A stretch of DNA of 64,000 nt, from positions 1 through 64,000 of the forward strand of contig NZ_LMUY01000070.1 in the NCBI RefSeq assembly GCF_009765685.1, in the 5' to 3' direction. Within the stretch, counting starts at the first letter, position 1, and each line of letters starts with the position of its first letter. The notes below the pieces were generated by a model. It was not told the DNA's origin. It saw only the letters and a list, made by a program, of their open reading frames with translations, and made no database searches. Source of the DNA: Acidisphaera sp. L21 (lineage in GTDB: Bacteria > Pseudomonadota > Alphaproteobacteria > Acetobacterales > Acetobacteraceae). This document shows, in pieces, positions 1 through 64,000 of this stretch. The position numbers were made by a program, and so were the translations under genes.

Positions 1-480
1 CGAGGCGCCGGCACGCCAGACGGGAAAGCCCTTGTCGCCGTAGGTGAAGTAACGCTTCTCCAACTGATGGAACCGCTCCCCCGCCCGCGGCTCGACCGAA
101 CCCGGGAGGTGCACCTTGCGGTAGGTGCCGATGGTTTTGCCCTCGGGCGACACCAGGATGGCGGTGTTGAACAGCGCCCCCGGGGTTTGTTCCGCGTAGC
201 CGATGGTGAAGGCGACGCGCAGGTCGCGGGCGCGGTCGAACAGGGTTTGCACCGCTGGGTTGGGCATCGCGGACTCGGTGAACGCAGCAAGCTCGGACGG
301 GCTCAGCAGCCAGCGCGGAAAGAAGGTGGTGAAGGCGAGTTCGGGGAACACAACCAGCTTGGCGCCTTGCTTGGCCGACTGCTCCAGCAGGGTGATGATG
401 CGGTCTAGCGTGTGGACGCGGGTATCGTCACGCTGGATGGGGCCCATTTGGGCAGCGGCGACGGCAATCTTGCGTGCCAT
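1..480 (-). CDS. N-carbamoyl-D-amino-acid hydrolase-like nitrilase-superfamily amidohydrolase (3' end outside window)
   Basis: The first 160 codons are visible and the gene runs off the left edge. The product belongs to the carbon-nitrogen hydrolase (nitrilase) superfamily. The N-terminus begins MARKIAVAAAQMGP. The catalytic Glu is at about residue 47 in VFPELAF, followed by the FFPRW motif typical of N-carbamoyl-D-amino-acid amidohydrolases. The catalytic Lys is at about 122 in YRKVHLPG. The catalytic Cys lies outside the window. The enzyme would hydrolyse N-carbamoyl amino acids to the free amino acid, CO2 and ammonia in the cytoplasm. It starts one base after the stop of the upstream hydantoinase-like gene, so the two are almost certainly co-transcribed and form a two-step ring-opening and decarbamoylation route. 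D-stereospecificity is inferred from motif similarity only; a beta-ureidopropionase-like role is possible. Confidence 0.85.
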   Translation of the reverse strand, partial: MARKIAVAAAQMGPIQRDDTRVHTLDRIITLLEQSAKQGAKLVVFPELAFTTFFPRWLLSPSELAAFTESAMPNPAVQTLFDRARDLRVAFTIGYAEQTPGALFNTAILVSPEGKTIGTYRKVHLPGSVEPRAGERFHQLEKRYFTYGDKGFPVWRAGAS

Positions 481-481
481 G

Positions 482-1834
482 CTAGGCAGCTCCTCGTTTC
501 ACGAATTGTCCGGTGCCGGGCTTGGCCAGCACGTTGGTTCCATCCCACACCACTTTCCCACGCAAGATTGTGGCGGCGACACGGGCGCAGATGGCGCGGC
601 CCTGGTACGGGGACCAGCGGAGTTCCGGTCGGTCCTGGATCTCCGCCTCCTCGAAGGTGAATTGGCCGGGCTGCATAACCACGAAATCCGCGTCCTTGCC
701 GATCGAAATGGCGCCCTTGCGGCCGTCCAGCCCGTGATGTTGCGCTGGGCGTTCGGCGCAGTAGGTGGCCATCAGGGTCAAGGGCAGGCCGCGTTCTTCC
801 AGCAGGGTGAACATCAACGGGGCGAAACTCTGCAGCCCCGTCAACCCGGCGCCGCATGCGAAGATGTCGGCGAAGTCCTTACGGTCCACCGGCCAGGGCG
901 CGTGGTCGGTGGAGATGTAGCCCACCTTCCCCGCCACTAGCGCCTCCCACATCCGCTCCACCTCGGCCGCGGTGCGGAAGGGCGGGTTGCATTTGCCGCG
1001 GCCGCCGAGGCGCACCAGGTCCTCCTCGGTCATGCAGAGGTATTGGATGCACGCCTCGCCGGTGGCCTTCGCCCCCATGGCGCGGAAGGACTCGGCGATG
1101 GTGAAGCCGCGCGCGACGGAGGAATGGGCGATGTGGACGTGGGCGCCGGTTTCCAGCCCGATCTCGAAGATCTCGTTATCCGCCATCGTCTCCGCCAAGG
1201 GCGGGCGGGTGCGGCAATGCATGATGGCGTCCGTCTGCCCAGCAGCCCGGGCCTCTGCGGTCAGCCGCTCCACCAACTCCTGGTCCTCGTTATGGATGGA
1301 AACGGGGATGCCGGTGGTGGCAATCGCGGCGAAGGCTTCCACCATGGTGGGGTGGTCGATGCGGGGGAAGCGCACGGCGTCGTATTCGTAGGTGGACAGC
1401 TTGAACGAGCAGACGCCGCCCTGGGCAAGGCCCGGGATTTCACCGACGCCGCCCTGCTTCGTGATGGTGCCGTACAGGCCCATGTCGACATGGGCGGTGC
1501 GGTTCACCCAGCCGATCTTGTCGGCCAGGATGTCGGCGTTGGTGACAGCACGCGGCACGTCGTAGGGCATGTCGACGCAGGTGGTGACGCCACCCGCCGC
1601 GGCGGACCGGGTCGCGTTCTCGATCCCGGACCAGCCGAGCGACGAACTGGTGTGCATATGGCCGTCGACCAGGCCGGGGAAGACGCAATTCTCGCCATAA
1701 TCCAGCACCCGCGCCGCATTGGGCGCCGGCCCCGTGCCGATGGCGGCGATGCGCTCGCCATCGATGGCGATCCAGCCATTTTTCGTGATGTCACCCGACG
1801 TCACGATCGTGCCGCGGACCAGACTGTCGTGCAT
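482..1834 (-). CDS. Dihydropyrimidinase/allantoinase-like amidohydrolase (D-hydantoinase family)
   Basis: A cyclic-amidohydrolase family enzyme of 450 residues that opens hydantoin, dihydropyrimidine or allantoin rings. The binuclear metal site looks complete: HMH at residues 59-61, a carbamylatable Lys in CSFKLS, His in SIHNED, His in HIAHSS, and Asp in STDHAPW. The segment around TRSAAAGGVTT resembles allantoinases more than classical D-hydantoinases, so the substrate is not settled. I chose the ATG at 1834 because AAGGAGAG lies just upstream; an in-frame ATG at 1882 would add 16 residues that fall inside a hairpin. The next gene is an N-carbamoyl amino-acid hydrolase one base downstream, which favours a hydantoin-to-amino-acid route. 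The ribosome binding site sits in the arm of a long stem-loop (see 1838-1891). Confidence 0.88.
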   Translation of the reverse strand: MHDSLVRGTIVTSGDITKNGWIAIDGERIAAIGTGPAPNAARVLDYGENCVFPGLVDGHMHTSSSLGWSGIENATRSAAAGGVTTCVDMPYDVPRAVTNADILADKIGWVNRTAHVDMGLYGTITKQGGVGEIPGLAQGGVCSFKLSTYEYDAVRFPRIDHPTMVEAFAAIATTGIPVSIHNEDQELVERLTAEARAAGQTDAIMHCRTRPPLAETMADNEIFEIGLETGAHVHIAHSSVARGFTIAESFRAMGAKATGEACIQYLCMTEEDLVRLGGRGKCNPPFRTAAEVERMWEALVAGKVGYISTDHAPWPVDRKDFADIFACGAGLTGLQSFAPLMFTLLEERGLPLTLMATYCAERPAQHHGLDGRKGAISIGKDADFVVMQPGQFTFEEAEIQDRPELRWSPYQGRAICARVAATILRGKVVWDGTNVLAKPGTGQFVKRGAA

Positions 1835-1837
1835 GGG

Positions 1838-1891
1838 CTCTCCTTCGTTGCCCATCGTAAGCCCCCGAGGGAGGCTGGGCAACGAGGAGAG
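1838..1891 (-). promoter_or_regulatory. Long mRNA hairpin that buries the hydantoinase ribosome binding site
   Basis: On the minus strand, the 16-base arm CTCTCCTCGTTGCCCA (1876-1891) pairs with the downstream arm TGGGCAACGAAGGAGAG (1838-1854), with a single bulged A. The downstream arm contains the whole AAGGAGAG Shine-Dalgarno sequence of the gene starting at 1834. The loop can form a further short stem (AGCCTCCC with GGGGGCT). There is no U-tract, so this is not a standard terminator for the tad operon, which ends at 1900. Translational control is an inference from the geometry. Confidence 0.6.
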
Positions 1892-1899
1892 GGCTTTGG

Positions 1900-2664
1900 C
1901 TAGGGAGCCGGCGCGGCGACCGGGCCGGTGCTGGTGTTCAGCGCGGCATAGCCGGCCATGGCGATCGGCATTTGTTCCGGTGACAGATCCGGCTTCAGCA
2001 GCGAGGCAGCGCCGGCCTGGTCACCCGACATAGCCAATGCGGTGGCCAGGTCGTGGCGCACGCGCCGCGGGGCGCTGGGGCTCGCTGCGAGGGGCCGCAG
2101 CACCTCCACGCCCTGTGCCGCATTGCCACCAAGTGCCATCGACAGTCCGAGGTTGACGCGGGCTGCATCCAGTTCCGGCGATTCTTCCAAGGCCTTCTGA
2201 TACGCCACCTGCGCCTCGGAATGCTTCTCCTGCATATCCAGCGAGATGCCGAGATTGGTGAGCGCGCGGGGATCGCGGGGCGAACTGGCCAGCACGCGCC
2301 GGAACGCTGCCTCCGCATCTGGGGCGCGGCCGCTGAGCAGGAGCACCCGGCCGAGACCGAATTGCGCCCCGGTGGAGGAGGATGACACGCGCAGGGCCCG
2401 GCGGAAGCTGCCCTCCGCCTGCGCCATCTCACCCATCTCGGTCAGCGCCTGGCCCTCGATGAGCAAGGCGCCCAGATCATCACGGTTGATGGCAAGCTGG
2501 CGACGGGCAACGGACAACGCGGCCTCTGGCGCGCCACCGGCCAGGGCGGCGGCGCCGACCTGCAGGCTGGGCGGCCTGTTGACGAATGATTTGGTCGACC
2601 CGGCGCAGCCGTTGAGCAGCATGGCCGAGGGTAGCAGCAAGGCAAGAAGCGGAAGCGCACGCAT
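1900..2664 (-). CDS. tadD: TadD-type TPR lipoprotein of the Flp pilus locus
   Basis: A secreted lipoprotein of 254 residues with tandem tetratricopeptide repeats. The N-terminus has a hydrophobic stretch ending in the lipobox LNGC (residues 17-20). TPR-like helices follow from about residue 45 to 220, for example around ALTEMGEMAQAEGSFRRAL and ALTNLGISLDMQEKHSEAQVAYQKAL. TadD proteins are thought to help assemble or localise the secretin and other Tad components at the outer membrane. I chose the ATG at 2664 because GGAG lies nine bases upstream; an ATG at 2679 is also possible. It is the last gene of the tad operon, 20 bases after tadC. Confidence 0.88.
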   Translation of the reverse strand: MRALPLLALLLPSAMLLNGCAGSTKSFVNRPPSLQVGAAALAGGAPEAALSVARRQLAINRDDLGALLIEGQALTEMGEMAQAEGSFRRALRVSSSSTGAQFGLGRVLLLSGRAPDAEAAFRRVLASSPRDPRALTNLGISLDMQEKHSEAQVAYQKALEESPELDAARVNLGLSMALGGNAAQGVEVLRPLAASPSAPRRVRHDLATALAMSGDQAGAASLLKPDLSPEQMPIAMAGYAALNTSTGPVAAPAP

Positions 2665-2684
2665 TTTGCGAAACTCCATTGAAC

Positions 2685-3620
2685 CTAGTGACCGTGCAGC
2701 GACGCCATGACCTTCAGCGCCGCCGGACCACCCACCACTGCAAATACCGTCGGAAGTATGAACACAATCATAGGAACGGTGAGCAAAACCGGCAGACGGG
2801 CCGCTCTTTCTTCGAAACGAGTCAGCGCCTCGGTCCGCATTTCGGAGGACAGGGTGCGCAGCGCCTGCGAGAGTGGCGTGCCGTATTGCATGGTCTGCAC
2901 CAACGTGGCGCCCAGCCGCTTCAGGCTGTCCAGCCCGGTGCGGTTGCCCATGTTCTGCAGTGCCACGCGACGGTCCGAGATGATGCGCAGCTCGCTTGCA
3001 GTCTGCCGCATCTCCTCCGCGACCGCGGGGTGGGCGTGACCGATCTCCGCGGCGACGCGGGTGATGGCGGGTTCCAGGCCCAGGCCTGCCTCGGAACAAA
3101 TCACCATCATGTCCAGCGCGTCGGGCAGGCCGCGATCCAGCTTTTGCAAAAAGCTCTTGCGCATGGACTTCACGATATAGTCGGGTGCGAGCAGGCCGAG
3201 GATGGCTGCAACGCCGGTGCCGCCGTTATGCGTCACCGTTGAAAAGTGCATATAGCCCAGTCCGAACCAGGCCATGACCGGGAACCCCACCAGCATCAGC
3301 AACTTGCTGCCGACGAACAGGCCCAGACCGTTGCCACCGCGGAACCCCGCGGCCATCAACGTCTGCTCCAACTCGGTGACCGTCTTGTCCGACAGGAGGC
3401 CGCTGCGCGCGAGCGCCGTGCCGATCATCGCGATATAGCGAAAGGGGCCGCCATTGCCGGCTGCGCGGGGCCGGGTGGAGCGCGCCATGCCGGCCGCAAG
3501 CTGCATCTGTGCCACGCGATTGGCCATCTTCTCCTGCGCCTCGACCGCACGGAGCAGCAGCAGTGCTCCCAGGCCGCAGAGCAGTGATACGCCGCCCGCA
3601 GCCATCATCAGTGGCGTCAT
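2685..3620 (-). CDS. tadC: Tad inner-membrane platform protein TadC
   Basis: A type II secretion F-family (GspF/PilC-like) inner-membrane protein of 311 residues. There are hydrophobic segments near the N-terminus (about 5-25), around 110-150, and at the C-terminus (about 285-305). The conserved cytoplasmic F domain includes ALDMMVICSEAGLGLEPAI. TadB and TadC together form the membrane platform on which the TadA motor acts to extrude Flp pilin. Its start overlaps the tadB stop by four bases (ATGA), indicating translational coupling. Confidence 0.94.
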   Translation of the reverse strand: MTPLMMAAGGVSLLCGLGALLLLRAVEAQEKMANRVAQMQLAAGMARSTRPRAAGNGGPFRYIAMIGTALARSGLLSDKTVTELEQTLMAAGFRGGNGLGLFVGSKLLMLVGFPVMAWFGLGYMHFSTVTHNGGTGVAAILGLLAPDYIVKSMRKSFLQKLDRGLPDALDMMVICSEAGLGLEPAITRVAAEIGHAHPAVAEEMRQTASELRIISDRRVALQNMGNRTGLDSLKRLGATLVQTMQYGTPLSQALRTLSSEMRTEALTRFEERAARLPVLLTVPMIVFILPTVFAVVGGPAALKVMASLHGH

Positions 3621-4573
3621 GACAGGCTCTTTCGGATCATGTAGCGCATCGTCACCATTCCAAGTCCTAGCCAGAGTACTGCGCAGCCGAACAATGTCTG
3701 CCCCGGCCCCTCGCGCATCAATTCCCCAATGTAGTCCGGGTTGAGCACGGCGAGCGCACCGGCGGCGAAGACCGGAAGCACGGTCAACACCGCGGCACTG
3801 GTTCGCGCCTCGGACGCAAGGGCGTAACCGCGGGATTTCAGTGCCACGCGCTTGCGCACCACATCGGCCAGATTCTCCAACGTCTCCGTCAACCCGCCGC
3901 CAGTCTGGCTCTGCAGCGCAAGGGCGGTGGCGAAGAAGCGATATTCCGGCAGCCGGTTGCGCGCGGCCATCTCCCGCAGCGCGTCCTCGATTGGCGTGCC
4001 GATGCTAACCTGGTCGTAAAGACGTCCGAATTCGACTGATGTCGGCGCCTCCGCATCCTGCGCCACCGCGCGCAATGCCTCGGACACGGGGATACCGACC
4101 CGCACGCCGCGGACGATCGTCGCAAGCGCATCCGGGAATTGGCGATAGAGCGTGGCGGCCCGCTTGTTATCGTTGCCTTTATAGACCGACCGCGTGACCA
4201 GTAGCGCGACCACCGGGACCAGCAGCCAGGACAGCGGCCCCAATAGGCCGTGCAGCAGCCATTGGACGGCCCAGCCAGGAATGACCGAGACTGGCATGAC
4301 CAGGATAGGCTTCAGCGGATATGGGTCCCGCCGGATGGGGTCCATGCCGATGAAGCTTTTGACGCTTCGCAGGAGCGAGGCGGTTGGCAGGGCGACGGAC
4401 AGGCGAGCGATGCCGACCGCGGCCTCCTGACTCGGCTGGTAGGGCGTGACGATTTTGACCCGACGCTCGCGCAACTGCCGGGCGCGTTGGTCGGCATACA
4501 GCACCAGCACCCCGGCGGTGGAGAAGCCGACGAGCACGACACTCGCGATCATCAGCAGGCTTGTCATATTCAT
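3617..4573 (-). CDS. tadB: Tad inner-membrane platform protein TadB
   Basis: The second F-family platform protein (318 residues), paralogous to TadC. It has an N-terminal membrane segment (about 5-27), a pair of central hydrophobic segments (about 105-140) and two C-terminal segments (about 260-310). The F domain contains FPDALATIVRGVRVGIPVSEAL and the conserved QTGGGLTETLENLADVVRKR region. It follows cpaF/tadA by 26 bases and overlaps tadC by four. Together these fit the canonical tadA-tadB-tadC order. Confidence 0.94.
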   Translation of the reverse strand: MNMTSLLMIASVVLVGFSTAGVLVLYADQRARQLRERRVKIVTPYQPSQEAAVGIARLSVALPTASLLRSVKSFIGMDPIRRDPYPLKPILVMPVSVIPGWAVQWLLHGLLGPLSWLLVPVVALLVTRSVYKGNDNKRAATLYRQFPDALATIVRGVRVGIPVSEALRAVAQDAEAPTSVEFGRLYDQVSIGTPIEDALREMAARNRLPEYRFFATALALQSQTGGGLTETLENLADVVRKRVALKSRGYALASEARTSAAVLTVLPVFAAGALAVLNPDYIGELMREGPGQTLFGCAVLWLGLGMVTMRYMIRKSLS

Positions 4574-4599
4574 CGCAACCTCCCGATCTTAGGCCTGTC

Positions 4600-5970
4600 C
4601 TACGACCGGCCAGCCTCTTCCAACGACGACGCCCATACCTTATCGAGGCCGAAATAGGCGAGCCGTTCGTTGAATGACGGGCGCGCGCGGCTGACGCGGT
4701 AGACGCCCTGCAGGCGGCCGTCTTGCCCCTCGCCCGTCATCTCGAAGGCAAAGATGTCGTTCAGGATCACCACGTCACCCTCCAGCCCGCAGACTTCCGT
4801 CACCTGGATCAAACGGCGGCCGCCGTCGCGCTGGCGTTCCACCTGCACGATGATGTCCACGGCACCGACGATCTGTTGCCGGATCGACTTCGAGGGCAGA
4901 CCGAAATTGCCCATCTGCACCATGTTCTCGATACGCGTGATGGCGTCGCGGGCGGTGTTGGCGTGGATGGTCGACATGCTGCCGTCATGGCCGGTGTTCA
5001 TGGCCTGCAACATGTCGAACGCCTCGCCGCCACGAACCTCGCCGACGATGATGCGGTCGGGGCGCATACGCAGGGCGTTTCGCACCAGATCGCGCTGCGT
5101 GATCTCGCCCCTGCCCTCCAGCGATGGCGGCCGCGTTTCCATGCGCACCACGTGCGGCTGCTGCAACTGCAATTCCGCCGCGTCTTCGACTGTGATCACA
5201 CGCTCGGAGGCGTCGATCAACTGGCTGACGGCGTTGAGCAAGGTGGTCTTGCCGGAGCCGGTGCCGCCACTGATGATGATGTTCAACCGGCAGCGGCCAG
5301 CGATTTCCAGAATGCGCGCCACCGGTGCCGTCATCGAGCCGTATTCGACCAACCGGGCGAAGTCGATCCGCTTCTTACTGAACTTCCGGATGGAGATGTA
5401 GGGGCCGTCCAGCGCCAACGGCGGGAACACGATGTTGACGCGGCTGCCGTCCTTGAGGCGGGCATCCGCCATCGGGCTGCTTTCGTCCACGCGCCGGCCG
5501 ACATCGGCAGCGATACGCTGGCAGATATTGGCGACGTGCGAGGCGTCGCGGAACTTCACGTTCGACAGATACACGCGGCCGGCGCGTTCGACGAAGACCT
5601 TGTCCGGGCCGTTGACCATGATGTCGGCCACGGTCTCGTCTTCCAGCAACGGCTCCAGCGGGCCCAGACCGAGCATGTCGTTAACCAACTCGGCCGCGAG
5701 TTGGCGCTGTTCGCGTCCGTTGAGCTGGATACGTTTATCGGTCGCGATGTCGGCCAACAACCGCTCCACCTCGATGGCGAGGCGGTCGGAGGCCATGCCG
5801 GCGATGGAGACCGGGTCCAGCCGGGTGAGGCAGAGCTGGCGCAGTTCCGCCAACGGTGCGGCGGCCCGAACGCCGGGTGTGGCCTCGACCACGACGGGGG
5901 TCGCGGCGATCGGCGCTGGCGGCAGGTCTGCCGCGGTGCGGCGGCCGAATGCGCTCACCGGCGAGACCAA
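4600..5970 (-). CDS. cpaF: Flp pilus assembly secretion ATPase CpaF/TadA
   Basis: The cytoplasmic hexameric ATPase that powers Flp pilus assembly. Over about 456 residues it shows the CpaF N-terminal region, then the ATPase core: Walker A GGTGSGKTT at about 235-243, an Asp-box region, and the Walker B region RIIVGEVRGGEAFDML near 310, followed by NTGHDGSMSTIHANT. The 5' end is uncertain. A TTG at 5970 has AAGAGGA upstream, while a GTG at 5958 overlaps the tadZ stop as GTGA, the overlap style used elsewhere in this operon. Either start leaves the whole catalytic domain intact. Confidence 0.94.
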   Translation of the reverse strand: MVSPVSAFGRRTAADLPPAPIAATPVVVEATPGVRAAAPLAELRQLCLTRLDPVSIAGMASDRLAIEVERLLADIATDKRIQLNGREQRQLAAELVNDMLGLGPLEPLLEDETVADIMVNGPDKVFVERAGRVYLSNVKFRDASHVANICQRIAADVGRRVDESSPMADARLKDGSRVNIVFPPLALDGPYISIRKFSKKRIDFARLVEYGSMTAPVARILEIAGRCRLNIIISGGTGSGKTTLLNAVSQLIDASERVITVEDAAELQLQQPHVVRMETRPPSLEGRGEITQRDLVRNALRMRPDRIIVGEVRGGEAFDMLQAMNTGHDGSMSTIHANTARDAITRIENMVQMGNFGLPSKSIRQQIVGAVDIIVQVERQRDGGRRLIQVTEVCGLEGDVVILNDIFAFEMTGEGQDGRLQGVYRVSRARPSFNERLAYFGLDKVWASSLEEAGRS

Positions 5971-7175
5971 GGCATGCGCCGCGTCCTCTTCATCGGCGCA
6001 ACGGTCGGCGCGAACGCCACCTCCTTTGCCAGATCGAAGATACCGGTGCGGAAGCCGCTACGCTGCTTGACGGCTGGCTCACCCATATTTTCCGCCGCCC
6101 CCAGCACACGCGGAAGATCGGGGATCGTGACATCGACGGTCATGCGCATGGCTTCCTCCACCTGGCGCTTTGTGAGGCCGCCGGGCATCCCGTTGCGGTT
6201 CAGCACCAGCACGGCACGCCGGGCCTGTGCCGTGCCGGACGGCAGGGCGAGCATGCGCAAGGCGTCGCGAACATTGGCCAGCGTCGGCAGCATCACCAGG
6301 ACGCGCTGCTGCGTCAGGTCCAGCAGGTCGCGTGACAGCAGGCTGCTGCCGAACGGCACATCGGCGACTACGAAGTTGAACCGGCGGCGCATCAGTGCCG
6401 CCAACCGCTCCGCCGCGCCTGGGGCGCAACCGGGCTGTTCCGACAGGGCTTCCTCGCCGGCCATGATGTGCAGGCGGTCGCCAAGGGGCATGGCGGCGCG
6501 TTCGACGAACAGTTCGTCCACCCGGCCGGGCTGTTCCAATGCGGAGCGTAGGCCTGGGCCCGATTGCGCGCCCAGCAGCATGGCGGCCGTGCCGGTCTGC
6601 AGGTTGGCATCCAGCAATGCCGTGTGGCGGCGGCCGATATCGGCCAGGTGCCAGGCCAGGTTTGCCGCGATCGTTGTGGCGCCTGCCCCGCCGCGCACGC
6701 CGGTCACCGTGACCATGCGGCCGCCGAGCGCGGCATTGGATGGCGCCTGATGCGTGATCTGGGCGCCGAAATGGCGGGCGACCATTTCCGACACCAGCGG
6801 CTTGTAGAGATACTCGGTGGCACCGAGCGTGCGGGTGACCTGGCGATAGAATGCCACGTCCTGCCGCTCGCCCACGATCATCACCTGCACATCCGGCTCC
6901 AGCACGTGGCTGAGGTCGGCGAGCAGGCCGAGCGGCTGTGATTCCCCGGTGATATCGATCACCAGGGAGCGCGGGGTGGACATCTGCGCCAGTGCCGTCA
7001 GCGCAGTACGAACGTTGCCGCGGCGGATTTCGAACCCGGCCGGCAGCGCCTGCGTCAAGCCTTCCCGCAGAACCGTCTCGCTGTCGCTGTCGGCAATGAA
7101 GGCGAGAAAGGGCATCCGGTCGGAACGCGACGTCGCTTCCGGCGGAGTCGGCGTAAGCGTTGTACCACCATCCAT
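5955..7175 (-). CDS. cpaE: Pilus localisation ATPase-like protein CpaE/TadZ
   Basis: A 406-residue protein of the CpaE/TadZ family. An N-terminal receiver-like domain (about residues 20-135, beginning PFLAFIADSD) is followed by a ParA/MinD-like domain whose deviant Walker A is GVRGGAGATTIAANL. TadZ proteins mark the cell pole and recruit the Tad machinery. The start at 7175 overlaps the cpaD stop by one base (TAATG). Upstream in-frame codons exist but would lie inside cpaD and cpaC and are not credible. The downstream end overlaps the start of cpaF. Confidence 0.93.
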   Translation of the reverse strand: MDGGTTLTPTPPEATSRSDRMPFLAFIADSDSETVLREGLTQALPAGFEIRRGNVRTALTALAQMSTPRSLVIDITGESQPLGLLADLSHVLEPDVQVMIVGERQDVAFYRQVTRTLGATEYLYKPLVSEMVARHFGAQITHQAPSNAALGGRMVTVTGVRGGAGATTIAANLAWHLADIGRRHTALLDANLQTGTAAMLLGAQSGPGLRSALEQPGRVDELFVERAAMPLGDRLHIMAGEEALSEQPGCAPGAAERLAALMRRRFNFVVADVPFGSSLLSRDLLDLTQQRVLVMLPTLANVRDALRMLALPSGTAQARRAVLVLNRNGMPGGLTKRQVEEAMRMTVDVTIPDLPRVLGAAENMGEPAVKQRSGFRTGIFDLAKEVAFAPTVAPMKRTRRMPWSRR

Positions 7176-7486
7176 TATTGCGTGCTCGCTGCTGAGGCTT
7201 GTCCGCCAGTGCTGATCGAAATCGGAGATACCTTCGAGATCGACGCATCCGGCAGCTGATACGTCTTGCCCAAGCGATAGCGACCGACGGCATTCGCGAC
7301 CACCTGGCCATCGGCGCGGCCATCCGCGACGCCCGTCACCAGATCCTGAGGATCGGCGATCATGGCGCGGAGGTTGGCATCGTTCGAGCCCACGGGCTGC
7401 CAAGTGCCTGGCCGCTCGTGAGGATCGCCACCCCACGCGCAGCCAACGGCTGGGAGCAGGATCGCGAGGCATAGGAGGCGCCTCAT
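7175..7486 (-). CDS. cpaD: Very short CpaD-type pilus lipoprotein
   Basis: A 103-residue predicted lipoprotein between cpaC and cpaE, the usual cpaD position. The signal peptide ends in a lipobox AVGC (residues 13-16). The conserved CpaD C-terminal block is recognisable as NDANLRAMIADPQDLVTGV followed by VGRYRLGK. CpaD proteins are normally about twice this length, so most of the N-terminal portion is absent and only the conserved C-terminal block remains. Both ends overlap neighbours (four bases with cpaC, one base with cpaE), so it is an intact coupled gene rather than decay debris. The family role is in the outer-membrane secretin complex. Confidence 0.8.
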   Translation of the reverse strand: MRRLLCLAILLPAVGCAWGGDPHERPGTWQPVGSNDANLRAMIADPQDLVTGVADGRADGQVVANAVGRYRLGKTYQLPDASISKVSPISISTGGQASAASTQ

Positions 7487-8853
7487 TGAACGATGAACCC
7501 GGCGTCGCCAGGAACCGTCTGGCGGATTGCGACATTCTGCGCCGTGCCATGCGCCTTCTGGCGCAGCAGCAGGATGCGCTCCAGGTCATTCGGCGGCTTC
7601 CAGCCGGCATCCGGCGTGCTGAGTGCGTCTGGGCTGCTGGCGGGTTGCACCAGATACGGGGTCACCAAGATCACCAACTCCGTCTCATTGCGTTGAAAGC
7701 TGTCGGACCGGAACAGGGCGCCCAGAATGGGCACGTCGCCCAGCCAAGGCACGCCATCCGTAGTCAGCCGCGTCGAGTCCTGCATCAGGCCGGCGATGGC
7801 GAAGCTCTGCCCGCTGCCCAGTTCGACGGTCGTGTCGGCACGTCGCACCTGAAGGGCCGGGATCTGCACCGTGTTGTTGCCGGAACCGAGCGTGATGGCG
7901 CCCTGGTTGGTCAACTCGCTGACTTCGGGGCGGACATGCAGGCTGATGCGGCCGGAGGTGAGAACCGTCGGCACGAAGGCGAGGCTGACACCATACTGCT
8001 TGAACTCGATCGAGATACTGTCGCCGAACTGTGCAATCGGGATGGGGAATTCACCGCCCACCAGAAAGCTCGCTGCTTCGCCGCTCATCGCGGTGATGTT
8101 CGGTTCGGCTAGCACGTGAACCAGTTGGTCCTGCGCCAGGGCGTCGATCACCGTGTTGACGTCAACCGACTTGCCGAAGTTGAAGCCAGTCGACAACGTA
8201 CTGGTTGCCGCAGTGACCAGCGCGGTCGCCGTGCTGAACTGCGTGATACCGTAGCGCGCGCCGATATTCGCCATCGCCTGCCAGTTCACACCCAATTCCC
8301 GGGTGATGTTGCGCGACATCTCCACGACGCGAACGCGCAGGTTCACCTGCACGGCGCCATTCACCGTGGTGCGGTTGTCCAGCTTCTGGGTGTCGGAGGT
8401 GAGGTTGGCGCGGCCGATGGTCTGCGCACGCTCCGCGTCCATCGGCGTGCGAGCCGCGCCATTGATCACCAGACCGTTGTTGCGGACGCCCGCGGTCATG
8501 CTGTTGCCCGGCATGGACGCGTTCATCTGCCCGTTGGTTGCCGAAGCGGAATAGCCGCTAGGGCCAACGGTGACGTCGAACTGCGCGATCGGCTGGCCAC
8601 CGGCCGACATGGCCGCGACCGTGGTGTGGCCCGTGGCGACGCCGAATAGAAACAGGCTGGTTGGGCTGGCAGGACGTACCTCCACCACTTTCGGGTCCGC
8701 TGCGAACACGCTGGCAGCGGGTGCAGTCAGGGTGACGACGCGGCCGGACCCGGCCTCGATCATCATGGACTGCCCCGGTAGATTTGGTGGGGGCCGGCGG
8801 GCTGCGGTGCAGGCAAGCACCAGCACCAGCAGAAAGGTTGCGCGTTTGAACAT
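7483..8853 (-). CDS. cpaC: Outer-membrane secretin CpaC/RcpA of the Flp pilus
   Basis: A 456-residue secretin. A signal peptide is followed by the BON-like/N-domain region typical of CpaC (SGRVVTLTAPAASVFAADP, then FGVATGHTTV). The C-terminal secretin domain runs from about residue 225 to 405 and includes LAEPNITAMSGEAASFLVGGEFP, VPWLGDVPILGALFRSD and ETELVILVTPYLV. It forms the outer-membrane channel through which the Flp pilus exits. It overlaps cpaD by four bases and shares one base with the end of cpaB. Confidence 0.95.
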   Translation of the reverse strand: MFKRATFLLVLVLACTAARRPPPNLPGQSMMIEAGSGRVVTLTAPAASVFAADPKVVEVRPASPTSLFLFGVATGHTTVAAMSAGGQPIAQFDVTVGPSGYSASATNGQMNASMPGNSMTAGVRNNGLVINGAARTPMDAERAQTIGRANLTSDTQKLDNRTTVNGAVQVNLRVRVVEMSRNITRELGVNWQAMANIGARYGITQFSTATALVTAATSTLSTGFNFGKSVDVNTVIDALAQDQLVHVLAEPNITAMSGEAASFLVGGEFPIPIAQFGDSISIEFKQYGVSLAFVPTVLTSGRISLHVRPEVSELTNQGAITLGSGNNTVQIPALQVRRADTTVELGSGQSFAIAGLMQDSTRLTTDGVPWLGDVPILGALFRSDSFQRNETELVILVTPYLVQPASSPDALSTPDAGWKPPNDLERILLLRQKAHGTAQNVAIRQTVPGDAGFIVQ

Positions 8854-9710
8854 TAGAACCGGAACTCCTTTCCGTCGGATGCACCCTGGAACAGGCGCAC
8901 CATGGAACCGCCATCTTTGGCGGTTGGGGGCGTAGGCCGGCCCAAAGCCGGCGAAACATCGCCGCCCCAGGTCGTTTGAACCACGGCGGACTGGGCCGCC
9001 TGGACTGTTTCGGTGCTATCGGCCGAGCGTACGGCAAGCGAAAGCTTGCCCAGCCGGTTGGCCACCGCGATCCGCTCCGCCTGGGAGGTCGTGACCTCCA
9101 GCGTGACGGTGCGGCCGCCACCATTGTTCTCGGTTGGCGCCACGCCACGCGCCAGCAACTGATCGATGGCGATCACGCGCACATCCGCCAGAACCGTTTC
9201 GGCAGCAACGCGGCGGGCGGGCGGCAGCGCCGGATCGTCCAGCGTCTGCGTCAGGATGAGGTCGACATGGTCGCCGGGCCAGATGAGACCGGCGCTGCCA
9301 CTGACATTATCGACACCGACGGTAGCAGCCCGCATATTCGGGCCCAGCACCGCGGCGAGAAAGCCATGGTCGCCGGGGCGCATGACATCGGACGCCAGGA
9401 CCGGCTCACCCGGGCCCAAGCTACGGCGCAGCATGGCGCCCGTCAGGCCAGCGCGGATCACGGGGGAGTCCTCCTGCGCAGTAGGTGGCGCATTAGGAAG
9501 GTCGGCCTGGATGACGTCCTCCGGCTTCAGCAGAGTGCCAGCACGCAATTGCGCGGCAGCTGCCAGCACAAGATGCTTCACCGGTGGTGGGGGTGCATCT
9601 GCGACGGCGCTCGGGGGCGCCGGCGGCGGCCGCGTGGACAACCATGCAACGGTGCCGAAGCCACCAAGGCCCAGCGCCATCAATCCGAAGACGGCGAAAC
9701 GGAGCAGCAT
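8853..9710 (-). CDS. cpaB: Flp pilus assembly protein CpaB/RcpC
   Basis: A periplasmic protein of 285 residues anchored by an N-terminal membrane segment (about 4-26), followed by a Pro/Ala-rich linker. A SAF-like domain (about 45-110, around AQLRAGTLLKPEDV and SLGPGEPVLASDV) precedes the RcpC/CpaB domain with WPGDHVDLILTQTLDD and TVLADVRVIAID. CpaB proteins act with the secretin in the envelope. It lies between cpaA (three bases upstream) and cpaC. Confidence 0.93.
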   Translation of the reverse strand: MLLRFAVFGLMALGLGGFGTVAWLSTRPPPAPPSAVADAPPPPVKHLVLAAAAQLRAGTLLKPEDVIQADLPNAPPTAQEDSPVIRAGLTGAMLRRSLGPGEPVLASDVMRPGDHGFLAAVLGPNMRAATVGVDNVSGSAGLIWPGDHVDLILTQTLDDPALPPARRVAAETVLADVRVIAIDQLLARGVAPTENNGGGRTVTLEVTTSQAERIAVANRLGKLSLAVRSADSTETVQAAQSAVVQTTWGGDVSPALGRPTPPTAKDGGSMVRLFQGASDGKEFRF

Positions 9711-9713
9711 CGG

Positions 9714-10223
9714 TTAGCCCCCAAGTAGAACGAAGGTTGCACCAGCGGCGATTGCCGTGGCGTAGGGCAGCGGGCCACGCCGCTGCAGCCGGCGCTGCTC
9801 AACGCGAAGGTAGCGCCGCAAATAGGTTGCCGGCCGCTGCGGAGCGGGCGGTGGAGCGAAATGGGCCAGCACGGCGTAGCCCAGGGCCAGCGCGCCACCC
9901 GCCAAGCAGGAGGCCAGAACGAAGCCCAGCACCGCGGCGGGTGATACCAGCAGGGCACCCGCGCCAAACAGCTTGACATCGGCACCGCCGAGCCAGCCAC
10001 GGCGCCAGCACAGCGCGGCGATGGAGAAAACGAGAAACGCGGCAAACAACCCCATTGGCAGCGTGCCGTCATCCAGCCTTAGGGCCAGCCCAAGAATGGC
10101 AATGGCGGCCGGGACGCGATTGGGCACCAGGCGCATCGCCCAGTCCTGCAAACACGCAACGCCAAATAGGGCGAGGCCTGCGGAGAGCAACAGCAATTGG
10201 ACGGTCGAAAACGGCTCGGCCAT
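9714..10223 (-). CDS. cpaA: Prepilin peptidase CpaA/TadV
   Basis: An A24-family aspartic prepilin peptidase of 169 residues with several membrane segments. One catalytic Asp is in CLQDWAMRLVPN (about residue 27). The second is in the GGADVKLFG motif (GxxD type, about residue 80). It would cleave the leader of the Flp pilin encoded 64 bases upstream. The small size and the lack of a methyltransferase domain match the TadV/CpaA branch rather than PilD. Confidence 0.94.
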   Translation of the reverse strand: MAEPFSTVQLLLLSAGLALFGVACLQDWAMRLVPNRVPAAIAILGLALRLDDGTLPMGLFAAFLVFSIAALCWRRGWLGGADVKLFGAGALLVSPAAVLGFVLASCLAGGALALGYAVLAHFAPPPAPQRPATYLRRYLRVEQRRLQRRGPLPYATAIAAGATFVLLGG

Positions 10224-10286
10224 GGTTTTGTCCTAGGCAAGAGTGGGCTACCGACACGGGCAAACGCATCGGCAGCCCATGTCGCT

Positions 10287-10478
10287 TTAGCGAGTGGTAA
10301 CCAGCTTGGTGCTCACCGAATTAAACACGGTCGACAGATTGGTCCCCAGCGTGGTCACGGCGGTGATGATCACTACGGCGATCAGCGCGGCAATCAGGCC
10401 GTATTCCAGGGCGGTCACCGCGCGACGATCGGCCTTCAGTGCCAGCCAAGCCTTCATGTACTCGATCATATCCTGCAT
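10287..10478 (-). CDS. flp: Flp-family major pilin
   Basis: A 63-residue Flp/Fap pilin. A charged leader (MQDMIEYMKAWLALKADRRA) is followed by the class IVb core TALEYGLIAALIAVVII and a short tail. By family rule the peptidase would cut before VTALEY, placing Glu at +5 and Tyr at +6. I chose the ATG at 10478 because AGGAAACAAGG precedes it; a longer reading from 10523 lacks such a site. It is the only Flp-like pilin gene in this locus and is the first tad gene after the transglycosylase. The leader carries a hairpin at 10533-10548. Confidence 0.95.
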   Translation of the reverse strand: MQDMIEYMKAWLALKADRRAVTALEYGLIAALIAVVIITAVTTLGTNLSTVFNSVSTKLVTTR

Positions 10479-10611
10479 CCTTGTTTCCTGGCGCAGCCCC
10501 GGGAAGTCGGAGCGCCCACACACTCGTTTGTTCCGGCATTTTTGCCGGCAGAGGCTGCGCCGTCGGTGGCGGCCATGGGCAGGAGTTAATCAGCAAAAGT
10601 TGACTGAAATA
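10479..10611 (-). promoter_or_regulatory. flp leader and promoter region with a perfect hairpin
   Basis: This gap holds the 5' leader of the pilin gene. A perfect hairpin with arms CCGGCA and TGCCGG around four bases lies at 10533-10548. Next to the transglycosylase stop is a strikingly AT-rich patch (about 10583-10616) in otherwise GC-rich DNA, the likely promoter. It contains TTAA followed eight bases later by TCAAC on the minus strand, loosely like a CtrA site, but the spacing and one half-site are off. I do not assign a specific regulator. Confidence 0.35.
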
Positions 10612-11340
10612 TTAAAGCCGCGACGCTGACGGTGTAATGACGACAGGAAGCCGCAAACCACCGCTACGCAGCGCCGTCGGCCGCATGACGCGAGGGGCTG
10701 CAGCCGCGTAATCGGTGATGCTGGCAGTGGCATTCGGCATGGCGGCGGCGGCATAGGCCTGCGGGACGATCACCCGCACTAGGGCTGCGACCTGCGACAT
10801 CGGCGGTGCGGGCATGCTGGCGCCACCATGCCAGGACGCCACGACCTGTCGCATATACGGGATGCCTAGCGAGGGATCGGCGGAATGGTAGCGGCCGACC
10901 GCGTCTTCCCATCCTGTCGCGATCCCACGGAGATCACGTAGAAAAGCACCTGCCGCGCGGGCGTTTATGCCGGGGTCGAAGGCTGCCTCCAGGCTGGCGA
11001 AGGCGCCCGGGTGATACATGAGATTGACCTGGAAACAGCCGACGTCGATCGACCGGATCCCCCGGGCCTGAAGCGACCGAACCAGGCCGATCGCCTCGGC
11101 AGCGGAACTGAGGTAGTAGCCCTGTCCGGCTGCATTGACCGACCAAGGCCAGGGCGCCACGCGGCCATCTGCGCCGCGGCGGCCACTTTCGATGCGGCCA
11201 ATCGCGACGAGAAGATCGGCCGGCAGCCCATCCGCCTGCTCCGCGTCATGGCCTGCCGACTCGCATTCGTTTGCGAATGCGGGTGGTGCCAGAAGCAGAA
11301 GTGCCAGGAGAAGTAACAGACGGGATGCAGCACGTTTCAC
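10612..11340 (-). CDS. Secreted lytic transglycosylase (SLT domain) beside the tad locus
   Basis: A 242-residue periplasmic protein with a cleavable signal peptide ending near AFANEC. It carries an SLT (soluble lytic transglycosylase-like) domain with the catalytic Glu in AIGRIESGRRG (about residue 52), SIDVGCFQVNLMYH, and AVGRYHSADPSLGIPYMRQV. It would locally open peptidoglycan. It sits immediately upstream of flp in the same direction and could clear a path for pilus assembly; that link is inferred from position. A short dyad lies upstream of its start (11385-11397). Confidence 0.9.
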   Translation of the reverse strand: MKRAASRLLLLLALLLLAPPAFANECESAGHDAEQADGLPADLLVAIGRIESGRRGADGRVAPWPWSVNAAGQGYYLSSAAEAIGLVRSLQARGIRSIDVGCFQVNLMYHPGAFASLEAAFDPGINARAAGAFLRDLRGIATGWEDAVGRYHSADPSLGIPYMRQVVASWHGGASMPAPPMSQVAALVRVIVPQAYAAAAMPNATASITDYAAAAPRVMRPTALRSGGLRLPVVITPSASRL

Positions 11341-11384
11341 CCCGGTAGGGTGACGCCTAAGCGTTAGTAAATGCCGAACGAGTC

Positions 11385-11397
11385 GGTAACGTTTACC
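11385..11397. promoter_or_regulatory. 13-base dyad upstream of the transglycosylase gene
   Basis: The sequence GGTAACGTTTACC has arms GGTAA and TTACC around a three-base centre, 45 bases before the transglycosylase start. It is an operator-like dyad with no regulator that I can name. It could also be chance. Confidence 0.25.
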
Positions 11398-11421
11398 CTC
11401 GGTCGACCCGGTGAGATGCGG

Positions 11422-12423
11422 TTAAGCGAACATTGCATCAATCGCTGCGGGATCCACGGCTTCGATACTGGGCGCCGACCAGCGTGGCTTGCGATCCTTA
11501 TCGACCACCATGGCGCGCACACCCTCGGCAAAATCTGGGTGAGCGGTGGCATGCCGGGTAAGCGCCAGCTCCGCCGCCAAACATTGCGGCAGCGTACGCC
11601 CTGCCCCGGCACGCACGATTTTGAACGTCCACAGCACGGCGCTGGGTGACATGCTGCGCAAGGTCGCCAGCGTATCGCGTGACCAGTCGGTCTGTTCGGC
11701 GGAGAGGTTGGTGATGATGGCAGCCACGCTGTCGGCACCGAAGCACCGATCGATCGCGTCCATCTGGGCGGCAATCTGGGCGTCGAACGGGCGCTGGATG
11801 GCTGCCAAGGCCGACACGCCATGCGCCGCGAGCCCGGCCGGCAGGGCGGCAATGGTCTCCCGATCGGTGAAATGGGTCGCAAGCCCGGCATACGTAGCGT
11901 CCGGCCCCAACAGGCGCACACCAGTCAGCGCCATATACATCCCGATATGCCCACGCAGGCGCGGCAGGATAAAGGTTGCGCCGATGTCCGGGAATAACGC
12001 GATGCCCGTCTCCGGCATCGCGAACATGGCGGCTTCCGACACGACCCGCACGGTGCCATGCACCGACACGCCAATGCCGCCGCCCATGCAAATGCCGTCC
12101 ACCAGGGCGATGAACGGCTTCGGATAACACGCGATCGCCTGGTTGACCTCGTATTCCTCAGCAAAGAATGCCGCGATGTCATCGTGTCGTTCGGCTAGCG
12201 CCATATCCCGCACCGCGCGAATGTCACCACCAGCACAGAAGGCACGACCGCCTGCCCCCTCGATGACGACGGCATGCACCGAGGGGTCATCCCGCCACTC
12301 GTCGAGGGCGGCGGCGATGCCGTGGATCATGCTGTGATCCAGCGCATTCAACACACGGGGGCGGTTCAGCAGGATGAACCCGGCGCGTCCTTCGCGCCGG
12401 GTCAGCACCATCGGTTCGGTCAA
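11422..12423 (-). CDS. 3-hydroxyisobutyryl-CoA hydrolase (crotonase family)
   Basis: A crotonase-fold enzyme of 333 residues. The oxyanion-hole segment is GRAFCAGGDIRAV. The signature ICMGGGIGVS, followed by MPETGIALFPDIGAT, matches 3-hydroxyisobutyryl-CoA hydrolases rather than generic enoyl-CoA hydratases, and the length is right for that family. The reaction releases CoA from 3-hydroxyisobutyryl-CoA in valine degradation. Leucine-degradation genes (mccA, mccB, ivd) lie about 26 kb away in this window. It is 13 bases downstream of a membrane protein gene on the same strand, but a functional link to it is unlikely. Confidence 0.88.
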   Translation of the reverse strand: MTEPMVLTRREGRAGFILLNRPRVLNALDHSMIHGIAAALDEWRDDPSVHAVVIEGAGGRAFCAGGDIRAVRDMALAERHDDIAAFFAEEYEVNQAIACYPKPFIALVDGICMGGGIGVSVHGTVRVVSEAAMFAMPETGIALFPDIGATFILPRLRGHIGMYMALTGVRLLGPDATYAGLATHFTDRETIAALPAGLAAHGVSALAAIQRPFDAQIAAQMDAIDRCFGADSVAAIITNLSAEQTDWSRDTLATLRSMSPSAVLWTFKIVRAGAGRTLPQCLAAELALTRHATAHPDFAEGVRAMVVDKDRKPRWSAPSIEAVDPAAIDAMFA

Positions 12424-12435
12424 GGCACGCCCCGC

Positions 12436-12882
12436 TTATTTGTTGGTCACAAACTTAGCGAGGAGAGCAGCGACTGTCATGCCCAGTAGGCTTTGGCGAC
12501 CCGCCTTGCGGAACAGCATCTGGCTGAGGGGAGCGAGCATTGCCGTCAACGCAAGGGTTTGACGCATGGCGGCGAGCGATTGATCACGCAAAATCTTCGC
12601 CTCCTCCTCCACCACGTCGGGCGAGCTGGACATGGCCATCAGCCCGCATATCAGGACGATCACCACATCGAACCCCAGCACCGCCACCGCGCCCCAAATC
12701 GGGGTTAGCAAAGCCGGCACCAGAGCGATGTAGGCAACGAAGTGCAGCATCACCAACACGGCGACCAGGAACACGACCGCAACCGCACCCCAAACGGCCC
12801 GCATGGCCTGGCGCCGTAGAAGGCGCTTGAGGCGGAAAATCTCCGCCTGGGCGGCGGCGCGCCCCAGATCGACCGTGCGCAT
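12436..12882 (-). CDS. Two-helix membrane protein, YqjE/holin-X-like
   Basis: A 148-residue protein with a basic amphipathic N-terminus (LKRLLRRQAMR), two adjacent hydrophobic segments (about 29-55 and 61-84) and a more hydrophilic C-terminal half with another weakly hydrophobic stretch. The topology resembles the YqjE/phage-holin-like family (DUF1469 type). It follows a YqjD/DUF883-like gene by four bases, as yqjD-yqjE do in enterobacteria. The family assignment rests on topology and context, so I leave out a gene symbol. Nothing else nearby is phage-like. Confidence 0.6.
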   Translation of the reverse strand: MRTVDLGRAAAQAEIFRLKRLLRRQAMRAVWGAVAVVFLVAVLVMLHFVAYIALVPALLTPIWGAVAVLGFDVVIVLICGLMAMSSSPDVVEEEAKILRDQSLAAMRQTLALTAMLAPLSQMLFRKAGRQSLLGMTVAALLAKFVTNK

Positions 12883-12886
12883 CGGC

Positions 12887-13144
12887 CTAGCGGACGAAGC
12901 GGCCGAGAACGTATCCGACGACGCCTGCCAGTGCGATTGCGATCAACGGGCGATCACGCACCTGACCGGCAACGGTGTCGGCCTGTTCCTTTGTGTAGTC
13001 GCTCGCCTGCCTGGTAACCTGGCTGGCCCGGTCGACGTAGCCGGACACGGCTGGCCCAACGCGGTCTTCCATCAGCTGATTGACCTGCTTACGCAGCGCG
13101 GTGATCTGGGCCTGGGCATCGTCGGCGGAGAATGACATGGCCAT
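12887..13144 (-). CDS. ElaB/YqjD/DUF883-type membrane-anchored protein
   Basis: An 85-residue protein with an N-terminal coiled-coil-prone helix (residues 8-60), the charged motif VRDRPL, and a C-terminal transmembrane anchor (about 67-82) ending GYVLGRFVR. This matches the ElaB/YqjD/DUF883 family, members of which bind ribosomes and anchor them to the inner membrane in stationary phase in E. coli. I chose ATG at 13144 because AGGAG lies eight bases upstream. It forms a tight pair with the downstream two-helix membrane protein. Confidence 0.8.
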   Translation of the reverse strand: MAMSFSADDAQAQITALRKQVNQLMEDRVGPAVSGYVDRASQVTRQASDYTKEQADTVAGQVRDRPLIAIALAGVVGYVLGRFVR

Positions 13145-13182
13145 GGTAAGCACTCCTGGTGTTGTAAACGGGGGGTGGCGCC

Positions 13183-13285
13183 AGAACGCGGTTCTGTGAT
13201 CGGGGTTGCCAGTTGGATCGGGTATTTCGCCCCGCGACGACGCCTTGGCGGGATTGCTAGAACCGCCTGTGCGACGTTAGGTTCT
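13183..13285. promoter_or_regulatory. Divergent promoter region with two AGAAC/GTTCT dyads
   Basis: The gap between the divergent genes at 13144 and 13318 contains AGAAC-GCG-GTTCT (13183-13195). A second inverted pair, AGAACC (13259-13264) and GGTTCT (13280-13285), repeats the same half-site. The dyad centres are about 83 bases apart. The half-sites recall LexA-type motifs but not the usual alphaproteobacterial direct repeat GTTC-N7-GTTC, so I do not name a regulator. Confidence 0.35.
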
Positions 13286-13317
13286 GTTACACCCTCCTGG
13301 CCAGGACTGACCGCCTG

Positions 13318-14367
13318 ATGACGTCTCGCATGCTGTTGGCCACCACGCTGTGCGGGGTTTCACTCTGCCTGTCTGCCGTCGCACCGTGCCTTGCCCGCGA
13401 TTTGATGGTGGTTGGCCGCGGCGGCTCTCTGCAGCAGGCGCAAGAAGATGCGTATTTCAGGCCTTTCACCGCGGCGACGAAGATCCCGCTTTCCCTCCGA
13501 TCCTGGCATGGCGGGTTGGCGCCTTTGCGTGACAAGACCGAACAGGGCTCCGCCGACTGGGACCTGGTGCAGGTAAACGCTGCCGAATTGCTGGTGGGGT
13601 GTGATGAAGGTCTGTTCGACAAGCTGAATTGGGCGGCGCTCGGCAACCGGGACAAATATGTGCCACCGCAGGCCGCCACCGATTGCGGCGCTGGAACCGC
13701 GTTGACGAACACGGTGCTGGTTTGGGACCGCGACAAATTTCAGACCACCCCGACCTGGTCGGATTTCTGGGATGTGGCGCGCTACCCCGGCAAGCGAGGC
13801 CTGCGCCGCGATGCGCGGACCAACCTTGAAATCGCATTGATGGCGGATGGCGTGGCGCCGGGTGAGGTCTACCGCGTGCTACGCACGGATGACGGCGTGG
13901 ACCGGGCGTTTCGCAAGCTGGACCAGATCAAGCCGTATCTGGTGTGGTGGACGCCCGACGCGCCGGCGGGCCAGGTGCTGGGCGCTGGCGAGGTGCTATT
14001 TTCGACCGCCGACAGCGTGTCCGTCGCCTTGGCGAACCGGGTGGCCGGCCGGCATTACGGTGTGCAATGGACCGGCAGCCTATACACCATTCGATCCTGG
14101 GCGATGATGAAGGGCACCCCAAACGCTGCGGATGCCGCCAAGCTGTTGACCTCGATGGCCGACCCGATCCGCCAGGCTAATCTGGCCAGCACCGTCCCCG
14201 TCGGCCCCGTGGTCAAGGGCGCGAACGAGTTGCTGCCGCCGGACATGGCCGCCGCCTCCCCCACCCTGCCCGCCAACCTGGCCAACGCCCTGCAGGTGGA
14301 CGAGGCGTTCTGGCGCGACAATGGCGACAAGCTACGACAGCGCTTCGATACGTGGCTGGCGCACTAG
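13318..14367 (+). CDS. Periplasmic ABC substrate-binding protein, PotD-like
   Basis: A 349-residue secreted protein with a signal peptide ending near PCLARD. The mature part has the fold features of the spermidine/putrescine-type (PotD, SBP_bac_8-like) binding proteins: GRGGSLQQAQEDAYFRPF at the start, the TNTVLVWDRDKF hinge region, and TWSDFWDVARYPGKRGLRRD. Ligands of this family range from polyamines to other small organic cations; nothing here fixes the substrate. No PotA, PotB or PotC partner is adjacent. Instead the 3' end overlaps by 16 bases a STAS-MlaE permease gene, which is unusual. Confidence 0.85.
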   Translation: MTSRMLLATTLCGVSLCLSAVAPCLARDLMVVGRGGSLQQAQEDAYFRPFTAATKIPLSLRSWHGGLAPLRDKTEQGSADWDLVQVNAAELLVGCDEGLFDKLNWAALGNRDKYVPPQAATDCGAGTALTNTVLVWDRDKFQTTPTWSDFWDVARYPGKRGLRRDARTNLEIALMADGVAPGEVYRVLRTDDGVDRAFRKLDQIKPYLVWWTPDAPAGQVLGAGEVLFSTADSVSVALANRVAGRHYGVQWTGSLYTIRSWAMMKGTPNAADAAKLLTSMADPIRQANLASTVPVGPVVKGANELLPPDMAAASPTLPANLANALQVDEAFWRDNGDKLRQRFDTWLAH

Positions 14368-15464
14368 ACACGGCCAACCCCACACGCCCCGGCGCCGTGT
14401 TGACCGAGGCACCGGGCGTGCTGGCAATCACCGGCCGATTGGACATTACAGGGACGGCGCAGCTATGGGCGTCGGCCATGCGGATCGCCCGGTCCTCGCA
14501 GGGGCAGACGCTGGTGATCGACCTGTCCGGCCTCACGGCGGTGGATACGGCGGGTGCAGCCCTGGTGGCGGCCACCATGACCCGGCATGGCGATGCGGCG
14601 TTGCGGGGTGCAGGTGCAGATGTGGCTGCGATGGTGGCGCAAGCCGCGGCGGCGCCAGCGCCGAAGGCGGTCCGGCCGCCGCCCTGGACCTATCTCGGCG
14701 TCATGCGCGCCACGATGCATCACATGGCCGATGCGCTGGCGTTCCTGGGGGAAGGCCTGGTCGCGCTCGTGACAGTACGACGACGGCGGCGGCAGTTCCG
14801 GCTTGCCGATTTGATGCGGCTGGCGGATGAGGCCGGGTGGCGCGCGCTGCCTCTGGTGCTGCTGCTGGGTTACCTGATGGGCCTGATCCTGGCGTTCCAA
14901 TCCTCCATTCCGCTGCGTCGATTCGGGGCGGATCTGTTCGTCGTCAACCTGGTCGGCCTGTCGCTGCTGCGGGAGTTGGGCCCGCTGCTGGCGGCGGTGG
15001 TGCTGGCGGGACGCACTGGATCCGCCTTCGCAGCCGAACTCGGCACCATGAAGGTGAACGAGGAATTGGCCGCGCTGGAAACCATGGGCCTGTCGCCCGT
15101 CACCATGCTGGTGCTGCCCCGGCTGGCCGCCGCGGTACTGGTGATGCCCGTGCTGACGCTGTTCCTGGAACTGGCCGGGCTATGCGGCATGCTGACGGTG
15201 ATGTTGGGCTTCGGCTACTCCCCGGCAGCAGTGTCGACGCAATTGCTGCGCGCGGTGCATGGGCATGATCTATGGAGCGGCCTGTTCAAGGCGCTGGTGT
15301 TCGGCGTGGCTGTGGCCGGGATCGGATGCCGCGCCGGGCTGGCCACCGGCTTCGGTCCACGCGCGGTGGGCCAGGCGGCGACCGCGGCGGTGGTGGGCGG
15401 GATCGTGATGACGATCGTGCTGGATGGCGTGTTTGCGGTCGTGTTCTTCCGGCTGGGGGTCTGA
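14352..15464 (+). CDS. MlaE-family ABC permease with N-terminal STAS domain
   Basis: A 370-residue fusion. Residues about 12-105 form a STAS-like domain (LAITGRLDITGTAQLW, LVIDLSGLTAVDTAGAALV). Residues about 155-370 are an MlaE-type permease with several membrane segments and the conserved ELGPLLAAVVLAGRTGSAFAAELGTMKVNEE block, then LETMGLSPV. MlaE permeases move phospholipids or hydrophobic compounds across the envelope with an MlaF ATPase and an MlaD MCE protein. Neither partner is nearby, since the next gene is a GST. The GTG start overlaps the preceding binding-protein gene by 16 bases, implying co-translation. Confidence 0.88.
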   Translation: MAGALDTANPTRPGAVLTEAPGVLAITGRLDITGTAQLWASAMRIARSSQGQTLVIDLSGLTAVDTAGAALVAATMTRHGDAALRGAGADVAAMVAQAAAAPAPKAVRPPPWTYLGVMRATMHHMADALAFLGEGLVALVTVRRRRRQFRLADLMRLADEAGWRALPLVLLLGYLMGLILAFQSSIPLRRFGADLFVVNLVGLSLLRELGPLLAAVVLAGRTGSAFAAELGTMKVNEELAALETMGLSPVTMLVLPRLAAAVLVMPVLTLFLELAGLCGMLTVMLGFGYSPAAVSTQLLRAVHGHDLWSGLFKALVFGVAVAGIGCRAGLATGFGPRAVGQAATAAVVGGIVMTIVLDGVFAVVFFRLGV

Positions 15465-15470
15465 GTCAGG

Positions 15471-15572
15471 CGGAGCCGAAGCGATCGAGATAGGCGCAGA
15501 ACATGTCGGCCATCGCCTCAGAATAGGCATCCATGGCGTTCGGCGAGGATTTGGAACTATCGATGCGGCTCT
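15471..15572 (-). pseudogene. Possible C-terminal remnant of a TetR/AcrR-type regulator
   Basis: On the minus strand the reading SRIDSSKSSPNAMD, then AYSEAMADMFCAYLDRFGSA and a TGA, is open for 34 codons after an upstream TAG. The tail resembles the ends of some TetR/AcrR regulators. No DNA-binding domain remains. The assignment is weak; it may be a relic in the gap between the permease and the GST gene. Confidence 0.25.
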
Positions 15573-15645
15573 AGGGCTGCGCCGAGGCTAGCGGCGTGGC
15601 CACTCGAGGCCCTATGACCGAGGCAACTTACGCGAAAGAGTTCTC

Positions 15646-16272
15646 ATGCTTCGGATCTGGGGCCGCGCCAACTCGGTGAACGTGCAGAAGGTTTTATGGT
15701 GCTGTGAGGAGTTGGGCCTGCCGTTCGAACGCATCGATGCCGGCATGCAGTATGGGCGCAACCAGGATGACGACTATCTGGCAATGAACCCAAATGGCCG
15801 CGTGCCCACGATCGAGGATGATGGTTTCCGGCTGTGGGAGAGCAACTCGATCATCCGCTACCTTGCCCTGCAATACGCGCCAGCGCACCCGATCTACCCG
15901 GCGGCCCCGCGCGAACGGGCAGGAATGGAGCGGTGGCTGGACTGGGTGCTAACGACGCTGCAGCCCGCCGAACGGCCAGTGTTCTGGGGCTACGTGCGCA
16001 CCGATCCGGCCGACCGCAACGCAGCCGCCCTGGCCGATGCTACGGAGAAGGCCGGGATGCTGTGGGCGTTGCTGGACCGGCATCTGCAGGGGCGACGCTA
16101 TTTGGAAGCGGAGTGCTTCACCTTGGCCGATCTGGTGATGGCCACCTATGCCAGGCGGTGGTTCGGCATTCCCGAGATCGTACGGCCTGCGATGCCGGAT
16201 CTGGAGCGCTGGTATGCAGCGATGCAGTCTCGTCCAGGCTTCCAGAAAGTCGTGGCGCCGCCGCTGAGCTAA
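15646..16272 (+). CDS. Glutathione S-transferase family protein
   Basis: A soluble 208-residue GST. The N-terminal thioredoxin-fold domain begins LRIWGRANSVNVQKVLWCCEE; the Ser/Asn in RANSVNV is in the usual catalytic position. The glutathione-binding segment NGRVPTIEDDGFRLWESNSI follows at about residues 50-70. The C-terminal helical domain contains YLEAECFTLADLVMATY. The substrate is unknown. Its TAA overlaps the TAG of the convergent thiL gene. Confidence 0.93.
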   Translation: MLRIWGRANSVNVQKVLWCCEELGLPFERIDAGMQYGRNQDDDYLAMNPNGRVPTIEDDGFRLWESNSIIRYLALQYAPAHPIYPAAPRERAGMERWLDWVLTTLQPAERPVFWGYVRTDPADRNAAALADATEKAGMLWALLDRHLQGRRYLEAECFTLADLVMATYARRWFGIPEIVRPAMPDLERWYAAMQSRPGFQKVVAPPLS

Positions 16273-17195
16273 GCGAAATGGCTCCAACCGCGTGTGGCGA
16301 TGTCCAGGGTCTGCCCTTGCTCGCCCAGTACGATCACGCCCTCGCCGGGTTGAAACCGGCCGATACGGGTGGCGCGGATGCCAGGCGGTCGCACGCCGGG
16401 GGGTGCGGCCAGGAGCAACTCGTAGTCGTCGCCGCCGATCCACGCCTTTTCCCGCCATGCCACGCCGGCCGCGATCGCTTGGGGGGAGAGCGGGATCTGC
16501 GATGCTTCCACCGTCGCGGCCAAGCCACTAGCGCGGCAGATATGGCCGAGATCCTGGAACAATCCGTCCGATACATCCATCGCAGCGTGCGCCCAACCTA
16601 CGAGCGGCAGGCCAAGCCGCGGTGTGGGGCAGTCGTAGCGACCTTTCAGATACCCATCCGGGTCCGCCAACTCGCCTCGGGCGGCGTGTAAGCCCAACAC
16701 GCCGTCGCCGATCGTGCCAGTAACCCAGACATCATCGCCGGGCTGCGCCCCGGACCGCAGGATGGCGCCGCCAGGTGCCACGTGGCCGATGGCGGTCAGC
16801 GACAGGGTCAACGGCCCAGGTGTTTCCGTCGTGTCGCCGCCTAGGAGGCTGATCGCGAAAGTTTCCTGGTCCTGCTTCAGCCCGGCCGCAAATCCGGTGA
16901 ACCAATCATCCCCCAGAGAGCGTGGCACCGAGATCGTGATCAGGTAGCCGAGCGGCGTCGCACCCATCGCCGCCAGATCCGACAAGTTCACCCGCAGCAA
17001 TTTGCGCGCGATCAGACCCGGTGCGGTAGCGGGGAGGAAATGCACCCCCTCCACCATCGCATCGGCGGTCACCACCAACTCCCGTCCGGGCGGCGGGGCG
17101 AAGACGGCGGCATCATCGGTGAGGTCCAGCGAACCAGGGCCAGCGATGGGGCGGAAGTGCCTGGCGATACGGGAAAACTCGGGTGGTAGCACCAC
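16269..17195 (-). CDS. thiL: Thiamine-monophosphate kinase
   Basis: Phosphorylates thiamine monophosphate to thiamine diphosphate, the active cofactor. The 308-residue protein has the AIR-synthase-like two-domain fold with TDDAAVFAPPPGRELVVTADAMVEGVHF near the N-terminus (ligands for ATP and Mg), LSDLAAMGATPLGYL, and the C-terminal AAMDVSDGLFQDLGHICRAS and GGDDYELLLAAP. The GTG start at 17195 lies two bases after the nusB stop. It is the last gene of the rib-nusB-thiL run, an arrangement common in proteobacteria. Confidence 0.95.
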   Translation of the reverse strand: MVLPPEFSRIARHFRPIAGPGSLDLTDDAAVFAPPPGRELVVTADAMVEGVHFLPATAPGLIARKLLRVNLSDLAAMGATPLGYLITISVPRSLGDDWFTGFAAGLKQDQETFAISLLGGDTTETPGPLTLSLTAIGHVAPGGAILRSGAQPGDDVWVTGTIGDGVLGLHAARGELADPDGYLKGRYDCPTPRLGLPLVGWAHAAMDVSDGLFQDLGHICRASGLAATVEASQIPLSPQAIAAGVAWREKAWIGGDDYELLLAAPPGVRPPGIRATRIGRFQPGEGVIVLGEQGQTLDIATRGWSHFA

Positions 17196-17197
17196 GA

Positions 17198-17698
17198 CTA
17201 GGCGGCCGGGTTGCCCACGACCTGAAACTCAGCCCCGCGCAGGGTCCGGGCCATATGGTCGAGCAGCCCGTTTACCATGCGCGGCTCGTCGCCGGTGAAG
17301 AAGCCATGCGCCACGTCCAGATACTCGTTCAGCACGACGCGGGCGGGTGGGCCGTCGGACATCCCGAGTTCCGCCCCGGCCGCGCGCAGCAGGGCGCGGA
17401 GCACTGGGTCCAACCGGGTGAACGGCCATTCCGCGGGCAGCGCGTCGGCCACCAGCTTATCCAGCATATCCTGCTCTTGCACGGCGCGGCGGACGATTCG
17501 GCTGAACAGCTTCACGTCCGCATCCGGCACCCGACCCTCTTCAAACCCACCGGAGCCCGGTATTTCGCCCAGGCGATGGCGGATGAACTGGTCGACGATC
17601 GTCTCAACCGTCTCACCACTCTGTTCCGACTGGAACAGCGCCTGGACGGCAGCGACGCGGCTGGCGGTACGGGGACGGCCTTTGACGGGTTTACCCAT
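17198..17698 (-). CDS. nusB: Transcription antitermination factor NusB
   Basis: A small all-helical RNA-binding protein of 166 residues that joins NusE and the boxA element in rRNA antitermination. The N-terminus PRTASRVAAVQALFQSEQSG and the C-terminal GPPARVVLNEYLDVAHGFF block are typical. The stop codon of ribH shares one base with its ATG (TGATG-type overlap at 17698), so it is coupled with ribH. Confidence 0.95.
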   Translation of the reverse strand: MGKPVKGRPRTASRVAAVQALFQSEQSGETVETIVDQFIRHRLGEIPGSGGFEEGRVPDADVKLFSRIVRRAVQEQDMLDKLVADALPAEWPFTRLDPVLRALLRAAGAELGMSDGPPARVVLNEYLDVAHGFFTGDEPRMVNGLLDHMARTLRGAEFQVVGNPAA

Positions 17699-18180
17699 CA
17701 GACGGCGCCCAGTTGGCGCGCGGCGATGACTTGGCGCAGGGCAGCGACCGCGGCCTCCGCACCCTTGTTATGGCCATCCGGACCAGATCGGGCAGTGGCC
17801 TGGGCCAGCGTGTCCACCGTCAGCAGTCCGGTGCCCAGCGCCAAGCCGTATTGCAGCGCCACGTCCATCATGCCGGTCATCGTGGCAGCGCAGATGAAGT
17901 CGTAATGGTCTGTTTCTCCACGAACCACGCAGCCGAGCGCGATGAATCCGTCGAACTTTTCCGTCCCACGCAAGGCGATGCGGATTGCCTGAGGCAGTTC
18001 GAAGGCGCCGGCAACGTCCAAGACCAAGTGGCTGGCCTGTGCCTCCTCCAGGATGCGGATGGCCGCAGTGGTCATGCCGTCCACCACATCCTTGTAATAC
18101 GGCGCTCGGACCAGAAGCATCCGAGCCGGCGCGCCAGGCACCGCCGGGGCGGTGGGTAGCGGAGCGTCAAGCGTGCTCAT
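17698..18180 (-). CDS. ribH: 6,7-dimethyl-8-ribityllumazine synthase
   Basis: Condenses 3,4-dihydroxybutanone 4-phosphate with 5-amino-6-ribitylamino-uracil to give lumazine, the penultimate riboflavin step. The 160-residue protein has LDVAGAFELPQAIRIAL, FIALGCVVRGETDHYDFIC with the catalytic His, and the C-terminal NKGAEAAVAAL. The ATG overlaps the ribBX stop by four bases. It forms the usual icosahedral or decameric assembly in this family. Confidence 0.96.
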   Translation of the reverse strand: MSTLDAPLPTAPAVPGAPARMLLVRAPYYKDVVDGMTTAAIRILEEAQASHLVLDVAGAFELPQAIRIALRGTEKFDGFIALGCVVRGETDHYDFICAATMTGMMDVALQYGLALGTGLLTVDTLAQATARSGPDGHNKGAEAAVAALRQVIAARQLGAV

Positions 18181-19292
18181 TCGTCGATCGACCGCTGGCT
18201 GACGATGTTCAGCCCGTAAGCCTCCAACCCGATCACCGTGCGATGGGTGTTCGAGATGAGCACCATATCCTTCACCCCGAGATCGACCAGGATCTGCGCG
18301 CCCACGCCATAATCGCGCAGCGAATTCACCGGCCGCGGGCTGGTGCCCATTTTCTTTACCCGGTCGGACAGCGACGTGCTGATTGCTTCGCGGATCAGGA
18401 CGATGACACCCCGGCCCTCCTCAGCGATCATCTGCATGGCGCCGTGCAACTCGTTGGCATGCGGGCCGCCGAGCATGTCGCCCAGCAAATCCACCGCATG
18501 AACGCGGACCAGCGGCGGACCGCCCTCCGACAAATTGCCTTTATACAGAACCAGATGTTCCGCATATTCAACGGTGTTGGCGTAGACGATCAGCTTCCAA
18601 TCGCCGCCCTCGGCATGCAGCGTCGCACCCTCCGTCACCCGGCGGACCAGACGCTCGGTCCGGCGGCGATGGGCGATCAGGTCTGCGATGGTGCCGAGCT
18701 TCAGATTATGGTGCTGGGCGAAGGTCACCAAGTCCGGCAGGCGGGCCATGGAGCCGTCGTCGTTCATCACCTCGCAGATCACACCCGCCGGGTTCAGACC
18801 GGCGAGGCGAGCGATGTCGACCGCCGCCTCCGTATGGCCGGCGCGGATCAATGAGCCGCCTTCCCGCGCCATCAGCGGAAACACGTGACCCGGCGTGGTG
18901 ATGTGATCGCGACCCAGTTCCGGGTTGATCGCCACCGCCACCGTGTGCGCCCGGTCGTGGGCGGAAATGCCAGTGGTCACCCCTTCCCGCGCCTCAATCG
19001 AGACGGTGAAAGCGGTTTGGTGTCGGGTGCCATTCGCCTGCGCCATCAGCGGCAGGCCGAGTTGCTCGACACGCGCCCGGGTCATGGCCAGGCAAATCAG
19101 CCCGCGGGCGTAGCGGGCCATGAAGTTGATCGCGTCGGGCGTCGCGAATTGGGCGGGGATGACCAGGTCGCCCTCGTTCTCCCTGTCCTCGTCATCGACC
19201 AGGATGAAGATGCGCCCGGCCCGGGCTTCCTCGATGATGTCTTCGGCGCTGCTGATGTAGTCGTGCAGCGAGGCGCGCTTCAATTCGCTCAT
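18177..19292 (-). CDS. ribB: 3,4-dihydroxy-2-butanone 4-phosphate synthase with degenerate GTP cyclohydrolase II domain (RibBX type)
   Basis: Residues 1-205 form a full DHBP synthase: [22 protein letters not shown] with the acidic metal-binding residues, [28 protein letters not shown], and [21 protein letters not shown]. Residues about 206-371 align with GTP cyclohydrolase II but lack its catalytic parts. The expected zinc-binding Cys cluster after VRVH is replaced by [21 protein letters not shown], and the HRQEGRGIGL segment is replaced by [16 protein letters not shown]. The C-terminal half is therefore not expected to open GTP. This matches the RibBX variant known in proteobacteria. A separate RibA would be needed and is not in this window. 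Confidence 0.93.
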
Positions 19293-19301
19293 GCGGAGTT
19301 C

Positions 19302-19895
19302 CTACGCCGTCTCGGCCAGGCGCGCCACGTAGCGGGCGAGCGTGTCGATTTCGATGTTAACAGGCATCCCCGGCTGCAACCCACCCATATCCGTATGGTC
19401 AAGCGTGTGCGGGATGATGTTCACGCCGAACATGTCACCCTCTACCTCGTTGACCGTGAGGGATATGCCGTTCAACGCGACACTCCCCTTGGGCGCGATA
19501 AAACGCGCCAGAGCCTTCGGCACCCGGACGCGAAACCGGGTCGAACCATTTTCCGGCGTGCGGGACACGACCTCGCCAACGCCATCTACATGGCCGGACA
19601 CGATGTGGCCGCCTAGTTCGTCGCCGACCCGCAGCGCGCGCTCCAGGTTGATGCGGCTGCCGACTTGCCAGTCGCCGAGCGTGGTGTGCGCCAATGTTTC
19701 CGCCGAAGCGTCGACTGCGAACCAATCCGGCCCAAGCGCCACCGCGGTGAGGCAGCAGCCGGAGCAAGCGATGGATGCGCCGATGGCCGGCGGGTCGGAC
19801 CAAGCCTGTTCCACCACCAGGCGCATGTCCTGCCCGGCGGCGATCGGGGTGACGCTGCGAACACGGCCGACGGCGCTGATAATGCCGGTGAACAT
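19302..19895 (-). CDS. ribE: Riboflavin synthase alpha chain
   Basis: Dismutates two lumazines to riboflavin. The 197-residue protein begins MFTGIISAVGRV and contains two tandem lumazine-binding repeats. The first spans about 1-95 (SIACSGCCLTAVAL) and the second about 96-190 (LNGISLTVNEV, then NIIPHTLDHTDMG). It overlaps ribD by one base and precedes ribBX by nine. Confidence 0.96.
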   Translation of the reverse strand: MFTGIISAVGRVRSVTPIAAGQDMRLVVEQAWSDPPAIGASIACSGCCLTAVALGPDWFAVDASAETLAHTTLGDWQVGSRINLERALRVGDELGGHIVSGHVDGVGEVVSRTPENGSTRFRVRVPKALARFIAPKGSVALNGISLTVNEVEGDMFGVNIIPHTLDHTDMGGLQPGMPVNIEIDTLARYVARLAETA

Positions 19896-20989
19896 CAGGC
19901 GGCGCGCGAAAATTCGGTGAGCATGTCGTCTCCTACCGCGCGGATGCTGGTTCGGGTGAAGCGGGGCATGGCGGACAGGTCGGTGACGCCAAAGGCTTGG
20001 GCTGCGGGCCAGCCATCGCCGCCCATGATGCCCGGTGCGTGGAACCAGGCGATGCGGTCGACCAGGCCATCGCGCAGCAGTCCGGCGGCGATCTGCGCAC
20101 CGCCCTCGACCAACACGCGCGTCAACCCGGCAGCACCGAGGGCCTGCAGCCCGGCGGCGAGGTCCACCCCACGCTCGCCACCGGCGACGCTCAACATGCG
20201 GACCCCCGCAGTGGAAAATGCCTCCTGCCGGTCGGCCGGTACGCCGCCGCGATGGATGATCCAGGTTGGGTCGGTCGTGGCGGTGGCAATCAGTCGTGCC
20301 GTCAACCGGGTGCGGAGGTGGCTGTCCACCACCACGCGCACGACGGGCGTGCTGCGGAAACCGACGATGCGACAGGTGAGCGAGGGGTTATCTGCAGCCA
20401 CCGTGCCGACCCCGACAAGGACCGCATCGTGCTGCCCGCGCAGGGCGTGGGCGGCGGCACGGGCCGACGCACCGGTGATCCACTGACTTTCGCCACTGCG
20501 CGTCGCGATCTTGCCGTCGAGCGTCGTGGCCAGCTTCAGCGTGACCAATGGGCGGCCGTGCTGCACGCGGCACAGAAACCCGGCCTGCATCTCGTCGGCC
20601 TGGGCGGTGAGCACCCCGGTCACCACCTCGATCCCGGCGGCGCGCAAACGGGCGATGCCGGCGCCATCGACGCGGGGGTCAGGGTCATTCCCGGCGATCA
20701 CCACGCGGGCGACGCCAGCGGCGACTAGCGCCTCGGTGCAGGGCGGGGTTTGGCCGGTGTGATTGCACGGCTCCAGCGTGACGTATGCGTCGGCCCCGCG
20801 GGCTGCCTCGCCTGCCATCGCCAGCGCTTGAGTTTCCGCGTGGGGGCGGCCGCCGGGCTGGGTGACACCGCGACCGACCACCTGCCCGTATTGCACGATG
20901 ACGCAACCGACGGACGGGTTCGGCCAGGTGTTACCGAGCCCACGCCGGGCTAGAGCCAGCGCGGCGCGCATGTGCGAGGGGTCGACCAT
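19895..20989 (-). CDS. ribD: Bifunctional pyrimidine deaminase/reductase RibD
   Basis: A 364-residue fusion. Residues 1-145 form the zinc deaminase with GGRPHAETQAL and PCNHTGQTPPC as metal ligands. Residues about 150-364 form the NADPH-dependent reductase with VTLKLATTLDGKIATRSGESQWIT and RVLVEGGAQIAAGLL. It performs the second and third steps of riboflavin synthesis. The start is six bases after the nrdR stop, in a conserved nrdR-ribD order. Confidence 0.96.
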   Translation of the reverse strand: MVDPSHMRAALALARRGLGNTWPNPSVGCVIVQYGQVVGRGVTQPGGRPHAETQALAMAGEAARGADAYVTLEPCNHTGQTPPCTEALVAAGVARVVIAGNDPDPRVDGAGIARLRAAGIEVVTGVLTAQADEMQAGFLCRVQHGRPLVTLKLATTLDGKIATRSGESQWITGASARAAAHALRGQHDAVLVGVGTVAADNPSLTCRIVGFRSTPVVRVVVDSHLRTRLTARLIATATTDPTWIIHRGGVPADRQEAFSTAGVRMLSVAGGERGVDLAAGLQALGAAGLTRVLVEGGAQIAAGLLRDGLVDRIAWFHAPGIMGGDGWPAAQAFGVTDLSAMPRFTRTSIRAVGDDMLTEFSRAA

Positions 20990-20995
20990 GAAATG

Positions 20996-21451
20996 CTATG
21001 TAGGTTCCTCAAGTGAGCCGAGGAAGGCCTCGAAATCCTTTGCCTCGCGGAAGTTGCGGTAGACGCTGGCAAAACGGACGTAGGCGACCGCATCCACCTC
21101 CTTCAGCGTCTCCATCACCATTTCGCCCACCTGCTTGGAAGGAATGTCGTTTTCGCCGGAGGCTTCGAGCTGACGGACGATGCCGGTGATGATCCGCTCG
21201 ATCCGCTCGTCGCTGACCGGGCGCTTGCGTAGGGCAATGCGGACGGACCGGGCCAGCTTGTCCCGGTCGAATGCAACGCGGCGGTTGTCGGACTTCACCA
21301 CCGTCAGTTCGCGAAGCTGCACCCGCTCCACCGTGGTGAAGCGCTGGCCGCAACCGATGCAGAAGCGCCGGCGGCGGATGGCCGCGGAATCCTCGGTGGG
21401 ACGGCTGTCCTTCACCTGGGTGTCGTCATGGCCGCAAAACGGGCACCTCAC
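20996..21451 (-). CDS. nrdR: Transcriptional repressor NrdR
   Basis: Zinc-ribbon and ATP-cone regulator of ribonucleotide reductase genes. The first codons read M(V)RCPFCGHDD, and the second Cys pair is in FCIGCGQRF. The ATP-cone domain follows, with [21 protein letters not shown] chose a GTG at 21451 because GGGAGA lies six bases upstream, and this gives the normal family length of 151 residues. A reading open from 21529 adds 26 residues not seen in the family. It lies between glyA and ribD. Confidence 0.95.
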
Positions 21452-21482
21452 GCATCGTCTCCCGTCAGCAGGAACTGCATGC

Positions 21483-22778
21483 TCAGTAGATGGGGAAGCG
21501 TGCGCACAATTCCCGTACTCTTGCAGCAACAGCCGCTTCGGTCGCCTCGTTGGCGCCGTCGTTGGAGTGGGACAAGCCCTCGAGCACCTGGTTGATCATC
21601 TCGCCCACCTGCCGGAACTCGGCGGCGCCGAAACCCCTCGTGGTGGCGGCAGGGCTTCCCAGGCGAATGCCGCTGGTCACGGCGGGCTTGGCCGGGTCGA
21701 ACGGGATGGCGTTCTTGTTGGCGGTGATCAGCGCCCGTTCCAGGCTGGCCTCGGCCGCCTTGCCCGTGGTGTTCTTCGGCCGCAAATCCACCAGCACTAG
21801 GTGGCAGTCGGTGCCGCCGGTCACGATGTCGCAGCCCAGCTCCTTCAACGTCTCACCCAGGATGCGAGCATTCTCCAATACCGCCTTCTGATAGCTGCGG
21901 AATTCCGGGCGCAATGCCTCGCCAAACGCGGCAGCCTTGCCGGCGATGACGTGCATCAGCGGGCCGCCTTGCAGGCCGGGGAACACCGCGGAGTTGATCT
22001 TCTTCGCCAGATCCTCGTCATTGGTGAGGATCATGCCGCCGCGCGGGCCGCGAAGCGTCTTGTGCGTCGTGGTGGTGACCACATGAGCGTGCGGGAACGG
22101 CGAGGGATACAGCCCGGTCGCCACCAGCCCGGCATAGTGCGCCATATCGACCAGGAAGATCGCACCGACTTCGTCCGCCACCTTGCGAATGCGCGGGAAG
22201 TCGATCGCGCGCGGATAGGCGGAGCCGCCGGCAATGATCATGCGCGGCTTCTCGGTCCGGGCCAGACGCTCCAACTCCTCGTAGTCGAGCAGGCCGTCGT
22301 CCTTACGCACCCCGTACTGGATGGCGTTGAACCACTTGCCGGAGAGGTTTGGCGCGGCGCCGTGGGTGAGATGGCCACCGGCCGCCAGGCTCATGCCCAG
22401 GATGGTATCGCCGGGCTTCACCGTGGCAAGGAACACCGCCTGGTTCGCCTGTGCGCCGGAATGCGGCTGCACGTTGGCGAAGCCGCAGCCGAACAACTGC
22501 TTGGCGCGGTCGATGGCCAGCGTTTCCGCCACGTCCACTTCGACGCATCCACCATAGTAGCGACGGCCGGGATAGCCCTCGGCGTATTTGTTGGTGAGGA
22601 CCGAGCCCTGCGCCTCCATCACGGCGGCAGACACGATGTTCTCGCTGGCAATCAGCTCGATCCCGTCTTGCTGGCGCACCAATTCGGCACGCAGCACCGC
22701 GGCAAGCGCCGGGTCGGTTTCGGCGAGCGGGGCGGTGAAGAAACGGCGCAGCGAGGTGGCCGGGGTCTGTTCGGTCAT
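21483..22778 (-). CDS. glyA: Serine hydroxymethyltransferase
   Basis: PLP enzyme that interconverts serine and glycine while charging tetrahydrofolate. The 431-residue protein shows [27 protein letters not shown] and the PLP-Lys motif [18 protein letters not shown] (Lys near residue 240). It is complete at both ends. A stem of GGTATC and GATACC at 22806-22835 lies in the leader upstream of the start. Confidence 0.97.
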
Positions 22779-22835
22779 GGCGGAGTCTCACGAAGGACAA
22801 ATGTTGGTATCACGCCCAAGGGTTCCGAGGATACC

Positions 22836-24701
<1,866 letters not shown>

Positions 24702-24709
24702 AAAGAACT

Positions 24710-24735
24710 GCGCCCTCCCCCGTGGGAGAGGGCGC
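24710..24735. terminator. Likely bidirectional terminator between hemB and tsf
   Basis: Perfect arms GCGCCCTC (24710-24717) and GAGGGCGC (24728-24735) flank a short inner stem, CCC/GGG. A few T residues follow on the plus strand (ATCTTT). The position between two convergent stops supports a terminator, although the U-tract is weak. Confidence 0.6.
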
Positions 24736-24747
24736 GATCTTTAGGCG

Positions 24748-25656
24748 TTAGAGGCCAGCGGCCGCCGCTACTTCGGCTGCAAAGTCGCCGGTCTGCTTTT
24801 CGATGCCCTCGCCGAGCGCATAGCGCACGAAGCCGGTGATGCTGGCGCCAGACTTCTTGGCGACAGCCTTCACCCGGCTCTCGCCGTCATGCACCCAAAC
24901 CTGCTCAAGCAGCACCACTTCTTCGTAGTATTTGCGGATACGGCCGACGACCATCTTCTCGATGATCTCCTCGGGCTTGCCGGAGGCACGCGCCTGCTCG
25001 GACAGCACGGCCTTCTCACGCTCCAGCGCGGCGGAATCGACACCGTCGACGTCCAGCGCCTGGGGCTGGGTGGCGGCAACGTGCATGCCGACCTGGCGGC
25101 CAAGCTGCTCCAGCGCGGCGGTCTCACTGGCGCCTTCCAGCGCCACCAGCACACCGATCTTGCCCAGGCCGGGCTTCAGCGCCTGATGGACGTAGCTGGC
25201 GACGGCGCCAGACTGCACCTTCAGCACGCGGACGCGACGGATCGACATGTTCTCGCCGATCGTGGCGACCATGTGGGTCAGTTCCTCAGCGACCGTGCGG
25301 CCGGTGCCGGGGAACGGCGCGGCCTTGAGCGCCTCCACATCCTCGCCGATGTCCAACGCCATGCGGGCGGCGGTCTCGACGAAGTTCTGGAACGTCTCGT
25401 TGCGGGCGACGAAATCAGTCTCGGCGTTAACCTCGATGATCGCGCCACGGTTCGGCATGGTGGCGACGCCAACCAAGCCCTCAGCCGCAACCCGGCCGCT
25501 CTTCTTCGCAGCCGCGGCAAGGCCCTTCTTGCGCAGCCAGTCGACTGCAGCTTCCAGGTCGGCGCCCGTCTCGGACAGCGCCTTCTTGCAGTCCATCATC
25601 CCGGCGCCGGTCTTCTCGCGAAGTTCCTTCACCAGGGCTGCTGTTACTTCAGCCAT
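24748..25656 (-). CDS. tsf: Elongation factor Ts
   Basis: Guanine nucleotide exchange factor for EF-Tu. The 302-residue protein opens with [22 protein letters not shown], the EF-Ts signature. It then has [19 protein letters not shown] and the core domain [12 protein letters not shown]. It is the second gene of the conserved rpsB-tsf pair, 33 bases after rpsB. Confidence 0.97.
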
Positions 25657-25689
25657 CTTTCTTCTCCGTCTTCCTAGGCGCCGGGCTTC

Positions 25690-26469
25690 TTATGCAGCGG
25701 GCTGTTCGGCCAGGACGTCGTCCGGCATGGCGCCCATCGGCAGTTCTTCATCGGCACCGATGTCACGGCCCGAAGCCGCCATCTCGGCGCTGATGCCGTC
25801 CAGCACGGCGCCGGCAATCAGGTCGCAATACAGCGTAATGGCGCGCAGGGCGTCATCGTTGCCGGGGATCGGGTAGGTGACGCCGGCCGGGTCGGAGTTG
25901 CTGTCCAGAATGGCGATGACGGGGATGCCGAGCTTGTTGGCTTCCTCGACCGCCAGCTTCTCCTTGTTCGTGTCGATAATGAACAGGATGTCCGGCAGGC
26001 CGCCCATCTCCTTGATGCCGCCCAGCGCGCGCTCCAGCTTGTCGCTGTCGCGGGTAATATCGAGCACTTCCTTCTTGGTCAGACCCTCGACGTTACCGGC
26101 GAGCAGTTCCTCGATCTGGCGCAGACGCTTGATGCTGCCGGTGATGGTCTTCCAGTTGGTCAGCATGCCGCCGAGCCAACGATGGTTGACGTAGTACTGG
26201 CCGCAACGCTTGGCCGCATCCGCCACGTGCTCCGCCGCGGCGCGCTTGGTGCCGACGAACAGAACGCGGCCGCCATTGGCCGTCGTGTCCCGAACGGCGC
26301 GCAGGGCGCGATCCAGCATCGGGACGGTCTGCTGCAGATCGATGATGTGCACCTGGTTGCGAATACCGAACAGGAACGGCGCCATGCGCGGGTTCCAGCG
26401 GCGGGTGTGGTGACCGAAATGGACACCGGCCTCGAGCAGCTGGCGCATCGTGAAATCGGGTAAAGCCAT
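25690..26469 (-). CDS. rpsB: 30S ribosomal protein S2
   Basis: The 259-residue ribosomal protein starts [20 protein letters not shown] and contains [27 protein letters not shown] in pieces, plus [27 protein letters not shown] chose the ATG at 26469; a reading open from 26583 adds 38 residues translated from the structured leader and is not credible. The C-terminal tail is acidic. It is followed by tsf. Confidence 0.97.
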
Positions 26470-26503
26470 GAGAATGTTACTTCCTGCAGTCCGGTTGAGC
26501 CTC

Positions 26504-26561
26504 CGCGGGGCCAGGCCTTGCGGCACCGGTACTGGCTGTGAAGCCAGGAAGGCGCCCCGCG
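26504..26561 (-). promoter_or_regulatory. Structured rpsB 5' leader (nested stem)
   Basis: The outer arms CGCGGGGC and GCCCCGCG (26504-26511 and 26554-26561) pair perfectly. They enclose a second perfect hairpin, CTGGCT-N4-AGCCAG (26532-26547). The element ends 35 bases before the rpsB start. Ribosomal protein S2 represses its own operon through leader RNA in other bacteria, so an autoregulatory site is a reasonable inference. Confidence 0.5.
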
Positions 26562-26704
26562 TGTGAATTATCGGCCCGCACATCCTGCGCGCTGCCGATG
26601 GGCGGCCATATGGCGGAAACCGTCGACGATGGCAAGGGATGGGGCAGTGACGGAACCAAACCGTCCGCAGCTTCGTTTTCCGTCCCTAGGACACGGAGGT
26701 AACG

Positions 26705-26923
26705 ATGATCCGCGCGATACTGGTGGCCACGCTTGCACTGGCGGCCCCGGCGCTGGGCCAAACACCCCGAACGCCAGGCCCGACAGCGGACCCGGCAACG
26801 ACCAACACCACGCCGCCCGCCAAGCCGAGCGCGACGGATGCATCTGGGTTGCCAGCGAAGACTGTGCCGGCGACACCAGCCGCGCGCGTCGACACGCCGC
26901 CCGAAGTGGTGGCACCGAAGTAG
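26705..26923 (+). CDS. Small secreted Pro/Thr/Ala-rich protein
   Basis: A 72-residue reading with a strong ribosome binding site (GGAGGT six bases before the ATG) and a clear signal peptide (MIRAILVATLALAAPALGQ). The mature part is low complexity, rich in Pro, Thr and Ala (TPRTPGPTADPATTNTTPPA). I do not recognise a family. It stands alone between rpsB (divergent) and dnaE (convergent). The signal peptide and the ribosome binding site are the reasons for calling it; composition alone would not be enough. Confidence 0.6.
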   Translation: MIRAILVATLALAAPALGQTPRTPGPTADPATTNTTPPAKPSATDASGLPAKTVPATPAARVDTPPEVVAPK

Positions 26924-26926
26924 CGG

Positions 26927-29900
26927 CTAGACTTCCTCGACTCGCTCCACGCCCGGGATCAGCTTCAACGCCTGGGCCAGGCGGGGGGTGACGTTGAAGC
27001 CGCCGGGGAGCTCGATCTCCACGTCCTGGCTTTCGCCGACACGCGGCAGCAGGGTCACCCGGCCCTTCCCTTTCCGCTCGCGGTCCAGGATCGTCCGAAT
27101 GTGCGGCACGGCGGCGGTGGCACCCAGCCAGATGCGGATGCCGGCGCCAACCTCGGTCGAGGCTTGTTCCAAGGATATGACGGCGGTGGCGGTCAGGCGT
27201 AGCGCCTCGCCTTCCTGCTTGACGTCCGCCGTCACCAGGATTGGAGCGCCATCGCGCAATAACTCGCCGCTGGCGGCCAGGACCTCGGAGAAGAACGTCA
27301 CCTCGTAGCTGCCGGCTGCGTCGGATAGCCTGACCCACGCCATCTTGCTGCCACTGCGGGTGGGGCGTTCCTTGCGACCGATCACACACCCCGCCAGCTT
27401 GACGCGTGTGGTGCCGGAGGCAGCCAGCGCCTCCAACTTGCCAGAGCCAGTTGTGCCAAGCCGGCGCAGCAGGGTGGCATACATATCCAGCGGATGCGCG
27501 GTCAGGTGGAAGCCGATTGCCTCCGCCTCGAAGCCCAATCGCTCGAGCGGTGGCCAATCCGGCGTAGCAGACAGTCGGATCGGCTGCGGCGCGGCGCCGC
27601 CGAACAGGCCGATTTGCCCGCTATCCTTCTGCTCCGCATCGGCCTGGGCCCGGCGCAGTATCTGCTCGGCCCCGGCGAAAAGCTGCGCCCGGTTCGGGCC
27701 GAGGCAATCCAGTGCCCCGGCGCGGACCAGATTTTCGATCTGCATCTTGTTCAGTTGGCGTGGATCGACCCGGCTGGCCAGGTCGGTCGCGTCGCGGAAC
27801 GGCCGGTCGCCCCGCGCCTCCACCAACGCCTCCATGGCCGCCAAGCCGACCTTCTTCACTGCCGCCAGGGCGTAGCGGATGGCGGGCTTGCCCAGCGCAT
27901 CCTTGTCAACCGTGAAGTCGGCGCCAGAGCGATTGATGTCTGGCGGCAGCACCCGAATGCCCAGCCGCTCCGCCTCCTGCCGCAGGGCGGCCAGCTTGTC
28001 GGTGTTGTTGATCGCCAGCGACATGCAGCCGGCGAGGAATTCCACCGGATGGTTGGATTTCATCCACGCGGTTTGATAGGCGACCAGGGCGTAGGCAGCG
28101 GCGTGCGACTTGTTGAACCCGTAATCGGCGAATTTCGCCATCAGTTCGAACACTTCGACGGCCTTCGGCTCCGGAATGCCGCGCTTGGTGGCACCGTCCA
28201 CGAAGGTGGCGCGCTGGCTGTCCATCTCTGCCCGGATTTTCTTGCCCATTGCCCGGCGCAACAGGTCGGCGCTGCCGAGGCTGTAGCCGCCCATGGTCTG
28301 GGCGATCTGCATCACCTGCTCCTGATAGACCATGATGCCGTAGGTCTCGCCCAGGATGGCGTGTAATTCGGGGTGCGGCGGCTCCCACGCCTCGCCATGT
28401 TTACGGCGGCAGTAATCGGGAATGTTCGCCATCGGGCCGGGGCGGAACAGCGCCACTGCGGCGATCAGGTCTTCGAACCGGTCGGGACGCATCTGGCGCA
28501 GCACGTCCCGCATACCGGCGGATTCGAACTGGAACACCCCGCCGGCATCGCCCTTGGCCAACATGGCGAAGGTGGGCGCGTCATCCAGCGGCAGGCGGTC
28601 CAGATCCGGCGGCTCGGCCATGTAGGCCAGCGCACGCTGCAGGATGGTCAGCGTGGTCAGGCCCAGGAAGTCAAACTTTACCAGCCCGGCCTGCTCCACG
28701 TATTTCATGGAGTATTGCGTCACCAGCGTGTCCGATTTCGGATCGCGGTATAGCGGCACCAATTCCACCAGCGGCCGGTCGCCAATCACCAAACCGGCGG
28801 CGTGGGTGCTGGCGTGGCGGTACAGCCCCTCCAACTGCAACGCGACTTCCAGCAGGCGATGGACCGATTCGTCGTCGGTCTGCATCTGCTGCAGCTTCGG
28901 CTCGCCATCGATCGCCTGGCGCAAAGTCACGGGCTTGGCCGGGTTGTTCGGGATCAGTTCGGCAACCCGGTTCACTTGGTAGAACGGCAGGCCCAGCACG
29001 CGGCCGACGTCGCGCACGGCGGCGCGGGCCTGCAGCTTTCCGAACGTGATGATCTGCGCCACACGGTCGGCGCCGTATTCGCGGCGGACGTACTCGATCA
29101 CCTCGTCCCGCCGGTCCTGGCAGAAATCGATGTCGAAGTCGGGCATGGACACGCGTTCGGGGTTCAAGAACCGCTCGAACAACAAGCCGAACCGTAGCGG
29201 ATCCAGATCGGTGATCGTCAGCGCCCACGCCACCACCGACCCGGCGCCGGAGCCACGACCTGGCCCGACCGGAATGCCCTGCGCCTTCGCCCACTGGATG
29301 AAGTCGGCGACGATGAGGAAGTAGCCGGGGAACCCCATCGCGGCGATGACGCCCAGTTCGTATTCCAGCCGCTCGCCATAATGCGCGCGGGCAGCGGCAT
29401 CTGCGCCGATCGCGTCCATGCGGTGGACAAGCCCTTCACGCGCCATGGCCCGCACGGTCTCGTCTTCGGACGCGCCGGGACGCACCTTCGGGCAGACGGG
29501 CAGCAGCGGCTTGCGGGTTTCCGCCATGATGGAGCAGCGCCGGGCGATGGCCAGTGTGTTATCGCAGGCCTCGGGCAGGTCGGCGAACAGCTTGCGCATG
29601 GCGGCGGCGGGCTTGAACCAGTGTTCACCCGTGACCCGGCGGCGCTCCGGATCCGCCATCAAACGGCCGCCGGCGATGCACAGCAGGGCGTCATGCGCCT
29701 CCTGCATCTTGGCGTTGGCGAAAAAGCACTCGTTGGTGGCGACCAGGGGCAGGCCCGCGGCATCCGCCAGGCTGATGAGGCCGGGCTCGATCGCCCGCTC
29801 CAGCGCCAGGCCGTGGCGGTGCAGTTCCACCACGGTACGGTCGCCGAACGCCTCGACAAGCTCGGCCAGCAACGCCTCCGCCTCAGGCTGCCGGGCCTCC

Positions 29901-30331
29901 GCCAGCAGCCGCGCCAGGGGGCCGCGCGTGCCGCCGGTCAGCAGGGTCAACCCAGCGGCGTGGTCCAGCACCGTGCGCAACGGTAATTGTGGTTCCGCCG
30001 GGTCGGAAGTGGCGAAGCCGAGGGAGGACAGGATCTGCAGATTGGCCAAGCCCTGCGCATCCTGCGCCAGCAGCACGATGGGGTCCGGCGCCATGCCCGG
30101 CCTGTCGGTGCGCACCAGGCTAATCTGGCACCCAATGATCGGCTGCACGCCCTTGCCAGTGCAGTACTGGCTGAACTCCAGCGCGCCGAACAGATTGCCA
30201 GTGTCGGTAATCGCCACCGCGGGCATCGATGCCTCCCGCGCCAGGGCGGCGATCTTATCCACCTTGATGGCGCCCTCGCTCAGCGAGTAGGCGGAGTGGA
30301 CTCGGAGATGGACGAAATCGGCGTGCGGCAT
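26927..30331 (-). CDS. dnaE: DNA polymerase III alpha subunit
   Basis: Replicative polymerase catalytic subunit of 1134 residues. The N-terminal PHP domain begins FVHLRVHSAYSLSEGAIKV. The polymerase core contains GPGRGSGAGSVVAWAL and SMPDFDIDFCQDRRDEVI with catalytic Asp residues, then GLTTLTILQRALAYM, HHH-type region ADYGFNKSHAAAYALVAYQT, and the C-terminal OB region. I chose ATG at 30331 (MPHADF) rather than the in-frame codon at 30367. It lies 39 bases downstream of the ABC permease gene on the same strand. Confidence 0.97.
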   Translation of the reverse strand: MPHADFVHLRVHSAYSLSEGAIKVDKIAALAREASMPAVAITDTGNLFGALEFSQYCTGKGVQPIIGCQISLVRTDRPGMAPDPIVLLAQDAQGLANLQILSSLGFATSDPAEPQLPLRTVLDHAAGLTLLTGGTRGPLARLLAEARQPEAEALLAELVEAFGDRTVVELHRHGLALERAIEPGLISLADAAGLPLVATNECFFANAKMQEAHDALLCIAGGRLMADPERRRVTGEHWFKPAAAMRKLFADLPEACDNTLAIARRCSIMAETRKPLLPVCPKVRPGASEDETVRAMAREGLVHRMDAIGADAAARAHYGERLEYELGVIAAMGFPGYFLIVADFIQWAKAQGIPVGPGRGSGAGSVVAWALTITDLDPLRFGLLFERFLNPERVSMPDFDIDFCQDRRDEVIEYVRREYGADRVAQIITFGKLQARAAVRDVGRVLGLPFYQVNRVAELIPNNPAKPVTLRQAIDGEPKLQQMQTDDESVHRLLEVALQLEGLYRHASTHAAGLVIGDRPLVELVPLYRDPKSDTLVTQYSMKYVEQAGLVKFDFLGLTTLTILQRALAYMAEPPDLDRLPLDDAPTFAMLAKGDAGGVFQFESAGMRDVLRQMRPDRFEDLIAAVALFRPGPMANIPDYCRRKHGEAWEPPHPELHAILGETYGIMVYQEQVMQIAQTMGGYSLGSADLLRRAMGKKIRAEMDSQRATFVDGATKRGIPEPKAVEVFELMAKFADYGFNKSHAAAYALVAYQTAWMKSNHPVEFLAGCMSLAINNTDKLAALRQEAERLGIRVLPPDINRSGADFTVDKDALGKPAIRYALAAVKKVGLAAMEALVEARGDRPFRDATDLASRVDPRQLNKMQIENLVRAGALDCLGPNRAQLFAGAEQILRRAQADAEQKDSGQIGLFGGAAPQPIRLSATPDWPPLERLGFEAEAIGFHLTAHPLDMYATLLRRLGTTGSGKLEALAASGTTRVKLAGCVIGRKERPTRSGSKMAWVRLSDAAGSYEVTFFSEVLAASGELLRDGAPILVTADVKQEGEALRLTATAVISLEQASTEVGAGIRIWLGATAAVPHIRTILDRERKGKGRVTLLPRVGESQDVEIELPGGFNVTPRLAQALKLIPGVERVEEV

Positions 30332-30370
30332 GCCTCTAATGTAGGGCGTAGCGTCGCCAACCCCCAAGCA

Positions 30371-31288
30371 TCAACGTTCGCTGCGGGGGTCGAAGGCATG
30401 CTGCAGGCCGTCGCCCAGGAAGTTCACGGCGATGACGGTGATGAAAATCAGCAGGCCCGGGTAGATCGCTAGCGCCGGGGCGGTGGTGACCAATTCCTGC
30501 GCGTTGTTCAACATGTTGCCCCAGGAGGGTGTCGGCACGACGATGCCGAAGCCCAGAAAGCTCAGCACGCTTTCGAACAGGATGACGCGGCCGACCGTCA
30601 GCGTCACGGCCACGATCAGCGGCGTGGCCACGTTCGGCAGGATGTGGGTGCGCATCACGTAACCCGCCCCGCCACCGCTGGCCCGGGCGGAGCGGACGTA
30701 GTCGCGGTCGCGCAGCGCCATAGTGGCGGCGCGGGTCAGCCGGGCAATGCTGGTCCAGTCCACCAGGGCGATGATGATCACCACGCGCCAGAACCCGGCA
30801 GCGCTGGAATGCGCGAATTCGGAGGAGAAACCCAGCTTCGTCAGGTCCAGCGCGCCCAGCACGATCAGCAGCGGCAGCAATGGCAGGGCGATCATGCCGT
30901 CGGTGAAGCGCATCAGCAGCGCATCGGTGCGGCCGCCAAAATACCCGGCGACCACGCCGATGAACAGCCCGATGACGCTGCCCACCCCGGTCGCCAGCAA
31001 CCCCACGAGCAAGGAAATCTGGCCGCCGAGCATAAGCCGGATCAGTTCATCGCGGCCGGCATCGTCGGTCCCCAGCGGGTGCTGGGCGGAGGGCGGGCTG
31101 TATTGCGACAGCAGATCCGTCTCGTACGGGTCGACGCCCAGGTAGTGCGCGACCGGGCTCGCCGCCAGCACGAACACCAGCAGCAGGAACAGCACGAACA
31201 GGCTGGCCAAGCCCGTTCGGTGATTGCGGAACCGGCGCCAGCGCAGCGTCCAGGGGGAAACGGCGCGGTCGGTCGTGGTCGCGCTCAT
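30371..31288 (-). CDS. Oligopeptide/dipeptide ABC transporter permease, DppC/OppC type
   Basis: A 305-residue inner-membrane permease with an N-terminal cytoplasmic tail, a first membrane segment near residues 25-47 and five further segments. The conserved GTDDAGRDELIRLMLGGQISL and the EAA-type loop VRSARASGGGAGYVMRTHILPN are clear. It pairs with the DppB-like permease, whose stop overlaps its ATG by four bases. It is the last gene of a six-gene import operon (two binding proteins, two ATPases, two permeases). Confidence 0.95.
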   Translation of the reverse strand: MSATTTDRAVSPWTLRWRRFRNHRTGLASLFVLFLLLVFVLAASPVAHYLGVDPYETDLLSQYSPPSAQHPLGTDDAGRDELIRLMLGGQISLLVGLLATGVGSVIGLFIGVVAGYFGGRTDALLMRFTDGMIALPLLPLLIVLGALDLTKLGFSSEFAHSSAAGFWRVVIIIALVDWTSIARLTRAATMALRDRDYVRSARASGGGAGYVMRTHILPNVATPLIVAVTLTVGRVILFESVLSFLGFGIVVPTPSWGNMLNNAQELVTTAPALAIYPGLLIFITVIAVNFLGDGLQHAFDPRSER

Positions 31289-32235
31289 AGGCTGATCCTC
31301 GGGTCCAGCCAGCCATAGGCGAGGTCGGCCACGAGATTGCTCAGCAAGGTGACCAACGTGGCGAATAGCAGTCCGGTCAGCGCCAGGTTGAAGTCGTTCC
31401 CCAGGATGGCGTCGTAGATCATCTTGCCCATGCCGGGTTGGGCGAACATCGTCTCGGTGATCAGCGCCCCGCTGAACAGGCTGCCGAAGCTGAGCGCCAT
31501 GACGGTGACGACCGGGATCATGGCGTTGCGCAGGGCGTGGATCATGACAATCCGCCCCTCCCCGGCGCCCTTCGCCCGGGCGGTGCGGACATGGTCCATG
31601 CGCAACGTCTCGATCATGGCAGCGCGGACAAATCGCGTGAAATGCCCGGTATTGGCCAGGGCGAGCGTAGTGACTGGCATGACCAGATGTCGGAGATAGT
31701 CGTTGAACCCGCCATCGCCCACGGTGCTGATGCCGCTGGCCGGGAACCAGTGCAGTTGCACTGCGAACACCAGGATCATCACCAGCGCCAGCCAGAACAC
31801 AGGCACGGAAATGCCGGCGAAGGCGAACAGGCTGACGATGTTGTCGATGATGCCACCCGGCTTCAACGCCGCCGCCACACCCAACGCAAAGGCCAGCAGC
31901 ACCGACAGGATGAAGGACGCAAACATCAGCTTGCAGGTCTGCAGCAGCGCCGGGCCCAGCACCTCCAGCACCGGCTGGGAATGGGTGCGGGAGAAGCCGA
32001 AATCGCCCTGCAACGCCGCGACCAGCCAATACCAGTAGCGCAGCATAATCGGCTGATCCAGGCCGTAGATCGCTCGCAGATGCGCCACTACCTCAGGCGT
32101 GGCGCCGGGGTTCGACGCGATCATGACGTCGATCGGGTCGCCCGGCATCAGCCCGATCAGGCTGTATATGACGAAGGACATCACCAGCAGCACGATCAGC
32201 GCCTGACCGACCCGGCGCAGAATGAATCGAGTCAT
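31285..32235 (-). CDS. Oligopeptide/dipeptide ABC transporter permease, DppB/OppB type
   Basis: A 316-residue permease of the PepT family. The first membrane segment is at the N-terminus (ALIVLLVMSFVIYSLIGLMPGDP), followed by the usual periplasmic region with YGLDQPIMLRYWYWLVAALQGDFGFS. The EAA-type loop is HVRTARAKGAGEGRIVMIHALRNAMIPV. It begins five bases after the stop of the second ATPase gene and overlaps the following permease. Substrate is probably peptides or related compounds, but this fold also serves nickel and other ligands. Confidence 0.95.
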   Translation of the reverse strand: MTRFILRRVGQALIVLLVMSFVIYSLIGLMPGDPIDVMIASNPGATPEVVAHLRAIYGLDQPIMLRYWYWLVAALQGDFGFSRTHSQPVLEVLGPALLQTCKLMFASFILSVLLAFALGVAAALKPGGIIDNIVSLFAFAGISVPVFWLALVMILVFAVQLHWFPASGISTVGDGGFNDYLRHLVMPVTTLALANTGHFTRFVRAAMIETLRMDHVRTARAKGAGEGRIVMIHALRNAMIPVVTVMALSFGSLFSGALITETMFAQPGMGKMIYDAILGNDFNLALTGLLFATLVTLLSNLVADLAYGWLDPRISL

Positions 32236-32239
32236 GCCG

Positions 32240-33196
32240 TCATTCCTTGAAATGACACGCCGCGAGTTGCGCCGGCCTCCCAGGGGCGGATTCCAATTGG
32301 GGCGGCGTGGTGCGGCAAATATCCTGGACCTTCGGGCAGCGAGGGTGAAAGACGCAGCCCGGCGGTGGGTTCAGCGGGCTCGGCATCTCGCCGCGGATGG
32401 CCACGCCCCGGCTGCGACGCTTGCCGATGCGGGGAACCGCCTGCAGCAGCGCCTGGGTGTAGGGGTGGGACGGCGTGTCGAACAACTCGGCGCGGGGTGC
32501 GACCTCGACCAGCCGGCCGAGGTAGAGCACGGCCACTCGATCGGCCAGATGGTTCACCACCGCCAGGTCGTGGCTGATGAACAGGTAAGCCAATCCGGCC
32601 CCGCGCTGCACAGCCGCTTCCTGCAGCGCACGGAACAGGTTCAGCACCTGGCTCTGGATCGACACGTCCAGGGCAGACAGCGGCTCGTCCGCCACGATCA
32701 GCGTCGGCGCCGGGGCGAGTGCGCGGGCGATGGCGATGCGTTGACGCTGGCCGCCGGAGAATTCGTGTGGGTAGCGGTTCAGCGCATCCCGCGGCAGGCC
32801 CACCTGCCCCACCAGTTCCGCCGCCCTCGCCTGCCGTTCCGCCGGGGTGCCGATGCCGCCGATGCGCAGCGGCTCGGCGATGATGGCGGAGACCGGCATG
32901 CGTGGGTCCAACGCGCCGAATGGGTCCTGGAAGACGATCTGGATCGCCTTATGGGTTTCCTTGCGCACTGCCTTGTCGATGGCTTTGCCGCGGAACCGCA
33001 TCGTCCCCGAGGTCGGCCGCTGCAGCCCGGCCACGACGTTGCCCAGCGTGCTCTTGCCGCTGCCGCTCTCGCCGACCAGGGCCAGCGTCTCGCCCTCGGC
33101 AATCTCCAGCGACACATTCTCCACCGCGCGCAGCAGGCGGCGGTTGACGGTGAAATGGACCTGGATGTTCTCCAGCGTGACAAGCGGCGGACTCAT
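32240..33196 (-). CDS. Oligopeptide ABC transporter ATP-binding protein, DppF/OppF type
   Basis: A 318-residue ATPase. It shows Walker A GESGSGKSTLGN, Q-loop QIVFQDPFGALDPRM, signature EFSGGQRQRIAIARAL, Walker B LIVADEPLSALDVSIQ and the C-terminal oligopeptide-type extension CVFHPRCPKVQDIC. I chose the ATG at 33196, which overlaps the preceding ATPase stop by four bases; a longer reading from 33268 would lie inside the neighbouring gene. It couples transport to ATP hydrolysis with its DppD-like partner. Confidence 0.95.
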   Translation of the reverse strand: MSPPLVTLENIQVHFTVNRRLLRAVENVSLEIAEGETLALVGESGSGKSTLGNVVAGLQRPTSGTMRFRGKAIDKAVRKETHKAIQIVFQDPFGALDPRMPVSAIIAEPLRIGGIGTPAERQARAAELVGQVGLPRDALNRYPHEFSGGQRQRIAIARALAPAPTLIVADEPLSALDVSIQSQVLNLFRALQEAAVQRGAGLAYLFISHDLAVVNHLADRVAVLYLGRLVEVAPRAELFDTPSHPYTQALLQAVPRIGKRRSRGVAIRGEMPSPLNPPPGCVFHPRCPKVQDICRTTPPQLESAPGRPAQLAACHFKE

Positions 33197-34155
33197 TGGC
33201 GGGCCTTGAAGCAGGCCGCCCAATGACCGGGCGCCAACTCGTCCAATGGCGGCTCCGCCTGCCGGCACGACGCATCGCCCCGTGGGCAGCGATCGGCGAA
33301 GCGGCAGCCGACGAAGCTGCTGTCCAGGTTCGGCACGCCCCCGGGGATCACCGGCAGTTCGGCCACGCGATGCGCCGGATCCGGCAAGGTGGCGATGAGG
33401 CCGAGCGTATAGGGATGCAGCGGTTCCGCGAACAGCGTGTCGGCAGGCGCACGCTCCACCACCCGGCCGGCATACATGACGATGATCTCGTGCGCGATCT
33501 CGCTGACCACGGCCAGGTTGTGGCTGATGAACTGGATCGCCATGCCGATCTCGTCCTGCAGGCCCAGCATCAGGTCGAGGATCTGCGCTTGGATCGTTAC
33601 GTCGAGCGCGGTCGTCGGCTCGTCCGCAATCAGCAGCGCCGGCCGGCAGGCAAGCGCCATCGCGATCATCGCCCGCTGCCGCATGCCGCCCGACAGCTGG
33701 TGCGGATAGGCTGCCGCGCGCTCCTTGGGTGAGGTGATGCCGACATCGGACAGGCTCTCGACGGCGCGGCCGCCGGCCTGCTTCCAGGTGAGGCCCTGGT
33801 GCAGCACCATCACCTCCGCGATCTGCCGGCCCACCGTCATCACCGGGTTCAGGGCGGTCATCGGCTCCTGAAACACCATGGCGACCCGTTCGCCCCGTAG
33901 CTTGCGCCAGACGGAGGCGGGTTGGCCCACCATTTCGCGCCCCTCGACCTGGATGGAGCCGCCGACCAGGCCGGGCGTGGGCACCAGCCCCATCACCGCC
34001 AGCGCTGTCATGGATTTGCCGCAGCCGCTTTCGCCCACCACGCCGAGCGTGCGCCCGGCCGGCACGTTGTAGCCGATTCCGGCAACGACCTGGCGGATCT
34101 TGCCGCCGACCGGGAAACCGACGGACAGGTTGTCGACGGCGAGCACGTCACTCAT
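33193..34155 (-). CDS. Oligopeptide ABC transporter ATP-binding protein, DppD/OppD type
   Basis: A 320-residue ATPase with Walker [15 protein letters not shown]-loop [14 protein letters not shown], signature [16 protein letters not shown], Walker [17 protein letters not shown], and the C-terminal FeS-like/zinc-type cysteine segment [14 protein letters not shown] typical of this subfamily. It overlaps the upstream binding-protein gene by eight bases. Confidence 0.95.
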
Positions 34156-35782
34156 GCCAATGCTCCGCCCAAAGCGTGGTTGGCTGGTTGTGGCCGGTCG
34201 GGACCACGCCCTTCAGCCAGGTCGGCCAGACATGCGCCTCCGACCCGAAGAACAGCGGCAGCACCGGCAGTTCGTCGGCGTAGATGCGCTGCATGTCGGC
34301 CCAAAGCGGAATGCGCTTGGCCGGTTCCAACTCCCGCTCCATTGCGTCGATGTCGGCATCCATTTTCGGGTTGCGGAAGTCGGTGTAGTTGGTGCCGCCC
34401 CAATTATTCGCCGCGGTCGGGATCTGGCCGCTGGACAGAGTCTGCCGCGGGGAGCTTTCGACCGAACTCAGCCAGCCGAACATCGCCATGCCCTGGAAGC
34501 TACGGTGCTTCAGCGTTTCGCCGAACAGGGTGCGGGGCGGCTCGTTCTTGATGATCGTCTCCACGCCGATGGTGCGCCACTGGCTTTGCATCACCTGCTG
34601 AAGCAACTCCCGTGCTCGAACGCCGGTGCTGGTGCTGAACACGATGCTCAGCCGTTGCCCGGCGGCGTTGCGCAGAACGCCATCATCGCCGGGCTTCCAC
34701 CCGGCCTCTGCCAACAAGGCGCGGGCTGCGGCGGGGTCGTATTGATAGGTGCGCACGTCGCCGGTGTATTGCGGCTCCTGCGGGTTGACGAAGCTATTGG
34801 CGATGGGAACGCGGCCGCCCATCAGCCGGTCCACCATGCTCCGCCGATCGATGGCCATCAGCAGCGCCCGGCGCACCCGGATATCGGCCAGGATCGGGTT
34901 GTCCAATTGCAGGTCGATATGGGTGTAGGCCAGGTTCGGTTTGTAGGCGTAGGCGAAGCGCGTGGGCTCCTGCTTTTGCAGCACCAGCACCTGGTCCAGC
35001 GTCAGCCCCACGCCCTCACCGGGCACCATGTCGACATCGCCGGATTGTAGGTTCGCCTGCAGGGCGGCGGTGTTGGCGATGGCCTTGATGACGATGCGGT
35101 CGAAATAGGGGCGGTCGCCGGACCAATGCTCGTTCCGCTCCAGCACGAGTTGACCTCCCTGCTGCACGTTGGCGATGCGGTAAGGGCCGTTGTACAGCCC
35201 GGGATTGGTCGGCTCGCGATTATAGATGCTGCGCTGCATGTAGTCGCCGGGGTTGCGGGCGGCGTCGAATACCGGCTGCTCCAGATGGGCGGGCAGCAGT
35301 TCGGCCAGTTCGTCGAACTGATAGAATGGCTCGGTGTAATGCAGCACGGCGGTTTGCGGGTCCACGACGTCGACCCGGCTGATCCGCGTCCAGGTCTGCG
35401 TGTTGGTGAAGCCGCTATTCGGGTCGCGACCTACGCGGGCGGTGAACGCCAGATCGGCCGCACCCAACGGCGCGCCGTCACCCCAGGTGAGCCCGGGCTT
35501 GAAATGCCAGGTGACGGCCATCCCCGTGCCCTCCATCACCGCACCGCCGTTGGCGATGCTGGGGATTTCGGTGCACAGCAGGCAGACCAGCTTGCGGTCC
35601 GGATCGAACGCGACCACCGGGCGATCGGCGAAGCCCAGTATGTAAAATTTGATCGCGTCCGGATCGATCGCCGGCTGTAACGTCGATGGGTAGGAGGAGA
35701 CGCCGATCGTCAGCGTCTTATGCGGTTGCGCTGCGACCGCGCCGCACAGCAGCGCCAGCCACAGCGCAACCGCACGGATCAA
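34148..35782 (-). CDS. Periplasmic peptide-type binding protein (second of two)
   Basis: A family-5 extracellular solute-binding protein (544 residues) with a signal peptide ending near AVAAQPHK. Family features include the opening TLTIGVSSYPSTLQPAID, the lobe motif PGLYNGPYRI, and the C-terminal LPVLPLFFGSEAHVW. It starts with a TTG that overlaps the stop of the upstream paralogue by four bases (TTGA). Both paralogues carry a CLLCTE motif (here Cys67 and Cys70), which is not a general feature of family-5 binding proteins. Ligand unknown. Confidence 0.92.
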   Translation of the reverse strand: MIRAVALWLALLCGAVAAQPHKTLTIGVSSYPSTLQPAIDPDAIKFYILGFADRPVVAFDPDRKLVCLLCTEIPSIANGGAVMEGTGMAVTWHFKPGLTWGDGAPLGAADLAFTARVGRDPNSGFTNTQTWTRISRVDVVDPQTAVLHYTEPFYQFDELAELLPAHLEQPVFDAARNPGDYMQRSIYNREPTNPGLYNGPYRIANVQQGGQLVLERNEHWSGDRPYFDRIVIKAIANTAALQANLQSGDVDMVPGEGVGLTLDQVLVLQKQEPTRFAYAYKPNLAYTHIDLQLDNPILADIRVRRALLMAIDRRSMVDRLMGGRVPIANSFVNPQEPQYTGDVRTYQYDPAAARALLAEAGWKPGDDGVLRNAAGQRLSIVFSTSTGVRARELLQQVMQSQWRTIGVETIIKNEPPRTLFGETLKHRSFQGMAMFGWLSSVESSPRQTLSSGQIPTAANNWGGTNYTDFRNPKMDADIDAMERELEPAKRIPLWADMQRIYADELPVLPLFFGSEAHVWPTWLKGVVPTGHNQPTTLWAEHWHE

Positions 35783-37437
35783 CCCGCGTGCCAGTTTTCG
35801 GCCCAGTAGGAGCTGACGTCCCCCTGCCCGGTCGGCGTGTAGCCCTGCAGCCAGGTGGGCGTAATGTGCGGCTCGGCCCGGAAGAACAGCGGCAGCACGG
35901 GGATCTGGTCGGCATAGAGTTTCTGCATGTCCGCCCAGATCGCCTTCTGCTTCGCCGGGTCCAACTCGCCATCCACGGCGGTGATGTCGGCGTCCATCTT
36001 GGCGTCGCTGAACCCGGGGTAATTGGCGCCGCCGAAATTATTCGCCTGGTTCGGGATCTGCGACGTGCCCAGGGTACGGAACGGCGATTCCGTGACCGCA
36101 CTGCTCCAGCCATACATTTCCATCGCGGTGTAGGTGCGATGCTTCAGCGTGTCACCGAACAGGGTGCGGGCGGGCTCGTTCTTCAGCGTCACCTCGATGC
36201 AGGCGTTCTTCCAGTTGGATTGCAGCACCTGCTCCTGCAGCTCACGCAGGCGATTGCCGGCGGTGGTGCCGAGTTCGAAGGCCAATCGGTCCCCCGCGGC
36301 GTTGCGGCAGACGCCATCGCTACCCGGCGTCCACCCCGCCTCTTTCAGCAGCGCCTTGGCGCCGGGCAGGTCGAACTTTACCACCGGGATCGAGGCATCA
36401 TACATCGGGCTCAGCGGGTTGACCCAGGTGGCCGCGACCGGCTGCTTGCCCTGGAACAGGCGGTCCACCATGGTCTGGCGGTCCATCGCCATCAGCAATG
36501 CCCGGCGCACGCGCACATCCGCCAGCAGCTTGTTCTCTTTCTTCAGGTCGATGTGCTCGTAGGTCAGGCTCGGCTTGAACTCGTAGTGGAACTGGTCGGG
36601 ATGCGCCTTCTGTAGCGACAGCGCCTGGTCGATGGTCAACCCCACGCCTTCGCCGGCCACCATGTCGACATCGCCGGATAGCAGGTTGGCCTGCAAAGCG
36701 GCAGTGTTCTCGATGTGGCGCAGCACGATCCGCTTGAAGCCGGGCTTGGTGCCGCTCCAATGCGGGTTCGGCTCCATCACGATCTGGTTGCCGCTCTCGT
36801 AGCTGGTGATGATAAACGGCCCGTCATACAGCCCGGGATTGATCGGCGCCCGGTTGTAATTGGTACCGTTGATGTAGGCCCCCGCGCTATTGTCCTTGGC
36901 GACGATTGCGCCCTCGATATGCTCCGGCAGGATCTGGTCCCACTGGTTGTAGTCGGAGCGCACCTTGTCCAGGTGCAGCACGGCGGTGTGGTCGTCCACC
37001 ACGTCCACCTTGGTGGCGCGGTTCCACGGGTTGCCGTTGGAAAAGCCGCTGGACGGGTCGCTGCCTAGCTTCCAGGTGAAGGCGATGTCCTTCGCGGTGA
37101 CCGGCTGGCCGTCGCCCCATTGCAGATCGGGCTTCAGCTTGATGGTGACCGCCATGCCCTTCTTGCCGCCGGGCAGATCCTCGATCTTGGCCAAGCCGTT
37201 ATCCAGCGTCGGCAGTTCCGTGCACAGCAGGCAGGTGTTGTGCCAGTCCTTGTCGAACGCGGTGATCTGGCGGATGACGAATCCCATCGCGTAGCCGCGC
37301 ACGACCTCCGGGTCGATGTCCGGCTGCAGCGAAGACGGGAATTGCGCGATACCGATCGTCAGCGTGTCGTGTTTCGGTTGGGCGGTAGCGGCGCCGGCGG
37401 TGGCCAGCAGCAGGGCGAGGGCCGCGCGGAATTTCAT
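35779..37437 (-). CDS. Periplasmic peptide-type binding protein (first of two)
   Basis: A 552-residue family-5 binding protein, first gene of the transporter operon, with a signal peptide ending near GAATAQPK. It opens with TLTIGIAQFPSSLQPDIDPEV and closes with IPVLPLFFRAEPHITPTWL. It resembles the following gene along its whole length, so the two arose by duplication. The shared CLLCTE motif places Cys69 and Cys72 close to the start of the mature protein. Having two binding proteins share one permease set would widen the substrate range. Confidence 0.93.
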   Translation of the reverse strand: MKFRAALALLLATAGAATAQPKHDTLTIGIAQFPSSLQPDIDPEVVRGYAMGFVIRQITAFDKDWHNTCLLCTELPTLDNGLAKIEDLPGGKKGMAVTIKLKPDLQWGDGQPVTAKDIAFTWKLGSDPSSGFSNGNPWNRATKVDVVDDHTAVLHLDKVRSDYNQWDQILPEHIEGAIVAKDNSAGAYINGTNYNRAPINPGLYDGPFIITSYESGNQIVMEPNPHWSGTKPGFKRIVLRHIENTAALQANLLSGDVDMVAGEGVGLTIDQALSLQKAHPDQFHYEFKPSLTYEHIDLKKENKLLADVRVRRALLMAMDRQTMVDRLFQGKQPVAATWVNPLSPMYDASIPVVKFDLPGAKALLKEAGWTPGSDGVCRNAAGDRLAFELGTTAGNRLRELQEQVLQSNWKNACIEVTLKNEPARTLFGDTLKHRTYTAMEMYGWSSAVTESPFRTLGTSQIPNQANNFGGANYPGFSDAKMDADITAVDGELDPAKQKAIWADMQKLYADQIPVLPLFFRAEPHITPTWLQGYTPTGQGDVSSYWAENWHAG

Positions 37438-37507
37438 TGGATCACCAAGGTCATTGCTTTGACCCCGATAAAGCCGAGGCCGACCCGCGCCGTCAACGCC
37501 GGGCCGC

Positions 37508-39492
37508 TTACTCGGCGACGAACGTCACCAACGGCACCCCTTCCTCCACCATGTCGCCGACCGCGGCGCGCACGCTGTCCACCGTGCCGTCGGCGGGGGC
37601 AGACAGGGTGATCTCGGTCTTCATCGCCTCCAGCACCATCAGGGGCGCGCCCTTGGCGACGGTGTCGCCGGGTGCGACGAGAACGCGGGTGACGCGGGCG
37701 GGAATGGGGGCGGCCACACGATCGCTGCCGGCGGCCTCACCGCCCGGCGGCGCCAACGGGTCGATCTGGCGCACCGTATAGCCCTGCCCGGCCAGCAACA
37801 CCGTCAGCGCATCGCCATTGCGCACCACGGTGGCAGGGCGGCCGACGCCATCCACGCGCAGCAGGCCGGCGTCGAGCGAGGCGGAAACCGGCCCATCCGG
37901 CATGTCCAGCCGCGTGCCGGCGGCGGATAGATGGGCGCGGATTGTCACAGTGGCAGCGTCGGTGGCGAAATGCAGATCCTGGTAGCCGTCCCCGTTCATC
38001 CGCCAGGCGTCCAGGTCTGCCCACGGGGAATGCGGGTCGCCGGTGCGCGCTGCGTCCGCGCGCGCGGCTGCCTGCACCTGCGCCAACGCGGTGAGGCAGG
38101 CGGCGGCCCATACCGCCGGCTCGGGCGTAGCGGCGGCGGGGGATAGGACGTCTGGATGGCGGCCGATGAACCCGGTGTCGAAATGACCGCTGGCGAATTC
38201 CGGATGCGCGACGACGGCACGCAGCAACGCCAGGTTGGTCTGCACGCCGACCACCTCGTACTCCGCCAGGGCAGTGGACATGCGGCGTAGCGCGTCCTTC
38301 CTGTCGGCGCCGTGGACGATCAGTTTGGCGATCATCGGGTCGTAATTGGGCGTGATGCTGTCACCCTGGCGCACGCCGGTATCCACGCGAACGCCGGGCC
38401 GCTCGGTGGGCTGGCGCAAATGCAGCAGGCGGCCGACGGACGGAAGGAAGTCGCGCGCCGGATCCTCGGCGTAAACTCGGGCCTCGATCGCATGACCTGT
38501 GATGGACAGGTCAGACTCGGCTGAGGGCAGTGGCTCGCCGGCAGCAACGCGAAGCTGCCACTCGACCAGGTCCAGCCCGGTGATCGCCTCCGTCACCGGG
38601 TGCTCCACCTGCAGGCGGGTGTTCATCTCCATGAAATAGAACGCGTCGCCCTCAGCGATGAACTCCACCGTCCCTGCCCCGGCGTAGTTCACGGCGCGAG
38701 CGGCGGCGACCGCCGCCTTCCCCATGGCGCGACGGCGGGCTGGGTCCATGCCTGGGGCGGGTGCTTCTTCCAACACCTTCTGGTGGCGGCGCTGGACGGA
38801 GCAGTCGCGTTCGAACAACGACACGACGTTGCCATGCGTGTCTGCGAAGACCTGAATTTCGATGTGGCGCGGGGACGTGAGGTAGCGTTCCACCAGCACC
38901 CGATCGTCGCCGAACGACGCCGCGGCCTCGCGCTGCGCACCCTCCAACGCAGCGGTAAAGGCCGTGGCTTCGGCAACGACCCGCATGCCCTTGCCGCCAC
39001 CGCCGGCACTGGCCTTGATGAGCACTGGATAGCCAATACGGGCAGCCTCCGACGCCAACAGCGCCGGGTCTTGCGCCTCGCCGTGATAGCCGGGGACGAG
39101 GGGCACGCCGGCCTGCGCCATCAACGCCTTCGCCGCGGCTTTTGAGCCCATGGCGCGGATTGCGTCGGCGGGCGGCCCGATGAACACGATGCCGGCCGCG
39201 GCGCAGGCATCGGCGAAGTCGGCGTTTTCGGACAGGAAGCCGTAGCTTGGGTGAACCGCCTGCGCGCCGGAGCGACGTGCCACGTCCAAAATCACGTTAC
39301 CGCGCAGGTAGCTGTCGCGGGCCGGTGCGGGACCGATCGGCCATGCCTCGTCAGCGAGATGAACGTGCCGAGCCGTGGCATCCGCGTCGGAGTAGACGGC
39401 GACGGTGGCGATGCCCATGCGGCGGGCGGTGGCGATCACCCGGCAGGCGATTTCGCCGCGGTTGGCGATGAGGATCTTGCGGAACATGCCCA

Positions 39493-39493
<1 letters not shown>
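37508..39493 (-). CDS. mccA: Methylcrotonyl-CoA carboxylase biotin-containing subunit
   Basis: The alpha subunit, of 661 residues, of a biotin-dependent acyl-CoA carboxylase. Biotin carboxylase domain: FRKILIANRGEIACRVI, the ATP-grasp loop KASAGGGGKGMRVV, EMNTRLQVEHPVTE. The C-terminal biotinyl domain contains VLEAMKTEITL with the biotinylated Lys. Assignment to methylcrotonyl-CoA rather than propionyl- or acetyl-CoA rests on the adjacent mccB and ivd genes. The ATG at 39493 overlaps the mccB stop (TGATG); another ATG lies at 39487. BirA, the likely biotinylating enzyme, is at 59634. Confidence 0.93.
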
Positions 39494-41099
<1,606 letters not shown>

Positions 41100-41100
<1 letters not shown>

Positions 41101-42269
41101 CAGACCGTTTCCGCGAACAGCTCTCGTCCAATCAGCATACGGCGAATTTCGCTGGTGCCGGCGCCGATTTCGTACAGTTTGGCGTCGCGCAGCAGGCGTC
41201 CGGTGGGATAATCGTTGATGTAGCCGTTACCCCCCAGCGTCTGGATCGCCTCCAGCGCCATCCAGGTCGCCTTCTCCGCCGCATAGAGAATGGCGCCGGC
41301 CGCATCCTTGCGGGTGGTCTGCCCGCGGTCGCAAGCCTTCGCCACCGCATACACGTAGGCACGGCTGGCGTTCATTGTCGTGTACATGTCGGCCAGCTTA
41401 CCCTGCATGAGCTGGAACTCGCCGATCGCCTGACCGAACTGCTTGCGCTCGTGCACGTAGGGCAGCACTACGTCCATGCAGGCCTGCATGATGCCGATCG
41501 GGCCAGCCGCCAGCACCGCACGTTCGTAATCCAGCCCGCTCATCAAGACGTTCACACCGCGGCCGAGCGTACCGAGCACGTTCTCCTCCGGCACCTCACA
41601 TTCCTCGAACACCAACTCGCAGGTGTTGGAGCCGCGCATCCCCAGCTTGTTCAGCTTCTGCGCGGTGGTGAAGCCGGCGAAGCCCTTTTCAATCAGGAAC
41701 GCGGTGATGCCACGGGCGCCGGCCGCCGGGTCGGTTTTCGCATACACCACCAGCGTGTCGGCGTTCGGGCCATTGGTGATCCACATCTTGGTGCCGTTCA
41801 GCACCCAGCGCTCGCCCCGCTTCTCCGCACGCAGCTTCATGCTCACCACGTCCGACCCGGCACCGGGCTCGCTCATCGCCAGGGCGCCGACATGCTCGCC
41901 GGAAATCAGCTTCGGCAGATAGCGCGCCTTCTGCTCCGCATTGCCGTTACGGGCGATCTGGTTGACGCAGAGGTTGCTATGGGCGCCGTAGGACAACCCG
42001 ACGGAGGCCGAGGCCCGGCTGATCTCCTCCATGGCGACACAATGTTCCAGATAGCCCATGGCCGCGCCGCCATATTCCTCCGGCGCCGTGATGCCCAGCA
42101 CGCCGAGGTCGCCAAACTTGCGCCAGAGGTCGGCGGGAAACTCGTTTTCCGTGTCGATGGCGGCAGCGCGGGGCGCGATCTCGTCGGCCGAGAAACTCGC
42201 AACCTGGTCGCGCAAGGCGTCGACGGTCTCGCCGAGGTCAAAATCCAGGCCGCGGAAGCTGTTCAGCAT
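41100..42269 (-). CDS. ivd: Isovaleryl-CoA dehydrogenase
   Basis: An FAD-dependent acyl-CoA dehydrogenase of 389 residues. It shows [44 protein letters not shown], and the C-terminal [21 protein letters not shown]. It converts isovaleryl-CoA to 3-methylcrotonyl-CoA, the substrate of the carboxylase encoded next. The ribosome binding site GGAGGGAG lies upstream of the ATG at 42269. It heads the ivd-mccB-mccA operon. Confidence 0.93.
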
Positions 42270-42308
42270 ATTTTTGTCTCCCTCCCTGTAGCCGTAGCGT
42301 AATTCTGA

Positions 42309-43043
42309 CTAGCCGTCCAACAAGGTCAGTGCTTCTGTCGGATCGACCCGCCCGTCATAGAGCGCCCGCCCGACGATGACGCCCTCGATATTGGCATGGT
42401 TCAGGGCCGACAAAGCGCGCAGATCGTCCAGGCTGCCCACGCCGCCGCTGGCGATGACGGGGATGGCGCTAGCGGTCGCGAGGTCTGCAGTCTGTTGCAG
42501 GTTCAGTCCGCCCAGCATGCCGTCGCGGCCAATGTCGGTGTAGATGATCGCCGCCACCCCGGCATCGGCAAAGCGTGCGGCGAGGTCGGCGGCGGACAGG
42601 GTAGAGGTTTCGGCCCAGCCATCCGTGGCCACGAACCCGTCCCGCGCGTCGATACCCACGGCAACGCGACTGGGATAGGCTCGACATGCCTCCCGCACCA
42701 GCGCCGGGTCACGCACGGCGGCGCTCCCCAGGATCACTCGGCGCACCCCGGCGCTCAGCCACCGCTCCACGCCCGCCATGTCACGGATGCCGCCGCCCAA
42801 TTGCACCGGCACGGTGGCCGCCTCCAGGATGGCCGAAACGGCGGTGGCATTCACCGCGGCGCCCGCAAAGGCGCCATTCAGGTCGACCACGTGCAGCCAG
42901 CGGCATCCGGCGTCCTGCCAGGCACACGCCTGGGCCGCCGGGTCGTCGGAATAAACCGTCGCCTGGTCCATGTCGCCACGGCGCAAGCGAACGCAGGCGC
43001 CATCCTTCAGGTCGATCGCCGGGTAGAGGGTAAGTGACGTCAC
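42309..43043 (-). CDS. hisA: ProFAR isomerase HisA
   Basis: A TIM-barrel enzyme of 244 residues in histidine synthesis. It has [32 protein letters not shown] with catalytic Asp residues, [34 protein letters not shown] and [14 protein letters not shown]. The GTG at 43043 overlaps the stop of the preceding gene as GTGA; a longer reading upstream is a shadow of that gene. HisF and HisE lie separately at 58334-59586. Confidence 0.95.
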
Positions 43044-44224
43044 GCCTTGTGCATCTCGGCCAGCATCTCCTCCACCATGTGGAAGGCGGTGTTGGCGGCG
43101 GGAACGCCGGCATAGATGGCGGATTGGATCAGCACCTCGCGCACCTCCTCCTCCGTCAGGCCCTTCTGTTCCAGGGCGGAGCGGGTGTGCAGGCGGAATT
43201 CCTCCCACCGGCCGAGCGCGATGGTGATGGACAGCACGATGATGCGCCGGGTCCGATGGTCCAGCCCGGGGCGGCCCCATACCTCGCTCCAGGCGAAGCG
43301 GGTGATGAATTGCTGGAATTCCCATGCAAAGCCACCCTGCTTGGCGAGCGCCTTGTCCACCCAGGCGTCGCCCAACACGGCGCGGCGGTTGCCGATCCCG
43401 CGCTCGAAGATCGCCAGGCGCCCCGCCTCCAGCGCGTCGTCCGACCCGGCGGCGAAGAAATCGGCCAGCGCTGCGGCCAGGGCATCCGGGCGCTCCAGGG
43501 GGGAGATGTGGCCAGTTGGGAGGCTGACCAACTGCGCGCCAGGAATAGCAGCGGCGATCGGCTCACCGCCGGTTGCGGGCGGCGTTGCCTGGTCCAGCGA
43601 GCCAACGACGACCAGCGTTGGCAGGGTGATAGCGGGAAGCCCGTCCTTCACGGCCAAGCCAGCGATCGCCATGCAGCAGCCAATATAGCCCTGTGGCTCC
43701 TGCGCTTCGGACGTCGCGCGGGCAGTGGATAGGTAGGCCGGCTTGGCCGCCAACACGGACGCAGGAAACCAGCGGGTCATGATGGCGTCGGTCATCGACG
43801 CCATGCCATTGGCGCGGACAGACGCCGCGCGGTCCAGCCAGAATTGCGGGACCACCTCAGCGGTGCTGTTGCAGATGGCAATACCGGTCAGACGCTCCGG
43901 CGTGGCGATGGCCATCTGCATGACGGTCATCCCGCCCATGGACAGCCCGGCCACCACGGCCTTCGCTGCCCCGGCGGCATCCAGTACTGCGACCGCATCG
44001 GCCGCCAACTCGGCAATGGTGTAGTCACCCGGCGGCACGTCGGATGCACCATGGCCCCGCGCATCCATCCGCAGCAGGCGAAACCGCCCAGACAGGGCGC
44101 GCACTACGCCATCCCAGACCGCGTGGTCGGTGCCGACCCCATGCAGCAGCAGCAGCGCCGGGCGATCGGGGTGGCCATCGGCCCGCCAATACAGCCGCAC
44201 GCCGTCCCGGGTGACGAAGGGCAT
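43040..44224 (-). CDS. pcaL: 3-oxoadipate enol-lactonase / 4-carboxymuconolactone decarboxylase fusion (PcaL type)
   Basis: A 394-residue two-domain protein. Residues about 1-260 form an alpha/beta hydrolase with [15 protein letters not shown], the nucleophile Ser in [11 protein letters not shown], and the catalytic His in [10 protein letters not shown]. Residues about 275-394 form a carboxymuconolactone decarboxylase domain with [23 protein letters not shown] and [23 protein letters not shown]. Such a fusion catalyses two consecutive steps of the protocatechuate branch. No other pca gene is seen in the window. It sits inside the histidine gene run, overlapping hisA, so its role may not be catabolism of protocatechuate. 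Confidence 0.85.
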
Positions 44225-44253
44225 CAGGTCGCTCCCACCAATTGGTTGCCGCG

Positions 44254-44805
44254 TTACCGGCCGTCGCGCAGCCGCTTGCAGTAATATAAGCCGCGGATGA
44301 TCTTACCGCCCACCCGGGCATAGGCCGGATGCTCGCCCCATCGCTGATAGCCGGAACCTTCGTACAGCTTTATCGCGGCGTCCTGCGTTTCGCGGACGTC
44401 GAGGTTCAGCATCTGGTAGCCGAGCGCCCTGGCCGCGTCTTCCACCCGGCGGGTAATCATCCGCGCCAGCCCGTGGCCGCGGGCGTAGGGCGCCACGAAG
44501 CTGTGCATCAACTGGGCGGCGAAGGCCTGTGCCTCGTTGTTGCGGGGCGGGCGCACCAATTGCGCGCTGCCGACGATGATGCCGTCCAGCCGGCCGACGA
44601 AAAGCTGCCGCTCCGGCACCAACAGCAGGCCGCGGAAGTAGCTCTCCAGCGCCGTCCGGCCCGGCGGTTCCACCCAGCCGAACCCACCGCCCTCGATGAT
44701 GGCAGCGTCGGCGGCCTCACATAGAGCGTGCAGATCGTCATCGCGCAAGGATTCAGCCAGTTCCACCGCCAGGGTCGGGGCGAGGCCCGCTTGCAGTTCG
44801 CTCAT
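44254..44805 (-). CDS. GNAT-family N-acetyltransferase
   Basis: A 183-residue GNAT protein. The acetyl-CoA binding segment is VAPYARGHGLARMITRRVED; LNLDVRETQDAAIKLYEGSGYQRWG is the typical motif-B region. The N-terminal part contains PPGRTALESYFRGLLLVPERQLFVGRLDG in pieces, fitting the family. It overlaps hisH by four bases (ATGA), so it is translated with the histidine genes. Substrate unknown. Confidence 0.88.
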   Translation of the reverse strand: MSELQAGLAPTLAVELAESLRDDDLHALCEAADAAIIEGGGFGWVEPPGRTALESYFRGLLLVPERQLFVGRLDGIIVGSAQLVRPPRNNEAQAFAAQLMHSFVAPYARGHGLARMITRRVEDAARALGYQMLNLDVRETQDAAIKLYEGSGYQRWGEHPAYARVGGKIIRGLYYCKRLRDGR

Positions 44806-45437
44806 GGGTTCCAGCGCAGGAAATTGCCGAGGATGCGCAGGCCGACAGTCTGGCTCTTCTCGACGTGAAACTGGGTGCCGGCTCGATTGCCGGTCGCGAC
44901 CATCGCCGGCACCGGGCCGCCATAGTCCGTCGTCGCCAAAACGTCCCGGGCGCGCGCGCCGGTCAGCGCGTAGCTGTGCACGAAGTAGACGTCGTCGCCG
45001 GGCGTCAACCCCTCCAGCAAGGGGTGGCTGCCGGGCACGAAGTCCAACGCGTTCCAGCCCATTTGGGGCAAACGCAGATTGGCGGCCGGCATTTCCGCCA
45101 CGTCGCCAGCAATCCAGCCGAAGCCGGCGGTAATTTTGTGCTCCAGCCCGCGTTCGGCCATCAATTGCATGCCGACGCAGATGCCCAGGAACGGCCGGCC
45201 CGCGGCGACGGAGGCGTCGATCGCGTCGCGCATACCGGGTACCGCGGCCAGGCCGGCGGCGCAATCGGCGAACGCGCCCTGCCCTGGCAGCACGACGCGA
45301 TCCGCCGCCGCGACAATGGCCGGGTCATTCGTCACAGTCACCTCGGCGTCCATCCCGGCATCATCCGCCGCTCGCGATAAAGCACGTGCGGCGGAGGTCA
45401 GGTTGCCGCTGCCGTAATCCACCACTGCGACACGCAT
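44802..45437 (-). CDS. hisH: Imidazole glycerol phosphate synthase glutaminase subunit
   Basis: A class I amidotransferase of 211 residues. It has RVAVVDYGSGNLTSAARAL, VVLPGQGAF, the nucleophile Cys in RPFLGICVGMQLM, and the catalytic His and Glu in GTQFHVEKSQ near the C-terminus. It supplies ammonia to HisF, whose gene is 14 kb away. The ATG at 45437 overlaps the upstream stop (TGATG). Confidence 0.95.
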   Translation of the reverse strand: MRVAVVDYGSGNLTSAARALSRAADDAGMDAEVTVTNDPAIVAAADRVVLPGQGAFADCAAGLAAVPGMRDAIDASVAAGRPFLGICVGMQLMAERGLEHKITAGFGWIAGDVAEMPAANLRLPQMGWNALDFVPGSHPLLEGLTPGDDVYFVHSYALTGARARDVLATTDYGGPVPAMVATGNRAGTQFHVEKSQTVGLRILGNFLRWNP

Positions 45438-45796
45438 CACACCGCAAGCCCCATCAGGTCGGTGCGGTAGGACAACAGGCAGTAGAGCGCCTCGTCATTG
45501 TTCCGGGCGGCAACGACGTGGCTGAGTTGGTAGCGCATCAGCCCCAGATGGGCCCGGCGCAGGTCGTGTCCAAGCAGGCCAAGCAACACCATGGTCCCGA
45601 TGAACAGAACCGGCCGAAGCTCGGGCGGTACCACGGTGCAGACCAGCACCAGCACGGCCAATGCGATCAGGGCCGCGATCCAGGCGCCGCGCAGCAGCAG
45701 CCAGATCGGGCCGAAGAACAACGCGCCCCAGGCAAACGCCTCCGGCACCAGGATCGGCATCTTTCGCTGGTGCAGATGGACCGTAAAGGTCTTCAC
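45437..45796 (-). CDS. DUF2628-type membrane protein in the his operon
   Basis: A 119-residue integral membrane protein with three hydrophobic segments (about 18-36, 38-58 and 62-78) and a soluble tail. The opening FTVHLHQRKMPILVPEAFAWGALFFGPIWLLLRGAW resembles DUF2628 proteins, which often sit between hisB and hisH in alphaproteobacteria. It overlaps hisB by four bases and hisH by one. No function is established. Confidence 0.8.
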   Translation of the reverse strand: MKTFTVHLHQRKMPILVPEAFAWGALFFGPIWLLLRGAWIAALIALAVLVLVCTVVPPELRPVLFIGTMVLLGLLGHDLRRAHLGLMRYQLSHVVAARNNDEALYCLLSYRTDLMGLAV

Positions 45797-46383
45797 AACG
45801 CCCCCTTGGTGGAGGGAATCGCATCGGTGGCGCGCGCATCCATCTCTGATGCCATGCGCAGTGCCCGGGCTAGCGCCTTGAAGCAGCCCTCGGCAATGTG
45901 GTGCGCGTTGCGGCCGGCCTTTGCGGTGACGTGCAGCGTTATCAGCGCGTTATGCGCGAAAGCGCGGAAAAATTCCTCGAACAGCTCGGTGTCCATGGTG
46001 CCGATCGTCGGCACGTTGAACGCCACGGACCAGACCAGCAGCGGGCGGCCAGAAATGTCGATTGCAGCCTCGATCAGCGCCTCGTCCATCGGCACCACGG
46101 CGTGGCCGTAGCGGCGGATGCCGCGCTTGTCGCCAATCGCGCGGGCGAAGGCCTGGCCCAGCACGATGCCGATATCCTCCACCGTGTGGTGGTCGTCGAT
46201 ATGCAGGTCGCCGCTCGCCTGCACCTGCAGGTCGAACAGGGCGTGGCGGGCCAGCGCGGTCAACATATGGTCCAGGAACCCGACGCCAGTGGCGACCTCG
46301 GACCGGCCGCTGCCGTCCAGGTCCAACGCAAGCTGGATATCGGTTTCGGAGGTAGTGCGGGAGAGTTCGACGGACCGGGACAT
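45793..46383 (-). CDS. hisB: Imidazoleglycerol-phosphate dehydratase
   Basis: A 196-residue single-domain enzyme. It shows SRSVELSRTTSETDIQLALDLDG, GFLDHMLTALARHALFDL and DDHHTVEDIGIVLGQA with metal-binding His residues. The second set is HHIAEGCFKALARALR. It begins the hisB-DUF2628-hisH-GNAT-pcaL-hisA transcript, with a divergent promoter region upstream. Confidence 0.96.
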   Translation of the reverse strand: MSRSVELSRTTSETDIQLALDLDGSGRSEVATGVGFLDHMLTALARHALFDLQVQASGDLHIDDHHTVEDIGIVLGQAFARAIGDKRGIRRYGHAVVPMDEALIEAAIDISGRPLLVWSVAFNVPTIGTMDTELFEEFFRAFAHNALITLHVTAKAGRNAHHIAEGCFKALARALRMASEMDARATDAIPSTKGAL

Positions 46384-46496
46384 GCGGGGGTGGATAGCGC
46401 AATCCGATCCGCTTGTCCTGCCCCGGCGAACGAAGCGGTAAAACCAAAGCGCGGTCGCTGCGTCTGTCCCATAGAATATAAAGTGGAGCCATCGAC

Positions 46497-47021
46497 ATGG
46501 CGGACGACATCACGACGACCCTGGCCCATAAGCACGGCATCAGCGTGGATGCGGTGGTGGCGCTGAAGGACGCGCTGCAGCGCGGCGGCGGGCGACAGGC
46601 CCAGTTCAGCCACCGCGACCTTGGCGGCATGGGGCAATGGTCGGCCGGCGGCATGACGCAGGTCGGCGACATGTTCAACAATGCGTTGCGCGACAAGGTG
46701 AATGCGCTGTGCACCGAACTGGCACGCGGCGTCGCCAACGAACCCACCCCCGCGCCAAAGCAACAGACACCCGATTCGAATCATTGGTGGCCCGGCGACT
46801 TGGGCCGCGCCTCCGCAACCGGGGCGCAAAACGGCATGCGCTATGCCTGTTTCCCCGACACGCATCGCGTTGCGATCAAGCAGGAAGGGCGCGTCACCGT
46901 CTATGACAGCGGCGATCACCGCATCAGCGGTGTGTCGCAGCAGCAAAGTGGCACGCAGGATCTGTCGTTCAGTAGCCAAAATGGGACCGTCCGCGCCGCG
47001 GATATGCCAGTGGTAGGCTAA
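46497..47021 (+). CDS. Conserved protein of unknown function
   Basis: A soluble protein of 174 residues. The N-terminal half is polar and helical (ITTTLAHKHGISVDAVVALKDAL; GQFSHRDLGGMGQWSAGGM-like region). A Pro-rich linker near residue 80-95 (PTPAPKQQTP) leads to a small C-terminal domain with WWPGDLGRASATGAQNGMRY and VTVYDSGDHRISGVSQQ. GGAG lies eight bases upstream of the ATG. It starts divergently from hisB. I do not recognise a family with confidence. A hairpin follows the stop at 47030. Confidence 0.75.
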   Translation: MADDITTTLAHKHGISVDAVVALKDALQRGGGRQAQFSHRDLGGMGQWSAGGMTQVGDMFNNALRDKVNALCTELARGVANEPTPAPKQQTPDSNHWWPGDLGRASATGAQNGMRYACFPDTHRVAIKQEGRVTVYDSGDHRISGVSQQQSGTQDLSFSSQNGTVRAADMPVVG

Positions 47022-47029
47022 AACCCCTT

Positions 47030-47056
47030 CCCTTTCCCGGCCGGGGCTGGAAAGGG
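47030..47056. repeat. Short inverted repeat upstream of the frameshifted permease gene
   Basis: Arms CCCTTTCC (47030-47037) and GGAAAGGG (47049-47056) pair perfectly around CGGCCGGGGCT. There is no U-tract. The right arm supplies the AAAGGG that would be the ribosome binding site of the gene at 47067, echoing the layout at 1838-1891. Confidence 0.45.
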
Positions 47057-47066
47057 TGATCTGACG

Positions 47067-47965
47067 ATGCCCAACACACGCACATGGCTACTGACGGACT
47101 CCCCCGCCTCCCGCTCGCAGGCGGCGTGGGGGCGGCGGTATCGGGCTTGGTTGCTGTTTCGCAGCAATGGCATGGCGATGGCTGGGCTGGTCGTGGCATT
47201 GCTATTGGTGCGATGACCCTCGCGGCGCCGCTGATCGCGCCCTATAATCCGGCCACGCAGGATCTGGCGCACCGGCTTGCCGTGCCCAGCCATGCACATT
47301 GGCTCGGCACGGACGAGTTGGGCCGGGACATCGCCTCCCGAATCGCCTATGGCGGGCGGATCACGCTTGGGATGGTGGTGGCAGTCGTGGTGCTCGTAGC
47401 GCCGCTGGGCTTGGCGGTGGGCTGCGTCGCCGGGTATGCGGGCGGCATGTGGGACCGGGTGCTGATGCGGGTGACCGACATCTTCCTCGCTTTCCCCCGA
47501 TTGATCCTGGCGCTGGCGTTCGTCGCGGCCCTGAAACCCGGCATCCTGTCCGCCGTGGCCGCCATCGCGCTGACGGCGTGGCCACCCTATGCTCGTCTGG
47601 CCCGGGCAGAGACGATGGGCTTCCGCAACACCGACTTCATCGCCGCGGCCCGGCTGACCGGTGCATCCGGCGCGCGGATCGTGCTGCGACACGTGGCGCC
47701 GCTTTGTGTGCCCAGCCTGGTCGTGCGAATGACGCTGGATATGAGCGCCATCATTCTGACTGCGGCCGCGCTTGGCTTCCTCGGCATGGGGGCGCAACCG
47801 CCCTCGCCAGAATGGGGGTCTATGGTGGCGACAGGGCGGCGGTTCATCCTGGACCAATGGTGGGTGCCGACCGCGCCGGGCGCGGCGATCTTCCTGGCAT
47901 CTTTGGCCTTCAATCTGCTTGGGGATGGGCTGCGCGACGTGCTCGACCCCAAGCAGGGCGGCTGA
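47067..47965 (+). pseudogene. Frameshifted DppC/OppC-type ABC permease
   Basis: The N-terminal part reads MPNTRTWLLTDSPASRSQ, then AWLLFRSNGMAMAGLVVALLLV, and stops at TGA 47214-47216. The remainder is in another frame from an ATG at 47213: MTLAAPLIAPYNPATQ, WLGTDELGRDIASRIAYGGRITL, and the EAA loop IAAARLTGASGARIVLRHVAPLC. The two frames overlap as ATGA. Together they form one normal OppC-type permease with the break in the first membrane segment, consistent with loss of one base (GTGGCGATG to GTGCGATG). A sequencing error, or reinitiation at the ATGA, cannot be excluded. An alternative start at 47084 in the second frame gives a non-family N-terminus. Confidence 0.8.
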
Positions 47966-47971
47966 CCCGGC

Positions 47972-48799
47972 ATGTTGGTCGACATCGCCAATCTGCACGT
48001 GGCCTTTCCCACCCCGTCCGGTCCGGCAATGGCCGTGCGCGGCGTGTCGCTGCGTCTGGGGCAGGAGAAATTGGGTATCGTGGGCGAAAGCGGCTCCGGC
48101 AAGTCGCTGACGGCGCGGGCGGTGCTGAAGCTGCTGCCGGGCCAGGCCAGCGTCACCGCCGATCGGCTGAGTTTCGACGGGATCGACGTATTGACCGCAT
48201 CCGAATCCACCATGCGCAAGATCCGCGGCAGGCGCGCCGGGCTGGTGCTGCAGGACCCAAAATACTCGTTGAACCCCATCATGACCGCGGGCGACCAGGT
48301 GGCGGAGGCATGGCGCGCCCATAAGGGTGGCAGTCGCAAGCAGGCCCGGGCAGCCGCGGTCGATCTGCTGGCGCAGGTGTTGATCCGCAACCCAGCCGAT
48401 GTCGCCAACCAGTATCCGCACGAATTGTCCGGCGGGATGGGACAGCGGGTGATGATCGCCATCATGCTGGCACCCGACCCGGAATTGCTGATCGCCGACG
48501 AACCCACGAGCGCGCTGGATGCCACGGTGCAGGCCGAGATCCTGCGGCTGATCGACGACTTGGTCGCCCGGCGCGGCATGGGCCTGTTGCTGATCAGCCA
48601 CGACCTGCCCCTGGTCGGCCATTTCTGCGACCGGGTTGCGGTGATGTACGCTGGCCGCATCGTGGAAGAAGTAGGCGCCGGCGAATTGGCACGCGCCCGG
48701 CATCCCTACACCCAGGGCCTGCTGCGCTGCATGCCGTCCCTCGCGCACCCGCAGGCCACGCTGCCGACGCTGGTGCGCGACCCAAGCTGGGCTGCCTGA
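47972..48799 (+). CDS. Oligopeptide-type ABC transporter ATP-binding protein (DppD-like)
   Basis: A 275-residue ATPase with Walker A GESGSGKSLTARAVLK, Q-loop LVLQDPKYSLNPIM, signature ELSGGMGQRVMIAIML, Walker [17 protein letters not shown] and H-loop LISHDLPLVGHF. It lacks the long cysteine-bearing C-terminal extension of its counterpart at 33193. It belongs to a short cluster with the frameshifted permease and the next ATPase; no OppB permease or binding protein is present. Confidence 0.9.
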   Translation: MLVDIANLHVAFPTPSGPAMAVRGVSLRLGQEKLGIVGESGSGKSLTARAVLKLLPGQASVTADRLSFDGIDVLTASESTMRKIRGRRAGLVLQDPKYSLNPIMTAGDQVAEAWRAHKGGSRKQARAAAVDLLAQVLIRNPADVANQYPHELSGGMGQRVMIAIMLAPDPELLIADEPTSALDATVQAEILRLIDDLVARRGMGLLLISHDLPLVGHFCDRVAVMYAGRIVEEVGAGELARARHPYTQGLLRCMPSLAHPQATLPTLVRDPSWAA

Positions 48800-49534
48800 G
48801 TGATCCAGGTTGACGGGCTGCGCATTCGCATCGGCCAGACCGAGATCGTCCACGGCGTGAGCTTCGCTGTGGCACAAGGCGCGGCGTTCGGGCTGGTGGG
48901 GGAAAGCGGGTCCGGTAAATCCACCATCTTGCGCGCATTAGCCGGGCTGAACCCGGACTGGACGGGGCGCATGGCCATCGACGGCACACCCATGACCCGG
49001 CGCCGCGACCGCGCCGTGCTGCGCCGGGTGCAGATGGTGTTCCAAGACCCATACGGCTCCCTGCACCCGCGGCAGACGGTGGATCGCGCGCTGTCCGAGC
49101 CGCTGACTGTGCACGGGATTGGCGACCACGACACCCGCATCCTGCGTGGTTTGGACGAGGTTGCGCTGCCGAAGACGGTGCGCTTCCGCTACCCGCATCA
49201 GCTCTCCGGCGGACAGCGCCAGCGCGTCGCCATCGCGCGGGCGCTGATGACCTCACCCGAGGTCTTGCTGCTGAACGAGCCAACAAGTGCCTTGGACGTG
49301 TCGGTACAGGCGGAGGTATTGAACCTGTTGACGGCGCTGCAGCGGGGGCGAGGGCTGACCACGGTGTTGGTGAGCCACAACCTCGCAGTGGTCGCCCATC
49401 TCTGCCCCAACATCGGCGTCATGCAGGGTGGCGAATTGGTGGAGATGGTGTCGGCGGCGGATCTGCGCCTGGGAGATATCCATCATCCGCACACAATCGC
49501 GCTGAGAGCACTGAGCGTATCGTTACCGGGGTGA
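48800..49534 (+). CDS. Oligopeptide-type ABC transporter ATP-binding protein (DppF-like)
   Basis: A 244-residue ATPase that starts with GTG directly after the TGA of the preceding gene. It has Walker A GESGSGKSTILRALAG, Q-loop MVFQDPYGSLHPRQ, signature QLSGGQRQRVAIARAL, Walker B LLNEPTSALDVSVQ and H-loop LVSHNLAVVAHL. The Walker B Asp is replaced by Asn (LLLNEP), unlike the usual D-E pair, though the Glu is kept. It also lacks the C-terminal oligopeptide extension. Confidence 0.9.
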   Translation: MIQVDGLRIRIGQTEIVHGVSFAVAQGAAFGLVGESGSGKSTILRALAGLNPDWTGRMAIDGTPMTRRRDRAVLRRVQMVFQDPYGSLHPRQTVDRALSEPLTVHGIGDHDTRILRGLDEVALPKTVRFRYPHQLSGGQRQRVAIARALMTSPEVLLLNEPTSALDVSVQAEVLNLLTALQRGRGLTTVLVSHNLAVVAHLCPNIGVMQGGELVEMVSAADLRLGDIHHPHTIALRALSVSLPG

Positions 49535-49662
49535 ACGATCGAGCTTTGTTGCCTGCTGACTGAGCCTTGACAGATAGCCGGGTTGCCGTCGTGAGACTTG
49601 TATCCCCGAGGGGCGGACGCTACGTGCCAGCCCTGCGGCTTCTCGTAGAAGGATACAGCGTC

Positions 49663-50688
49663 ATGGCGTTCAGGGTTGCGGTCGTCGGTGCCACCGGCGC
49701 GGTGGGTCGCGAGATCCTGAAGATCCTGGCAGAGCGGAACTTCCCCGTTTCCGAAGTCGCCGCGTTGGCCTCGGGCCGGTCCGTTGGGCAGGACGTGTCG
49801 TTCGGCGACAAGAAGGTGCTGAAGATCCAGGCGCTGGACCGGTTTGACTTCACCGGCTGGCATATCGGCCTGTTCAGCCCCGGCGCCGCCGTCTCCGCCA
49901 TCCATGCCCCACGGGCTGCGGCGGCCGGCTGCATCGTCATCGACAATACCAGCCATTTCCGCATGGAGCCGGACGTGCCGCTGGTGGTGCCGGAGGTCAA
50001 TCCGGAGGCGTTGAGCAAGATCCGCCGCGGGATCATCGCCAACCCCAACTGCTCCACCATCCAGATGGTCGTGGCGCTGAAGCCGCTGCACGACAAATAC
50101 CGCATCCGCCGCGTGCAGGTGTCGACCTACCAATCCGTCTCCGGCGCCGGCAAGGACGGGATGGACGAGTTGTGGAGCCAGAGCCGGGCGATGTACGTGA
50201 ACGACCCGGTGACGCCACAGGAATTCACCAAGCAGATCGCCTTCAACGTGATCCCCCATATCGACAAGTTCATGGATGACGGGTCCACCAAGGAAGAGTG
50301 GAAGATGGTGGTCGAAACCCGGAAGATCCTGGACCCCGACATCAAGGTGCATGCGACTTGCGTGCGCGTCCCGGTGTTCGTGGGTCACGCCGAGGCGATC
50401 AATATCGAGTGCGAGAACCCCATCACCCCCGCCGAGGCCCGCGCCATCCTGCGCGAGACGCCGGGCATCCATGTGCTGGATACGCGGGAGGACGCGGGGT
50501 ATGCGACTCCGCTGGATTGCGCCGGGGAGGACGAGGTCTATGTCAGCCGCATTCGCCGCGACCCGACTGTGCCGAATGGCCTGTCGTTCTGGTGCGTAGC
50601 GGATAATCTGCGCAAGGGTGCCGCGCTGAACGCGGTGCAGATCGCGGAGGTACTGGTCGCCCGTAAGCTGCTGGCCCAGGCGGCCTAG
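49663..50688 (+). CDS. asd: Aspartate-semialdehyde dehydrogenase
   Basis: NADPH-dependent enzyme in lysine, threonine and methionine synthesis. The 341-residue protein shows VAVVGATGAVGREILKIL, SPGAAVSAIHAPRAAAAGC, the catalytic Cys in GIIANPNCSTIQMV, and the His region VRVPVFVGHAEA. I chose ATG at 49663 (AAGGA upstream) over an in-frame codon at 49567. A TTGACA hexamer at 49567 may be the -35 box, but I see no good -10. Confidence 0.95.
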   Translation: MAFRVAVVGATGAVGREILKILAERNFPVSEVAALASGRSVGQDVSFGDKKVLKIQALDRFDFTGWHIGLFSPGAAVSAIHAPRAAAAGCIVIDNTSHFRMEPDVPLVVPEVNPEALSKIRRGIIANPNCSTIQMVVALKPLHDKYRIRRVQVSTYQSVSGAGKDGMDELWSQSRAMYVNDPVTPQEFTKQIAFNVIPHIDKFMDDGSTKEEWKMVVETRKILDPDIKVHATCVRVPVFVGHAEAINIECENPITPAEARAILRETPGIHVLDTREDAGYATPLDCAGEDEVYVSRIRRDPTVPNGLSFWCVADNLRKGAALNAVQIAEVLVARKLLAQAA

Positions 50689-50689
50689 C

Positions 50690-51010
50690 ATGTCGCCAGC
50701 CTGGCTGTGGCTCGCCACGGCCGGGGTGTTCGAGGTCGTTTGGGTGGTGCTGCTGAAGCAGGCCGATGGCTTCACCCGCCTCGGCTGGAGCGTAGCGACG
50801 GTGGCGGCGATGGCGTGCAGCTTCGGCGCCATGTCGCAATCCCTGCGGGTGTTGCCGATGGGCACCGTCTACGCGGTATGGACTGGTATCGGTGCAGCCG
50901 GTGGCCTTGTCTGGGGCATCGCTGTTGAAGGCGAGCCCGCCGGGCTGCTGCGCATCGCCTGCGTCGCTCTCATCCTCGCAGGCGTCGCGGGCCTCAAACT
51001 GGGATCGTGA
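50690..51010 (+). CDS. Small multidrug resistance (SMR) family exporter, SugE/Gdx-like
   Basis: A four-helix membrane protein of 106 residues with the essential Glu near residue 14 in LATAGVFEVVWVVLLKQADGF. LRVLPMGTVYAVWTGIGAAGG and GEPAGLLRIACVALILAGVAGLKL match the SugE/Gdx guanidinium exporter branch better than EmrE. The start is one base after the asd stop, so it is co-transcribed. No guanidine riboswitch is visible at this gene. Confidence 0.9.
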   Translation: MSPAWLWLATAGVFEVVWVVLLKQADGFTRLGWSVATVAAMACSFGAMSQSLRVLPMGTVYAVWTGIGAAGGLVWGIAVEGEPAGLLRIACVALILAGVAGLKLGS

Positions 51011-51084
51011 CTGTCTAGTCAAGCAGGCCACATGTGTGATCGCAACATTGCGCTCGCGTTGACCCTCCCCACCTCCAGCAGTAA

Positions 51085-51096
51085 GCACATTTGTGC
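51085..51096. promoter_or_regulatory. Short dyad upstream of sdhC
   Basis: GCACA-TT-TGTGC (12 bases) lies 40 bases before the sdhC start, and a perfect CACATGTG palindrome is at 51029-51036. TTGACC at 51059-51064 may be a -35 box. These are candidates for the sdh promoter and an operator; no regulator is assigned. Confidence 0.25.
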
Positions 51097-51135
51097 ATTG
51101 CGGCGCGACCCGGCGCCGCGCCTCCGGAGCTAGGA

Positions 51136-51567
51136 ATGACGGACGTCCGCGACGCTTTGATGATTGGAACCCGGACGGACGGAACGACCGTCCAGCGACC
51201 GCTTTCCCCCCATCTGCAGGTCTACAAGCCGCAGATCACCTCCGTATTGTCCATCATGAACCGGTTATGCGGCATCGCCACCTCGGTCGGCACGCTGCTG
51301 ATGGTGTGGTGGCTGGTCGCCTCGGCCGGTTCGCCGCACGCCTACGCCTCGATGCAATCGTTCATGGGCTCCTGGGGGATCGTACTGCTGTTCGGCTGGA
51401 CGGTCGCGCTGGTTTACCATTTCGTCGCCGGGCTGCGGCATCTTGCATGGGACGCCGGCTATGGCTTCGAACTGCCGCAGGTTTATGCCAGCGGTATTGC
51501 AACGCTGGTCGCCACGGGCGCGATCACGCTGCTGATCTGGATTATCGGCCTGGTGGTGTATCTCTGA
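51136..51567 (+). CDS. sdhC: Succinate dehydrogenase cytochrome b556 subunit
   Basis: Membrane anchor of complex II, 143 residues with three transmembrane helices. The conserved RPLSPHLQVYKPQITSVLSIMNRLCGIA contains the typical motif, and the haem-ligand His is in LVYHFVAGLRHLAWD. I chose the ATG at 51136 with GGAG upstream; a longer reading from 51091 is possible. It overlaps sdhD by one base (TGATG). Confidence 0.95.
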   Translation: MTDVRDALMIGTRTDGTTVQRPLSPHLQVYKPQITSVLSIMNRLCGIATSVGTLLMVWWLVASAGSPHAYASMQSFMGSWGIVLLFGWTVALVYHFVAGLRHLAWDAGYGFELPQVYASGIATLVATGAITLLIWIIGLVVYL

Positions 51568-51986
51568 TGTCGAACGCAAGCACAGGCGGCGCCGCTCCCA
51601 AGGTCACGATCATGCGCTCCCAACTCAGCCGCGCGCGTGGCATGGGGGCTGCGGGATCCGGCGTGCATCACTGGAAGGTCGAGCGGATTACCGCCATCGC
51701 CCTGGTGCCGCTCACCACCTGGTTCATCTACGCCGTGCTGCACCTGCTGGGCGCTCCCCAGGCCGGGGTGCATCGCTTCGTGCACAATCCATGGAATGCG
51801 GTTCTGCTGCTGGCGATCGTCACCATGACATTCCACCACATGCAGCTTGGGTTGCAGGTTGTGCTCGAGGACTATGTGAGCAACCACAAATGGCAGATGG
51901 CCTCGCTGCTGCTGAACAAGGCCGTTGCGCTCATCCTCGGCCTACTCTGTGTCGTCTCCATCCTCCGCATGGCCTTTACGGCCTGA
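51567..51986 (+). CDS. sdhD: Succinate dehydrogenase membrane anchor subunit
   Basis: A 139-residue membrane protein with three helices. The region HHWKVERITAIALVPLTTWFIY and HHMQLGLQVVLEDYVSNH contains the haem- and quinone-site residues typical of SdhD. It is translationally coupled to sdhC and precedes sdhA by 24 bases. Confidence 0.94.
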   Translation: MSNASTGGAAPKVTIMRSQLSRARGMGAAGSGVHHWKVERITAIALVPLTTWFIYAVLHLLGAPQAGVHRFVHNPWNAVLLLAIVTMTFHHMQLGLQVVLEDYVSNHKWQMASLLLNKAVALILGLLCVVSILRMAFTA

Positions 51987-52010
51987 CCCTCTGATCGGAC
52001 GAACCGAACG

Positions 52011-53822
52011 ATGAACGCGATCTCGAAGCCTTCGAACGGCGCCTATAACATCATCGACCACACGTATGACGTGGTCGTGGTCGGCGCCGGCGGCGCCGGA
52101 CTGCGGGCGACGCTGGGCATGGGTGCGGCCGGGCTGAAGACGGCTTGCATCACCAAGGTATTCCCCACTCGCTCTCACACCGTGGCGGCGCAGGGTGGCA
52201 TCGGCGCCTCGTTGGGCAATATGGGCGAGGACGATTGGCGCTGGCACATGTATGACACCGTCAAGGGGTCGGACTGGCTGGGTGACCAGGACAGCATCGA
52301 ATATATGTGCCGCGAGGCGGTGCCTGCGATCTACGAACTGGAGCATTTCGGCGTTCCGTTCTCCCGCACCGAGGACGGTCGGATTTATCAGCGCCCGTTC
52401 GGCGGCCACATGCAGGAATACGGCAAGACCCCGGCCAACCGCGCCTGTGCCGCGGCGGACCGCACTGGCCATGCCATCCTGCACACGCTGTATCAGCAGT
52501 CGCTGAAGCACGAGGTCGAGTTTTTCGTCGAGTATTTTGCGCTCGACCTGATCATGGACGAGGAAGGCGCCTGCCGCGGCGTCATCGCCTGGTGCCTGGA
52601 GGATGGTAGCATCCATCGCTTCCGTGCGCAGAGCACGGTGCTCGCGACGGGTGGCTACGGCCGCGCCTACCTATCCTGCACCTCCGCCCACACCTGCACG
52701 GGCGATGGCGGCGGCATGGTGATGCGCGCCGGGCTGCCGGTGCAGGATATGGAATTCGTGCAGTTCCACCCGACGGGCATCTTCCCCGCCGGCTGCCTGA
52801 TCACCGAGGGCGTGCGCGGCGAAGGCGGCTACCTGACCAATGGCAACGGCGAGCGCTTCATGGAGCGGTATGCGCCGACGGCAAAGGACCTGGCCAGCCG
52901 GGACGTTGTCAGCCGCTCCATGACCATCGAGATCAACGAGGGTCGCGGCGTGGGTCCGAACAAGGACCACATCCACCTGCACATCGAGCATCTTGGCGCC
53001 GAATTGCTGAACGAGCGTCTGCCCGGCATTTCGGAGACGGCGAAAGTGTTCGCCGGCGTGGACGTGACGAAGGACCCGATCCCCGTGCTGCCGACCGTGC
53101 ACTACAACATGGGCGGCATCCCCACGAACTACCGCACCGAAGTGCTGCGCCCGACCGCTGCCGATCCGGACGCGATCGTGCCCGGCCTGATGGCAGTCGG
53201 TGAGGCCGCCTGCGTGTCGGTGCATGGCGCAAACCGTCTCGGCACCAACTCGCTGCTGGATTTGGTGGTGTTCGGCCGCGCCGCTGCCCACCGCGCCGCG
53301 GAGATCCTGAAGCCCGGCGCCAGCCAGGCCCCGCTGCCCGCAAAGGCCGGGGAGATGGGGTTGGATCGCTTGGACAAGAAGCGCCACAATCAGGGCACGA
53401 CCCGGACCGGTGATGTGCGCGAGCAGATGCAGCGCGCGATGCAGGCCCATGCCGCGGTGTTCCGCACCAGCAAAAGCCTGACTGAGGGCGTGTCGAAGAT
53501 GAAGGCCATCTACGACGGCAAGGAGACGATCGGCGTCACCGATCGCTCGATGATCTGGAATAGCGACCTGGCCGAGGCACTGGAACTGGACAACCTGCTG
53601 AGCAGCGCCATGACGACCATGGTCGGCGCCGAAGCCCGGCACGAAAGCCGCGGCGCCCACGCACATGACGATTTCCCGGACCGCGACGATGGCGAATGGA
53701 TGAAGCACACCGTCGCCCATATCGACGACAAGGGTGCGGTCGATCTGAGCTACCGCCCCGTGCGCATGCAGACGCTGACCAACGAGGTGAGCGTCTTCCC
53801 GCCGAAGAAGCGGGTCTACTAA
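52011..53822 (+). CDS. sdhA: Succinate dehydrogenase flavoprotein subunit
   Basis: The FAD-bearing catalytic subunit of complex II, 603 residues. It shows [17 protein letters not shown], the covalent-FAD His in [18 protein letters not shown], the catalytic Arg region PTNYRTEVL, and [21 protein letters not shown]. It oxidises succinate to fumarate in the TCA cycle and passes electrons to SdhB. Confidence 0.97.
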
Positions 53823-53894
53823 GTACCATTGCAAGATCGAGGGTCTCGGCCAGGGTCCCAGCGGCCCTGACCGCTGTGTACGAAAGAGTATAGA

Positions 53895-54677
53895 ATGGTC
53901 GAATTCACGCTTCCAAAGAACAGCAAGGTCACGCCGGGTCACACCTGGAAGGCCGCGGCTGGCGCCAAGAACATCCGCGAGTTTAAGATCTACCGCTGGA
54001 ACCCGGATGATGGCGCCAATCCGCGGCTGGATACTTACCAGGTCGACCTGGATGCCATTGGGCCGATGGTTCTGGATGCGCTGATCCACATCAAGAACGA
54101 CATCGACCCGACGCTGACCTTCCGCCGGTCCTGCCGCGAAGGGATTTGCGGGTCCTGCGCAATGAACATCGATGGCGGCAACACGCTGGCCTGCCTGCAG
54201 CCGATCGAGGACGTGAAGGGCGACGTTAAGATCTACCCTCTGCCGCACATGGCGGTGGTGAAGGACCTGGTGCCCGATCTGTCGATGGCTTACGCGCAGC
54301 TCCGCTCGGTCGAGCCGTGGCTGAAGTCCGACACGCCGCCACCGCCGGATGGAGAGCGCCGCCAAAGCGTGCAGGAGCGGCATAAGCTGGACGGCATGTG
54401 GGAGTGCATTCTGTGCTTCTGCTGCACCACGTCCTGCCCGTCCTATTGGTGGAACGGCGACCGTTATCTTGGCCCAGCCACGCTGCTGGCGGCTTATCGC
54501 TGGATCGCCGACAGCCGCGACGAATACACCGGGCAGCGGCTGGATGCGCTGGAAGATCCATTCAAGCTGTATGCCTGCCGCACGATCATGAACTGCACCA
54601 AGACCTGCCCGAAGGGTCTGAATCCAGCCAAGGCAATCGGCGAGATCAAGCAGATGCTGGTCGAACGGGCTGGCTGA
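53895..54677 (+). CDS. sdhB: Succinate dehydrogenase iron-sulfur subunit
   Basis: A 260-residue iron-sulfur protein. The N-terminal [2Fe-2S] domain has [16 protein letters not shown]. The C-terminal domain has the [4Fe-4S] and [3Fe-4S] cysteines in [16 protein letters not shown] and [21 protein letters not shown]. It completes the sdhCDAB operon. Confidence 0.97.
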
Positions 54678-54748
54678 TCGGCTGGGCGATTCACACCCAT
54701 CTCCCGCTGGGGGTTGTATGAGGATCGCCCGCCCCTCTATTTCTCTGC

Positions 54749-55408
54749 ATGGCCTTTTCCGGCGACATAACCCGAAACCGCACGGCTGCTTGGCGCGACT
54801 CACTCCTGGTCGACCACGCTGTCTTTCGCGTTTTATGGGACAATTTGGCGGAGGTGGTGCCGGGTAAACTCTACCGGTCCAACCATCCGACGCCTGCCCG
54901 GTTGGCCGCGGCGAAGCGGCAGTATGGGCTGCACACGTTGATCAATCTGCGCGGTCACCGCAAATGCGGTTCGGATGCGTTGTCGCGCCAGGCCTCGGCC
55001 GACCTCGGGCTCAACCATATCGACATGGCGTTCGAGAGCCGGGGCGCGCCGCATCGCGACCGGATCCTGCGCTTTGCCGAAATCTACGGTACATTGGACG
55101 CCCCGGCGCTGATGCACTGCAAATCGGGCGCCGACCGCGCCGGCCTCGCTTCCGGCCTGGCGGTGATGTTTGAGGGTGGCAGCAGCCGGGATGCACTGGC
55201 CCAGTTGTCGTGGCGGTTCGGACATTGGAGCAGGTCGCGCACCGGCATTCTGGACGCGTTCTTCGTTCATTACGCGACCGTGGCCGAGGGCCGGGTTCCC
55301 TTCCTGCATTGGGTCGAGCATGAGTATGACGAGGTGGCGCTGCGGCGGAATTTCGTGGCGGGGGGCCTGTCATCGTTCATCGTGGACCGGGTGCTGGTTC
55401 GCGAATAG
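54749..55408 (+). CDS. CX5R protein tyrosine/dual-specificity phosphatase-like protein
   Basis: A soluble 219-residue protein with a phosphatase P-loop HCKSGADRAG (Cys124, Arg130). Upstream, GKLYRSNHPTPARL and THTLINLRGH-like (LHTLINLRGHRK) fit the prokaryotic tyrosine phosphatase fold. A general-acid Asp is likely in HIDMAFESRG. The substrate is unknown. It lies 71 bases after sdhB and 20 before a zinc-ribbon-like gene. Confidence 0.85.
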   Translation: MAFSGDITRNRTAAWRDSLLVDHAVFRVLWDNLAEVVPGKLYRSNHPTPARLAAAKRQYGLHTLINLRGHRKCGSDALSRQASADLGLNHIDMAFESRGAPHRDRILRFAEIYGTLDAPALMHCKSGADRAGLASGLAVMFEGGSSRDALAQLSWRFGHWSRSRTGILDAFFVHYATVAEGRVPFLHWVEHEYDEVALRRNFVAGGLSSFIVDRVLVRE

Positions 55409-55428
55409 CCGCCTGGTAGAGTGACGCC

Positions 55429-56067
55429 ATGTCCGCCTGCGCATTTTGCGGCACTCCCGTTCCGCCGCCCTTCCGCGCGCCGGCCCCCGAGGGTTCGCCA
55501 GATCTGGATGGCCGCCCGGGGGAGCCGACCCGCTCCACCCTTCGACGCTGGCTGCAAATCTGCCCCGGCTGTGGCGTGTGCGCCCCGGATCTTGCCGCCC
55601 TGCCCGCGACCATGCGGGAGATTGTGCCGATCGACGGCGATGCAGCGTCCCCCTTTGAGCGTTGGGCGCAGATCGTCGCCGGCACTCCAGAGGAGCCGGA
55701 GGCGCTGCTGCAGGCCGCCTGGCTGGTAGAGGATGACGGCGGGGATGGCGCGACATTACGACGCCGTGCACTCGCGGTATGGCGCAAGCCCGCGGATGCC
55801 GAGGGCCTGATCCGCCTAGCGGATGTGCAACGTCGGGCCGGGTTGCTGCGGGAGGCAGCGGCGACGCTGTCAACGCTACCACCTGGCATCGACGACGGCG
55901 CCATCCGCATTGCCGCATTCGAGCGTGCCCGCATTTCACTCGGCGACACCGGTCGCCATTTGCTGAGCAGCGCGCTGCGGCCGCCAGCGCGCACACCCCA
56001 TGTCTCGCATGGAAAGGCCCAGACCGGCGGGTTCTGGAGCCGTCTCTTCGGTGGATCGAAACCATGA
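55429..56067 (+). CDS. Cysteine-rich zinc-ribbon-like protein of unknown function
   Basis: A 212-residue protein with CAFC at residues 4-7 and CPGCGVC at 45-51, which could form a four-Cys zinc ribbon across a Pro-rich spacer. The rest is helical and TPR-like ([35 protein letters not shown]), ending in a glycine- and tryptophan-bearing tail, [14 protein letters not shown] do not recognise a named family. Its stop overlaps the start of the next gene as ATGA. Confidence 0.8.
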
Positions 56068-56918
56068 ACTGGGATGACGCGATCACTGCCTTCGGCACGT
56101 CGGAGGAATTGCCGGTCGAGGCGATGCAGTGGGTGCTGGACGAGTGGGCCACAACGGGCCCGCAATGCCGCAGCCTCGTTGCGGCCTATGTCGATGGCAT
56201 CGATTTGTCGGAACGGACGGAGCAGTCGCTCTACGTCGTGACGCATCTGCTGGCGGAACAGCAGGATACCGCCAGCTTCGGCGCCCTATGCCGCTTGGCT
56301 GCGGACCGGGAGCGTTGCGACTCGACCCTAGGCGAAGATGGCGTCACGGCGACGATGCCAGCAATCCTGATCAGCACGTTCGATGGCGACCCGGCGCCCC
56401 TGCACCGCCTGGCCGAAACGGAAGAGGCCGATGCGGTCATGCGTGGGGAGGCGCTGTTCGTGCTGGCCTATCTCACCCGCACGCGCCAGATCCCCGAGGC
56501 CGCGACCTACGAATACCTGGCTGGCCTGCCTGCCAGGTTGCAGCCGCAGGCGCGGGATTTCGTCTGGTTCGCCTGGGCCAGCGCGATCGCCCTGTTGGGT
56601 TTTGCCGGGCAATCGGCGCGCGTGGAGCAGGTTTTCCACAACGGATGGATCGATCCGGACTTGCTGAACCCGGCGTTGTTCTGGGATGATTTACGAGGCG
56701 CCCAGGCTGACCCGCATGGCATGAATGCCGCTGGGTGGGACGGACTGGGACCGATCGGTAGCGCGATCGAGTGGCTGCAATCTGCCTCCGACGCAGCTGA
56801 AGAGATCGAACCTGCCCCTATGGAGCCGATCCGAAACCTTCTCCGCAGCGTTGGTCGAAACGATCCCTGCCCCTGCGGCAGTGGCAAGAAATACAAGAAG
56901 TGCTGCCTGGCCGCGTGA
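56064..56918 (+). CDS. DUF1186-type protein with C-terminal SEC-C zinc motif
   Basis: A 284-residue protein. The helical N-terminal region (residues about 1-235) fits DUF1186 ([24 protein letters not shown]). The C-terminus is a SEC-C motif, [16 protein letters not shown], a zinc-binding tail also found on SecA. Proteins like this have no settled function. It is translationally coupled to the preceding zinc-ribbon-like gene; the two may act together. Confidence 0.88.
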
Positions 56919-56935
56919 TGCGACCAGGTCCGTCG

Positions 56936-57859
56936 TTACGAGATGAGGAAGGCGGCGCGAGCGACTTCCACCTCGCACATCGCCTCCCGCAGGAGCGCAT
57001 CGGCCTTCGCATAACGGTCAGAGCAGGCGAAGGACACGGTGACCGATACCCGGCCCGTCTCCGCCAGGCTATGTTCCAGGTCCAACCCGGCAACTGCCAG
57101 CCGAATCCGCTCCGCCACCGCCGCAGCGCCGCGTAGATCCGTGGATGGCAGCACGACTCCCAGCATCGCGCCCTCCAGACGGCCAGCGGAGTCGCCGGGG
57201 CGGCATAACGCTCCCTCGACCGCCGTGGCAATCTCGCGCAGCGCCAGGTCGCCAGCGTCGCGACCATAGGTTTCATTGTAGCCACCAAGATCGTCGAAGC
57301 CGATCACGAGGACCGCCGACACAGTCTCCTCACGATGGCCCCGGCGCAGCTCCCGCTCGATCGCGGCGATGAAATGGCCACGATTGGGCAGGCTCGTCAC
57401 CGGGTCCAGCGTCGCACGGCGGCGCAGCAGGTCGTTGGCCTCCACCAACACCGCCTCTTCCTCCTTGCGCATGCTGATGTCGCGCAAGGACAGCACGGCG
57501 CCGACACCATCCGGCAGCAGTCGGGCGCAGGCCTCGATCCACACCCACTCCGTATCGACGGTGTAGAAGCGGAAAGCGGTGGGGACGCCGGGCTCACCCA
57601 CCGCCAACTGCGTCAGCAGATCATCGAGAAGGTATCGATCGGCGTCGAGTACGAACTCCCGCAGATCGACGCCAACCAGGGTCGTTGCGGCCCGGCCCAA
57701 GACCCGCAGGCTGGCGGCAGAGACCTGACCGCAGAGGCCATCAGGGCGAACGTGGACCATGACGTCGGGACCGAACTCGACCATTTGCCGAAACGCATCT
57801 TGCGGTGCGGATTGATGAACGTAAGACGCGAATGCTGTGGACAAAATGTTCGGCTCCAT
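56936..57859 (-). CDS. PAS-GGDEF protein with degenerate GGDEF motif
   Basis: A 307-residue signalling protein. A PAS-like domain covers about 20-130 (GPDVMVHVRPDG through AVLSLRDISM). A GGDEF-fold domain follows with LDPVTSLPNRGHFIAAIERE intact. The catalytic loop at 227-233 reads RLEGAML instead of R-x-GGDEF, so the Asp/Glu metal and catalytic residues are lost. It should not make cyclic-di-GMP and may act as a sensor or GTP-binding partner. It is 69 bases downstream of the HIT gene, across an AT-rich gap. Confidence 0.88.
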   Translation of the reverse strand: MEPNILSTAFASYVHQSAPQDAFRQMVEFGPDVMVHVRPDGLCGQVSAASLRVLGRAATTLVGVDLREFVLDADRYLLDDLLTQLAVGEPGVPTAFRFYTVDTEWVWIEACARLLPDGVGAVLSLRDISMRKEEEAVLVEANDLLRRRATLDPVTSLPNRGHFIAAIERELRRGHREETVSAVLVIGFDDLGGYNETYGRDAGDLALREIATAVEGALCRPGDSAGRLEGAMLGVVLPSTDLRGAAAVAERIRLAVAGLDLEHSLAETGRVSVTVSFACSDRYAKADALLREAMCEVEVARAAFLIS

Positions 57860-57927
57860 GCTGGCCCAACCGGGCTAGCGTAGGATCCTTTAAAGAATAG
57901 AATGAAAAGTTATCGCGGTCTCATTAT

Positions 57928-58317
57928 TTAGCCGACGCGTGGATTTACCATTCTACCGGACAGTGCCTCACCACCGAAGAGGTGGACGTGGAAGTGCGGA
58001 ACTTCCTGCCCACCATGCGCGCCGATGTTGGCGACGGCACGATACCCGGGCTCTTCCAGGCCCAACTCCCGTGCGACGACACCAACGGCACGGAAGAACC
58101 CAACGATCTCCTCATTGGACGCGCTGGCGGAGAAATCGGCCAGCGACACGTATCTCCCGCGCGGAATCACCAAAACGTGAACCGGTGCTTGTGGAGCGAT
58201 GTCGTGGAAAGCGAATGCCCACCCGTCCTCATACACGAGGCGAGAAGGTATCTCCCCACGCAGGATCTTCGCAAAGATGTTGGCGTCGTCATAGGGACCA
58301 AGTCCACTCACCGGCAT
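57928..58317 (-). CDS. HIT-family nucleotide hydrolase
   Basis: A 129-residue histidine-triad protein. Nucleotide-binding region: FAKILRGEIPSRLVYED, AFHDIAPQAPVHVLVIPRG. The triad is VPHFHVHLFGG near the C-terminus. The family hydrolyses AMP-amides and related nucleotides. I chose ATG at 58317; a longer reading upstream would overlap hisE. It follows hisE by 16 bases. Confidence 0.93.
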   Translation of the reverse strand: MPVSGLGPYDDANIFAKILRGEIPSRLVYEDGWAFAFHDIAPQAPVHVLVIPRGRYVSLADFSASASNEEIVGFFRAVGVVARELGLEEPGYRAVANIGAHGGQEVPHFHVHLFGGEALSGRMVNPRVG

Positions 58318-58333
58318 GATGTTTGGCTCCGAA

Positions 58334-58807
58334 TCAGGGGATCTTACGTGTCGCGAGTCCAAGCGAACGCGGCAGCGCACGCGCGGCCTTTTCCGCGATG
58401 CCGGACACGCCCTCCCGCCGTTCCAACTCTGCCCACACCGCGCCAGGCTTCACCCCGGATGCGACCCACAGCACGAGCAGATGGTAGAGCACGTCGGCAC
58501 TTTCGGACACGACGAGTGCCGGATTACCGGCGACGGCCTCTATAAGGCACTCCACTGCCTCCTCACCGAATTTTTGCGCGACCTTCGCCGTGCCACGCGA
58601 CAGTAGCCGGGCAGAGTGGCTGAGCGCCGGGTCGGCGTTGCGACGATCCAGGATGACGGCCCACAGCCGGTCCAGCACGACCGCGGACGTGTCCGGCGGT
58701 TCGGCGGATGCAACGGCTATCGGTGCGAATTTGACCTTACTTTTGGGCAGCGGCTTGACGGCCATCTTCTTGACGACGGCCTGTGCCTTCGCGGGTTTCT
58801 TCGCCAT
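58334..58807 (-). CDS. hisE: Phosphoribosyl-ATP pyrophosphohydrolase with Lys-rich N-terminus
   Basis: The second histidine-pathway enzyme, 157 residues. The MazG-like helical domain (about 42-150) has [41 protein letters not shown] and [15 protein letters not shown], with the acidic metal ligands. It is preceded by a Lys/Ala-rich extension of about 40 residues ([18 protein letters not shown]) not required for catalysis. It follows hisF by eight bases. Confidence 0.94.
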
Positions 58808-58815
58808 TGCGTTCC

Positions 58816-59586
58816 TTAATTCGGTAAGCGCGCGGGGCGGACTGGCAACCCCGCTGCGCTCAACGTCTGTTTCACCTCTGAGATGCTGAACTTCCCAAAA
58901 TGGAAAACCGACGCGGCCAGCAACCCCGTCGCCCCCGCCTTGGCGCCCTGGATGAAGTGGTCCAGTTCACCGACGCCGCCACTGGCGACCACGGGAATGC
59001 GCACGGCACCGCACACCGCCCGCAGCAGGTCGCCATCGAAGCCCTTGCCCGTGCCATCGCGGTCCATGCTGGTCAGCAGAATCTCTCCAGCGCCCAGGCT
59101 GGCTGCCTGCTGGCACCATTCCACCGCATCCAGCCCTGCCGGGTTGCGGCCGCCATGGGTGAACACCTCCCACTTGCCGGGCCCGCTGGCGCGCGCATCC
59201 ACGGCCACCACGACGCACTGGCTGCCGAACTTTTCCGCGGCTTCCCCAATCAGCGCGGGGCGGACGATCGCGGCGGAGTTCATGCTGCACTTGTCCGCGC
59301 CGGCCAGCAGCAATTTGCGCATATCGCCCGTCGAGCGCACGCCACCGCCGACAGTGAGTGGCAGAAACACGCGCGCGGCAGTGCGGCTGACGACGTCGAA
59401 AATCGTGTCCCGATTCTCGTGGCTGGCGGTGATGTCCAGGAAGGTCAGTTCGTCTGCGCCGGCGGCATCGTAGACCGCGGCCTGCTCCACCGGGTCCCCG
59501 GCGTCGCGAAGCGAGACGAAGTTCACTCCCTTCACAACACGGCCATCTTTGACGTCCAGGCACGGAATGACGCGTAGCTTCAGCAT
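58816..59586 (-). CDS. hisF: Imidazole glycerol phosphate synthase cyclase subunit
   Basis: A TIM-barrel enzyme of 256 residues. It shows [54 protein letters not shown] and [16 protein letters not shown], with the catalytic Asp residues. It uses ammonia from HisH (at 44802) to make imidazole glycerol phosphate. I chose ATG at 59586; upstream reading is a shadow of birA. Confidence 0.96.
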
Positions 59587-59633
59587 GAAACCGTTCTGGT
59601 CACGTTGGACCGAGTCACGCAAGCATCCCCGCG

Positions 59634-60338
59634 CTATAGCAGGACATCGCCAGCCACAAGGGTGCGCCGGCCAGTGCCGGTTTCCAGTTGCAGGCTGCCA
59701 TCCTCGCCCAGCCCGGCGAATGACCCGGTGACGATCCCGGTTTCCAGCCGCACCCGCAGCGTGGCACCCAGCACCGGGCCGCGCTCGCGCCACCGGGCCA
59801 GTACAGCCGCGAACCCGCTCGCCTGCCACACCGCCCAACCGGCGTGCAGCCGCGCCAGCAAGGCGGTGAGCACGTCCTCCGGCTCGGCCGGGCTGTCGAG
59901 CGCACGCAGGCTGGTCACCGGATAGGGCATGCCCTCGGGCTGCAGCGCCACATTCACGCCGATGCCGGCCAGCACCGCGCCATCTGGCAGGCGTTCCAGC
60001 AGAATCCCCGCCAGCTTTGCCCCGTTGCGCAGCACGTCGTTCGGCCATTTCAGCCTCGTGCCGGGGCCGGCCAGCCCATCCACCGCCTCGGCTAAAGCAA
60101 GGGCACAGACGAAACCGAGTTCCGGCGCGTGCCGGGCATCACCGCCAGGCCGCAATATGATCGTAACGTAGAGATTGCCTGCCGGACTGAGCCATTGCCT
60201 GCCGCTTCGGCCGCGACCGCCGGTTTGAATGCGGGCCGACACTGCCGTGCCGTGGAGCGCGCCGGCCTCGGCCAGGGTTCGCGCCGCGTCCATGGTGGAG
60301 CCGACTTCTGCCAGCCGGTGGATCAGCGCTTCAGCCAT
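59634..60338 (-). CDS. birA: Biotin-[acetyl-CoA-carboxylase] ligase, monofunctional BirA
   Basis: A 234-residue biotin ligase without the N-terminal DNA-binding domain, so it does not double as the biotin repressor. It shows [12 protein letters not shown], the biotin-AMP loop [42 protein letters not shown] and GIGVNVAL. It would biotinylate MccA (37508) and AccB. The ATG at 60338 overlaps the end of zur by eight bases; a GTG at 60347 is also possible. Confidence 0.92.
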
Positions 60339-60807
60339 GGTCGGCACAGGCGCCGCAGACTCCCTCCGCCTCGACGGTGGAACCGTGGATCACGAAGCCA
60401 CTGCCGGTGGCTGCCTGTTCCAGCGACTTGCCGATCTTGGCGTCGTTCAATTCCTCCACCCGCCCGCAACGGGTGCAAATCAGGAATTGAACCGTGTGGT
60501 GATGATGGTCGTGCTGCTCGATGCCGTGAACGCAGCCGACGAAGGCGGCCAGCCGCTCCACCTTGTGGATGAGCCCCTGCTCCAACAGGAAGTCCAATGC
60601 GCGATAGATAGTGGGCGGCGCCGCACCCTTATGATGCGGCCGAAGCTGGTCCAGCATATCATAGGCGCCGGCCGGTTTTGGCGCGTCCAGCACCAGGCCG
60701 AGCACATGACGACGCAGCCCGGTCAGCCGCGCCCCACGGTCCACGCAGATTGCCTCTGCTTGCGCGAGAAGGCCGCTCGTTCGGGGGCTGAAGGTGACGG
60801 AGTCCAC
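60331..60807 (-). CDS. zur: Fur-family zinc uptake regulator Zur
   Basis: A 158-residue Fur-family repressor. The winged helix covers about 15-85 (RRHVLGLVLDAPKPAGAYDMLDQL, PPTIYRALDFLLEQGLIHKVE). The structural zinc Cys pairs are CTRC (111-114) and CGAC (151-154); a His-rich segment, QHDHHHH (98-104), is part of the sensing region. Assignment to Zur over Fur rests on the Cys pattern, the VCGAC end, and a matching palindrome at 60841-60853. Its start is 33 bases from that site, suggesting autoregulation. Confidence 0.88.
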   Translation of the reverse strand: MDSVTFSPRTSGLLAQAEAICVDRGARLTGLRRHVLGLVLDAPKPAGAYDMLDQLRPHHKGAAPPTIYRALDFLLEQGLIHKVERLAAFVGCVHGIEQHDHHHHTVQFLICTRCGRVEELNDAKIGKSLEQAATGSGFVIHGSTVEAEGVCGACADHG

Positions 60808-60840
60808 GGACGCTCCTTAGCGCGACATCTTGGCGCGATA

Positions 60841-60853
60841 GTTATAGTATAAC
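60841..60853. promoter_or_regulatory. Candidate Zur box (GTTATA-G-TATAAC)
   Basis: A perfect 13-base palindrome in the gap between zur and the radical SAM gene. It agrees with the core of known Zur boxes, which carry GTTATA/TATAAC half-sites. Its position suits repression of zur and possibly of the divergent gene. The surrounding AT content is unusual for this GC-rich DNA. Confidence 0.7.
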
Positions 60854-60944
60854 CCGGGTGCGGCCGCTTTCAAGTTCTCATTTCGTTCTTGACGTCTTCA
60901 GGTCTACGGGACAATGTTCATCCGAACAGACGGGGAACGTTGCC

Positions 60945-62087
60945 ATGCTTGCGAAGACCCTGCCAACCAATCCAGACCTGAGCGGTGTCGAGCCAATTGT
61001 CATGCCGTCGCTTGCCCGGCATGGCCGAGGGGCGACCGTGAACCCGGGCGTCCGTTACGACCGGCTGCAGGGCGAGGCGTTCGATGACGGCTGGAACACG
61101 CTTGATGATACGTTCGCGGAACTGCCGCCTTTGCCGACCACGCTCATCAAGGACTCCAGCCGCTCCGTCATCAGTTGGAACACCAGCCCGGATGTCGGGT
61201 TTGACCGTGCCGTGAACCCCTATCGTGGCTGCGAGCATGGTTGCGTCTACTGCTACGCGCGGCCTAGCCATGCTTATCTCGGCTACTCGCCCGGCCTGGA
61301 TTTCGAAACCAAGCTCATCTTCAAGCCCGACGTGGCCGAGCAGTTGGAACGGGAATTGCGGAAGCCCGGCTACGTGGCGCGCCCCCTCGCCCTCGGCTCC
61401 AACACCGACCCCTACCAGCCGGTGGAGCGCACGCTGAAGCTGACGCGTGCGGTGCTGGAAGTGCTGGAGCGGTTTGGCCATCCGCTGTCGATCGTCACCA
61501 AGTCGGCTGGCGTAGTACGCGACATCGACATCTTGCAACGCATGGCCAAGCGCGGGCTGGTTCGGGTGTGGCTGTCCGTCACCACGCTGGATGCCTCGCT
61601 GGCACGCAAGATGGAGCCGCGTGCCGCCACCCCTGCCCGGCGGCTGGCTGCGGTGACCGCGCTGGCGGAGGCTGGGATCCCTGCCGGGGTGCTGGCCGCA
61701 CCGATGATCCCGGGACTGAACGACGCGGAGTTGGAGCGCATCGTGGCGGCCGCGAAACAGGCCGGCGCCAATGCCGCAAGCTACGTCCTGCTGCGCCTGC
61801 CGCTGGAATTGCGTCAGATGTTCGAGGCGTGGCTGACCCAGCATTTCCCCGATCGCGCCCGGCACGTGCTGAGCCTGATCCGCGAGACACGGGGCGGCGC
61901 GCTGAACGACGCGAAATTCCACAGCCGTTTCGGCGGCACCGGCGTATACGCGGAGCTACTGGCCCGGCGGTTCACCCGCGCTGCCCGCCAACACGGGTTG
62001 AACGAACGCCAACAACTCGACTGCTCCCAGTTCGCGCCACCGCCGGGCACCGGCAGCTTCGCGCAGTCGCAATTGTCGCTGTTCTGA
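60945..62087 (+). CDS. Radical SAM protein, SplB-like (PA0069 family)
   Basis: A 380-residue radical SAM protein. It binds a [4Fe-4S] cluster through CEHGCVYC (Cys96, Cys100, Cys103) followed by [10 protein letters not shown]. The downstream part has [21 protein letters not shown] and [19 protein letters not shown]. The family resembles spore photoproduct lyase, but its reaction is not established. I chose ATG at 60945; an in-frame codon at 60858 would overlap the regulatory gap. It is divergent from zur and may share its box. Confidence 0.9.
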
Positions 62088-62139
62088 GGCGATAGTGCAG
62101 GCTTCCAAACGACTCCGCCGGGCTGCTATTGCGGCGGTC

Positions 62140-62772
62140 ATGCCGGACTACCTGATCGAGAGCGAACATAGCGGCCGGGTTGCCGGCGTTGACGAGGTCG
62201 GGCGCGGGCCGCTCGCCGGGCCCGTTGTCGCCGCGGCTGTCGTGTTCCCCAACGGCCTGCCGAACGGCCTTGCTGAGTTGCTGGATGATTCCAAGAAGCT
62301 GACGGTGGAGCAGCGCAACAGGGCCTATGTGGCCCTGCTCGCGTGCGGAAGCGCGGAAATCGGGGTCGGCGCGGCATCGGTGGCGGAGATTTCGCGGATC
62401 AACATCCTCCAGGCCTCGATGCTGGCGATGTGCCGGGCTGTAGGGCGGCTGCCGGTATTGCCCGACATGGTACTGGTGGATGGCAACAAGGCGCCGCTAC
62501 TGCCCTGCCCGGTGCGCTGCGTCATTGGCGGGGACGCGCTGTGCTTGTCGATCGCCGCTGCCTCCATCGTGGCCAAGGTCGTGCGGGACCGGGCCATGGC
62601 ACGGCTGTCGATCCGCCTGCCGCTATATGGTTGGCACGCCAATGCTGGGTACGGCACGGCTGCGCACCGGGCCGCTATCGCGCTGCACGGCATATCCCGC
62701 CATCACCGGCCCACATTTGGTGCCGTTCGGTTACACCTCGCAGCCGCGGAGCTTGCTGCCGGCGACGACTGA
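62140..62772 (+). CDS. rnhB: Ribonuclease HII
   Basis: Removes ribonucleotides from DNA and RNA-DNA hybrids. The 210-residue protein has [22 protein letters not shown] with the catalytic Asp and Glu, [24 protein letters not shown] and [13 protein letters not shown] chose the ATG at 62140; a GTG at 62095, preceded by GAGG, would add 15 basic residues and is plausible. It precedes ccrM by about 70 bases. Confidence 0.93.
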
Positions 62773-62843
62773 AGGTGCGGCGATTGACGCGGCTTCCGCG
62801 GCTTCGCCACATTGCCCGCGCAACTCCGAAAGGTGTCGAACGC

Positions 62844-63914
62844 GTGGAAGTCGTCCGCGAACTGCCGCTGGATCAGGTTCTGCTGGGTGACTGCGTGCGC
62901 ATGATGGGCATGCTGCCACCGGCATCGGTGCACTGCATCTTCGCGGATCCCCCGTATAACCTGCAATTGCGGGGAGAGTTGCGTCGCCCGAATGACAGCC
63001 TCGTCGACGGCGTCGATGATGACTGGGATCAGTTCACCGACTTTGCCGCCTACGATGCATTCACCCGCGCTTGGTTGGAGGAATGCCGCCGGCTGCTGCG
63101 CAAGGATGGCACGATTTGGGTGATCGGCGCCTACCACAACATCTTCCGCGTCGGCGCCATTTTGCAGGATCTGGGATTCTGGATCCTAAATGACGTGGTA
63201 TGGCGAAAATCCAACCCGATGCCCAATTTCCGCGGCCGGCGCTTCACCAACGCGCATGAAACCATGATCTGGGCGGCGCGTGGCCAGGATAGCCGATACA
63301 AATTCAACTACCACGCCATGAAATCGCTGAATGACGACCTACAAATGCGCAGCGATTGGCTGCTGCCGCTGTGCACCGGGCCGGAGCGACTGCGTAACCA
63401 GCACGGGCTGAAACTGCACCCGACCCAGAAGCCGGAGGCGCTGCTGCACCGGGTGCTGCTCGCCTCCACAGCGCCGGATGACATCGTGCTGGACCCGTTT
63501 CTCGGCACCGGCACCACCGCGGCCGTCGCTAAGCGATTGGGCCGCCACTTCATCGGGATCGAGCGGCATCCCGCTTATGCGGAGGCCGCGATCGGCCGGG
63601 TTCGCGCCGAAAAGCCGCTGCCGCTCGCTGGGCTCGCGACCAGCCCGTCCCGTCGGGATGCGCCACGTATTCCATTCGGCAGCTTCGTTGAGTCGGGCGA
63701 GTTGACCGCCGGGACCGAGTTACGGGACCGGACGCGCAAAGTGCGGGCGACTGTCTCGGCGGATGGTTCCATCATCAGCGGTGCGCATCAGGGCTCGATC
63801 CACAAGGTGGGCGCCGCCGTGCAGAACGCGCCGTCCTGCAACGGATGGACGTTCTGGTATTTCGAAAAAGACGGTGCCTGGCTGCCGCTGGACTCGCTTC
63901 GGCAGCCAGCCTAA
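62844..63914 (+). CDS. ccrM: CcrM-type GANTC DNA adenine methyltransferase
   Basis: A beta-class N6-adenine methyltransferase of 356 residues, close to the Caulobacter CcrM length. The catalytic motif is FADPPYNLQL (DPPY at 35-38) and the SAM motif is LDPFLGTGTTAAV (217-225). A C-terminal RAMA-type domain from about 265 ends in GWTFWYFEKDGAWLPLDSLR. CcrM marks GANTC sites and couples replication to cell-cycle transcription in alphaproteobacteria. I chose GTG at 62844 (GTG-EVVRELPLDQVLLGDC), which has AAAGG upstream; an upstream GTG at 62775 is possible. Confidence 0.93.
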   Translation: MEVVRELPLDQVLLGDCVRMMGMLPPASVHCIFADPPYNLQLRGELRRPNDSLVDGVDDDWDQFTDFAAYDAFTRAWLEECRRLLRKDGTIWVIGAYHNIFRVGAILQDLGFWILNDVVWRKSNPMPNFRGRRFTNAHETMIWAARGQDSRYKFNYHAMKSLNDDLQMRSDWLLPLCTGPERLRNQHGLKLHPTQKPEALLHRVLLASTAPDDIVLDPFLGTGTTAAVAKRLGRHFIGIERHPAYAEAAIGRVRAEKPLPLAGLATSPSRRDAPRIPFGSFVESGELTAGTELRDRTRKVRATVSADGSIISGAHQGSIHKVGAAVQNAPSCNGWTFWYFEKDGAWLPLDSLRQPA

Positions 63915-63920
63915 CCACCG

Positions 63921-64000
63921 CTAGATCATCATTCCGGCCAAGTCGCCGGGCTGCTTCACCTCGATCTCGACGAAGGCAATCGGGTGGGATGAGCCGTTCA
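63921..64000 (-). CDS. C-terminal end of an unidentified gene (5' part outside window)
   Basis: Only the last 26 codons are visible. The minus strand reads NGSSHPIAFVEIEVKQPGDL, then AGMMI and a TAG. This is too short to assign a family. It is convergent with ccrM, six bases away. Confidence 0.5.
   Translation of the reverse strand, partial: NGSSHPIAFVEIEVKQPGDLAGMMI

Follow-up and report, generated by a model that had tools for sequence, protein, structure and literature searches.

Why should the ribosome binding site of a hydantoinase-like gene lie inside a hairpin at the very end of an unrelated gene cluster? We addressed this question by computation in a window of 64,000 nt of Acidisphaera sp. 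L21 DNA, i.e., the whole stretch of DNA analysed, to which all coordinates refer unless stated otherwise. On the minus strand, the gap between the tadD stop codon (1902-1900) and the amidohydrolase ATG (1834-1832) is 65 nt long and is nearly filled by one hairpin. The genes on its two sides are as follows.

Positions 482 to 1834, minus strand: hydantoinase-like amidohydrolase of 450 amino acids; nearest family ErtD (hydantoin-5-propionate amidohydrolase)
Positions 1900 to 2685, minus strand: tadD-like TPR lipoprotein, the final gene of the tad (pilus) cluster; stop at 1902-1900
Positions 2685 to 7115, minus strand: co-directional tad genes upstream, namely tadC and tadB (T2SSF), cpaF/tadA (T2SSE) and a cpaE-like gene

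ErtD is the best named family for the amidohydrolase, with a score of 509 bits that lies below the curated cut-off of 600. Such a below-cut-off match does not fix the exact substrate; hydantoin, allantoin or uracil as ligands are thus a guess. The start at 1834 is supported by two orthologues (L032 and L033, 80% identity), in both of which a TGA stands in frame two codons ahead of the aligned ATG. After a third orthologue (L034:2970-8262) we noted two nitrilase/carbamoylase-like genes and, further on and on the other strand, racemase-like and acetolactate-synthase-like genes, all functions being judged by eye; this neighbourhood suggests a cluster for hydantoin or N-carbamoyl degradation. In the window, the first nitrilase/carbamoylase-like gene is cut by the edge (1-480).

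The hairpin is made up of the following parts.

Positions 1838 to 1891, minus strand: hairpin of 16 Watson-Crick base pairs with a single bulged A; its loop contains an inner stem
Positions 1876 to 1891, minus strand: upstream (5') arm CUCUCCUCGUUGCCCA, whose outer six bases CUCUCC cover the Shine-Dalgarno (SD) site
Positions 1838 to 1854, minus strand: downstream (3') arm UGGGCAACGAAGGAGAG, with the SD within it
Positions 1840 to 1845, minus strand: SD site AAGGAG of the hydantoinase-like gene

Folding with RNAfold bore out the near-perfect 16-bp inverted repeat, with its bulged A and inner loop stem, that had been described in a first-pass annotation of this DNA. CUCUCCU CGUUGCCCA (1891-1876) pairs with UGGGCAACG (A) AGGAGAG (1854-1838), the bulged A is one of the two As at 1845/1844, and the inner stem of the loop contains one G-U pair. 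The same annotation had placed the entire SD of the 1834 start in the downstream arm, and this was found to be correct, the SD core AGGAG (1844-1840) being paired throughout. The region 1800-1920 folds with -56.6 kcal/mol compared to a shuffle mean of -44.0 kcal/mol (z -3.8; 0 of 200 shuffles as stable), and the hairpin by itself (1893-1836) with -36.7 kcal/mol.

To place these values, hairpins of 16 or more Watson-Crick pairs, with no more than one defect and a loop no longer than 40, were counted in a genome sample of 426 kb (the window plus 362 kb from elsewhere in the genome). A single one was found, at this gap. Order-2 Markov DNA yielded 0.93 such stems per Mb (37 in 40 Mb), which gives a chance expectation of ~0.06 per 64-kb window and ~6e-5 per 65-nt gap. 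By energy alone the fold is strong, not unique, ranking about 20th among non-overlapping 62-nt stretches on both strands of this 66% G+C window. More informative is the energy needed to open the SD, which amounts to 12.2 kcal/mol in a read-through transcript and ranks second among 216 genes of this genome with an SD of at least 4 nt (median 3.4). The most locked SD-like site of these 216 genes belongs to positions 15675-16272 of the window, plus strand (GGGG, 12.4 kcal/mol), where the SD is weak and the gene call automatic. The strongest local fold of the window lies at 35716-35777 on the minus strand (-49.8 kcal/mol) and contains a perfect 13-bp inverted repeat (35721-35733 / 35762-35774).

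The locking of the SD depends on where the transcript begins. The opening cost of 12.2 kcal/mol in the read-through transcript compares with 1.7 kcal/mol in a transcript from a candidate start within the gap, the largest such difference among 46 orthologue leaders; for the AGGAG core alone, the values are 10.6 kcal/mol in the long transcript versus 0.1-0.4 kcal/mol in the short one. Computed transcripts starting at 1880 or later have an open SD, and one starting at 1890 has it locked, as the pairing partners of the SD are the six outermost bases of the upstream arm. The candidate start belongs to a putative promoter within the hairpin.

Positions 1877 to 1882, minus strand: candidate -35 element TTGCCC, inside the 5' arm, at a position matching TTGCCG of orthologue L172
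Positions 1854 to 1859, minus strand: candidate -10 element TACGAT, 17 nt after the -35 element and 25 nt ahead of the ATG; it lies largely in the loop, with its last base in the 3' arm
Positions 1846 to 1848, minus strand: expected transcription start from this promoter, inferred at ~7 nt after the -10 element

In the fold predicted for a transcript starting at this promoter, the 5' arm is absent and the SD is free. The candidate, TTGCCC-N17-TACGAT, matches 8 of 12 consensus positions and was not reported by a standard promoter scan. Sites as good occur at 0.087 per kb of strand, so that ~0.006 would be expected in the gap, and gene upstream regions of this genome show a 6-fold enrichment of TTG-N16-18-TAnnnT. 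It should be noted that an in-frame ATG, missed by the first-pass annotation as was the promoter-like site, lies at 1853-1855 within the downstream arm and overlaps the candidate -10 element. The long form that would begin there (MGNEGEPMHDS..., from the ATG at 1855) could come from read-through RNA only. As an alternative start this ATG was ruled out by the in-frame stop just ahead of the aligned 1834 ATG in L032 and L033.

The promoter type was also computed for the relatives. Among the orthologues, TTG stands exactly 17 nt ahead of TA[AG][CT][CGT]T in 25 cases; no other spacing between 8 and 30 gave more than 2. Examples are TTCACA-N17-TAACGT in L032, TTCACG-N17-TAACCT in L034 and TTGCCG-N18-TATCCT in L172, whose -10 elements begin 31, 28 and 27 nt before the ATG, respectively; the candidate in the window has nearly the same placement and spacing (-10 element at -25). 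From these sequences, the orthologues generally carry a predicted promoter of their own, of a lax alphaproteobacterial type, just upstream. In Gluconobacter oxydans, a member of the same family, the promoters of the most abundant transcripts have a -35 element ttGnnn and a -10 element Tatnnn (PMC5756330).

We propose, with a probability of roughly 0.5, that the hairpin may serve as a translational insulator at the operon boundary, for a hydantoinase-like gene with its own candidate promoter inside the inverted repeat. The upstream unit is co-directional and has no intrinsic terminator. Polymerases running out of the tad genes would produce a long mRNA carrying both arms; the hairpin would then form in this mRNA and bury the SD, and no amidohydrolase would be translated from tad messages. 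The gene's own promoter would have both its -35 and -10 elements inside the inverted repeat, and its transcripts, starting at ~1847, would contain the downstream arm only, leaving the SD open and the gene readable. We infer that the candidate promoter would be in use, that read-through would occur and that translation would differ between the two transcripts. Protection from tad read-through had already been mentioned in the first-pass annotation, beside a translational switch (riboswitch, thermometer or protein-controlled leader). The former role fits the evidence best, and the riboswitch and thermometer readings fit it badly.

A regulated switch would open the SD on a signal, be it a ligand, a temperature shift or a bound protein, and a stem containing the SD is the normal output part of such switches. 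As a thermometer, the lock would lose only ~2 kcal/mol between 30 and 45 °C (SD opening of 11.6 and 9.4 kcal/mol, respectively) and at 55 °C would still demand 8.0 kcal/mol; such a stem would not melt at temperatures compatible with life. As a riboswitch, it would have little room for an aptamer in a gap of 65 nt; no Rfam family matched above chance, the lone hit being a microRNA family with an E of 0.42, far below the cut-off. Moreover, no comparable leader structure is conserved upstream of 79 orthologues, one clade of which was tested for covariation, and the stem sequence is absent from 396 other Acetobacteraceae genomes. A protein could still melt or bind the stem; taken together, a switch of any of these kinds appears highly improbable.

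The strongest rival to insulation is a hairpin that chiefly forms the 3' end of the tad mRNA, acting as a terminator without a U-tract or as a barrier to 3' exonucleases, and covers the SD merely because the gap is 65 nt long. The 5' arm begins 9 nt past the tadD stop, the usual place for such hairpins, and any large hairpin in a gap of this size must touch the SD. On the other hand, the SD lies entirely in the 3' arm, which stops 3 nt short of the ATG, and neither a terminator-like T-run nor a terminator-like site was found at the hairpin, which thus lacks the U-tract of an intrinsic terminator, an absence that the first-pass annotation had rightly remarked upon. The tadD homologues point both ways: hairpins of different sequence come after a few of them elsewhere (e.g., L137), but most have no comparable hairpin there. 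We consider this explanation rather unlikely. A conserved tadD-end hairpin was rejected as a candidate, given that tadD homologues (41-50% identity) precede other genes, or unrelated hairpins, or none. Likewise, a multi-copy element was ruled out: the stem sequence occurs as a single copy in the genome and so is not a repeated palindromic (REP-like) element.

A further point counts against the insulator, since on the computed model its lock could be partly opened by a ribosome ending at the tadD stop. This leads to the alternative of translational coupling, in which the hairpin is invaded from its base by ribosomes completing tadD; the SD would thereby be exposed, and the amidohydrolase would be translated only in step with tadD. 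If the terminating ribosome is taken to cover 12-15 nt past the stop, the computed opening cost of 10.2 kcal/mol drops to 3.0-0.1 kcal/mol, since the bases that pair with the SD are the outermost ones of the arm; with 9-10 nt covered, it is still 8.9 kcal/mol. From the usual toeprint distance, 9-10 nt past the stop are expected to be covered. Furthermore, the tad and hydantoinase functions are unrelated, and no orthologue was found adjoining tadD. Coupling seems improbable to us, and insulation is retained as the preferred reading.

The conservation of this arrangement was followed among the relatives. The nearest orthologues (L032, L033 and L034, 79-80% identity) have a different upstream gene, which in L034 is an alpha/beta hydrolase as judged by eye, and are without a comparable lock; the MAFFT alignment of the window gap with L032-L034 was too weak to rely on. 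Little or no SD locking was computed for L032, L034 and L172. We found no relative with tadD next to this gene: among the family matches listed, none spans both genes and, in the closest ones (L169-L171), homology to the hydantoinase-like gene starts at the ATG.

The orthologue leaders were further analysed for complementarity around the promoter, using the 49 with a recognisable promoter, window included; this analysis was made post hoc and its statistics ignore phylogeny. The two flanks of the -10 element complement each other better than they complement the flanks of other species (permutation p 0.0004, 49 leaders; p 0.006 when permuted within groups), and the signal is best when the pivot is left unshifted. 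This signal comes mainly from leaders whose upstream gene is co-directional (mean z -0.82, n=20) compared to divergent ones (+0.26, n=28; Mann-Whitney p 0.003), with p 0.005 without the window and p 0.017 against divergent short leaders. For SD locking itself, the difference between co-directional and divergent leaders was not significant (p 0.09). The same SD locking by unrelated stems was computed for L086 and L094, both co-directional, with a gain of 9.0 kcal/mol each. The association with orientation is a lead rather than a result, and terminator-like hairpins of the upstream genes could also cause it.

These leaders bear on the possibility that the inverted repeat has no selected function and is inert or recent, for example a copy of the SD region made by a template-switch mutation, with the gene's own promoter simply driving its expression. 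Such an origin would suit arms that are perfect, have no relative by sequence among the 396 family genomes and are not conserved even in orthologues of 80% identity. Against it stand the chance expectation of ~6e-5 for this gap, the greater frequency of inverted repeats around the promoter where read-through is possible, and the unrelated stems of L086 and L094. We regard an inert repeat as about as improbable as coupling.

If real, the insulator would be an example at an ordinary operon boundary of a G+C-rich alphaproteobacterium, and would suggest that neighbouring units can be insulated at the level of translation where an intrinsic terminator is absent. The known hairpins that hide ribosome binding sites (RBS) in read-through transcripts are mostly those of phages, mobile elements and sporulation genes. 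With IS10 transposase (fold-back inhibition), the RBS is hidden in read-through transcripts coming from outside but not in those of the internal promoter; the gene concerned there belongs to a mobile element, and here it is an ordinary metabolic gene. For sigG of B. subtilis, with the spoIIG operon upstream, a large hairpin (20+ bp) has been proposed to hide the RBS in read-through transcripts, and it cannot form in transcripts from sigG's own promoter (PMC5942855). Common to both cases is a large hairpin at an operon boundary that would hide the RBS; in the present gene, a transcript from the candidate promoter is predicted to lack it. The cases differ in phylum and gene, in that the sigG promoter and transcript start were mapped and both are predicted here, and in that no further SD hairpin is predicted in the short transcript of the present gene.

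The mechanism is established for gene e (lysozyme) and I-TevI of phage T4, where the SD is locked in long early transcripts, and a promoter lying close ahead of the RBS yields transcripts that miss the 5' part of the structure and get translated; for gene e the measured effect is ~100-fold (PMC3014915, PMC2988022). As there, the SD lies in the 3' arm of the hairpin of the long transcript and is free in the predicted own-promoter transcript, but the purpose in T4 is the timing of late genes during infection, whereas the present case concerns an enzyme gene on a bacterial chromosome. Insulation at this junction would be of a known kind, here in an unusual place.

The layout of a promoter inside a hairpin is simple enough for a systematic search, and the idea can be tested through its predicted link to gene orientation. 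In five ertD leaders (L086, L094, L080, L066 and L110), we observed the -10 element in the loop of an inverted repeat, with unrelated sequences, an arrangement commoner where the upstream gene is co-directional. It is conceivable, albeit doubtful, that in Acetobacteraceae the ertD-like promoter, where a co-directional gene precedes it, repeatedly gains an inverted repeat enclosing its -10 element; the promoter would then double as a read-through insulator, re-evolved with unrelated stems.

Finally, a different element was seen in leaders with a divergent neighbour. L038 (3033-3063) and 13 other ertD leaders of this kind share a gap-free TTC(C/G)TA followed 20 nt later by CAAG; in these divergent Acetobacteraceae leaders both motifs are invariant, at fixed spacing, between the promoter and the start. 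A conserved RNA hairpin after this CTTCSTA block was considered and failed the covariation test. Since no covariation was detected, the TTC(C/G)TA/CAAG block is probably the DNA site of a regulator and not an RNA element.
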